IMG/VR virus record: IMGVR_UViG_3300021964_000010
Span: 1-31,725 of that record
Strand: one strand, 5' to 3'
DNA length: 31,725 nucleotides
From: a virus
The notes beneath the pieces are model-generated. The model did not search any database, was not told the DNA's origin, and saw only the letters and a list, made by a program, of their open reading frames with translations. The position numbers were made by a program, and so were the translations under genes. Positions 1 through 31,725 of this stretch are shown piece after piece. How positions within the stretch are numbered: the stretch's first letter is position 1; each line of letters begins with the position of its first letter.

Positions 1-127
1 CAGCCCCCTTCGTCCCTACCGTAGTCGCTTAACTCTCGATTGATGATTCCGTCCGCGTCCCATTCCTTTTGTTCTTCGGCCTCGAACTCACCGCTCTTGA
101 TGTCTTTCCGTAGGTTCTCCATTACCA
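1..127. repeat. 127-bp terminal direct repeat, left copy (circle closure)
   Basis: Bases 1-127 are identical to 31599-31725. A perfect overlap of exactly 127 nt is what de Bruijn assemblers with a largest k-mer of 127 leave when a circular sequence is linearised. I read this as proof of a closed or circularly permuted molecule of 31,598 bp, not as a biological short terminal repeat. The repeat lies inside an open reading frame that continues correctly across the join, which fits that reading. Confidence 0.9.
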
Positions 128-227
128 ATTCGAACTCTTTCAAGATCGCCTGGTGGGCCTTACGGATCGTTTCTTGGTTTAAGTCCCAGAATTCTATAGA
201 TCCGGGATCGTTGATATATTCTCTCAT
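1..227 (-). CDS. Hypothetical protein spanning the circular join, N-terminal part
   Basis: This is the first part of a 204-residue protein whose remainder lies at 31211-31598 (repeated to 31725). The start is the ATG at 225-227, preceded by a clear Shine-Dalgarno AAGGAG six bases upstream. An internal ATG at 120-122, visible in the right-hand copy, has no such signal and would lose 35 residues beginning MREYINDPGSIEFW. The N-terminal region is charged and helix-forming, with repeated E, K and D residues; no family is recognised. Transcription is probably from the sigma70-like promoter at 321-349. The gene lies upstream of a small lipoprotein gene in the same direction. Confidence 0.75.
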   Translation of the reverse strand, partial: MREYINDPGSIEFWDLNQETIRKAHQAILKEFELVMENLRKDIKSGEFEAEEQKEWDADGIINRELSDYGRDEGG

Positions 228-549
228 ATATCTCCTTTTTATAAGGTCTATTAATATACGATCGATACGATAATCGTAATCGAAAGGTAAAAAGTGACCT
301 ATTTCGCTCTTTACTCTACTATTATACTACGGAAAGGCGATTAGGTCTACCGGATATCGCGGTAAAAGAGCCGAAAAAACGGTCTGAATCGTGGAATAAG
401 GCTCTTTCGAACCGAATCGGCGTGGTAAAATGGTTTTGAAATCTTTTTTTCCAAGGCGGGCCGTTCCTAGTGGTATGCTAGGACCTAATCAACCCTAGAT
501 CGTTAAAATTACCACCTCTGTGTGCTATTAAACCGGCCTTAATCCCACC
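228..549. other. Noncoding leader region with promoter and inverted repeats
   Basis: This stretch of 322 bp separates the gene ending at 550 from the join-spanning gene starting at 227. I find no convincing open frame with a ribosome binding site. It holds a sigma70-like promoter (321-349). It also holds an 8-bp inverted repeat, AAAGAGCC at 365-372 with GGCTCTTT at 400-407, and a 6-bp inverted repeat, TCCTAG at 465-470 with CTAGGA at 478-483. Either repeat could belong to a terminator for the upstream operon, but neither has a clean T-run directly after the stem on the minus strand. Confidence 0.6.
321..349 (-). promoter_or_regulatory. Sigma70-like promoter P2 (TAGACC, 17 bp, TATAAT)
   Basis: On the minus strand the -35 element TAGACC (344-349) is 17 bp from a perfect TATAAT -10 (321-326). 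It belongs to a family of four with shared sequence: GGTAGAC before the spacer and a C[CT]GT[AG] block just before the -10. The next gene starts 94 nt downstream, leaving a leader of roughly 85-90 nt. Confidence 0.7.
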
Positions 550-921
550 TTAATCCACCGTCTTTGACTGCTTCTTGACAGGCTCTTTCGGGTCGCCATT
601 ATAGAGTTCCGCTAGTGCTTCGTGATGGACCGGCATATCTTTATTGAACTCCACTTCAGTCACATCTTCTTGTGTGTTGTCGTAATCGTAGTCATACTCG
701 GTGTCCCTATACTCCTGGTGCTTGTAGATCATACCTTCTGGTATCTGTGTGTTGGGATCTAGGAATTTTGCCCGTTTGTATCGGTCCCATTTCAGTTGTG
801 CTTCCCGAAGGCTATCGGCTCGTATGAAGTAATCGCTCTCCCTCACATATACCTTGTGTGTGCCCACTTTGTAGAGTTTCATCATCCCCATAGCGGCCGC
901 TGTCTTCATCCGATGTGTCAT
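550..921 (-). CDS. Hypothetical protein, acidic C-terminal half
   Basis: This 123-residue protein starts at the ATG at 919-921, which overlaps the upstream stop as ATGA and has AAAGGAAG upstream. The frame is open further upstream, but that extension would overlap the preceding gene by about 100 bp without a better signal. The N-terminus is basic and Met-rich (MTHRMKTAAAMGMMK). It is followed by a segment around VYVRESDYFIRADSLREAQ and an acidic tract rich in D and Y near residues 75-90. No family is recognised. It is the last gene of the 1873-550 operon. Confidence 0.7.
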   Translation of the reverse strand: MTHRMKTAAAMGMMKLYKVGTHKVYVRESDYFIRADSLREAQLKWDRYKRAKFLDPNTQIPEGMIYKHQEYRDTEYDYDYDNTQEDVTEVEFNKDMPVHHEALAELYNGDPKEPVKKQSKTVD

Positions 922-933
922 TTCGCTTCCTTT
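914..933 (-). repeat. Repeated translation-initiation block, copy 2
   Basis: The 20-nt minus-strand block AAAGGAAGCGAAATGACACA covers the Shine-Dalgarno, spacer, start codon and first codons of the gene at 550-921. It is identical to 1234-1253, in the same position at the start of the upstream gene. The proteins do not look alike beyond the first two residues. Confidence 0.8.
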
Positions 934-1241
934 TCTTCGGGTGCTCCGAATAGATTTTCTTTTATGGTCTTGGATTCTACTAGGGTTACTCCCCAGCCGT
1001 GTTCGGGATGGAATGTGGGTTCCCAACGGTCTCGGATTAGTGCCACCGACTCTTCACCGGCGTCATATAAGCCCGTAATTAGGCCTTCACAGGTGTTCCG
1101 GAAACACAGTTCCGCCCCGTTTATGCTACCCCATCGGCCTGGCATCGCGTAACTTCGGACCAGCCCATCCTTGTTGTAGAAGTGCTTCACATAGTATTCG
1201 GTGTAGCCCTCGGGTTTAGGTTGATATCTAGTTTGTGTCAT
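918..1241 (-). CDS. Hypothetical protein
   Basis: This 107-residue protein starts at the ATG at 1239-1241, chosen because AAAGGAAG lies at good spacing. A longer frame from 1289 would overlap the upstream gene. It contains several aromatic and Gly residues (around YEYYVKHFYNK-like and RSYAMPGRWGS segments) and a C-terminal charged tail ending EEKEAK. No catalytic motif or membrane segment is seen and no family is recognised. It sits between two other small genes in the promoter P1 operon, 17 nt after the preceding stop and overlapping the following start by 4 nt. Confidence 0.7.
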   Translation of the reverse strand: MTQTRYQPKPEGYTEYYVKHFYNKDGLVRSYAMPGRWGSINGAELCFRNTCEGLITGLYDAGEESVALIRDRWEPTFHPEHGWGVTLVESKTIKENLFGAPEEKEAK

Positions 1242-1253
1242 TTCGCTTCCTTT
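1234..1253 (-). repeat. Repeated translation-initiation block, copy 1
   Basis: This is the same 20-nt block as at 914-933, here at the start of the gene 918-1241. Two consecutive genes therefore share an identical ribosome binding site, spacer, start codon and first codons. Confidence 0.8.
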
Positions 1254-1258
1254 CTGGC

Positions 1259-1873
1259 CTATGCCGCTTTGCGTTGATTGAAATACCACTTGTTGAATTT
1301 TTCACCTGTCCAAGTAAGGATTTCTTCCCTATCTAGATCATATTGCTCGATGAACCTATCCACTGCTAGTTGCGTATCGCATATACACGGATGGGCCTGG
1401 AGCCGATAATGCGAATGGATGTGTGAGTTGTCCGGACGGGTTAGGAACGCACGGACCCAGTGTTTTTTGTATGGTGTGACACCAAGTTGATCTGGTTGTT
1501 TGTATGAGCGAGTGTCATCTAATACCACCATCGTCATTGACTCTGGTTTCGAATATTCTAATACCGTTTTGTAGAAATCTAACCAATTGGCGGCACCGGT
1601 AAGTGTCTTAGCAACGGTCTTTTCAGTGACCTCACCCGATCGATTCCAGAAAGTGATCGCCCTCATACCTTTTCGTGGACCACGACTGATAACCCTATCC
1701 GTCATTACCAAATTAGGCATCTTGTCTGCGAAGGCTTCGAAGATCGCCTGGCTATCCGTTGGATAATTTTTCTTTATGTGTTTTACTAGGCTTCTAGTAT
1801 CCTTCCTAGCGGCCTTTAGCAGTTCTCCCATCTGCTCCGCTGTGAAGTAAGTGTGTATATAGAGTTTTTTCAT
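1259..1873 (-). CDS. Hypothetical protein, first gene of the P1 operon
   Basis: This 204-residue protein starts at an ATG preceded by AAAGGAA. A sigma70-like promoter (1900-1927) ends 26 nt upstream, giving a short leader. The sequence mixes basic helices in the first 40 residues (ARKDTRSLVKHIKKNY) with a central part holding MVVLDD and a His-rich stretch, SHIHSHYRLQAHPCIC. The His and Cys residues there could bind metal, but I cannot assign a family. Its position at the head of an operon with its own strong promoter suggests an early function such as host takeover; that is inference only. Confidence 0.75.
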   Translation of the reverse strand: MKKLYIHTYFTAEQMGELLKAARKDTRSLVKHIKKNYPTDSQAIFEAFADKMPNLVMTDRVISRGPRKGMRAITFWNRSGEVTEKTVAKTLTGAANWLDFYKTVLEYSKPESMTMVVLDDTRSYKQPDQLGVTPYKKHWVRAFLTRPDNSHIHSHYRLQAHPCICDTQLAVDRFIEQYDLDREEILTWTGEKFNKWYFNQRKAA

Positions 1874-1899
1874 CTGTTTTTTCCTTTGTTCATAGTCTT

Positions 1900-1927
1900 A
1901 GTATAACACAGGATCTTGTGCTGTCTA
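1900..1927 (-). promoter_or_regulatory. Sigma70-like promoter P1 (TAGACA, 16 bp, TATACT)
   Basis: Minus-strand -35 TAGACA (1922-1927), 16-bp spacer ending CCTGTGT, and -10 TATACT (1900-1905). It is one of four closely related promoters and drives 1873-550. The shared block GATCCTGT before the -10 also occurs in promoter P3. Confidence 0.75.
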
Positions 1928-1957
1928 CCTGCTAGAAGTCGCTGGAAATGGGGGTTT

Positions 1958-2854
1958 TTAGGCTTTTCTGTGCTGGGGGCTGATGATTTTAGGCACCGTG
2001 TGACGCCATCTCACCTGATGATGTATCCTAGGATAGCGACTCATCATAACCGCCACCCGCACGCTACTGGGCTGGTAGATAACCGAGTATATGCTTTTGA
2101 CATAGGTTCCGGAATCTAGGTAGATCTCGGTCATACCACCGGAATTTTTTTGTGTCTGTCGCTGTTGTAGTGCCAGTCGCATACAGGTAAGGAATAGGTC
2201 GCCCCGGGCACCCCAGAAGGTGTAGGCGTTGACATCCTCGTTGACACGACCTATGAACTGGAACGGCCTGTCAGTAAGGCAAACGAAACTATTCATCGCC
2301 TTCCGCTTGGGCTTCTTCCAGATGTCTCCGTGGACACCACCTATGTAGTCTCCGCCCTGTGCCATACAGAGTGTCTTGAATCGGGTCTGTTCTAGGAATC
2401 GCACCATCGCGGCGAACACCGAGTCTAGGTTCCATATCTCACACACCGACCGGCCCGGTATGCCCTCGATGTATTCGTCCCGGTGATTGACCTTGTATCT
2501 GAATTCGGTGTAGTCGTCATCAAGCACCACGAAACTGCTGTAGCCCAGTCGTTCCGCGATACGCCAGCACATATTACGGGCGTATATCACACCGCCCTGT
2601 ATCTCCGAGTCGTGGAAACGGGCACCCCGCTTGCCTGTAAAGTTGTCGCCGGTGTCGGTTATGTCCTTGGCCTCCTCCATACTGAACACATACACCTCGC
2701 CCGGGAATTTGTCCTCGTATCGATCACGCTGTGGATCGGTGTCGTCTATGATGATGCGTATGTCGCCCGTGTATCCGTCCTTGCGCAGTGTCCGTGTTGT
2801 GAACACAGCGTCGGCACGGCCGTGGCTAAGGATGAACGCACAGAACTTACTCAT
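1958..2854 (-). CDS. TET-associated-type glycosyltransferase (TAGT), predicted DNA base glycosyltransferase
   Basis: This 298-residue protein starts at the ATG at 2852-2854, which overlaps the ParB-like gene by eight bases; the frame extends further upstream inside that gene and I reject that start. Features match my knowledge of the phage TAGT family: SHGRAD near residue 10, IIIDDTD at 34-40, YARN at 91-94, a DDDY metal/nucleotide-sugar motif at 112-115, then GRVNEDVN, a conserved GGMTEIYLDSGTYVKS block, and a C-terminal PKIIS. Family members sit in phage DNA-hypermodification clusters and are thought to add a sugar to a hydroxymethylated cytosine. Here the usual TET/JBP partner is not visible. 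The donor sugar and target base are unknown. The family call is by recognition, not by search. Confidence 0.82.
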   Translation of the reverse strand: MSKFCAFILSHGRADAVFTTRTLRKDGYTGDIRIIIDDTDPQRDRYEDKFPGEVYVFSMEEAKDITDTGDNFTGKRGARFHDSEIQGGVIYARNMCWRIAERLGYSSFVVLDDDYTEFRYKVNHRDEYIEGIPGRSVCEIWNLDSVFAAMVRFLEQTRFKTLCMAQGGDYIGGVHGDIWKKPKRKAMNSFVCLTDRPFQFIGRVNEDVNAYTFWGARGDLFLTCMRLALQQRQTQKNSGGMTEIYLDSGTYVKSIYSVIYQPSSVRVAVMMSRYPRIHHQVRWRHTVPKIISPQHRKA

Positions 2855-3602
2855 CCGGATGGTCTTTCTGGAATATCTCCCGTAGCGTGTCCGTGAGTTG
2901 GACATAGCCGTTTTCTATCGCGGTATCGAAGTCGGGGATCACTAAGGCACTGGCCTCCATCAGTCGCTGTGTCTCTGCGTCCGCGTGGCAGTAGTATTCC
3001 GCTATCTGTTCGTAGTCGAACCTGCGATGACGCTGTGCGGCCTGTCTTAGGAACTGCTTGACATCCTCGGCACAGGCACTGGCTTCTATCGCTGTCAGTA
3101 AACGGTCGTGCTGTTGGTTGTCCACCAGTTGTGTGATCGCGGGCCTATTGCCCTTGGGGGTGTAGATGGGTGTGTCCACTTTCGTGGTGTAGTCACGACC
3201 GGTGTTGTCCAGTTCACGCAACTGATCTATCTCTTTTGCGTCGAATCCGGTAAGGTCCGTGTTGCCGGTCTTGGCCAGCACATCATCCAACTCCTGGATC
3301 AACATCTCGTTGTCCCAGTCCGCCAGTTCATTCAATCTGTTGTCCGCTATCCGGTATTTCGCCACTAGTGCGGGATCCACTCCGGTCATCTTGGTGACTG
3401 GCACCCGTTCCATACCCAACCGCTTGGCGGCTTTGAATCTAGTGTGTCCCACCACTATGACATCATCGTCATCCACCACTATGGGTTGCCTGAAGCCGAA
3501 CTTCTGTATGCTCTCGGCCACCTGTGCCACGGCCCCGTCGTTCTTCCTCGGGTTCCGGGCGTAGGGTTTTATCTCTGTGATTGGTCTCTGCGTTACTTCC
3601 AT
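2847..3602 (-). CDS. ParB-like nuclease-domain protein linked to the glycosyltransferase
   Basis: This 251-residue protein has an N-terminal ParB/sulfiredoxin-type domain: PYARNPRKN near residue 14, FGFRQPIVV at 35-43 and VVGHTRFKAAKRLG at 50-63, the last being the GHxR phosphate-binding motif. The C-terminal 90 residues are His- and acid-rich (around FLRQAAQRHRRFDYEQIAEYY and ASALVIPDFDTAIENGYV). I associate such tails with ParB proteins that accompany phage DNA-modification genes. It overlaps the TAGT start by eight bases, so translation is probably coupled. Possible roles are DNA or nucleotide handling during base modification, or a nuclease or CTPase-type switch. A T4-late-like TATAAATA lies 18 nt upstream. 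Confidence 0.85.
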   Translation of the reverse strand: MEVTQRPITEIKPYARNPRKNDGAVAQVAESIQKFGFRQPIVVDDDDVIVVGHTRFKAAKRLGMERVPVTKMTGVDPALVAKYRIADNRLNELADWDNEMLIQELDDVLAKTGNTDLTGFDAKEIDQLRELDNTGRDYTTKVDTPIYTPKGNRPAITQLVDNQQHDRLLTAIEASACAEDVKQFLRQAAQRHRRFDYEQIAEYYCHADAETQRLMEASALVIPDFDTAIENGYVQLTDTLREIFQKDHPDE

Positions 3603-3613
3603 ATGTGTATCTC

Positions 3614-3895
3614 CTAGTCGTATTTATAACCCCGTAGCGCATACCACACGATTTCGCGGCTCAACCACCGCGGACATCTGGGATCGGCCACTAGTAGTAG
3701 TAGGAAGTCCTGGGAGTAAGGCCACTGATCGGCGTCGATGTAGTCCCAGTCCGCATCGCGTCGTCGTTCACGCGGCCTATTCTCGGCCACACCGTTGATG
3801 TTTCTTCTACGCAGTTCGGCCCGGCAGTAATCCTGTATCTCGTGTAGTTCCCGGAAAAGGTTGATGTTGGTGAAGATGTGATCTATTATAGGCAT
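3614..3895 (-). CDS. Hypothetical protein upstream of ParB-like gene
   Basis: This 93-residue protein is rich in Arg and aromatic residues (RRRNINGVAENRPRERRRD, then W and Y clusters and a short hydrophobic FLLLLVAD). No family is recognised. No Shine-Dalgarno precedes the ATG; TATAAC ends two bases upstream, so if expressed it may be leaderless or from a poor site. It is the first gene of the operon with ParB and TAGT, and its last codons contain the TATAAATA octamer at 3621-3628. Confidence 0.6.
   Translation of the reverse strand: MPIIDHIFTNINLFRELHEIQDYCRAELRRRNINGVAENRPRERRRDADWDYIDADQWPYSQDFLLLLVADPRCPRWLSREIVWYALRGYKYD
3621..3628 (-). promoter_or_regulatory. T4-late-like octamer TATAAATA upstream of ParB-like gene
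   Basis: Minus-strand TATAAATA, 18 nt before the ParB-like ATG. It is identical to the T4 late promoter -10 and to the copies at 16016-16023 and 30819-30826. It overlaps the final codons of the upstream gene (YKYD), so coding constraint could also explain it. Confidence 0.45.
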
Positions 3896-3985
3896 TTGTT
3901 ATATCGGGATCGTGGCTGACTCAAGGGATATGCCTAGCCAATGTCAGAAAAAACTGAGCACTTAAGTCAACACCACGGTCCCAGT

Positions 3986-4069
3986 GGAGTGAGTTGTATG
4001 GCTCATAGGACCCAGGATGGATCCGATTTAGTCGAATAGTTTCGCAAGAAGTATCGACCAACTCACTCC
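3986..4069. repeat. Inverted repeat with 11-bp arms
   Basis: GGAGTGAGTTG at 3986-3996 is the exact reverse complement of 4059-4069, with 62 nt between. The core AACTCACTC recurs as a direct copy at 4131-4139. This could be a protein-binding array (origin iterons) or the closing stem of a folded RNA. Confidence 0.7.
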
Positions 4070-4109
4070 GTCAGTATTTACATACGATCATCTAGAACCG
4101 GGGTAGAAA

Positions 4110-4127
4110 AGGTCTTTGACAAGACCT
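4110..4127. repeat. Perfect 7-bp hairpin
   Basis: AGGTCTT at 4110-4116 pairs with AAGACCT at 4121-4127 around a four-base loop. No T-run follows on either strand, so it is not a typical terminator. Confidence 0.65.
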
Positions 4128-4198
4128 AGGAACTCACTCGCGTTCGTTCCTGTGTTTCCTGATAGTAAGGTAGGACTCTTTATGTAGATTGAGCCCAT

Positions 4199-4222
4199 AG
4201 TTCGGCTATTGCTAGCCGAACT
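4199..4222 (-). repeat. Perfect 10-bp hairpin with GCAA tetraloop (minus strand)
   Basis: AGTTCGGCTA at 4199-4208 pairs fully with 4213-4222. Read on the minus strand, the four-base loop is GCAA, a GNRA tetraloop, which favours an RNA transcribed leftwards towards the ParB operon. A second hairpin (4223-4241) abuts it, and a weaker stem lies at 4173-4196. The outer two share a TTTATGT loop sequence. Confidence 0.65.
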
Positions 4223-4310
4223 GAAACTTTATGTGAGTTTCACCCATCTGTAAGTCGCTGTCTGGCCAGGCGGTAGGGCTATACCTGTTTGCTCGTTCTA
4301 TCCTACGCGA

Positions 4311-4346
4311 TCTATCCTAATCCTCTTACAGTAATCTTAGGATAGA
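4311..4346. repeat. Inverted repeat with 10-bp arms and 16-nt loop
   Basis: TCTATCCTAA at 4311-4320 is the exact reverse complement of 4337-4346. The sequence CTATCCTA also occurs directly upstream near 4298-4305. It is possibly an operator or stem in the same structured region. Confidence 0.6.
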
Positions 4347-4482
4347 CTAGTGTTGTATCTTTTTCACAGAGCACTATCTTTTAGTTTTCTTTAAAGTCTC
4401 CTAACGGGATTCACCTGTCGCCTGTTAAGCCGCATTTCCCTGGACTATTGTGAGCCTAAGTTTTGAAGTTTTTATATGAGCC

Positions 4483-4488
4483 TATAAT
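4483..4488 (+). promoter_or_regulatory. Perfect TATAAT -10-like element ahead of the plus-strand gene
   Basis: TATAAT on the plus strand, 120 nt before the plus-strand ATG. The candidate -35 (GTTTTG, 17 bp upstream) is poor. A leader from here would be about 113 nt long. It is weaker evidence than the four TAGAC-type promoters. Confidence 0.35.
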
Positions 4489-4595
4489 ACTATATATCCT
4501 GAAAGGCAAATAGTCTATAGAAAATGTAAATATTTGCGGTGTTTTGCTTTCCTATTGGTCTTACTCCAGTAATCTCCAGCAAAGCACCACCCTAC

Positions 4596-4603
4596 CGTAA
4601 ATA
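4596..4603 (+). promoter_or_regulatory. Late-like octamer CGTAAATA directly ahead of the plus-strand gene
   Basis: CGTAAATA on the plus strand ends five bases before the ATG at 4609. If it works as a -10, transcription would begin at or next to the start codon, giving a leaderless message. A second copy, TGTAAATA, lies at 4525-4532. The gene has no Shine-Dalgarno at normal spacing, which fits. Confidence 0.45.
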
Positions 4604-4608
4604 TTAGG

Positions 4609-5148
4609 ATGTTGATATGGTTTAATAGTCCTAGCATACAGAAGATACTAGATAGCACACCCGCACACACGCTAGAAATAGGTTGTAATCATCTATATAG
4701 ATTGCGTAGGTTAAGCCATTGTGTAGCATACGATCCTAGGACCCGCGACCAAATTATCCAAGATCTCCAAGAACACCAAAACGGTCATTTACCCCAATTC
4801 TTTTGTAGGAATGGCTCCGGCAAAGATTTTTTTAAAGATGTCATAACACCTAACAGGCTCGCACCCGAAGACAGCGGAACACTGGCGATAGCACTTGCGA
4901 TTTTCTATTTAAAACAGAAGGATATAGGTATAGTAGGCTGTGATTGGCACACCGATGAAACTCGGAGCCTGTTCGATGCTAGATACACGCATAAAAAGAT
5001 CTATCCTAAAGTGACTAACAGCAAACTACAACTGCTTAGGACATATCAGCGCGAACTAGGTGTTAGGTTTTGTTTCTATGGTGAGCGACCGATCTCGAAG
5101 GAATTCGCACACGCAAAGGTCGAAGATCTATCATACAGTAGTTCTTAA
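4609..5148 (+). CDS. DUF115/sialyltransferase-fold-like protein, the only plus-strand gene
   Basis: This 179-residue protein is the only recognisable gene on the plus strand. Residues around GTLAIALAIFYLKQKDIGIVGCDWH resemble the signature of DUF115 and sialyltransferase-like proteins (a Ser/Thr-Gly, a hydrophobic helix, then a strand ending G-x-D). The following DARYTHKK and late GERPISKEFAHAK look like conserved blocks I associate with marine phage homologues. Such proteins may transfer or modify sugars on surface polymers. No signal peptide or membrane segment is seen. It converges on the end of the tail tip gene and is probably leaderless. The family call is from pattern only; an unrelated nucleotide-sugar fold is possible. 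Confidence 0.6.
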   Translation: MLIWFNSPSIQKILDSTPAHTLEIGCNHLYRLRRLSHCVAYDPRTRDQIIQDLQEHQNGHLPQFFCRNGSGKDFFKDVITPNRLAPEDSGTLAIALAIFYLKQKDIGIVGCDWHTDETRSLFDARYTHKKIYPKVTNSKLQLLRTYQRELGVRFCFYGERPISKEFAHAKVEDLSYSSS

Positions 5149-5270
5149 GCACACCGCGGTTTAATACGAATTCACATAGATGTCGATCGTGACAGGGTGA
5201 TTTCAATTTCACACAATGGTATGAACCATATTTCACAAGTTTTATATCGAAAAGCGATTGTTTCATTCGC

Positions 5271-7670
5271 CTAACTGACCGTGTGTGGACTGGCGTTGGC
5301 GTAATCGCTTCTTCTGTTAAGTTCGTTCCTAGCCGCAACTCTGACATTGTATTGTTCGCCTGAAGCGACCGGATCTATGAAAAATTCTGTATCGTTGGTT
5401 ATACCCGCTGTGATGTAATCTGTGTCTGACACTAACTTGTATTGGACGATGTATTCCTTTATGAAAGGATCTGTTGTCGCAGTCCAGGTCACATCTAATC
5501 GTGCCTCCGCCACATAACCGGAACTGGTTGTTGTCGAACTCGTAACGCTCACATTGGTAGGTGCCGGAACTAATAGCGGATCCGGTAGGTTTAATGTTGG
5601 CCTCGTTATGTCGGCCGATTTAGCATTGATCGTGTATACCGTAGGTTGATGTTCGAAACCTGTGACCTGTATGTCACCTTCCGCGTTAAGCCGAATGTCC
5701 GTTATCCTGAACACACCGTCTAGGCCTATAGTGTTAGAAACTACCCTACAAAGATCGCCCACACTTATGTTACTGCTGGCAATAGTAGTAGCAAATTGTA
5801 TCTGTTTAGCATTCCTAGACCTCTTAACGAATACCTCGGCATACTGGAGTGCCTGTTCCCTGTTCGCCACGGTAGGTAGACTCAAGGTAGTCTCGAATCT
5901 CTGATTGTTGTCCTCTGAAAGGAAAAAAGTATCATCCGCACTGCCGTCATCCGGATAGATCACTTCGTTAGGTTGGTAGTCAGCATCCGGGTCTACATAT
6001 GTGATCCTACATCTATTGAATTTTGTTTCTTTGTTGTCACCAACCAATCTTAGTCCGCCTACTATGTTGTCGTCGTTGGCCGTAAACTCCACAGGTGGAT
6101 CACTAGGTATGTTCGCTATGTCGGTATCATCCCCGGCGTTTTCTATCTTCAATCTAAACTTACCTTGTGTGTAAGGCATAATGCCCCTGAAACCCACTAG
6201 CAGTATCTTACAGTTGTTCATAATGCTAGCCGAAGTCTCTACCACGGCATCACAAGTGAACGCCTTACCGGTAGTTGTTGCGGTGTAGTCAACGGTTTGA
6301 TCACACAGCACCGCGGCACGCCTGAAACTTATCCAGTCGAATGCTTCGTTGTCTAGTCCCTTGCCATATCTTGGATTACGCATATAGTCCAGCAACACAT
6401 TTGCCGGGTTGTTGTTGAACGAAACCGTCTCACTGCCATAGGCCACGGTATGGTCCTCATATTCCGGTGTCTTGACTTCTAGGGTCATCTCTGCCGTGCC
6501 GGATATGGTGCCAGAGGCACTACTCACCGTAAGGAATGGCTGGAACTGCCAGGTGCTCGATGTGACTAGATCTGTAATAGTCTTCTCGAAGGTTGCCGTG
6601 ATAGTTCCATCGCTCTGTTTCAATATCTTGTTGCCTGTTTCACCTATAGGCACATCTCCTGGGCGGTAATTCACACCGTCCTTGAATAGTAGGAAACCTA
6701 AATTATATGATCCGTAATTGTTAGTGTTGCTAGATAGCACCGCCCTAAGGGTGACCTTGACTTCTGCGTCGTTCCTAGCGGGAACGAAGTCTATGTCGTT
6801 GTTATTATCGCCACCGAATCTATAACCATTGGCGACCGATATTGGAATATTCTTGTAAGCATAGGTGTCATCGGCCGTTATCGTGAATCCTTCATCATCG
6901 GTATCATCGAAACTACCGTAATCCGTCCTGCTGTAGCCCGACACTAGATCGAATATCTTCCTACCTTTCAGTGTTACCTTGACATTAGGTATACCCCCAC
7001 CATAGGGGTTGTTGTCTGAATCCGCCTGTGACTCGATCTTCTTCCATCTAAACCTCGCGGCTAGGTAGCAAAGACCCCTTAATCTATGATCACTAGTCCA
7101 TCCCGGTGCCTCCTGTAGCAACGAACTCGACACTTGGTCATCCCTGCCATCGAAGAACTGGACTTTTAATCTATTGTCATCTGAGTAAGGCGATTCGCTC
7201 ACCGTGGCCTCTACCCCGTGTGCGAAACTGCTTGGTGTGACTACGATATCATCTATAAGCAGTTGTGTGTAACTATCGCACTGCCCCTCTGACAGCACAT
7301 AGGCCACATAAAGGTATTCATTACCGGAACCGTTAGTCGAAACGAAAACCCTAGAACCGCCAACCATCCTTGTGCCATAAACGATAGGCACATTGCTTAT
7401 ACCCGAATCCTTGTTTAATAGGACACCCTGTATCTGTTCATCTTGTTGTGCGGAAACCTCCGGCACCGTCATATCTATACCGAAAGGTGATGTGAAGATC
7501 TTTACGACCCCTTCGACTAGGCTACCTACGAACTTGAATACCTTGCCAATTATTCCGCCGCCGCCTCCGCCGCCGCCTTTACATTCTGTGATAGGACCTT
7601 CATACTCGTAGGAATCTTCCTCGATTATGTTCATATCCTTATCGTAGACTATCTTCTTGTATATCTTCAT
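5271..7670 (-). CDS. Tail tip protein, lambda J-like (central fibre / host specificity)
   Basis: This 799-residue protein matches the J/TipJ type. A short N-terminal segment (MKIYKKIVYDKDMNIIEE) is followed by a run of eight glycines near residues 33-40 and an amphipathic stretch (IIGKVFKFVGSLVEGVVKIF). Then come the typical SNVPIVYGTRMVGG block near residue 92, beta-rich body domains, and a C-terminal fibronectin type III-like domain from about residue 700 (TNVSVTSS, then LDVTWTATTDPFIKEYIVQYK). It closes the tail tip and probably contacts the receptor. It is the last gene of the tail operon and overlaps the upstream GNAT gene by four bases. No clear terminator is seen in the 122 bp before the convergent gene. 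Confidence 0.85.
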   Translation of the reverse strand: MKIYKKIVYDKDMNIIEEDSYEYEGPITECKGGGGGGGGIIGKVFKFVGSLVEGVVKIFTSPFGIDMTVPEVSAQQDEQIQGVLLNKDSGISNVPIVYGTRMVGGSRVFVSTNGSGNEYLYVAYVLSEGQCDSYTQLLIDDIVVTPSSFAHGVEATVSESPYSDDNRLKVQFFDGRDDQVSSSLLQEAPGWTSDHRLRGLCYLAARFRWKKIESQADSDNNPYGGGIPNVKVTLKGRKIFDLVSGYSRTDYGSFDDTDDEGFTITADDTYAYKNIPISVANGYRFGGDNNNDIDFVPARNDAEVKVTLRAVLSSNTNNYGSYNLGFLLFKDGVNYRPGDVPIGETGNKILKQSDGTITATFEKTITDLVTSSTWQFQPFLTVSSASGTISGTAEMTLEVKTPEYEDHTVAYGSETVSFNNNPANVLLDYMRNPRYGKGLDNEAFDWISFRRAAVLCDQTVDYTATTTGKAFTCDAVVETSASIMNNCKILLVGFRGIMPYTQGKFRLKIENAGDDTDIANIPSDPPVEFTANDDNIVGGLRLVGDNKETKFNRCRITYVDPDADYQPNEVIYPDDGSADDTFFLSEDNNQRFETTLSLPTVANREQALQYAEVFVKRSRNAKQIQFATTIASSNISVGDLCRVVSNTIGLDGVFRITDIRLNAEGDIQVTGFEHQPTVYTINAKSADITRPTLNLPDPLLVPAPTNVSVTSSTTTSSGYVAEARLDVTWTATTDPFIKEYIVQYKLVSDTDYITAGITNDTEFFIDPVASGEQYNVRVAARNELNRRSDYANASPHTVS

Positions 7671-8122
7671 CTTACTAATAATTTCTTGTAGTGTTCGTTA
7701 TATTTCACATAGCCCATCCTATCTAGGAACTTGGCGATACGCTCACCCTCATCATTGAAGGCGAAGTTAAAATGTATTTCTAGGGCACGGTTCTCCTTTG
7801 CCCACTGCTCCGCTACCTTGAATAGTCTAGCCGCTAACATCCCTTTCCTATAGGCCGGCTTTATGTAGTAGAAGTGATCCATAGCGAAGGTGTCGTAGTT
7901 GTATTCGAACTGCTCTAGGCTTACACCTACTAGTCCGACTAGTTCGCCATTATCATCTATCACGAAAGCCCGTCTTGTTGGATGTCCTACCGCATTCTCG
8001 AATTGTATCCTTATCTTCTCCCTATCGTAATTTAGGTAGTTGAATCTCGAAGCCGCGAACTGCTCGTATCCTAGTTCTACTAGTTGCGGCACATCCTCTT
8101 TTGTTATTGGTCTAATAAGCAT
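7667..8122 (-). CDS. GNAT-family N-acetyltransferase
   Basis: This 151-residue protein has the GNAT fold pattern: IRPITKEDVPQLVEL at the start, RAFVIDDNGELVGLVGVS (strands 2-4), then the acetyl-CoA-binding region FYYIKPAYRKGMLAARLFKVAEQWAKE, and a C-terminal FLDRMGYVKYNEHYKKLL. The usual Q/RxxGxG/A loop is replaced by YRKGMLA. Enzymes of this family move an acetyl group from acetyl-CoA to an amine. Its place between hub-like and tail tip genes suggests a virion or host-modification role; the substrate is unknown. It overlaps the preceding GNAT-like gene by 11 bases. Confidence 0.8.
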   Translation of the reverse strand: MLIRPITKEDVPQLVELGYEQFAASRFNYLNYDREKIRIQFENAVGHPTRRAFVIDDNGELVGLVGVSLEQFEYNYDTFAMDHFYYIKPAYRKGMLAARLFKVAEQWAKENRALEIHFNFAFNDEGERIAKFLDRMGYVKYNEHYKKLLVR

Positions 8123-8576
8123 TTTCTTTTTCGTAAACTTTCCTTACAATCTTGTAGTTCCTTTTCAACAGGATGTCCTCCGGTATTAACGGATTGTCAT
8201 CTGCTATCATTATACTCTCGTATCCTATCTCTATCATTTTCTTCTCGAGCATAGTGATACAGGTTTCTATGTTCTCCCAGGTCCTGAATTCTTTTTTAAG
8301 GTATAGGAATTCTAGGTTCAATTTTTTAAGTGTGCTCCATAACATCTGTGTTTCGCTGATAACGATGAAACCTATCATATCCTTTTCGATATAGAGCCCA
8401 TACATCTCGACCCCGGGTGTGACGAACATATTCTTGACCTTGAAATTGAAAAGTATAGGATCGAAATCCTTGTCCTTTAGTTCCATCTCTTCTATGCTCT
8501 CTTGTGCTAACAAGAGTCCCGCCCCTGCGTCTAGCGGTGTCAATTTCCTTACCTTAAGGTCTACGGTCTGCCCCAT
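8112..8576 (-). CDS. GNAT-like acetyltransferase, divergent
   Basis: This 154-residue protein is of similar length and layout to the following GNAT gene: LKVRKLTPLDAGAGLLLA at the start, EMYGLYIEKDMIGFIVIS in the middle, then FLYLKKEFRTWENIETCITMLEKKMIEIGY and a C-terminal LLKRNYKIVRKVYEKEN. The acetyl-CoA loop is degenerate, so it may have lost activity or have another ligand. It starts inside the end of the upstream hub-like gene (16-base overlap), showing it belongs to the tail operon. Confidence 0.65.
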   Translation of the reverse strand: MGQTVDLKVRKLTPLDAGAGLLLAQESIEEMELKDKDFDPILFNFKVKNMFVTPGVEMYGLYIEKDMIGFIVISETQMLWSTLKKLNLEFLYLKKEFRTWENIETCITMLEKKMIEIGYESIMIADDNPLIPEDILLKRNYKIVRKVYEKENAY

Positions 8577-9142
8577 TTTATATCCTTTACTATTTGTGGT
8601 GAAAAATCCATCCCCTTGTCGCCGCTGAAGTATAAGTTCTGTGATGCGGGATTAGTCCTCCTACCGTTGGTTCTATTGAAGTCAGCGAAGAAACTTGCTA
8701 CTGATAATGTCACATTCGCGGTATTGTTGTTCTCTGTTAGGCTCCATCCAGAAATCCTACCATCGAATATCGTGAACACATCATCACCGGTAAAACTGTA
8801 ATCATCGTTTAGAACTGCCCTGTAAAGGACAACACGCTTATCGATGAAATCATTGTTAATCAATACCGCAACCATAGTTGGGTCTACCGCGGTGAAGTTA
8901 AGATCTAATGTTCCTACCCTAAGGTCCGAGTTCTCTACGATGTCCCTGTAGTTTAGGAATAGACCTTGTGCTATGTAGGTCTGTGTTCCGGATTCTGGTG
9001 CCGTTGGTGAATCATATGCTAGGCTGATATTGCTAGTCGTGAAGTATAATGGTGTGGTGAAATGGAATTCTATCAGGTCCGCTACAAAGACTTTCTTTGC
9101 GGCTAACTTGTCTTGGAGTGCCTGTGGTATATCTCTTGGCAT
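8561..9142 (-). CDS. Tail hub-like / minor tail protein (DUF2163-like)
   Basis: This 193-residue protein begins MPRDIPQALQDKLAAKKVFVADLIEFHF, followed by a beta-rich body. Its C-terminal pattern, NGRRTNPASQ then a GD-G-DF segment ending in WG, resembles the hub-like proteins that sit between distal tail and tip genes in many siphoviruses. The position, directly after the 208-residue distal tail candidate and before the tip, supports that role. The start overlaps the upstream stop by one base (TAATG). Confidence 0.7.
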   Translation of the reverse strand: MPRDIPQALQDKLAAKKVFVADLIEFHFTTPLYFTTSNISLAYDSPTAPESGTQTYIAQGLFLNYRDIVENSDLRVGTLDLNFTAVDPTMVAVLINNDFIDKRVVLYRAVLNDDYSFTGDDVFTIFDGRISGWSLTENNNTANVTLSVASFFADFNRTNGRRTNPASQNLYFSGDKGMDFSPQIVKDIKWGRP

Positions 9143-9768
9143 TATATCTCCTCACGAACGCTTATTTCATATCTATAGTATCCGTCGTTCTGTAGTTCAT
9201 AACTGACTTCATCGGACTGGAAGAATACCTTGAAAGGAACATTGTTGTAGATCACCGTGTCGGTCCCGCCCGTGATAGCGGTGGTCAACGGTGGATAGAA
9301 ACTCATCTGTTTGACCGCGGAATCATTTGCGAGTGTAAGGTCTTCAGTCAACATATAGACCTTGTCGTGATTACTGAATTTTATAACATCGCCTTTCTTG
9401 AGTGTTCCTGATGGTGTGCCGTCGTCGGTGATTGCTACGCTAGTAGATCCTGCGGCCTGACTCATCGCCGGATCGGTTGAATTGACATTAGCGGTCGTTA
9501 CCGTGCCCGTCATAGTGCCTATTGTGGAACTCACAACCGGTGGAACTAGTGTGAAACTCTCTACCTGTCCATCTTGCTGTATTATAAAAGAATAGAGTGC
9601 GTTGAAATCTTGCCTAGATAATGGCGGTGATTTCAACTTTATGCTGAAGTATTGACTGCCTGTCTTTATCCTCTGTGTATTACCTGAAACCGACTCAGTC
9701 AATCTTGACCTAGTGTTAGACTTTAGTTCTAGTGCTGTGAAACCTGCTGTTGGAAATGTGCCTGCCAT
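9142..9768 (-). CDS. Probable distal tail / minor tail protein
   Basis: This 208-residue protein begins MAGTFPTAGFTALELKSNT and has a first region (QRIKTGSQYFSIKLKSPPLSR) and C-terminal YELQNDGYYRYEISVREEI that look like the beta-sandwich ends of distal tail-type proteins. A Ser/Thr-rich insert lies around residues 75-125. It lies between tape measure and hub-like protein, the standard place for such a protein, and is joined to both by TAATG overlaps. Confidence 0.65.
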   Translation of the reverse strand: MAGTFPTAGFTALELKSNTRSRLTESVSGNTQRIKTGSQYFSIKLKSPPLSRQDFNALYSFIIQQDGQVESFTLVPPVVSSTIGTMTGTVTTANVNSTDPAMSQAAGSTSVAITDDGTPSGTLKKGDVIKFSNHDKVYMLTEDLTLANDSAVKQMSFYPPLTTAITGGTDTVIYNNVPFKVFFQSDEVSYELQNDGYYRYEISVREEI

Positions 9769-11864
9769 TAGATTAATCTCGCCCTTCCTCGTTCTGTTAG
9801 ACCCCTATTGATAATACTAATTATCAGGTCTTGTCTGCTCTGTAATAATTCGTCGAAACCTTGTGCGTCTACGGTAGAAATATTGAAATTCACCGTGGCA
9901 CCTTGAGTGTTGCCGAAGGTGTCTTGGTTGTTGTCGATCCTTCCGCTAGTGTTAGGACGGAACAACTCGGGGCCATTTTCACCGACCAAGAATGTTTCAC
10001 CCGGTGTTACCGGTCCTCCCCTTTCCCTACCGCTAAAGGATTGTGATCTGATCGCGTTTACCTGTGCTAGACCGAAAGCCAATTGTGCCCCAGCAAAGAT
10101 GAAACTGAAAGGTGGCGGATAAGCCGATAGTGCGTTAGTCACACCCTTGTAGGTGTTGATAAGTGCTTCTGCTATCCTTACTTTCTTGTGTAGATCGAAT
10201 GCCTTCTTGTTGAATGTGGCCGTCTGTTCTAGGATGCTGGATAGTCCTGTCTTCGCTATATCGATCTTTTGATCCTGTGTTAGTTTCTCGAAATCTATTT
10301 CTTTGAGTTTGCCTTGTCTTAGACCGCCTAGGAAATCATCGTATTGTTTCTTGTTGGCCTCTGCTTCCTTCTTGGCTAACTCTATCCTTTGTCTTGTGGC
10401 TTCTTCGGTTATCTTGGTCTTTAGATCTTCTAGTTCGTATTTGTTGATTTCTTCTTTATCATATAATTCTTTTAATCTTGCTAGACGCTCTTCTTCCGTC
10501 CTAGTGATCGCTTCTGCCTGTGTTTCACCTAATTGGTTGATCCTGTCAACGAAACTAGCCGCCGCACCTTTTAGGTTCTCGTAGTTTATTGCTGTGGCGT
10601 TTATCTGTTCGTTCTGATATTTCAAGGCATTGGCCTGTATCTGCGTGGCAGTGGTCATATCATCGTAGAGTGCTATACTACCGGTTAGGACTTGATTCTC
10701 TAGGTTCTTTAATCTTGTGGTTTCATCTATCTCTGACTGGAAGTCGTCGATGGTTGGTATGGTTTTGTCCATCGCTTCTTCGTTGCCGAATAATTTTGCT
10801 GTGAGTTTGTCGATCTCGTCACCGAATAGGGCTATACCCGCTATGGCACCGATAGTTCCTAACAATATTAAAGGATGTTTTCTCGCTACCGCCCCTGTGG
10901 CCCTTAGGACAGGTAACAGTTTTGTCAACGACATACCAAGACCCGCAAAGGCCAATCTCATATTGCCTACCGCTATCGCTACTTTAAGTGCTAGTAAGGC
11001 ACCTATCGCTATCTTGACTAGGTCTATATTTTCCTTAAGGAAGATGACCGCTTTACCTGTCGCTATCGCGGCCTGCCCTAGTCCTTGTCCTAGTTCTCTG
11101 GCGAAGTTATCTATTGTTTCTTGGTTCTCCTCGAAGAACTCGTTTAGGTCACCTAATTGATCTTTTAATTCATCGAAAAATTCTCTACTGGCTACATCTT
11201 GGAACTTGAATAGTTTATCCTGTAGCATCGAAATAGTTCCTTCGAGTGTTTCAGCGAACTCATCTGTCGCTCCACCGAATTCACCGCCCCTACCGAATAC
11301 TCTCTGGAATGCGGCCCTAGTTTCTTCTGCTGTAGCCGTAGCACCCTCTTTGAATCCTAATAAACTCCTAACACCTCTTTCCCTAAAGATGTCAGCCGCC
11401 GCGATACCACCACTCAATGCCCTCTGTATCTGCTCACCCGCTGTCTGGAAGTCAAGTCCTGATACCGCGGCAACATTACCGGTTATCTCTAATATGTTCT
11501 TTAATTCATCCGCGTCATTGGCAACTACCGCTAGGTTACCCGAAGCGGCAGATATCTGTTCTAGACTGAAGGGAACCCGGCCCGCGAATTCTGTTAAGGT
11601 CTCGAATGCCTTGGCACCTTCCTCCGCACTACCAAACAAGAACTTGAATCGTAGGCCTAAAGATTCTACCTGTGATCCAACCCTTACTAGGCTCCTTAAC
11701 GCACTACCAACTCCGATGGCGGCGATTGCTCCAGCGGCAACTTTCGCGGCTGTTCCCAGGCTCAACGCACTCCTCTGAGTCTTACCTAGGGCGGCTTCTA
11801 GTCTGTCGATCCTCTGTGTATTCTTTACGACTACATCAAGATCTATTCTTTGTTGTGTTGCCAC
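9768..11864 (-). CDS. Tail tape measure protein
   Basis: This 698-residue protein starts at GTG, with GAGGAGG ten bases upstream. It has a long helical N-terminal part, a hydrophobic central region (about residues 280-350, with several Gly/Ala/Leu stretches ending GTIGAIAGIALFG) and coiled-coil-like charged helices after it. Its C-terminal segment contains FLVGENGPELFRP, a common motif near the end of tape measures. By the usual 0.15 nm per residue rule the tail would be about 100 nm long. The gene overlaps the chaperone extension frame and is the longest after the tip gene. Confidence 0.93.
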   Translation of the reverse strand: MATQQRIDLDVVVKNTQRIDRLEAALGKTQRSALSLGTAAKVAAGAIAAIGVGSALRSLVRVGSQVESLGLRFKFLFGSAEEGAKAFETLTEFAGRVPFSLEQISAASGNLAVVANDADELKNILEITGNVAAVSGLDFQTAGEQIQRALSGGIAAADIFRERGVRSLLGFKEGATATAEETRAAFQRVFGRGGEFGGATDEFAETLEGTISMLQDKLFKFQDVASREFFDELKDQLGDLNEFFEENQETIDNFARELGQGLGQAAIATGKAVIFLKENIDLVKIAIGALLALKVAIAVGNMRLAFAGLGMSLTKLLPVLRATGAVARKHPLILLGTIGAIAGIALFGDEIDKLTAKLFGNEEAMDKTIPTIDDFQSEIDETTRLKNLENQVLTGSIALYDDMTTATQIQANALKYQNEQINATAINYENLKGAAASFVDRINQLGETQAEAITRTEEERLARLKELYDKEEINKYELEDLKTKITEEATRQRIELAKKEAEANKKQYDDFLGGLRQGKLKEIDFEKLTQDQKIDIAKTGLSSILEQTATFNKKAFDLHKKVRIAEALINTYKGVTNALSAYPPPFSFIFAGAQLAFGLAQVNAIRSQSFSGRERGGPVTPGETFLVGENGPELFRPNTSGRIDNNQDTFGNTQGATVNFNISTVDAQGFDELLQSRQDLIISIINRGLTERGRARLI

Positions 11865-12042
11865 GGCTCTTCATCCTCCTCATTTGTCTGTTGGTGACAT
11901 CTTGTTCTTTTTTAATCCACGCGGACCAAAGGTCCAACTCCAACACAGACAACTCCATAATCTCTGCGATAGGTCTTTTCAACCTATCCGCCAACATTAT
12001 TATGAAGCCTAACTCCGTGTTGGCTTCTATTCCTTTACGACA
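11836..12042 (-). CDS. Tail assembly chaperone extension frame (probable -1 frameshift product, GT-like)
   Basis: An open frame in the -1 phase relative to the chaperone gene runs from 12042 to the TGA at 11836-11838. It encodes about 65 residues containing RPIAEIMELSVLELDLWSAW, a pattern typical of the second chaperone domain in lambda G/GT-type systems. The frame opens just after a TGA at 12043-12045, so any slip must occur within 12030-12042, before the chaperone's TAG. I see no canonical heptamer there; A-AAG is the best local slip. A separate start at the ATG at 11995-11997 (53 residues) is the alternative. It overlaps the start of the tape measure by 29 bases. Confidence 0.7.
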   Translation of the reverse strand, partial: CRKGIEANTELGFIIMLADRLKRPIAEIMELSVLELDLWSAWIKKEQDVTNRQMRRMKSRGNTTKNRS

Positions 12043-12374
12043 TCATCAATCGGTCTTCTAAGGCCTATGTTGTTGATCTGTCCCGCTACCTTTATGATAA
12101 CGCTTGGATCGGCCTCGTTCATAAGATTGATTCTGTCTGCGTCGTGAAAGAGTTTCTTACCATCTTTGTCTAACGCCTTCACGATTAAAGATTCAACCAA
12201 TGCCTCTACCGTCTTACCCTGTTGTTGTAATTCGATCACCTTGGCCTCATCTCTGAACGCATAAGTCTTCTTACAATAGATATCCATATCCCATTCTGGC
12301 ACGGTGATCTTTTCTAGATCTCCCGCTATCGCCTTCTGGTAGTGATTCGATATCTTTTCTAGTGTCTTACTCAT
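12027..12374 (-). CDS. Tail assembly chaperone, lambda gpG-like
   Basis: This 115-residue protein is mostly helical and charged, begins MSKTLEKISNHYQKAIAG and ends RRPIDDVVKE. Its size, position between the tail tube region and tape measure, and the out-of-frame extension beyond its stop are all as expected for the chaperone that holds the tape measure during tail assembly. The start lies one base after the upstream stop. Confidence 0.75.
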   Translation of the reverse strand: MSKTLEKISNHYQKAIAGDLEKITVPEWDMDIYCKKTYAFRDEAKVIELQQQGKTVEALVESLIVKALDKDGKKLFHDADRINLMNEADPSVIIKVAGQINNIGLRRPIDDVVKE

Positions 12375-12375
12375 A

Positions 12376-12684
12376 TTATCTTACTCTCCTTTTCCTATTT
12401 GCTCTTGTTGTTCTTATTGCCGGTTTCGTTATACCTCGACCTCGAGTCTGTTTACTGTAATTGTTCTCTAGCCTTTCGATATAAGGAACTCGGTTTGCTA
12501 TCTTCACCTTGTTTGTCTTCTCTTGTTTGTTCCACCCCCGTCTTGCCCGACCTTCGGCTATGGGTGTCTTGGCACGCAAATTCCTTAGGAGTTCATCACT
12601 GAATCCTAATAGTTCTGCCTTCACATTGCCGCGAACCTCGCCTATGATCTTCCTAAGACTAGGGGTGAAACTAACGTTTATCAT
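12376..12684 (-). CDS. HK97 gp10-like head-tail joining / tail completion protein
   Basis: This 102-residue basic protein has the gp10-type core: LLRNLRAKTPIAEGRARRGW near residues 33-52, then IANRVPYIERLENNYSKQ. The C-terminus is strongly basic (TTRANRKRRVR). Proteins of this family join the finished head and tail. It lies just after the tail tube gene, later than usual for the family, and is coupled to it by TAATG. Confidence 0.75.
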   Translation of the reverse strand: MINVSFTPSLRKIIGEVRGNVKAELLGFSDELLRNLRAKTPIAEGRARRGWNKQEKTNKVKIANRVPYIERLENNYSKQTRGRGITKPAIRTTRANRKRRVR

Positions 12685-13109
12685 TATAACTCGATTCTTG
12701 CTAACGCTCCTGATCCCTGAAACTGGATAGATGCCTCGACCGCTCCGTCGAAGTTGCTAGTGATTGAGTGTCCAGTCACGATGACATTGCCTGATAATTT
12801 GATACCAGTCGTTTCACCTGACGGGAATAATTCAATCTTCGCTACCGAGTCTGGATTCTCGACATAACTTAAAAAGTTACTTTGTCCTTCGTCGTCGTCC
12901 CTTAGATAAACATCTAAAGATCCCGAAAACTGCGACAAACCTGCTAGATATGATCTATCAGTGTCACCCATAGTTGTGGTCTCAATTGTTTGAACTTCCC
13001 TATCTATAGTGAAAGATCTAACCGAAGCCACAGCCGCTACCGTAGAATCATCGCCTACGAATTTGATGACTCCGCTTTCACCTGTATATACACCAGTATT
13101 AACTGCCAT
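12684..13109 (-). CDS. Major tail tube protein
   Basis: This 141-residue protein begins MAVNTGVYTGESGVIKFVGDD. The central YLAGLSQFSGSLDVYLRDDDEGQ and the closing GHSITSNFDGAVEASIQFQGSGAL segments fit the beta-barrel tube proteins of long-tailed phages. Length and place before the chaperone and tape measure agree. There is no sheath gene next to it, so a contractile tail is unlikely. Confidence 0.8.
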   Translation of the reverse strand: MAVNTGVYTGESGVIKFVGDDSTVAAVASVRSFTIDREVQTIETTTMGDTDRSYLAGLSQFSGSLDVYLRDDDEGQSNFLSYVENPDSVAKIELFPSGETTGIKLSGNVIVTGHSITSNFDGAVEASIQFQGSGALARIEL

Positions 13110-13113
13110 TGTA

Positions 13114-13329
13114 TTACTCCTTGTTGTTTAGATCTTCCGGACCTGAAAGATCATTTGTTGATTTAACCTCGACCTCACCTATCTCGAGTTTATACTCGGG
13201 AACGATTCTCTTTCTTGGTCTAAGTTTTTGTTGAACAGGTTCTAAGGTCCAACCTGTATCCAAGTGTGCCTGGACATTACATCCACGCACTCGCTTTGAA
13301 TTCTTTTCTTTATACATCTTGATGCTCAT
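13114..13329 (-). CDS. Small hypothetical protein in the neck/tail region
   Basis: This 71-residue basic protein has two segments: an N-terminal part (KMYKEKNSKRVRGCNVQAHLDTGWT) and an acidic tail (SGPEDLNNKE). The pattern of a short lysine-rich start followed by a GW/TL motif resembles small proteins often found next to tail-completion genes, but no family is assigned. It is joined by TAATG to the upstream gene. Confidence 0.6.
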   Translation of the reverse strand: MSIKMYKEKNSKRVRGCNVQAHLDTGWTLEPVQQKLRPRKRIVPEYKLEIGEVEVKSTNDLSGPEDLNNKE

Positions 13330-13766
13330 TATAACACTCCTTTTTTGTAATGGTAGGTCACATCGACATTAACGACTACCTCGCCTAAAGGTAGTTCACG
13401 CTCGACCACTTCCACGCCTGCCACTTTAGTTGTGACATTGTGTATGTTGTCCGCGGATATGGTGATGTCTCTGTCCCTACTGAGTTCTAGGGTCTCTTCT
13501 ATACGCTCAACTATCTCGTTCCTTAGTGTGTCTATCTGGTTGCCTCGCACATAACACCTTAGGTTGTATCTTATTATGCCCCTTCTGATGTCCGTTGCTA
13601 GATCTTCCCTAGTTTCATCCGCCGTTGTTATTAACACCGCGGGAAATTGTGTGATCGCTAGTTTCTGGACATCGAAGAAGACTCTGCTCACCGACCCCAA
13701 AGCAGGATCCGTCATATTCAATAATTGTTTCTCGATGTTGATTGCTATATTTTCTCTGGCCGACAT
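13329..13766 (-). CDS. Probable tail terminator / tail completion protein
   Basis: This 145-residue alpha/beta protein contains FPAVLITTADETREDL, then RYNLRCYVRGNQIDTLRNEIVERIEETLE and a C-terminal PLGEVVVNVDVTYHYKKGVL. This strand-helix order, an early aromatic strand and a last strand in the form VxVTYxY, matches tail terminator-type proteins found between connector and tube genes. The assignment rests on layout and pattern. Confidence 0.65.
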   Translation of the reverse strand: MSARENIAINIEKQLLNMTDPALGSVSRVFFDVQKLAITQFPAVLITTADETREDLATDIRRGIIRYNLRCYVRGNQIDTLRNEIVERIEETLELSRDRDITISADNIHNVTTKVAGVEVVERELPLGEVVVNVDVTYHYKKGVL

Positions 13767-14218
13767 TACCTTACCAATCTATTATGATGGAAGGATCTCT
13801 GTTCTGAATCTGTGATTGTGCCTGAACTATCCGCGTCGTATTCTACGCCTGCCCTCAATATAAGATCGAACTCTTCCTCGAATTTCTGCTTGTAATACTG
13901 CATTTTTTCTCTGAAAAGGTCCCCGTCCGGATCGAAGGTCGATAGCCTTGGATATATGTAGTATGCTAAAACGTGGTATACAGCCGCTCTCGTGAACTGC
14001 GATGCTGTCAACCTAGACGGACTCAACTTCTCACTGCTGGTTCCAACGATGGTGATGTCATATCTACCATAGTCTGCCTTGGGCCACCAACGGATATTTA
14101 GAAGACGGATGATGTCATCGTATGACTTCTCGTGAAGCGAATCGAATTCGGCAATTCCGTATTTCTGTATATCGGGTTCGTATTCTAGGATGTTTGTGTC
14201 GTTAGCAAATGTGCTCAT
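13766..14218 (-). CDS. Head-tail connector/adaptor protein
   Basis: This 150-residue protein begins MSTFANDTNILEYEPDIQKYG and contains LTASQFTRAAVYHVLAYYIYPRLS and YKQKFEEEFDLILRAGVEYD, the long-helix pattern of gp6-type adaptors that bind the portal. Position directly after the capsid gene agrees. It has its own late-like octamer upstream (14268-14275), after the capsid terminator, and a strong purine-rich ribosome site (AAGGAAGGA). Confidence 0.75.
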   Translation of the reverse strand: MSTFANDTNILEYEPDIQKYGIAEFDSLHEKSYDDIIRLLNIRWWPKADYGRYDITIVGTSSEKLSPSRLTASQFTRAAVYHVLAYYIYPRLSTFDPDGDLFREKMQYYKQKFEEEFDLILRAGVEYDADSSGTITDSEQRSFHHNRLVR

Positions 14219-14267
14219 AAAGGTCCTTCCTTATGTTATAGAACTAGGTCCTTCCTAACTCTAACAA

Positions 14268-14275
14268 TATTTATT
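14268..14275 (-). promoter_or_regulatory. Late-like octamer AATAAATA upstream of connector gene
   Basis: Minus-strand AATAAATA, 49 nt before the connector ATG and just downstream of the capsid terminator. The order terminator-promoter would let the connector and tail genes be expressed apart from the capsid gene. Confidence 0.5.
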
Positions 14276-14282
14276 CGGATAC

Positions 14283-14321
14283 AAAAAAGGCGAGCCTAAA
14301 CAATCCATTTTAGACCCGCCT
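14283..14321 (-). terminator. Rho-independent terminator after the major capsid gene
   Basis: On the minus strand a 13-bp stem (arms 14309-14321 and 14288-14300, two wobble pairs, eight-base loop 14301-14308) runs straight into a T-run (14283-14288). It lies about 30 nt after the capsid stop. Terminators at this position commonly raise capsid dosage relative to downstream genes. Confidence 0.9.
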
Positions 14322-14351
14322 AATCTGTTTGACTACGAGGGGTTCTCCCTA

Positions 14352-15221
14352 TTAGCCGATTACTTTAGAACCTTTAATTCTACAAGCGTAAGCCGCCTTC
14401 ACAAGTGCCGTTTTAACAGCAGTTGATCCAACATACTCAGTGTGACGCATAGAAGCATCCCTCTGGCTCTCTATTCTTAAAGATCTTTTGATAACATGTG
14501 CAAAGGCCTGTGGTGAAAAAACGCAACCTTGTGCGTCAGTTGCCACAGAGTCAGCCGCGATACCAGTCGATTGGAAGATCTTCACATTGAATAATTTTCC
14601 AACGAAAGCAGATGAAGATAACAAAGTGTTACCTACATTTGAAATCGCATTTGCTGATGTTCCGTAGCCAGCACCTGCTAAAGCAGAGGCTAAACCATAT
14701 GCTTGACCCGGGTGGATCACGCAGTGGTAGTCACCTTCACCATCGGTCGGTGCGTTGTTTTGCCTTAGTTTGTATACACCTTGTAAGATGATAGCCGGAG
14801 TGATAGTTGTAGCATTGTCACCAGCATCTAGGGCGATGTTCGCCTCTGTGAATAGTGAAAATGCGTTTGAGTCAACTTTTTCTCCAATAGCCGATCCGAT
14901 CATCTGTCCCACATCAGAACCCATATTTCTTACAGTAGATTCTGCTAAAAGGTCAGATACATCGATCCTTGCTTGGACTTCTGCCGCAGTAACATCAACC
15001 TGAGTAACCGTGAAGTTAGTATCAGTAACTTCTGTAGTCTGGTTTTGTTCTTGTGCCGCAATTTCTGGATACACAGGGATCTGTGCTGTTAAGCCAGGTG
15101 TTCCTGTCATATCGTATGTTGTGAAAACCTTGTCCGCAATCGATTTCTCAGATTGTGTAAACACGGCCTCTTGTAACATATTCGTCAATAATTGACTGTC
15201 GTTTATGTTTGTGTTAGCCAT
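14352..15221 (-). CDS. Major capsid protein, HK97 fold
   Basis: This 289-residue protein has a helical N-terminus (NDSQLLTNMLQEAVF), then PGLTAQIPVYPEIAAQEQNQTTE and a central domain with an HPGQAYGLASALAGAGYG segment typical of the HK97 A-domain. The C-terminus is basic (RHTEYVGSTAVKTALVKAAYACRIKGSKVIG). It follows the scaffold and has its own good ribosome binding site (AAAGGAG), a late-like octamer (15250-15257) upstream and a strong terminator downstream, as expected for the most abundant virion protein. Confidence 0.92.
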   Translation of the reverse strand: MANTNINDSQLLTNMLQEAVFTQSEKSIADKVFTTYDMTGTPGLTAQIPVYPEIAAQEQNQTTEVTDTNFTVTQVDVTAAEVQARIDVSDLLAESTVRNMGSDVGQMIGSAIGEKVDSNAFSLFTEANIALDAGDNATTITPAIILQGVYKLRQNNAPTDGEGDYHCVIHPGQAYGLASALAGAGYGTSANAISNVGNTLLSSSAFVGKLFNVKIFQSTGIAADSVATDAQGCVFSPQAFAHVIKRSLRIESQRDASMRHTEYVGSTAVKTALVKAAYACRIKGSKVIG

Positions 15222-15249
15222 CGCTAAACTCCTTTATTGTTGTGGAAAG

Positions 15250-15257
15250 TATTTACA
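15250..15257 (-). promoter_or_regulatory. Late-like octamer TGTAAATA upstream of capsid gene
   Basis: Minus-strand TGTAAATA, 28 nt before the capsid ATG, overlapping the stop codon of the scaffold gene. It is part of the set found in nearly every sizeable gap of the virion block. Confidence 0.5.
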
Positions 15258-15966
15258 GAACGTTAGGATAAATCTTCTTCCTCATCTCTGCGTAAACTTT
15301 CCGTTGTTCTGGATCTCTAAGATCCAACTTGTTCATATCAACATTAGGTTTAACGCCTTCGGGATTAGAATTCGAAGTTGCTCCGGATCCGGTAGCACCT
15401 GCCTGGACGAAGTGGGGATTGGCTTTTAGCCATTCGCCTACTGCGTGGTCGATATCCAACGGATCGCCGGTCTCGGCATATCTAGTATTTCCCGTCTTGG
15501 GATCTACCACTTCTACCTGTCCGGTCTCTGACATCTTGACTTGATCTCTCACAAGTTTTACAACCTGTTCAGGATTAACTGCCTTATATTTGCTCGCCGC
15601 ATTTATAAGAGCACCATCAACCTTGATCTTGGTCAATTCATCAGTTAGAGTAGATATCTTAGAGTTGGCTTTCTCTGCCTGCTCTTTGAGTATCTTCTCG
15701 AATTCGCCCTTCCTCTTTTGCTCCTCGAGTTGCTTTTGCTCCTCTTGTTGTAATAGAGTGTTATAGCGCTCAACATCTACATTAGAAAATTTCTTTGCCA
15801 CAGCCTGTTCGCCTTGTAGTCTGGCGGACTTCATCGCGGCATTGAATTGTTCTTTTGTGTAAACTGGTTGATTTTCAGTTTCCTGCGTTGGATTATTTTT
15901 TGAGTCTTCCGTTACGGGAGCAGTCGCCTGTTCTGTATTGACTTCCAATGTTTTTTCATCACTCAT
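15253..15966 (-). CDS. Capsid scaffolding protein
   Basis: This 237-residue acidic protein is likely a coiled coil over its middle (QQEEQKQLEEQKRKGEFEK, about residues 70-115, then further helices). The start is Thr/Glu/Gln-rich and disordered, and the C-terminus ends in a short charged helix (DPEQRKVYAEMRKKIYPNVL). These are typical of scaffolds that guide capsid assembly and then leave. It is placed immediately before the capsid gene, with ribosome site GGAGG ten bases upstream. Confidence 0.85.
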   Translation of the reverse strand: MSDEKTLEVNTEQATAPVTEDSKNNPTQETENQPVYTKEQFNAAMKSARLQGEQAVAKKFSNVDVERYNTLLQQEEQKQLEEQKRKGEFEKILKEQAEKANSKISTLTDELTKIKVDGALINAASKYKAVNPEQVVKLVRDQVKMSETGQVEVVDPKTGNTRYAETGDPLDIDHAVGEWLKANPHFVQAGATGSGATSNSNPEGVKPNVDMNKLDLRDPEQRKVYAEMRKKIYPNVL

Positions 15967-16015
15967 TGCTGTGTTCCTCCATTTGTTTGCGACGCTGGAT
16001 AACGTCGAATAATGT

Positions 16016-16023
16016 TATTTATA
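16016..16023 (-). promoter_or_regulatory. T4-late-like octamer TATAAATA upstream of scaffold gene
   Basis: Minus-strand TATAAATA, an exact match to the T4 late -10, 49 nt before the scaffold ATG in a noncoding gap of 62 nt. It is the clearest member of the late-like set because it is not under coding constraint. Confidence 0.6.
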
Positions 16024-16028
16024 GTAGA

Positions 16029-16496
16029 TTAGTAGAACATACTATTATTAGGGTCAAGACCCCAAGCAGTATAATAATCTGTTCTTCGAAGTTGTTGTTG
16101 GGCATTTTTTAATTTACTAAGATCCTGTATGAACATCAACGGTGCTTTACCATAACTGAAACTCACGCCCTTGTGCTTGCCCGAGTTGTCGGGATGGTCA
16201 TACATCACGGCATAGGAAGGGTTAGCCTTGTGTGCCTCTTCACACATCTTAGATAGTTTCCTATCGGTTATCTTGTAATTGAAATAAAGGATGACAATAT
16301 CAAGAGCAAGAGTATTAAAAAGATCACAACACTGCCTAACCTGAGCCAACAGATCCACCTTCGCAGGGATGATCTGTATTTTACGATCCTTGAGTGTTCT
16401 TTTAGCATACGGACAGATTGTCGCTCCACTCGTTTTATGAGTTTTCGCAACAACCTGTCCGATCCAGTCCTCAATGTCTTTACTTCCTACGGCCAC
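16029..16496 (-). CDS. Hypothetical protein with ICPYAK motif (DUF1415-like)
   Basis: This 155-residue protein starts at a GTG that lies inside the end of the preceding small gene (17-base overlap). The early motif TSGATICPYAKRTL resembles the LCPFAK motif of DUF1415-type proteins. The middle (KMCEEAHKANPSYAVMYDHPD) and the end (QQLRRTDYYTAWGLDP) match a pattern I associate with marine bacterial and phage proteins of unknown function. The single Cys in ICPYAK could be functional. It lies between small genes and the scaffold. Confidence 0.6.
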   Translation of the reverse strand: MAVGSKDIEDWIGQVVAKTHKTSGATICPYAKRTLKDRKIQIIPAKVDLLAQVRQCCDLFNTLALDIVILYFNYKITDRKLSKMCEEAHKANPSYAVMYDHPDNSGKHKGVSFSYGKAPLMFIQDLSKLKNAQQQLRRTDYYTAWGLDPNNSMFY

Positions 16497-16566
16497 TCTT
16501 CTTCTTCTTGGACATAGGACTTCTTCTACCTGATGACTTGGGTTTTCTTCTTCCGCTTCCTGGCAT
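16480..16566 (-). CDS. Tiny basic protein (28 residues)
   Basis: A strong ribosome binding site (AAAAGGAGG) sits five bases before an ATG that opens a 28-residue frame almost entirely of Lys, Arg, Ser, Pro and Gly (MPGSGRRKP, then SKKKKSGRRK). It is too short for standard gene callers. Its stop overlaps the next gene's GTG start by 17 bases, so its translation may feed the next gene. It may bind nucleic acid by charge, or mainly serve as a translation leader. Confidence 0.65.
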   Translation of the reverse strand: MPGSGRRKPKSSGRRSPMSKKKKSGRRK

Positions 16567-16606
16567 CTTAGTCCTCCTTTTTCCGGTCCCTAAAATTGCC
16601 TTCCCA

Positions 16607-16864
16607 CTAATCGTGTTGAAGTTTGCCATTTATAGGTTCCTTTCCTTGGTTCATTGATGGAGCATATAACTCCAGCAATTCTAGTCCGCGATGATGAGCA
16701 GTCTTCTTTATGTTGATGAGTGCTTTCCTTGCCTGTTCGGCGTAACGCCTGCTGGGCCTATCTATCAACTTCTCCATCGCCTTGAAGTATTCCATACACT
16801 GGACCTTCAGTTGTTCGTGTCTTGCCGATTCTACTGGTGTTCGGTATATTTTCGCTACACCCAT
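16607..16864 (-). CDS. Hypothetical helical protein
   Basis: This 85-residue protein starts at the ATG at 16862-16864, which overlaps the upstream stop as TAATG; a longer frame from 16912 would overlap the preceding gene by 49 bases. It is helical and basic: VESARHEQLKVQCMEYFKAM, then RPSRRYAEQARKALINIKK. No family is recognised. It lies in the cluster of small genes between methyltransferase and scaffold. Confidence 0.65.
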   Translation of the reverse strand: MGVAKIYRTPVESARHEQLKVQCMEYFKAMEKLIDRPSRRYAEQARKALINIKKTAHHRGLELLELYAPSMNQGKEPINGKLQHD

Positions 16865-17100
16865 TATTCTAATTCCCCTGGTTTCACAGGACTGAAGTGT
16901 ATCGAGTGCCAAGGTGCGGTTAGTCCGTGTGCGTTCTTGTATATCTCTCCTGTCTGGACTGATTGTGCGGCCATAAATGTCCTGGTGCCATTGCCCGATC
17001 TCTTCTTCTGTATCACCTTACAGGGCTTCCACTCCTGCCCCTTGGCGTAGAATTTCGCGTGCGGGGTCTGCTGTCCTTTTCGTGTCTTTATACCTGCCAC
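16864..17100 (-). CDS. Hypothetical small basic protein
   Basis: This 78-residue protein starts at GTG with GGAGG nine bases upstream. The first half is Lys/Gln-rich (GIKTRKGQQTPHAKFYAKG) and the second half contains WKPCKVIQKKRSGNGTRTF. No domain is recognised. It follows the methyltransferase gene after a 15-base gap. Confidence 0.65.
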   Translation of the reverse strand: MAGIKTRKGQQTPHAKFYAKGQEWKPCKVIQKKRSGNGTRTFMAAQSVQTGEIYKNAHGLTAPWHSIHFSPVKPGELE

Positions 17101-17115
17101 TACTATCTACCTCCA

Positions 17116-17892
17116 TTATTGTTCAACTCTCTGTTTAATAAACTCAGCATAGTCTGGATCCATTTCAATTGATACGCTATCTATGCCGCGTTCTTGACAT
17201 ACCTTTGATACTGTGCCAGTTCCTGCGAAAGGATCAAGCACCTTACCTGTCCTGATGCCAGTGATATTTAAACAATGCCTTACCAATTCCCTTGGAAATA
17301 TAGCAGGATGGCCTTTAGGTCCTTTGACAGCCGCACTGGCCTTACCCATATAACCTGTTGTCTCGTATGGAATGTGCCAGCAGTCTGTGGTTGGCCTGGT
17401 TCGTCTGCCAGTCCTCCTGTAGTTGTCTTCTGCCCATTCTTTCCTATAGGGAACACTACTCATCTCCCTGTCAATTGGTGTGTGGCCAGTGTGTGTGAAA
17501 TGCCAAACCATCTCATAACCACGACACAAATACTTGTTGGTGTTCTGCGTGACTACACTCCTGCCCTTGATGCCTTCACCTGGCATCTCCACCGCCTTTG
17601 CCCATACGATTGGATTCTGTATTGTCATAGGAACCAGTTCTGCCAATCGGTAAGCGAACAAAGGATCTTTCCTGGTTGGTGATATGTTCAGGAAGAAATG
17701 TCCCTGTGGTTTTAGAACCCGCCTGATCTCAATGAACAGGTCACGCATTTTAGTGATGTAGTTTGTATCACGGTCGCGGTATTGATTGTATTGGACTCCA
17801 ATGTTGTAGGGTGGTGATGTGATTACACAATCAATAGATTTGTCATCTATGTCTTGGATTGCTCTGAAGCAGTCATCTACTATTATCTCCAC
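17116..17892 (-). CDS. DNA (N4-cytosine or N6-adenine) methyltransferase
   Basis: This 258-residue protein has catalytic motif IV, TSPPY, at residues 25-29 and the AdoMet-binding motif I, LDPFAGTG, at about 219-226, the order of beta-class (N4/N6) amino-methyltransferases. It transfers methyl groups to the exocyclic amine of A or C in DNA. No restriction endonuclease is adjacent, so it is an orphan enzyme, most likely protecting phage DNA or altering host methylation. It starts at GTG and overlaps the upstream gene by ten bases, inside the packaging/head operon rather than with the ParB-TAGT genes. Confidence 0.92.
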   Translation of the reverse strand: MEIIVDDCFRAIQDIDDKSIDCVITSPPYNIGVQYNQYRDRDTNYITKMRDLFIEIRRVLKPQGHFFLNISPTRKDPLFAYRLAELVPMTIQNPIVWAKAVEMPGEGIKGRSVVTQNTNKYLCRGYEMVWHFTHTGHTPIDREMSSVPYRKEWAEDNYRRTGRRTRPTTDCWHIPYETTGYMGKASAAVKGPKGHPAIFPRELVRHCLNITGIRTGKVLDPFAGTGTVSKVCQERGIDSVSIEMDPDYAEFIKQRVEQ

Positions 17893-18146
17893 GCTCTTAT
17901 ACTCCAGTATGCCGGACTCAGTGATTTCTGTCCTTTAACTGCTCTTAGGATTGGTTTGAATCTTGCCATAAAACTTTTCTTCCTAGCCGGTATATTCTTC
18001 TTTATCGTCATACCGGGTTGTCCGAATCTCACTAGGTTGACCTTGCCGGTCTTCTGGTTACGCACATACACCGCACTCTTCTTGGGTCCGCCTGGTGTCC
18101 TGAAGGGCCGGTTAAGTGTTACTGTTCTGTTCCGATACTTCGCCAT
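17883..18146 (-). CDS. Small basic conserved phage protein (DUF6321-like)
   Basis: This 87-residue protein begins MAKYRNRTVTLNRPFRTPGGPKKSAVYVRN and ends with a YWS-R-AW motif. The pattern, a PFRTP-GPKK block, an IKKN-PARKKSF-AR segment and a terminal YWSxRAW, is one I associate with small proteins near capsid protease or portal genes in marine phages. Usual members carry Cys residues in the middle and at the end; none is present here. It overlaps the portal gene by 35 bases and the methyltransferase by ten. Confidence 0.65.
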   Translation of the reverse strand: MAKYRNRTVTLNRPFRTPGGPKKSAVYVRNQKTGKVNLVRFGQPGMTIKKNIPARKKSFMARFKPILRAVKGQKSLSPAYWSIRAWR

Positions 18147-19689
18147 CTGTTTCCCCGTTAAAGAATGTTCTTATTTCTGGATGTAGTTCCATAATCTGTT
18201 CATCTGTGTAACCTTGTTCGACCATTTCACGCATATGTTTTATCATAGCGTCAGGTGAAGTCATTGGCGTGTGTGTTGTGGTGTCGACTGCTGGCTTGTT
18301 GTTCATCTGTTCTATGAACTCCTGCCTAGCGTCCTCGTCAGTCTCGATGATGTCAATAATCTTTTCATCGATCTTTTGTTTTATGGTAGGATCGGCAGGT
18401 TTAGTGTCCGCCGCTTTCTTAAGGATGTCCATCTCGTAACTCCTATCTCGGATGTTGAAGATGCTAGGATATTTTACATCACCATCCCAGGCCGTGTTCT
18501 GGAATAGACCAAAAAGCCTTAATATCTGTTCCTCGGCAAGTTGAAGATTTTTCGCCTTGTCGATAAGTTTCGTGTCAAGTTGTAGCATCTCGGTCTGTAA
18601 CGCGATACCACTCATAGATCTCTGTTCTATCGCCCTAACCGAACCTAGGTGTCCCATCCTGTCGATGGCCTTTATCTTGTTCTCGATCGAGTTAAGGATC
18701 ATATCGATTGATTGTCCCGAAGGCTGTAACAACGATGGTCTAAGGCCGGGATCTAGTTCATTAGGTATTGTGATGATAGCACCGGCACCTGCTCCCGCTT
18801 CTGTGTCTATCGTCTTTACGAGTGTGGGATGTCCAGATATCCTTATAGTTTGTTCTACTTCTGAAAGTTCATTATAGATGGCATTTTGCATATCTGCGAT
18901 ATCATTTATGTCACTGATTCCTATGCCCCTAGTGTGTGACCTTTGTGCGTATACGAACACACCTGGTATCTTGCCTAAAGGGTTAGGTAATTCTTCTATC
19001 AGTCTTAATTTTTCTTTCTCGTCGGGTTGGTATTCCTCGACATAGATTTTTTCTTTTGTGAAGGTCCTTAGGTAATTCTTAGTGTTTTGTTGATATGCCC
19101 TCTGTTCCTGTTCGAGCAGTCTAAGGAAACTTAATTCATACAATCCATTAGGTTGTCTTTCGAACTCCCAGTCTAGTATGTTTTCCGGAGTAAAGATACT
19201 CAGGTAAGGTCTTAGACCTTGTGCCAGTTCGTCCGCCCTTGTTCCTACCTGTGTGCTTGGTTTATCGACCAACACTAGGCAGTGTCCGTAGATGCTAGAT
19301 TGTATGTTGACATCCCTCATAAACTGATTTAGATCCCTTCCTTCTAGGTCCGCGTCTTTAAGGAACGCTTCTATTTCTGGTGTTCCTTCTAGGTTACCTA
19401 GATTCCTCTCGGGATCGTTCCTGAATAAAAAGGAATTATAGATGTGTATTATGCTCTTACAATGGTTATCTAAAGGTGTCTGTGCTATCCTACCGATGTA
19501 TTCCGATGAGTTCTCCATCACATACTTGGTAAGGTAGTTTCCCATCCTGTATTGGGCACCACCGCTGTATGAACGCTGTAGGAAATTCCACCGATTTATG
19601 TAGTTCACATACTCGTCGTGTAGGGGAATTCCATCGAAATTAGGTTGTCCGTAATCGTTGCCGGTGTTTGTTAGACTATAATCTGCCAT
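18112..19689 (-). CDS. Portal protein
   Basis: This 525-residue protein sits directly after the large terminase (14-base overlap), with ribosome site AGGAG. The N-terminal half holds PLDNHCKSIIHIYNSFLF and a stem-like NIQSSIYGHCLVLVDKP. The central part has RSHTRGIGISDINDIADMQ and the clip/stem region RAIEQRSMSGIALQTEMLQ. An acidic, low-complexity C-terminus follows. These patterns fit portal proteins that form the DNA entry ring. Length and order (TerS-TerL-portal) agree. Confidence 0.9.
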   Translation of the reverse strand: MADYSLTNTGNDYGQPNFDGIPLHDEYVNYINRWNFLQRSYSGGAQYRMGNYLTKYVMENSSEYIGRIAQTPLDNHCKSIIHIYNSFLFRNDPERNLGNLEGTPEIEAFLKDADLEGRDLNQFMRDVNIQSSIYGHCLVLVDKPSTQVGTRADELAQGLRPYLSIFTPENILDWEFERQPNGLYELSFLRLLEQEQRAYQQNTKNYLRTFTKEKIYVEEYQPDEKEKLRLIEELPNPLGKIPGVFVYAQRSHTRGIGISDINDIADMQNAIYNELSEVEQTIRISGHPTLVKTIDTEAGAGAGAIITIPNELDPGLRPSLLQPSGQSIDMILNSIENKIKAIDRMGHLGSVRAIEQRSMSGIALQTEMLQLDTKLIDKAKNLQLAEEQILRLFGLFQNTAWDGDVKYPSIFNIRDRSYEMDILKKAADTKPADPTIKQKIDEKIIDIIETDEDARQEFIEQMNNKPAVDTTTHTPMTSPDAMIKHMREMVEQGYTDEQIMELHPEIRTFFNGETDGEVSEQNSNT

Positions 19690-20929
19690 TTGCTACTCCT
19701 GTCTGAAAATTGAATCTCTGCGGTTCTACCTCTGTCCTTGCCTTGGTTATCGGATAAAGAAAACTTATTAGATATCCTAAAGAGTCGTTTGCGTGATCCC
19801 ATCCTTCGTCCTTTGTTGGCAGATTTGTGCCCTGCTTATAAGTGTGTCTTATTAAACTATTTATTAGGTTCTTTGCCTTAGGGTCTATTAACACCCCTCT
19901 GATACCCATCGCACTACACAACTTACTGTTCACACAATTTATCCTGTCACGGATGCTCATATGGCGGCTAGGCATCTTGACGATGAAGCCCGCATTCTGA
20001 AGTATCGAAGCATCAGTCCTTCTAGCGGAACTAGTCCTCCTCTGCCTCGCGGCCGGATCCGGATAGGCATAGATCTTCTTGCCTGGATACCTACGATGGA
20101 TCTCTTCACACAACTCATCTGTGTTAGAACTCCATATCTGTATCTCATCGAACACATTTATGATATTGTCTTTGATGTAACTCACCGTTGCGAACATAGG
20201 ATTCAAGTTAAAGTCAATTCCTATGTGTATAGCCGTCACATCCTCTGGTAGTGTGATGTTCCTTACATTGTGTTTTATATCGAATCCGTAGTAGATGATT
20301 CCAGAATAGGTCTCGAATGTTGCTTGGTATTCTTGACGAAATGTTTTAGCGTCTAGGTCCTTCTTGGCCTGCTCTATTTCATCTTCCGGCACGAAGCCGC
20401 CGTCTATGGTAGTGAATTGCCAACTAGCCCAATTGTCATCTGTTATCTTTTGTCCCTGTTGATATAAGTCGTGAAACCAATTTAGTCCCTTAGGTGTGCC
20501 TGTGAAAAAAACGTGTCCTCCGGTATCTGACAGCGTAGGTCTAAGAACTTCCTTCCAAGCGTGTTCGGAAATATCCGCCGTTTCATCGAGCACTAGGTAA
20601 TCTAGTCCAACTCCACGAAGTGATTCTGGATTATCTGCTCCCCGCAATGCTATCCTACTACCGTTCTTAAGGTATAGGGTTAGTTCAGCCTCGTTCGCTT
20701 TCTTGACCCAATTCAATTCGTTTAGCATCTTCTTAATCTGTAACCATACAACCTGTTTCGCCTGCCTGTATGATGGTGCGACATACCAGCACAACTTATT
20801 AGGTTGCCTCGCGAAATAAGCCAATTGTCTTATTGCTAAAAATGTTTTCCCGAAACGACGCCCTGTCACAAGGACTTTGAATCTAGCGGGATGTTCCGCG
20901 ACTTGCTTTTGCGGTAGTGATAACTTCAT
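19676..20929 (-). CDS. terL: Terminase large subunit (ATPase and nuclease)
   Basis: This 417-residue protein has a Walker A variant GRRFGKT at residues 23-29, Walker B YLVLDE at 111-116 and coupling motif TGTPKG at 143-148. The nuclease domain has acidic residues at D239 (HIGIDFN), D291 (YPDPA) and D378/D382 (WDHANDS). It pumps DNA into the head and cuts the concatemer. The exact start overlaps the small subunit stop as TAATG. The circularly permuted assembly fits headful packaging, but other strategies cannot be excluded. Confidence 0.95.
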   Translation of the reverse strand: MKLSLPQKQVAEHPARFKVLVTGRRFGKTFLAIRQLAYFARQPNKLCWYVAPSYRQAKQVVWLQIKKMLNELNWVKKANEAELTLYLKNGSRIALRGADNPESLRGVGLDYLVLDETADISEHAWKEVLRPTLSDTGGHVFFTGTPKGLNWFHDLYQQGQKITDDNWASWQFTTIDGGFVPEDEIEQAKKDLDAKTFRQEYQATFETYSGIIYYGFDIKHNVRNITLPEDVTAIHIGIDFNLNPMFATVSYIKDNIINVFDEIQIWSSNTDELCEEIHRRYPGKKIYAYPDPAARQRRTSSARRTDASILQNAGFIVKMPSRHMSIRDRINCVNSKLCSAMGIRGVLIDPKAKNLINSLIRHTYKQGTNLPTKDEGWDHANDSLGYLISFLYPITKARTEVEPQRFNFQTGVANGRL

Positions 20930-21243
20930 TAGGCATCTTCAGGCCAAGGTAAAGGTTCGTTGCTTTCGGTATCTTGTGGTGTGTCCGACTGCTCTAGGTA
21001 ATTTTTTCCTAGGAAAATCAACATCCTCACATCCTTGTCTTTTACCGCTTTTTCGTATTGCGCTCTTCTTAGACCTTTTTTACCTTCTGCTCTGCCTTTT
21101 TCTATTACATCTTTGTATCTCTTTTTAAGATTGTCCACGCTGGTGTTCATCACCATCGCTATCTCTTCGTAACTACACATAATAAGAGCCAATCGCTCTA
21201 TCATTTCTTTGTCTAGTTTGTAAGCCCTAGGTGATTTCGCCAT
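20929..21243 (-). CDS. terS: Terminase small subunit
   Basis: This 104-residue protein has a helix-turn-helix-like N-terminus (IERLALIMCSYEEIAMVMNTSVDNLKKRY) and a basic middle (GKKGLRRAQYEKAVKDKDVRMLIFLGKNYLEQ) of the type found in small terminases that recognise phage DNA and start packaging. It directly precedes the large subunit and is coupled by TAATG. Confidence 0.85.
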   Translation of the reverse strand: MAKSPRAYKLDKEMIERLALIMCSYEEIAMVMNTSVDNLKKRYKDVIEKGRAEGKKGLRRAQYEKAVKDKDVRMLIFLGKNYLEQSDTPQDTESNEPLPWPEDA

Positions 21244-21590
21244 TATAATTTCTTCTCCTGACAGATGATCCTGAAACTCCTAGCATCGGTATCGCCCTGT
21301 GAAGTGACGATCGTGATTTTTATCGTGTAGACATTCTGGATACTGCCGCCTGTCAACCTAACATTCACCACCGTGCCACCGCTGATGTTGACATCTGTGT
21401 TGGCATCTGTAGGTAGTTCTAGCGGACTGGCATCACCTGATACCGTGCTGATAGAAACCGTAGCGGAAGCCACGCTGTCCCCAGCATTAAGATAGTCTGT
21501 GAAGTCTAGACCGTATTGTATATTGCTGTCCGGATCTTTCGTGGCATAGATGCCATCGCGATCCGATCTAAATCCCGTCAAGTTCGCCAT
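21243..21590 (-). CDS. Fibre-tail adaptor-like protein
   Basis: This 115-residue beta-rich protein contains YGLDFTDYLNAGDSVASATVSI and a C-terminal YTIKITIVTSQGDTDARSF. This is the Ig-like pattern (DW/DFxDYL, then a TxxGxTDxR strand) of small phage proteins annotated as fibre-tail or head adaptors, usually next to terminase genes. It lies between the large surface protein gene and TerS, with TAATG overlaps at both ends. Confidence 0.65.
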   Translation of the reverse strand: MANLTGFRSDRDGIYATKDPDSNIQYGLDFTDYLNAGDSVASATVSISTVSGDASPLELPTDANTDVNISGGTVVNVRLTGGSIQNVYTIKITIVTSQGDTDARSFRIICQEKKL

Positions 21591-23425
21591 TACGCCTCTG
21601 CCCTCTCTTTAGGTGTGCTGAATCTGTTTGAAATAGGTGCCACTCTCAACTTAAATCTCCTTGTTTCTTGATCGACAATGTATAGTCTTGTCTCTGCCGC
21701 AACTTTATTTACTCTAATTTCTTGATCAACTAATGTTATGTTAGATTCTCTTGGTATAACCGCCGTCCTAGTCTCTGCCGGCACGGTAAAGATGTTGTAA
21801 GGATCCGCCTGGTAGAACAACTTCGCTGTGGTCAACTGCGAAGCCAATGCCGGAAGGACGAATTGGTATGGACCTAATCGCCTGCTAGGAACCGTGTCCG
21901 GTTGTGTGAATGCGGCTGTTAGATTTAACTGGTAAGGTCCCCTACGGTGTGTAGGAGTGATATCTATGGCGAAACTAGAACTTAAAATGTTATCTTGGTC
22001 ACTTATTATCGCGGCCGTTAACACCGGTGTGAACGCACCTGTTATAGCGATAACACTAGGTTGATCGAATATGACAGTATCGACCAGTGTAGGAGTGAAT
22101 GCGTCTGTGATGACACAATCCACATCTATGATACCGTTTGCTGTGAAAGATGTCGTCACCGTGGCTGTCAAGTCTGCCTCGGCAGGTTCGTTTAGGCCGG
22201 CTAATGCTGTTACCGATGTGCTCGCGGATATATTAGATGACGCAGTTGGTTTGAATGTTGATACGATATCCCTAGTGAATACAGCCGCGATATTATAGGC
22301 CCTAGCCCATACATCTTGGTCCCATTCGTCCCAGGTCTCCAGTGCGGTATCCCACACATTATCTAGCCAGGTCTCCCAACTATCCTTGTCATCCCATTTC
22401 TCTTCTGCCGCGATCGCGATAGCATTAATCGTGTTCCAGGTGTATTCACCACCTATGTCATAGATGGCATTACCCTGTATGCTGTCTGTAGCCTCGGCGG
22501 CAAGAATGGTATCGCCCTGTATCTTGAATGTTGGCGAAACCGTGAAACTGAAATCACTGCTGTAACTCTCTGGATCTAATCTTACTAGGTTATCGGTAGA
22601 TGCCAGTAGTTCCGTTATAACCGAAAGCGATCTAGATGAATCCGCTATGTAAGTTGGTGTGAAACTTATCGTTGCCACAGCATCCACATCACCGACACCA
22701 AATTTTAAAAGAACCGAATCATCTGTGATAGTGGCCGTGCTGGTGATATCCGACTCAGCAAATTTCGTTACTGTGCCAATTGCTTCAATAGTGGCCGTGC
22801 TGGTGATTGGATCTATTGTGTCATTGCCAACCCCATCTATAAAAATATTATTGGCTTCCCATTTCCTATTGACATAAGGTCCATCCAATATTGGGACCGC
22901 TCTGATGACGGCCTGGTGGAGCCCGTTACTGTTTGAATTGCTGGTATCTAATTGTGTTGTGATAAAAGTGTCAGCGACTGGTAAGTCATTGACATTGGCA
23001 GTCTGCGTCGTAACGGCACTACCAGTCTGAGTAAAATTATTACTGCCCGAACTTACATCTGTTAAAAAAGGACCTGTTGAACTTGAACCTCCACCCAAGG
23101 CTGGGCCAAAAGTGAAATTGTTGGTATGGCTAACTCCAATACCTATACCAGCATTCTGAAGATCTACTTTTGCCCTGACACCATTGTATTCAACTATACA
23201 GCGATCCGCGGGAATGTTATAAACTGAATCAGCAGTTCTGAAATCAAGATTAAAACTGGCCTTTAAAGTTTTACTGCTTGGTGATGTATTAGATAAATCA
23301 ACTAGAGCGTTGCTACCTGAAATTGACCAAGTTTTACCACTGCCTGATTGGGTTATTGAAGTGGGAGTCTGATCAGCCGCACCAAAATCATTCTGCTCAC
23401 GCCTTATAACTGTATAGGTAGTCAT
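21590..23425 (-). CDS. Large beta-repeat virion-surface protein
   Basis: This 611-residue Ser/Thr/Ile/Val-rich protein is probably a structural surface protein. The first 200 residues are a beta domain; the middle carries imperfect repeats of an xxSTATIxxx type. At about residues 340-375 is a striking Trp-rich acidic segment with eight Trp residues (EKWDDKDSWETWLDNVWDT and so on). The C-terminus has repeated PAETR, AAETR and DQETR motifs, a feature I associate with structural proteins of uncultured marine phages. A good GGAGGG ribosome site precedes it. Its exact place in the virion is unknown. Confidence 0.7.
   Translation of the reverse strand: MTTYTVIRREQNDFGAADQTPTSITQSGSGKTWSISGSNALVDLSNTSPSSKTLKASFNLDFRTADSVYNIPADRCIVEYNGVRAKVDLQNAGIGIGVSHTNNFTFGPALGGGSSSTGPFLTDVSSGSNNFTQTGSAVTTQTANVNDLPVADTFITTQLDTSNSNSNGLHQAVIRAVPILDGPYVNRKWEANNIFIDGVGNDTIDPITSTATIEAIGTVTKFAESDITSTATITDDSVLLKFGVGDVDAVATISFTPTYIADSSRSLSVITELLASTDNLVRLDPESYSSDFSFTVSPTFKIQGDTILAAEATDSIQGNAIYDIGGEYTWNTINAIAIAAEEKWDDKDSWETWLDNVWDTALETWDEWDQDVWARAYNIAAVFTRDIVSTFKPTASSNISASTSVTALAGLNEPAEADLTATVTTSFTANGIIDVDCVITDAFTPTLVDTVIFDQPSVIAITGAFTPVLTAAIISDQDNILSSSFAIDITPTHRRGPYQLNLTAAFTQPDTVPSRRLGPYQFVLPALASQLTTAKLFYQADPYNIFTVPAETRTAVIPRESNITLVDQEIRVNKVAAETRLYIVDQETRRFKLRVAPISNRFSTPKERAEA
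22728..22807 (-). repeat. In-frame 20-nt direct repeat inside the surface protein gene
   Basis: ATAGTGGCCGTGCTGGTGAT (plus strand) occurs at 22728-22747 and again at 22788-22807. The period is 60 nt, exactly 20 codons, marking a recent duplication of one repeat unit in the protein (xITSTATI). Confidence 0.85.
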
Positions 23426-23444
23426 CTAGATGACCCTCCAGTTA

Positions 23445-23945
23445 TTACGCTAGACTTATAGATAGGTTGCCTGAACTGATAGTGAACTGGTCCCCGGAAC
23501 TCACCGTCTTGTTGGTTGTGAGTGCTCCGAAGAATAATACATTATCCGCACCGGTCGTGTTACCGTCCATAAGTGCTAGGTGTGTTACCACATTGCCGCT
23601 TGATCCAGCGGTATCATAATCCGCGGTCGCTACCGGGAAAGAAACCGTTGCGTTCGAACTGATCGTTCCTGTTGTGGCCGCACCCGCGTTAGCGAATGTG
23701 ATTGCTTGTCTGGCGTATGATCCGTTGTTTATCTCGTAGTATCCGAACTTGGCCGTTGTGTCCGTGCCTGAAGTGTTTGACTCTAGGGCCGCCGCAACAC
23801 CTGAGCCTGAATCTGCGAATAGTGCCACATACACCGTTGCTGGTGGAGTGTAGCCTCTTCCTGAACCTACTGTTAAAGATCCATTGCCAAAATTTAAAAC
23901 GTGATCTAGAAGTTTATCTTCTAAGTAGTCTGACGCTGATGACAT
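23445..23945 (-). CDS. Conserved virion-associated protein (tail-fibre-like)
   Basis: This 166-residue protein begins MSSASDYLEDKLLDHVLNFG and contains PPATVYVALFADSGSG, a widespread pattern in phage genes found near tail fibres. It is followed by Gly/Thr/Ser-rich strands (HLALMDGNTTGADNVLFFG) and a closing DQFTISSGNLSISLA. It is probably a structural accessory of the tail or capsid surface. It has a ribosome site AAGGAG and a late-like octamer 33 nt upstream. Confidence 0.75.
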   Translation of the reverse strand: MSSASDYLEDKLLDHVLNFGNGSLTVGSGRGYTPPATVYVALFADSGSGVAAALESNTSGTDTTAKFGYYEINNGSYARQAITFANAGAATTGTISSNATVSFPVATADYDTAGSSGNVVTHLALMDGNTTGADNVLFFGALTTNKTVSSGDQFTISSGNLSISLA

Positions 23946-23978
23946 AATTTTTTTCTCCTTGTTGTAATATTACCTAAG

Positions 23979-23986
23979 TATTTATT
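23979..23986 (-). promoter_or_regulatory. Late-like octamer AATAAATA upstream of 166-residue virion gene
   Basis: Minus-strand AATAAATA in a 54-nt gap, 33 nt before the ATG at 23945; not under coding constraint. Confidence 0.5.
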
Positions 23987-23999
23987 GGATCGTTGTGGA

Positions 24000-24131
24000 T
24001 CACTCGTCTGTATCGTTGAAAGGATCCCTCTTCCTAAGTTCCGCCAGTTTCTTCTTGAACTCTTGGTTGCTTTTATACCAATCAATTGGTGATCTGATGA
24101 TCTTGTATATTTTCTGTAAGATATGCTTCAT
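24000..24131 (-). CDS. Small conserved helical protein (43 residues)
   Basis: An ATG at 24129-24131 overlaps the upstream stop as TAATG and opens a 43-residue frame, MKHILQKIYKIIRSPIDWYK followed by a segment ending LRKRDPFNDTDE. The pattern (basic amphipathic start, then FKKKLAELRKRDPF) matches tiny proteins I associate with the tail fibre region of marine phages. Its role is unknown; a membrane-contacting or chaperone role is possible. Confidence 0.75.
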   Translation of the reverse strand: MKHILQKIYKIIRSPIDWYKSNQEFKKKLAELRKRDPFNDTDE

Positions 24132-24349
24132 TAACTTGCCGCTGATAATTTTGTTTTAAGAAGGTTAGCGTCATCAGTGTCTGTGGCCTCGATCTGCCTC
24201 CAAACACCATCTACCTGTTTCTCGAACTTGTAAGACATCCTCCATATTGGTGTGCCTGAATCTACTGAATGTTGTATCACGGTATCTATCACGGTTGATA
24301 GATCTGCGTTTTCAACATCATTGGTTATGTCATAATTCGCTCTATACAT
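24131..24349 (-). CDS. Small hypothetical protein between surface genes
   Basis: This 72-residue protein, MYRANYDITNDVENADLSTV, has a central VIQHSVDSGTPIWRMSYKFEKQVDGVW. No family is recognised. It is joined by TAATG to both neighbours, so it is translated as part of the surface protein operon. Confidence 0.7.
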   Translation of the reverse strand: MYRANYDITNDVENADLSTVIDTVIQHSVDSGTPIWRMSYKFEKQVDGVWRQIEATDTDDANLLKTKLSAAS

Positions 24350-25350
24350 TAATTGGTGCCTCCTGATCCTGGTCCGTCTGTATCTGCGATGTAGTTGATT
24401 GATCCTGTGCCTGTCGTGAACACCGTTGGTCCATCCGCTGGTGATTCAGTTCCACCATTGATTAAATTGGTGCCATCGTGATACAAGAACAAGTCTGGCT
24501 GTGGTGCTCCACCACCCGTGCCATCTGTGCCTGGATCAACGAAACCATCCGTGTTGGCTGGGTCATAGAAATATCTCCTAACTGATTGCGATGTGAAATC
24601 TAAAGCCTGATCTGTGTAGATCCATATTGGACCTATGTCAGCGGCCCCACCAGCCTTACCAAAAGTTGTCGCGGTGGCACTGCCAGTCGATCCATTCCAT
24701 CCCTGTGAAACAAGATGTCCAACGGTCATATTCTTTAACGCTCTGACATCGAAATTACTTCCAAAATTCTGATTTGAACTACTTGCCACGCCTGGGCCGT
24801 CATCACCGTGGAATATATGTGTGTTGCCAGGTGTAGTTGAGTTTACTGCGGTTGCGTTAAGGTCTAAAGTTGCCATAACGCACTGCCAAGTGCCATCTAA
24901 GTAATTACTACGGTAAGCAGTCATTGAAATGTCATTGGCACCTGGAGTTCCGTTGGTTCCATATTTTGTGTAAGTGTTGTTGCCCCCATCTAACATTCCT
25001 AATGTATAGCCAAAACCCGTGTCATACAACAAATAGGCCTGTTCAGGACTACTGAACCAATTAGGGTTTAATAGCCTCCATCCCAAACTACCATTCGTTA
25101 AATTGCTGGCTCCATTTACTCTGAACCACATCACCGTGGATATCTTCCTGTATTCGCCTGCTGTTGAATCACCACCGACTATGACACTACCACTTGTTGT
25201 CACTGTTTGATTGTTGGTGTTGGTGTCGAAATAATATGCGGCCTTGTTGGCTCCATCCACCGCGGCGCCATCATTGAATGCTCCTATGCCGCCACCCGCC
25301 GCGGGTGCCTCGTATCGTGATAAAAGTGATTTAGCAAATCCTAGTGGCAT
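24349..25350 (-). CDS. Virion-surface protein with LamG/ConA-like fold
   Basis: This 333-residue protein opens with MPLGFAKSLLSRYEAPAAGGG, a typical short leader for such phage genes. It continues with a lectin-like body: a start around AYYFDTNTNNQTVT, then MWFRVNGASNLTNG, DGTWQCVMATLDLN, and a late GPIWIYTDQALDF. This W-x-x-V-x-x-T-L-D and IWIYTDQAL pattern is that of concanavalin A-like laminin-G domains in phage fibres, which bind sugars. The ribosome site is AAGGAGGAG. Confidence 0.75.
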   Translation of the reverse strand: MPLGFAKSLLSRYEAPAAGGGIGAFNDGAAVDGANKAAYYFDTNTNNQTVTTSGSVIVGGDSTAGEYRKISTVMWFRVNGASNLTNGSLGWRLLNPNWFSSPEQAYLLYDTGFGYTLGMLDGGNNTYTKYGTNGTPGANDISMTAYRSNYLDGTWQCVMATLDLNATAVNSTTPGNTHIFHGDDGPGVASSSNQNFGSNFDVRALKNMTVGHLVSQGWNGSTGSATATTFGKAGGAADIGPIWIYTDQALDFTSQSVRRYFYDPANTDGFVDPGTDGTGGGAPQPDLFLYHDGTNLINGGTESPADGPTVFTTGTGSINYIADTDGPGSGGTN

Positions 25351-25363
25351 TATCTCCTCCTTG

Positions 25364-26869
25364 TTATGCCGCGAATGCTTTCGCTATTGATCCAATATAA
25401 TCCGTGCCGTCATTGAATATTGTGACAACATCTATCGCACTGGCATCCGTGGTCAGTGTGGGTGTGCCTCCCGCGAACTTGACCGCTGTTGATCCGTCCG
25501 TGCCGAATGTGGCCGTCCTAGATCCTGTGGCGTCCTGTTTAATCTTGATAGTCACCGTCTGCCCTGTTCCTAGGTTGGCGATGTTGAATTCTGTGTTAGT
25601 TCCTAGTGTCACGGTATGAAATGGTGCCAGTCCACAATCAACCGTTATAGTAGAACTTGATGTCAGTGAGTTTATGCTCTCCCTGTATCTCTCTATAGTG
25701 CCCAGTCTCGATTCCGCAGTATCGCTCGCTGAATAAAAGGCGTAGTTGTTGGTGCCACCCGTGCCCGGTGTGTAGAATGCGTAGTGATTGGTTATGCTCG
25801 CGGAACCTGAACTCTGGTTGTCCGTGTAGGCACTCGCGTAGTAGCCATATGCGTTGGTAAAGGTCAATGCCCCCGTTCCGTTGTTCTCTATACCGTTATT
25901 AACCCTCACACCGTAAGCGTTATTGACCGTGATGTCCTGGTTGTTGCTCGTGTAGTCCTGTATGTAAGAAGCCGCGTCCAAGCCACGCAGTGTGGCCAGT
26001 GTTGAAGCACCCGCACCGCTGTTCTCGGCCTGTCCATAAGCCGCTATGGCCACCGGTCCCCTTGAAGCACTGGTGTTGGTGTAATCGAATCCGGCCAGGT
26101 CGATGTTTGAGTTCGCGTGTATGGCCCTTGCCCTGAAGTCTGAATCTGTTCCCGATCCGGTCAGCGTGGTGTTGTGTGCGATGATCGAGTTGTATGATCT
26201 ATCCGCGACGCTGTTGGCATCCACGCTCTCCACCGTGGCTATGATGGTGTTGCCCCGATTAGGTGTGCCCGAAGTGTTTGAATAAAGTGTTGAGTCGAAT
26301 ATGTTGCTGTCATCACCCGCGATGTGAATCGCACCCGTGCCGTTGGCACTGATGAACAGGTTGTCGTTTGATCTTGTGGCAGTTATCTTGTTGTCTGCTA
26401 ATGTTATCGCGTCGGTTCCGATGTCACCGGTTATAGAAATAGTTCCTGTGCCGTTTATGGTCTGTGAATTAAGATCCAGGTTGCCTCCCAGTTGTGGAGT
26501 TGTGTCATCTACGATATCCTGTAGTGCCGATGCTGTGACCGTTAGTGTGTCGCCTGAAACCGCTGTTGTTATACCTGTTCCGCCCGCTATCTTGAAAGTC
26601 TCGTTAAGGCTGACCGCTGTTCCCGTCGAGTCATCGCCAACGAAGGTGATGTTGCCCGACGAACTCTCTGTGCCCAGTTCGAATCTACCGTTACCGGTGT
26701 TGTATTTTAAGATCTGATCCGCTGTGGGCGAATCGATGTTGAACATATCAATTATAGAATTAACATTGTCTACATTCTGTTTGATGTCCGCCCTCGCCAA
26801 TCTCGGTGAGTCCGAACCAGAATCTAGATTTGCTGTTGATGCCTTAGAAGCACTTGGCCAAGTCGCCAT
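25364..26869 (-). CDS. Tail fibre-like protein B (paralogue of the 473-residue fibre)
   Basis: This 501-residue protein begins MATWPSASKASTANLDSGSDS and has a typical fibre N-terminus (DSPTADQILKYNTGNGRFELG). The Gly/Asn/Ser/Thr-rich body holds a SNDNLFISANGTGAIHIAG unit shared with its two upstream neighbours. From about residue 390 to the end (LGTIERYRESINSLTSSSTI onward) it is roughly three quarters identical by eye to the C-terminus of the 473-residue protein. It is a probable trimeric fibre or spike. It has a good ribosome site AAGGAG and a late-like octamer 24 nt upstream. Confidence 0.8.
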   Translation of the reverse strand: MATWPSASKASTANLDSGSDSPRLARADIKQNVDNVNSIIDMFNIDSPTADQILKYNTGNGRFELGTESSSGNITFVGDDSTGTAVSLNETFKIAGGTGITTAVSGDTLTVTASALQDIVDDTTPQLGGNLDLNSQTINGTGTISITGDIGTDAITLADNKITATRSNDNLFISANGTGAIHIAGDDSNIFDSTLYSNTSGTPNRGNTIIATVESVDANSVADRSYNSIIAHNTTLTGSGTDSDFRARAIHANSNIDLAGFDYTNTSASRGPVAIAAYGQAENSGAGASTLATLRGLDAASYIQDYTSNNQDITVNNAYGVRVNNGIENNGTGALTFTNAYGYYASAYTDNQSSGSASITNHYAFYTPGTGGTNNYAFYSASDTAESRLGTIERYRESINSLTSSSTITVDCGLAPFHTVTLGTNTEFNIANLGTGQTVTIKIKQDATGSRTATFGTDGSTAVKFAGGTPTLTTDASAIDVVTIFNDGTDYIGSIAKAFAA

Positions 26870-26893
26870 TATTTGATCTCCTTGTTTTTATCG

Positions 26894-26901
26894 TATTTAA
26901 T
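26894..26901 (-). promoter_or_regulatory. Late-like octamer ATTAAATA upstream of fibre B
   Basis: Minus-strand ATTAAATA in a 54-nt gap, 24 nt before the fibre B ATG. It departs by one base from AATAAATA. Confidence 0.4.
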
Positions 26902-26923
26902 CAATACCGAATCGTTCATATGT

Positions 26924-28345
26924 TTAACTAAAATCCTTCGCACAACTTCCGTAGTAGTTGGTGCCATCGTTGAATATGGTCACTATGTCTATGTCACCGT
27001 TGCCGGTTGATAGTGTAGGAGCACCGCCGGCGAATTTAACCGCGGTGGAAGTGTCTGTTCCGAATGTGGCGGTCCTAGAACCGGTTCCGTCCTGTGTGAT
27101 TATCAGTGTGACTGATTGTCCGGTGCCTAGGTTCGTTATAACGAATCCGGTGTTAGTGCCTAGTGTCACGGTGTGGACCGGTGCTAGTCCGCAATCCACG
27201 GTTATCGTAGATGAACTGGTCAGTGTGTTGATCTCTTCCCTGTATCTCTCCAGTGAGCCCACCCTTGACTTGGCAGTGTCATTGGCTGAATAAAATGCGT
27301 ATTGATTCGTGGCCTCGGTGTCCGTGTCGAAGTAGAAACCGTAGTTGTTGGTCAGGGTCAGTGCCGTGCTGGCATAATCCGAGTGGCCCCCAGCATAGAA
27401 TCCATAGTAGTCCGTCAGGGTCAGGGCACCCGTGGTGCCGTTGTTGTTGTAGTGCTCAACACCTATGCTCTTGAAGGCCATATGGTCAGTGATCGTGATG
27501 GGATCCGAACCAATGCCCACATCAAGATATGAGCCCATACCAGTGGTGCCTGTGATGGTGATCTCCCCTGTGCTGGATGGATAAATGCTTAGACCGTAGT
27601 TCCCACCTGATGCGTTGCCTAGCGTGGCATCAGTGGCTGATGAGTTGTCAATAATTGCCTGTCCCTCGAAGGCCATTGGACCCCTGCTACGATACATTGA
27701 ACTGGTGGATGTTGAACTAGATCCGTTTAGGTCAAGTTTGTTAACTGCTAAATTCCTCCAACGGTCATTGCTGTTGCTACTGTTCTGCGATGCCGTCAAT
27801 TTGTTGTTCTGGATTAGTATATTGGCGTAGTGCCTATTACCATCCCCGACGGTGTCAGACAAATTCTCGAAATACATTATGTTCGCGTTGTTGTATCTGC
27901 TGGAAGTGGTGTAGTTTGAAAAGTCTCCACCCGCACTCTTGATCTGTATCTGTCCAGTGCCGTTGGCCTCTAGGTTGAAGTTGTCGTTTGATCTCGTGGT
28001 TGTGATCTTGTTGTCGTCTATCGTGATCGCGTCGTTGGCTATGCTTGTGGTTGCGGTCATCGCACCAGTGATGGCCAGTGTGCTTCCGTCGAATGTTAGG
28101 TTGGCCTCACCATCCAGTTCCGTGGTTGTTGAACCTATCGAAACGAGTCTGTTCTCTGCCTGGTTGTTGATCGTGGCTCCGCCCGCACTTGTGTTGTAGG
28201 ACAGGCCCGTCCAGGCCGTTGTGCCATCACCCACTTTGAATTTCGTTGTGTCTGTCTCGTATCCCAGTTCACCCGCCGCCAGGGTTGGATTGTTACTCGT
28301 CCAGTCCGCGGCTGTGTCTCGTCTTAATTGTATTTGTGTTGGCAT
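26924..28345 (-). CDS. Tail fibre-like protein A with Mtd N-terminal-like domain
   Basis: This 473-residue protein has an N-terminus (PTQIQLRRDTAADWTSNNP, then LAAGELGYETDTTKFKVGDG) that is the signature of the phage tropism-determinant/hyaluronidase-type N-terminal domain that anchors a fibre to the tail. The body is beta-rich with a SNDNFNLEANGTGQIQIKS unit. The C-terminal 110 residues are duplicated in the neighbouring 501-residue protein. Probably a receptor-binding or sugar-degrading fibre. It is coupled to the upstream gene by TAATG. Confidence 0.82.
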   Translation of the reverse strand: MPTQIQLRRDTAADWTSNNPTLAAGELGYETDTTKFKVGDGTTAWTGLSYNTSAGGATINNQAENRLVSIGSTTTELDGEANLTFDGSTLAITGAMTATTSIANDAITIDDNKITTTRSNDNFNLEANGTGQIQIKSAGGDFSNYTTSSRYNNANIMYFENLSDTVGDGNRHYANILIQNNKLTASQNSSNSNDRWRNLAVNKLDLNGSSSTSTSSMYRSRGPMAFEGQAIIDNSSATDATLGNASGGNYGLSIYPSSTGEITITGTTGMGSYLDVGIGSDPITITDHMAFKSIGVEHYNNNGTTGALTLTDYYGFYAGGHSDYASTALTLTNNYGFYFDTDTEATNQYAFYSANDTAKSRVGSLERYREEINTLTSSSTITVDCGLAPVHTVTLGTNTGFVITNLGTGQSVTLIITQDGTGSRTATFGTDTSTAVKFAGGAPTLSTGNGDIDIVTIFNDGTNYYGSCAKDFS

Positions 28346-29370
28346 TAGGTTGCGTCTCCTCCGTCTATCGCCGTTATCCCACCATAGGTTGATTCTGCGG
28401 TTCCACCATCAATATTTATTGAAGCGTCCACGGCGGCGAACGATAACACCCCCGCACCGTTAGTGACGAGTGCCTGTCCGGCGGTTCCGTCTGTTGTTGG
28501 CATAACCAATCCGTTTATCGTCACCGAACCAGTGCCGTTACCGGTAAGCACAAGGTCGTCGTTGGATTGTAGAGTGGTTATCTCGTTCTGGAAGAACTTT
28601 AACCTAGAGCCAATCTCCGTCCACTTGCCTCCCTTATGGTTAATCTGTATCTCACCATCGTTGTCATCGGTCAACACTATAGAGTTGTGTGTGCCCGTAG
28701 TTGGATCATTGGTGTCAGGTCCGTTCCTTATGTAGAAATCACCGTTGCCGCCCCGGCAGTCTAGGAAAGAATTTATGTTGTTGTTCAGGCTCACATATTT
28801 GCCTTCTAGCCTTATCTGTGAGTAGTCCTGCGATTGATCCGAGCCGCTCCTTAAAGTCAATACCGGCGGGTTTAGCGTCTGCGATCCCACGGTCCTAATT
28901 AGATTTCCTGTTGCCGTTATCTGTATGTAGGAGTTGGCATCCGTCCTACCGAAGTTTACCGCGTTGTTGGGAAAGTTCACATTACCGTTCCCACGACCCG
29001 ATATGTGGACCTCGATGTCAGAAGCGATGTTGCTAGGGACTAGGAATGTGTCATAGGCGTATCCGTTATAACCGCTTGTGACTTCTAGGTCTCCCAGTGA
29101 ATCTCCTCCACCGGTCGAGTTGATCGTTATAGATCCGTCTGAATTAGTAGCGGTCGTTACATTTTCACCGCCCTGTATGTAGAGTGTGCCCCCTGCGGCG
29201 ATGTCTATGGTCGCTGAATCGTCGCCAACTACGCCGAAGGACTGGTCCCTGAGTTCTAGGAAGTTTGAATCCAGTTCGCTCGTGGTAAGACCGCTACCTT
29301 TCGGTAACTGATCCGTCGTCGCCGTCGATGTAGAAATTGCTCTTGTTGAAAGTGTGGCTCGCTTCGGCAT
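28345..29370 (-). CDS. Tail fibre-like structural protein
   Basis: This 341-residue protein begins MPKRATLSTRAISTSTATTDQ, has SGLTTSELDSNFLELRDQSFG and many Gly/Asn/Ser-rich strands, and a SNDDLVLTGNGTGSVTING unit that also appears, in altered form, in the next two proteins. It is likely a fibre of the same family with a different tip. It has a ribosome site AGGAG and is preceded by a late-like octamer (29392-29399), so it probably opens the fibre operon. Confidence 0.78.
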   Translation of the reverse strand: MPKRATLSTRAISTSTATTDQLPKGSGLTTSELDSNFLELRDQSFGVVGDDSATIDIAAGGTLYIQGGENVTTATNSDGSITINSTGGGDSLGDLEVTSGYNGYAYDTFLVPSNIASDIEVHISGRGNGNVNFPNNAVNFGRTDANSYIQITATGNLIRTVGSQTLNPPVLTLRSGSDQSQDYSQIRLEGKYVSLNNNINSFLDCRGGNGDFYIRNGPDTNDPTTGTHNSIVLTDDNDGEIQINHKGGKWTEIGSRLKFFQNEITTLQSNDDLVLTGNGTGSVTINGLVMPTTDGTAGQALVTNGAGVLSFAAVDASINIDGGTAESTYGGITAIDGGDAT

Positions 29371-29390
29371 CCTAACTCCTGTGATTAGTG

Positions 29391-29558
29391 TTATTTACTC
29401 GGAGTAGCGGGTTCTTGTGCCTTTTGTTTCTTTTTTAGACGATTACGCCGTCGGGTCTCTGTTATCCGTCGCTGTTTCTCGATGGCTGGTGCGTTCACGG
29501 CGTCTAGGAGTTGCCGCACATAAAGATGTTGCTGTCTCTTTCTCTCCTCTGGTGTCAT
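29391..29558 (-). CDS. Small basic protein (55 residues)
   Basis: An ATG at 29556-29558 overlaps the preceding stop as ATGA and opens a 55-residue frame rich in Arg, Lys and Gln (MTPEERKRQQHLYVRQLLDA, then RRITETRRRNRLKKKQK). It is probably a single helix pair with nucleic acid-binding character. No family is recognised. It is the last gene before the fibre operon and overlaps the octamer that likely drives it. Confidence 0.7.
   Translation of the reverse strand: MTPEERKRQQHLYVRQLLDAVNAPAIEKQRRITETRRRNRLKKKQKAQEPATPSK
29392..29399 (-). promoter_or_regulatory. Late-like octamer AGTAAATA upstream of the fibre operon
   Basis: Minus-strand AGTAAATA, 21 nt before the first fibre gene's ATG, overlapping the last codons and stop of the small basic gene. 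Confidence 0.45.
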
Positions 29559-30025
29559 TTCTTCTTCTTTCCGCCCCTTGACCAGGTTATTCCTCTCTCC
29601 TTGCTACCCAGTCCCTTGGGTTTACGCCTGTGACGACCTTTAGTCGGTCTAGTCATCGCTTCGCGTCGTGTCATCAGTCGCACATTCCAGATGTGCCAGC
29701 CCTTGCGGGTGTCCTCGCGTGCCAGATTATAGGCATCCATATCTCGCTCCCACTCACCGGGTGCGGTCTTGTAAAGATCTAAGTAGTCCTCCCAGTTTAT
29801 CGTCCAGGCCTGTCGCCAGAATTTCGCCTGTGCCCGCATACGATTGAATCGCACACGCAGTCGCCTCACTTCGGGATCCGGTCCGGTCAACCAGTATTCG
29901 GGTCCGCTGTTCCAGAGTTGTGTGGGATGATCTCGTAGCCACTGCTTCTGCCTGCGACTGGCCTTGCGCCTACGCTCCGGTGTCCAGCCGGCCTCGATCC
30001 CTTTCTTTCCCTTGTTCCAACTCAT
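29555..30025 (-). CDS. HNH-like paralogue 1 with NUMOD-like N-terminus
   Basis: This 156-residue basic protein begins MSWNKGKKGIEAGWTPERRR followed by KASRRQKQW, which resembles NUMOD3-type DNA-binding motifs of homing endonucleases. The middle (GPDPEVRRLRVRFNRMRAQAKF) and the later AREDTRKGWHIWNVRLMTRREAM match the neighbouring 119-residue protein. The latter part follows the R-x-D...Y/W-x-x-x-N-x-x-x-x-T-R pattern seen at the C-terminus of phage HNH-like proteins, but the catalytic His and Cys residues are not visible. It is possibly a DNA-binding relic or divergent nuclease. Confidence 0.6.
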   Translation of the reverse strand: MSWNKGKKGIEAGWTPERRRKASRRQKQWLRDHPTQLWNSGPEYWLTGPDPEVRRLRVRFNRMRAQAKFWRQAWTINWEDYLDLYKTAPGEWERDMDAYNLAREDTRKGWHIWNVRLMTRREAMTRPTKGRHRRKPKGLGSKERGITWSRGGKKKK

Positions 30026-30026
30026 A

Positions 30027-30422
30027 CTACTTCGTGATCTCGAACAGGTCCGTCTTGGGATCCGACTTCGGTAACTTGCTCACGCCGGTGTCCGGGTCGA
30101 AGATGTTGGTGATCACCGGTGCCACGCCGTTTATGTCCGCGTTTATGAGTCCGGTCTTGCGGTTCTTCATCCGCACGCCCGCCGGGAACTCCACCCCTAT
30201 GTGACAGGGCTTATGCCGATGATATGCGGCCAGCAGTTCCGTCCACAGCGCGGAGTTCTCCGCGGTGGGATCCACATAGGTGTATTCGCGATCACCGTTC
30301 TCGTTGGTGAACACGACCTCCGCTATGCGATGTCCGTAGGGCTTGTCCGGTTTGCGTTCGTTGGGTTGTGCTATCGTGGTCCTCACAGATGTGAGCACCG
30401 CTATGTGTTTAGTGTTTGCCAT
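30027..30422 (-). CDS. Hypothetical protein with own promoter and apparently leaderless start
   Basis: This 131-residue protein begins MANTKHIAVLTSVRTTIAQP. It has a central acidic YTYVDPTAENSALWTELLAAY, then PCHIGVEFPAGVRMKNRKTG, and a C-terminus rich in Asp, Lys and Pro. No family is recognised. Its start codon lies only five bases after a perfect TATAAT -10 (promoter P3), so the message should begin at or next to the ATG. It lies between the two HNH-like paralogues. Confidence 0.72.
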   Translation of the reverse strand: MANTKHIAVLTSVRTTIAQPNERKPDKPYGHRIAEVVFTNENGDREYTYVDPTAENSALWTELLAAYHRHKPCHIGVEFPAGVRMKNRKTGLINADINGVAPVITNIFDPDTGVSKLPKSDPKTDLFEITK

Positions 30423-30427
30423 ACCTT

Positions 30428-30456
30428 ATTATACTACAGGATCGGGATCCTGTCTA
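30428..30456 (-). promoter_or_regulatory. Sigma70-like promoter P3 with palindromic spacer
   Basis: Minus-strand -35 TAGACA (30451-30456), 17-bp spacer, -10 TATAAT (30428-30433), then five bases to the ATG at 30422. The spacer region contains the perfect palindrome ACAGGATC-GG-GATCCTGT (30436-30453, plus strand), a possible operator. It lies in the last codons of the upstream gene. Confidence 0.75.
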
Positions 30457-30788
30457 CCTTTCTTGTGTTGCCTGTGACGGCTCATATTGCCCAGTCGGGG
30501 TCGCACCTCACAGTTGTCAAGACGCCAGGCGGCGTCTATGTTCTTTCGCGTTAAAATTAAATTCTCGTATGATCGCCCGCGCTGACGCCAACGCTGTATC
30601 GTCCAGAGTTCGCACCAGTCCCCCTCGGTGAGCAGGAACCGTTCGCCACGGTATCGGGCCTGAGCCCGGGCTCGCAACCAGGCCAATCTACGGGCCCGTA
30701 GTTCCGGATCCGGTCCTGACTTCCATAGGTGCGGTCTAGTGTTGTCCATAGCGTAGCGGAAGTCCACCGCTATAAGAGCACGCCACAC
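30429..30788 (-). CDS. HNH-like paralogue 2
   Basis: This frame of up to 119 residues starts at GTG (30786-30788). An ATG at 30747-30749, giving 106 residues beginning MDNTRPHLWKSGPDPE, is equally plausible. The segments SGPDPELRARRLAWLRARAQARYRGE and LILTRKNIDAAWRLDNCEVRPR align with the 156-residue neighbour. The second has the shape of the RxD...DNC.V..R motif at the end of phage HNH-like proteins, with the usual catalytic His not evident. It may be a remnant of a homing endonuclease or a DNA-binding factor. Late-like TATAAATA lies 30 nt upstream. Confidence 0.6.
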   Translation of the reverse strand: MWRALIAVDFRYAMDNTRPHLWKSGPDPELRARRLAWLRARAQARYRGERFLLTEGDWCELWTIQRWRQRGRSYENLILTRKNIDAAWRLDNCEVRPRLGNMSRHRQHKKGRQDPDPVV

Positions 30789-30818
30789 TTATAAAATGGC
30801 GGCGATGAACTTCCGTTG

Positions 30819-30826
30819 TATTTATA
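30819..30826 (-). promoter_or_regulatory. T4-late-like octamer TATAAATA upstream of HNH-like paralogue 2
   Basis: Minus-strand TATAAATA in the noncoding gap between the 38-residue peptide and the HNH-like gene, 30 nt before the GTG start. Confidence 0.5.
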
Positions 30827-30845
30827 ACTTGTTATCGCGACGGTG

Positions 30846-30962
30846 CTAGAAATGGGTCAGTATGAGTTCGGTGAGTTCTATGGCGACTATTATGGCGAGT
30901 TCGATGGCGAGTATGGTGTGATATATGTGCCAGAGCAGGGGTCTTGAATCCTTCTTCTTCAT
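30846..30962 (-). CDS. 38-residue hydrophobic membrane-type peptide
   Basis: The ATG at 30960-30962 lies six bases after a -10 element (promoter P4) and opens a 38-residue frame. It has a positively charged start, MKKKDSRP, then one hydrophobic helix (LLWHIYHTILAIELAIIVAIEL and on) with Glu residues spaced along one face. It would sit in the inner membrane with the N-terminus inside. Candidates are a small holin/antiholin or a membrane-acting host-takeover peptide; the charged residues in the helix are unusual for a simple anchor. No family is assigned. Confidence 0.6.
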   Translation of the reverse strand: MKKKDSRPLLWHIYHTILAIELAIIVAIELTELILTHF

Positions 30963-30968
30963 ATTGTG

Positions 30969-30997
30969 AGTATAACACAGGCGGTGGATCAGGTCTA
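30969..30997 (-). promoter_or_regulatory. Sigma70-like promoter P4 (TAGACC, 17 bp, TATACT)
   Basis: Minus-strand -35 TAGACC (30992-30997), 17-bp spacer ending CCTGTGT, and -10 TATACT (30969-30974). The spacer end and -10 are identical to P1. The start codon of the 38-residue gene is six bases further on. Confidence 0.75.
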
Positions 30998-31068
30998 CCG
31001 AAATCTACGGATATTTTTATAACGCTATAAGGGCCGTGCCTCCGGCTAAAGGACGGGGACGACCTTAC

Positions 31069-31209
31069 CTACCTTCTGTAGTGGGGATCACACCAGTGCT
31101 CCTTAGGTGTGAACGGATGAACATTCTCGCAGGGCCATTCCGTAGGCGTCGAACAGCCCCCTAGGGCGAGTAATAACAGAAGGATACAAAATACTCGCCC
31201 CGGGTTCAT
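31069..31209 (-). CDS. 46-residue lipoprotein, candidate o-spanin (Rz1-like)
   Basis: The ATG at 31207-31209 follows the preceding stop by one base. The 46-residue product has a lipoprotein signal peptide: basic start MNPGR, hydrophobic VFCILLLLLA, lipobox LGGC with Cys19. The mature 28 residues carry five Pro and two further Cys (STPTEWPCENVHPF, then KEHWCDPHYRR). Small Pro-containing lipoproteins in phages are often outer-membrane spanins that complete lysis, or superinfection-exclusion lipoproteins. No endolysin or inner-membrane spanin is recognised beside it, so the lysis role is inference. Confidence 0.68.
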   Translation of the reverse strand: MNPGRVFCILLLLLALGGCSTPTEWPCENVHPFTPKEHWCDPHYRR

Positions 31210-31210
31210 A

Positions 31211-31725
31211 CTAGATCTTCAGTTCCGATCTAATCTGTTCTATCGATAACCTTTCTAGGTATCGTAATAGTTCCACCTTATTCATCTCTGGTAAGGCTTT
31301 ATGATTACGACTGGCTTGATACTCGGCTATCTGATAGATCGTTAACGCTAGGTCGTCTAGGATAAGACCGTCGTCGTTATCTTCTACCGCCTTCTTAAGG
31401 GTCTGGTTTATCCTAGGCGATACGAAGTATAACTCCGAGCCTAGTCGTATATAGGCCCTAGTGATGGCGGCTACCACATCCGGGGTATCTCCCTTCGGAC
31501 CCTCTGAATCGTAGCCGGGTTGGTAGAGTTCCCCTACCGTCCTATCCATCATATAGAATAGATCGGCTAGACCGTAGCAGTGACCGCCCGGGCCGTTCCA
31601 GCCCCCTTCGTCCCTACCGTAGTCGCTTAACTCTCGATTGATGATTCCGTCCGCGTCCCATTCCTTTTGTTCTTCGGCCTCGAACTCACCGCTCTTGATG
31701 TCTTTCCGTAGGTTCTCCATTACCA
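31211..31725 (-). CDS. Hypothetical protein spanning the circular join, C-terminal part
   Basis: This continues the gene started at 227; bases 31599-31725 repeat 1-127. The joined protein has 204 residues. This part includes GGWNGPGGHCYGLADLFYMM and acidic helices (ISKAV-EDNDDGLILDD type region), ending LERLSIEQIRSELKI. No domain is recognised. The gene is followed after one base by the lipoprotein gene, so the two are probably expressed together from P2. Confidence 0.72.
   Translation of the reverse strand, partial: VMENLRKDIKSGEFEAEEQKEWDADGIINRELSDYGRDEGGWNGPGGHCYGLADLFYMMDRTVGELYQPGYDSEGPKGDTPDVVAAITRAYIRLGSELYFVSPRINQTLKKAVEDNDDGLILDDLALTIYQIAEYQASRNHKALPEMNKVELLRYLERLSIEQIRSELKI
31599..31725. 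repeat. 127-bp terminal direct repeat, right copy (circle closure)
   Basis: Identical to 1-127; see the left copy. Removing one copy gives a 31,598-bp circle in which the spanning reading frame is intact. Confidence 0.9.

Follow-up and report, generated by a model that had tools for sequence, protein, structure and literature searches.

The window, by which we mean the whole 31,725-nt stretch of DNA that was analysed (virus record IMGVR_UViG_3300021964_000010), carries identical ends, positions 1-127 matching positions 31599-31725 exactly, and one ORF runs across the join of the two. Because of these 127-bp ends and the ORF through the join, it is the closed genome, 31,598 bp long, of a small phage, as the first-pass annotation of the sequence had held. 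Its main ORFs, scanned with Pfam and PHROGs, comprise genes for the phage head, the tail and packaging, a gene within the tail module (7667-8122) for a GNAT acetyltransferase, an N6_N4 methylase (17116-17892) and unknowns. This methylase is the sole DNA methylase detected, in agreement with the same annotation. The region 26924-28345 encodes a protein with a major-tropism-determinant N-terminal domain; no reverse transcriptase was found in the genome. The features considered below are as follows.

1..127, no strand: terminal repeat, left copy (exact 127-bp repeat closing the genome)
1958..2854, minus strand: TAGT-family GT-A glycosyltransferase, 298 aa (PF20691, E 6.5e-29; phrog_842, E 2.5e-65; AlphaFold2; PDB fold matches)
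2018..2023, minus strand: HH, residues 278-279, histidine pair of a putative metal site at the C-terminal end (neither varies in 67 sequences)
2234..2242, minus strand: NED, residues 205-207, putative catalytic motif of the xED type (N205 and D207 invariant, E206 in at least 90%)
2513..2521, minus strand: DDD, residues 112-114, DXD-type metal/nucleotide-sugar motif (invariant in 67 sequences)
2847..2854, minus strand: overlap of the ParB stop and the TAGT start, 8 bases, ATGAGTAA (from ORF coordinates)
2847..3602, minus strand: ParB-like partner protein, 251 aa (PF02195, E 1.6e-8; phrog_620, E 1.4e-58; Foldseek matches to ParB/Noc/KorB N-domains)
2850..3194, minus strand: C-terminal partner domain of about 115 residues, exclusive to this TAGT clade (matched by alignment A5 at E 1.9e-52)
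3393..3596, minus strand: ParB_N domain, residues 3-70, a fold common to CTP-dependent ParB clamps (profile and Foldseek)
31599..31725, no strand: terminal repeat, right copy (exact 127-bp repeat closing the genome)

A predicted glycosyltransferase and its ParB-like neighbour

The 298-residue protein scored 101.8 bits against the Pfam TAGT profile, above the curated cut-off of 27.5, which places it inside the family. The blocks by which it had been recognised at first reading are all located in its ORF: SHGRAD at residues 10-15, DDDY at 112-115 and GGMTEIYLDSGTYVKS at 239-254. Only insignificant matches were obtained when sequence relatives were sought in the PDB. The AlphaFold2 model is confident (pLDDT 87, pTM 0.87), and its closest PDB folds by Foldseek are GT-A glycosyltransferases, at a TM of about 0.4-0.47 and ~10% identity, a likeness at the superfamily level. 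The predicted enzyme thus combines a GT-A fold with conserved acidic motifs of the DXD and xED types, the former serving in GT-A enzymes in general to bind metal and nucleotide sugar. Across 67 aligned sequences, 28 columns are invariant, and comparison with an 82%-identical relative gives a dN/dS of ~0.14 for the TAGT and 0.26 for the ParB gene, indicative of purifying selection. Since so many columns are invariant and dN/dS is low, the pair is more than a chance arrangement; it is real, conserved and probably functional.

In the model of the partner, the N-domain resembles ParB, Noc and KorB, and the C-terminal region is helical. Within the ParB_N alignment G52 is invariant and R55 is found in 45 of 48 rows. 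Mean column identity is 51% in the C-terminal ~115 residues versus 36% in the whole protein. The eight-base overlap of the two genes, already noted in the first-pass annotation, lies at 2847-2854 and likely reflects translational coupling. Of the components of a ParABS partition system, ParB_N is present, while Pfam detected neither ParA nor the ParB HTH domain among the window ORFs, and a search of 3600-4700 for parS-like inverted or direct repeats yielded nothing convincing and no clear candidate site. A role in plasmid or chromosome partition was rejected, given the missing ParA and the fact that none of 72,556 plasmids carries the TAGT or the partner domain. Upstream of the operon, 3896-4608 is a long stretch with weak repeats only and no credible gene; it is a possible control region or origin.

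Pairing and distribution of the two genes

The partner gene lies upstream of the TAGT gene in 151 of 155 non-redundant loci, adjacent or overlapping in 142. Three of the four exceptions (L019, L041 and L058) begin at contig ends; the fourth, LL-Ku, is a decayed phage in which ParB is deleted and the TAGT is truncated. When the neighbours of 112 TAGT loci were clustered, ParB was found in 104, followed by terminases; no other enzyme recurred, an oxygenase included, and terminases of several types were the only conserved proteins beside the pair.

In nine of the 151 loci, a gap or a gene separates partner and TAGT. Five of these contain a fusion of a histidine phosphatase and a cytidylyltransferase (L167:4344-5294 and L165:867-1814, also L181, L193 and L203; two of the five sequences were scanned with Pfam), which may make an activated sugar or polyol donor. 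Identification of the inserted gene as a pantoate ligase was rejected, this match being weaker than, and lying inside, the cytidylyltransferase match. Two others have a class I SAM methyltransferase between a stand-alone partner, as defined below, and the TAGT (L026:4701-5468 and L036:1428-2216), and the last two a short gap. Elsewhere TAGT genes are multiplied, with two consecutive copies at two loci and a tandem partner-TAGT-partner-TAGT arrangement at one (L131:5153-6834, L136:641-2331 and L087:5604-8114); such double or tandem enzymes could build a disaccharide.

The association also holds in the reverse direction. Searched alone, the partner domain matched 28 of 50,697 phage records, all of them among the 34 that have a TAGT. 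The six TAGT records without a match were LL-Ku and Ld17, whose TAGT matches are degenerate, and divergent Porphyromonas phages, in which the domain was found by profile. All 80 viral contigs with the domain had a TAGT, adjacent in 75, in a test that partly overlaps the TAGT-contig test, some contigs being common to both scans. TET-linked or T4-like TAGT phages and TET phages lack the domain, which is absent from the whole records of P12024L, Aeh1, phage 65, PTm1, henriette and 1.076.O, and likewise from those of Nigel, Ottawa, MO526, MED4-184 and Tonitrus. A tree separates six TET-linked or T4-like TAGTs from 77 others with support 84/88, although its rooting, chosen for drawing only, is uncertain, and so is the very long branch of P12024L. 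Judged by sequence comparison, the C-terminal partner domain is exclusive to this TAGT clade in the records searched, standing beside the TAGT and absent elsewhere.

The 34 cultured phage records with a TAGT were found by tblastn. They include Lactobacillus phages c5 and jlb1, the haloarchaeal (Haloarcula) virus HHTV-2, Nocardia phage NTR1, Porphyromonas phages, Vibrio phages of 191 kb and Rac-like phages of E. coli and Salmonella. Wherever annotation was inspected, the partner was upstream, often with a terminase next. No discussion of the HHTV-2 pair was found in the halovirus literature searched. A profile scan of viral contigs confirmed at least 553 TAGT relatives, and bacterial genomes of many phyla contributed 26 loci. 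The DNA of the pair is matched in 1572 of 5426 complete E. coli genomes, at least 80% of it being covered in 885, and K-12-type strains such as C600 retain only a ynaK/ydaY remnant. PGAP labels an intact 263-aa Rac ParB (L093:6001-6792) an incomplete ynaK pseudogene, apparently since the K-12 remnant serves as its model.

The N-terminal part of the partner is more variable. It is a ParB_N domain in 125 of the 151 partners and lacks ParB_N in 26, four of which are contig-end cuts; in the remaining 22, here called stand-alone partners, a short tail takes its place. ParB-type loading is therefore not universal. A motif of the form Q..[LMI]F or Q..[LMI].[LMFI] is found in 18 of the 22 distinct tails, with 2.3 expected and 0 of 2000 shuffles as high; the pattern was set after inspection, and the sequences are related, the tails forming only about two motif groups. 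The motif resembles the published beta-clamp-binding consensus QLxLF (PMC4549789), which we take as a lead. In T4, the alpha-glucosyltransferase binds the gp45 sliding clamp (PMC13216743). The ParB_N family itself has homologues in 410 phage records, often annotated as DNA methylases, and precedes TET in MED4-184, Ottawa, Nigel and Tonitrus. Actinobacterial phages show the order ParB - TET - (adenylate-kinase-like P-loop protein) near a terminase (L097:1-4129, L117:3722-8605 and L120:1-3764), their TETs often being annotated as queuine tRNA-ribosyltransferase or oxidoreductase.

Absence of TET and the proposed mechanism

The first-pass annotation had recognised neither a TET/JBP oxygenase nor a C5-methyltransferase in this genome, and our searches agree at profile sensitivity, at which a very divergent oxygenase could be missed. 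TET/JBP was not found by Pfam scans of all main ORFs, the unknown genes among them, or by a PF12851 search of the whole record. When 26 window proteins were aligned by profile with six phage TETs, the best probability was 20%, across 17 residues, while two TETs omitted one at a time as controls scored 95.6% and 98.2%; a hidden TET was rejected at this sensitivity. Likewise absent from the window were the C5-methylase PF00145 and the thymidylate synthase/hydroxymethylase PF00303, and none of the window ORFs scanned had a Pfam match to an alpha- or beta-glucosyltransferase. The association with a TET/JBP oxygenase from which TAGT takes its name is not found for the window pair.

The same holds for its relatives. 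PF12851 had zero matches in 60 TAGT records (13 + 47), Mycobacterium phage Nigel matching as the control, and 191 TAGT locus stretches yielded no match to a TET profile. Among 39 TAGT records, PF00145 occurred in two and PF00303 likewise in two, namely the outgroup Aeh1 and one other. Many of the records are fragments, so that single absences are weak, and the argument rests on the complete cultured genomes c5, LL-Ku, jlb1, HHTV-2 and NTR1 together with the window. Members of this TAGT clade normally lack TET, and the survey rejects the window as an isolated case or an instance of TET loss. Hence, the TET-less ParB-TAGT pair pointed out in the first-pass annotation is real, but it is no peculiarity of this genome and forms the rule in a large clade tied to a dedicated partner.

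We consider it fairly probable that the pair constitutes a TET-independent, DNA-directed glycosyltransferase module in which the partner tethers the TAGT to DNA. The TAGT would act as a metal-dependent GT-A sugar transferase, and the adjacent, translationally coupled protein as its dedicated partner, holding the enzyme with its C-terminal domain and putting the complex on DNA with its N-terminal part. In most phages, the window included, loading would occur via ParB_N, whose fold forms CTP-gated DNA clamps in ParB and Noc; in a minority, the short tail with its clamp-binding-like motif would direct the complex to the replicative sliding clamp. The acceptor would be made or exposed without TET, being a base that is either unmodified or altered in an as yet unrecognised way, and the phage DNA would probably be glycosylated at a late stage of infection, ahead of packaging or in its course. 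The physical complex, the DNA target, the acceptor, the donor sugar, the timing and a purpose in anti-restriction are all points that we infer. More tentatively, the sugar might be attached directly to an ordinary unmodified base, with a partner riding on a ParB-type or replication sliding clamp to give processivity. An objection to the module as we propose it is that a hydroxyl is used by the characterised enzymes of the family (glucosyl-hmC in the case of the T2/T6 TAGT, PMC13216743) and is lacking in unmodified bases.

As to the place of action, the first-pass annotation had also entertained a non-DNA target. DNA is favoured because ParB_N is found elsewhere in the company of DNA methylases and TET, and the clamp-like tails and the clamp binding of the T4 alpha-glucosyltransferase point the same way. 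Glycosylation of a protein, be it the partner, the terminase, the capsid or a DNA-bound protein of the host, with ParB_N or the clamp motif only localising the enzyme, seems unlikely to us for that reason. It would explain why no oxygenase is there to make a base hydroxyl, and why the pair often adjoins a terminase, but nothing else is conserved beside the pair, and the terminases are of several types. The nearest PDB folds include the protein or peptide glycosyltransferases SunS, COLGALT1 and GalNAc-Ts, yet these likenesses are of the superfamily level given above. PGAP names the E. coli TAGT after GREB1, on that naming a eukaryotic relative, which is reported to glycosylate a receptor protein, going by a title cited in PMC9044904.

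A classical route, in which 5hmC or 5hmU comes from the host, from a helper or from a phage enzyme that escaped recognition and TAGT then adds the sugar, would fit the known acceptors of the family, which are hydroxymethyl or glucosyl-hydroxymethyl bases (PMC13216743), as well as the TET adjoining the TAGT in P12024L and the thymidylate-synthase-family gene of Aeh1. We nevertheless hold it to be distinctly unlikely in view of the absence of TET from the 60 TAGT records searched and the rarity of PF00145 and PF00303 in the 39 surveyed; furthermore, the hosts belong to many bacterial phyla and include a haloarchaeon, and a hydroxylase common to them all is implausible. The breadth of hosts also makes unlikely the suggestion of the first-pass annotation that the acceptor is a base premodified by the host. 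Finally, the ParB annotation and the frequent place of the pair just upstream of a terminase might hint at a regulatory or structural role, for example in packaging or partition, with TAGT catalysis lost. Conservation of the DDD, NED and HH motifs under purifying selection, the lack of any match in plasmids and the missing ParA make this very improbable.

If the DNA-directed module that we favour does modify DNA, a widespread modification has gone unseen that would be relevant to anti-restriction, type IV defences and sequencing, given that the clade occupies hundreds of viral contigs, prophages of many bacterial phyla, a haloarchaeal virus and many E. coli Rac prophages. Were the acceptor indeed an unmodified base, phages and prophages would widely modify DNA without a hydroxylation step. 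Carriage by E. coli makes the module directly testable.

Comparison with known systems

To our knowledge, described sugar additions to phage DNA start from a hydroxylated pyrimidine. The TET-linked TAGT of Nonlabens phage P12024L (gp26-gp27) shares PF20691 and the conserved acidic active-site motif with the window protein. In contrast to the window pair, it stands beside TET and a methylase, in a genome without the partner domain, and on a separate branch. Phage ParB-methylase fusions and the ParB-TET-kinase-terminase modules, such as Nigel gp1-gp4, resemble the pair in their ParB_N family, their position near a terminase and the presence of a DNA-modifying enzyme, but that catalytic enzyme is a different one, and the TET-linked modules lack the TAGT-partner domain. 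The literature counts the kinetoplastid base-J glucosyltransferase and GREB1 among the relatives of the TAGT family; their respective acceptors are hmU in DNA and, reportedly, protein.

The T2/T6-type TAGT, with T4-like relatives such as that of Aeh1, has PF20691 and the GT-A fold in common with the window enzyme, for which PHROGs gives the name beta-glucosyl-HMC-alpha-glucosyltransferase. Enzymes of this type act on alpha-glucosyl-hmC (PMC13216743), glucosylated hmC being likewise the substrate of the T6-type TAGT (PMC13390438). Phages of the T2/T6 type possess a hydroxymethylase and an alpha-glucosyltransferase (PMC13216743), neither of which is recognised in the window, and Aeh1 and phage 65 differ from the window clade in lacking the partner domain. 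The PHROGs name was rejected as a description of function, there being no route to hmC in the window without PF00145 and PF00303. It misleads, as does the label 'partition protein', and the TET-free pairing of this clade with its partner explains why.

Neither PMC13216743 nor PMC13390438 mentions ParB in its main text, and the passages of the former that were consulted contain no description of the partner domain. The obligate partner appears to be undescribed in the literature searched, although the pairing of ParB with TAGT may have been mentioned before. PMC13216743, of 2026, reports that 288 of 753 phage genomes have solitary TAGT homologues, which it suggests to be novel transferases. They are TAGTs without an alpha- or beta-glucosyltransferase, as in the clade of the window, and that set almost certainly includes this clade.
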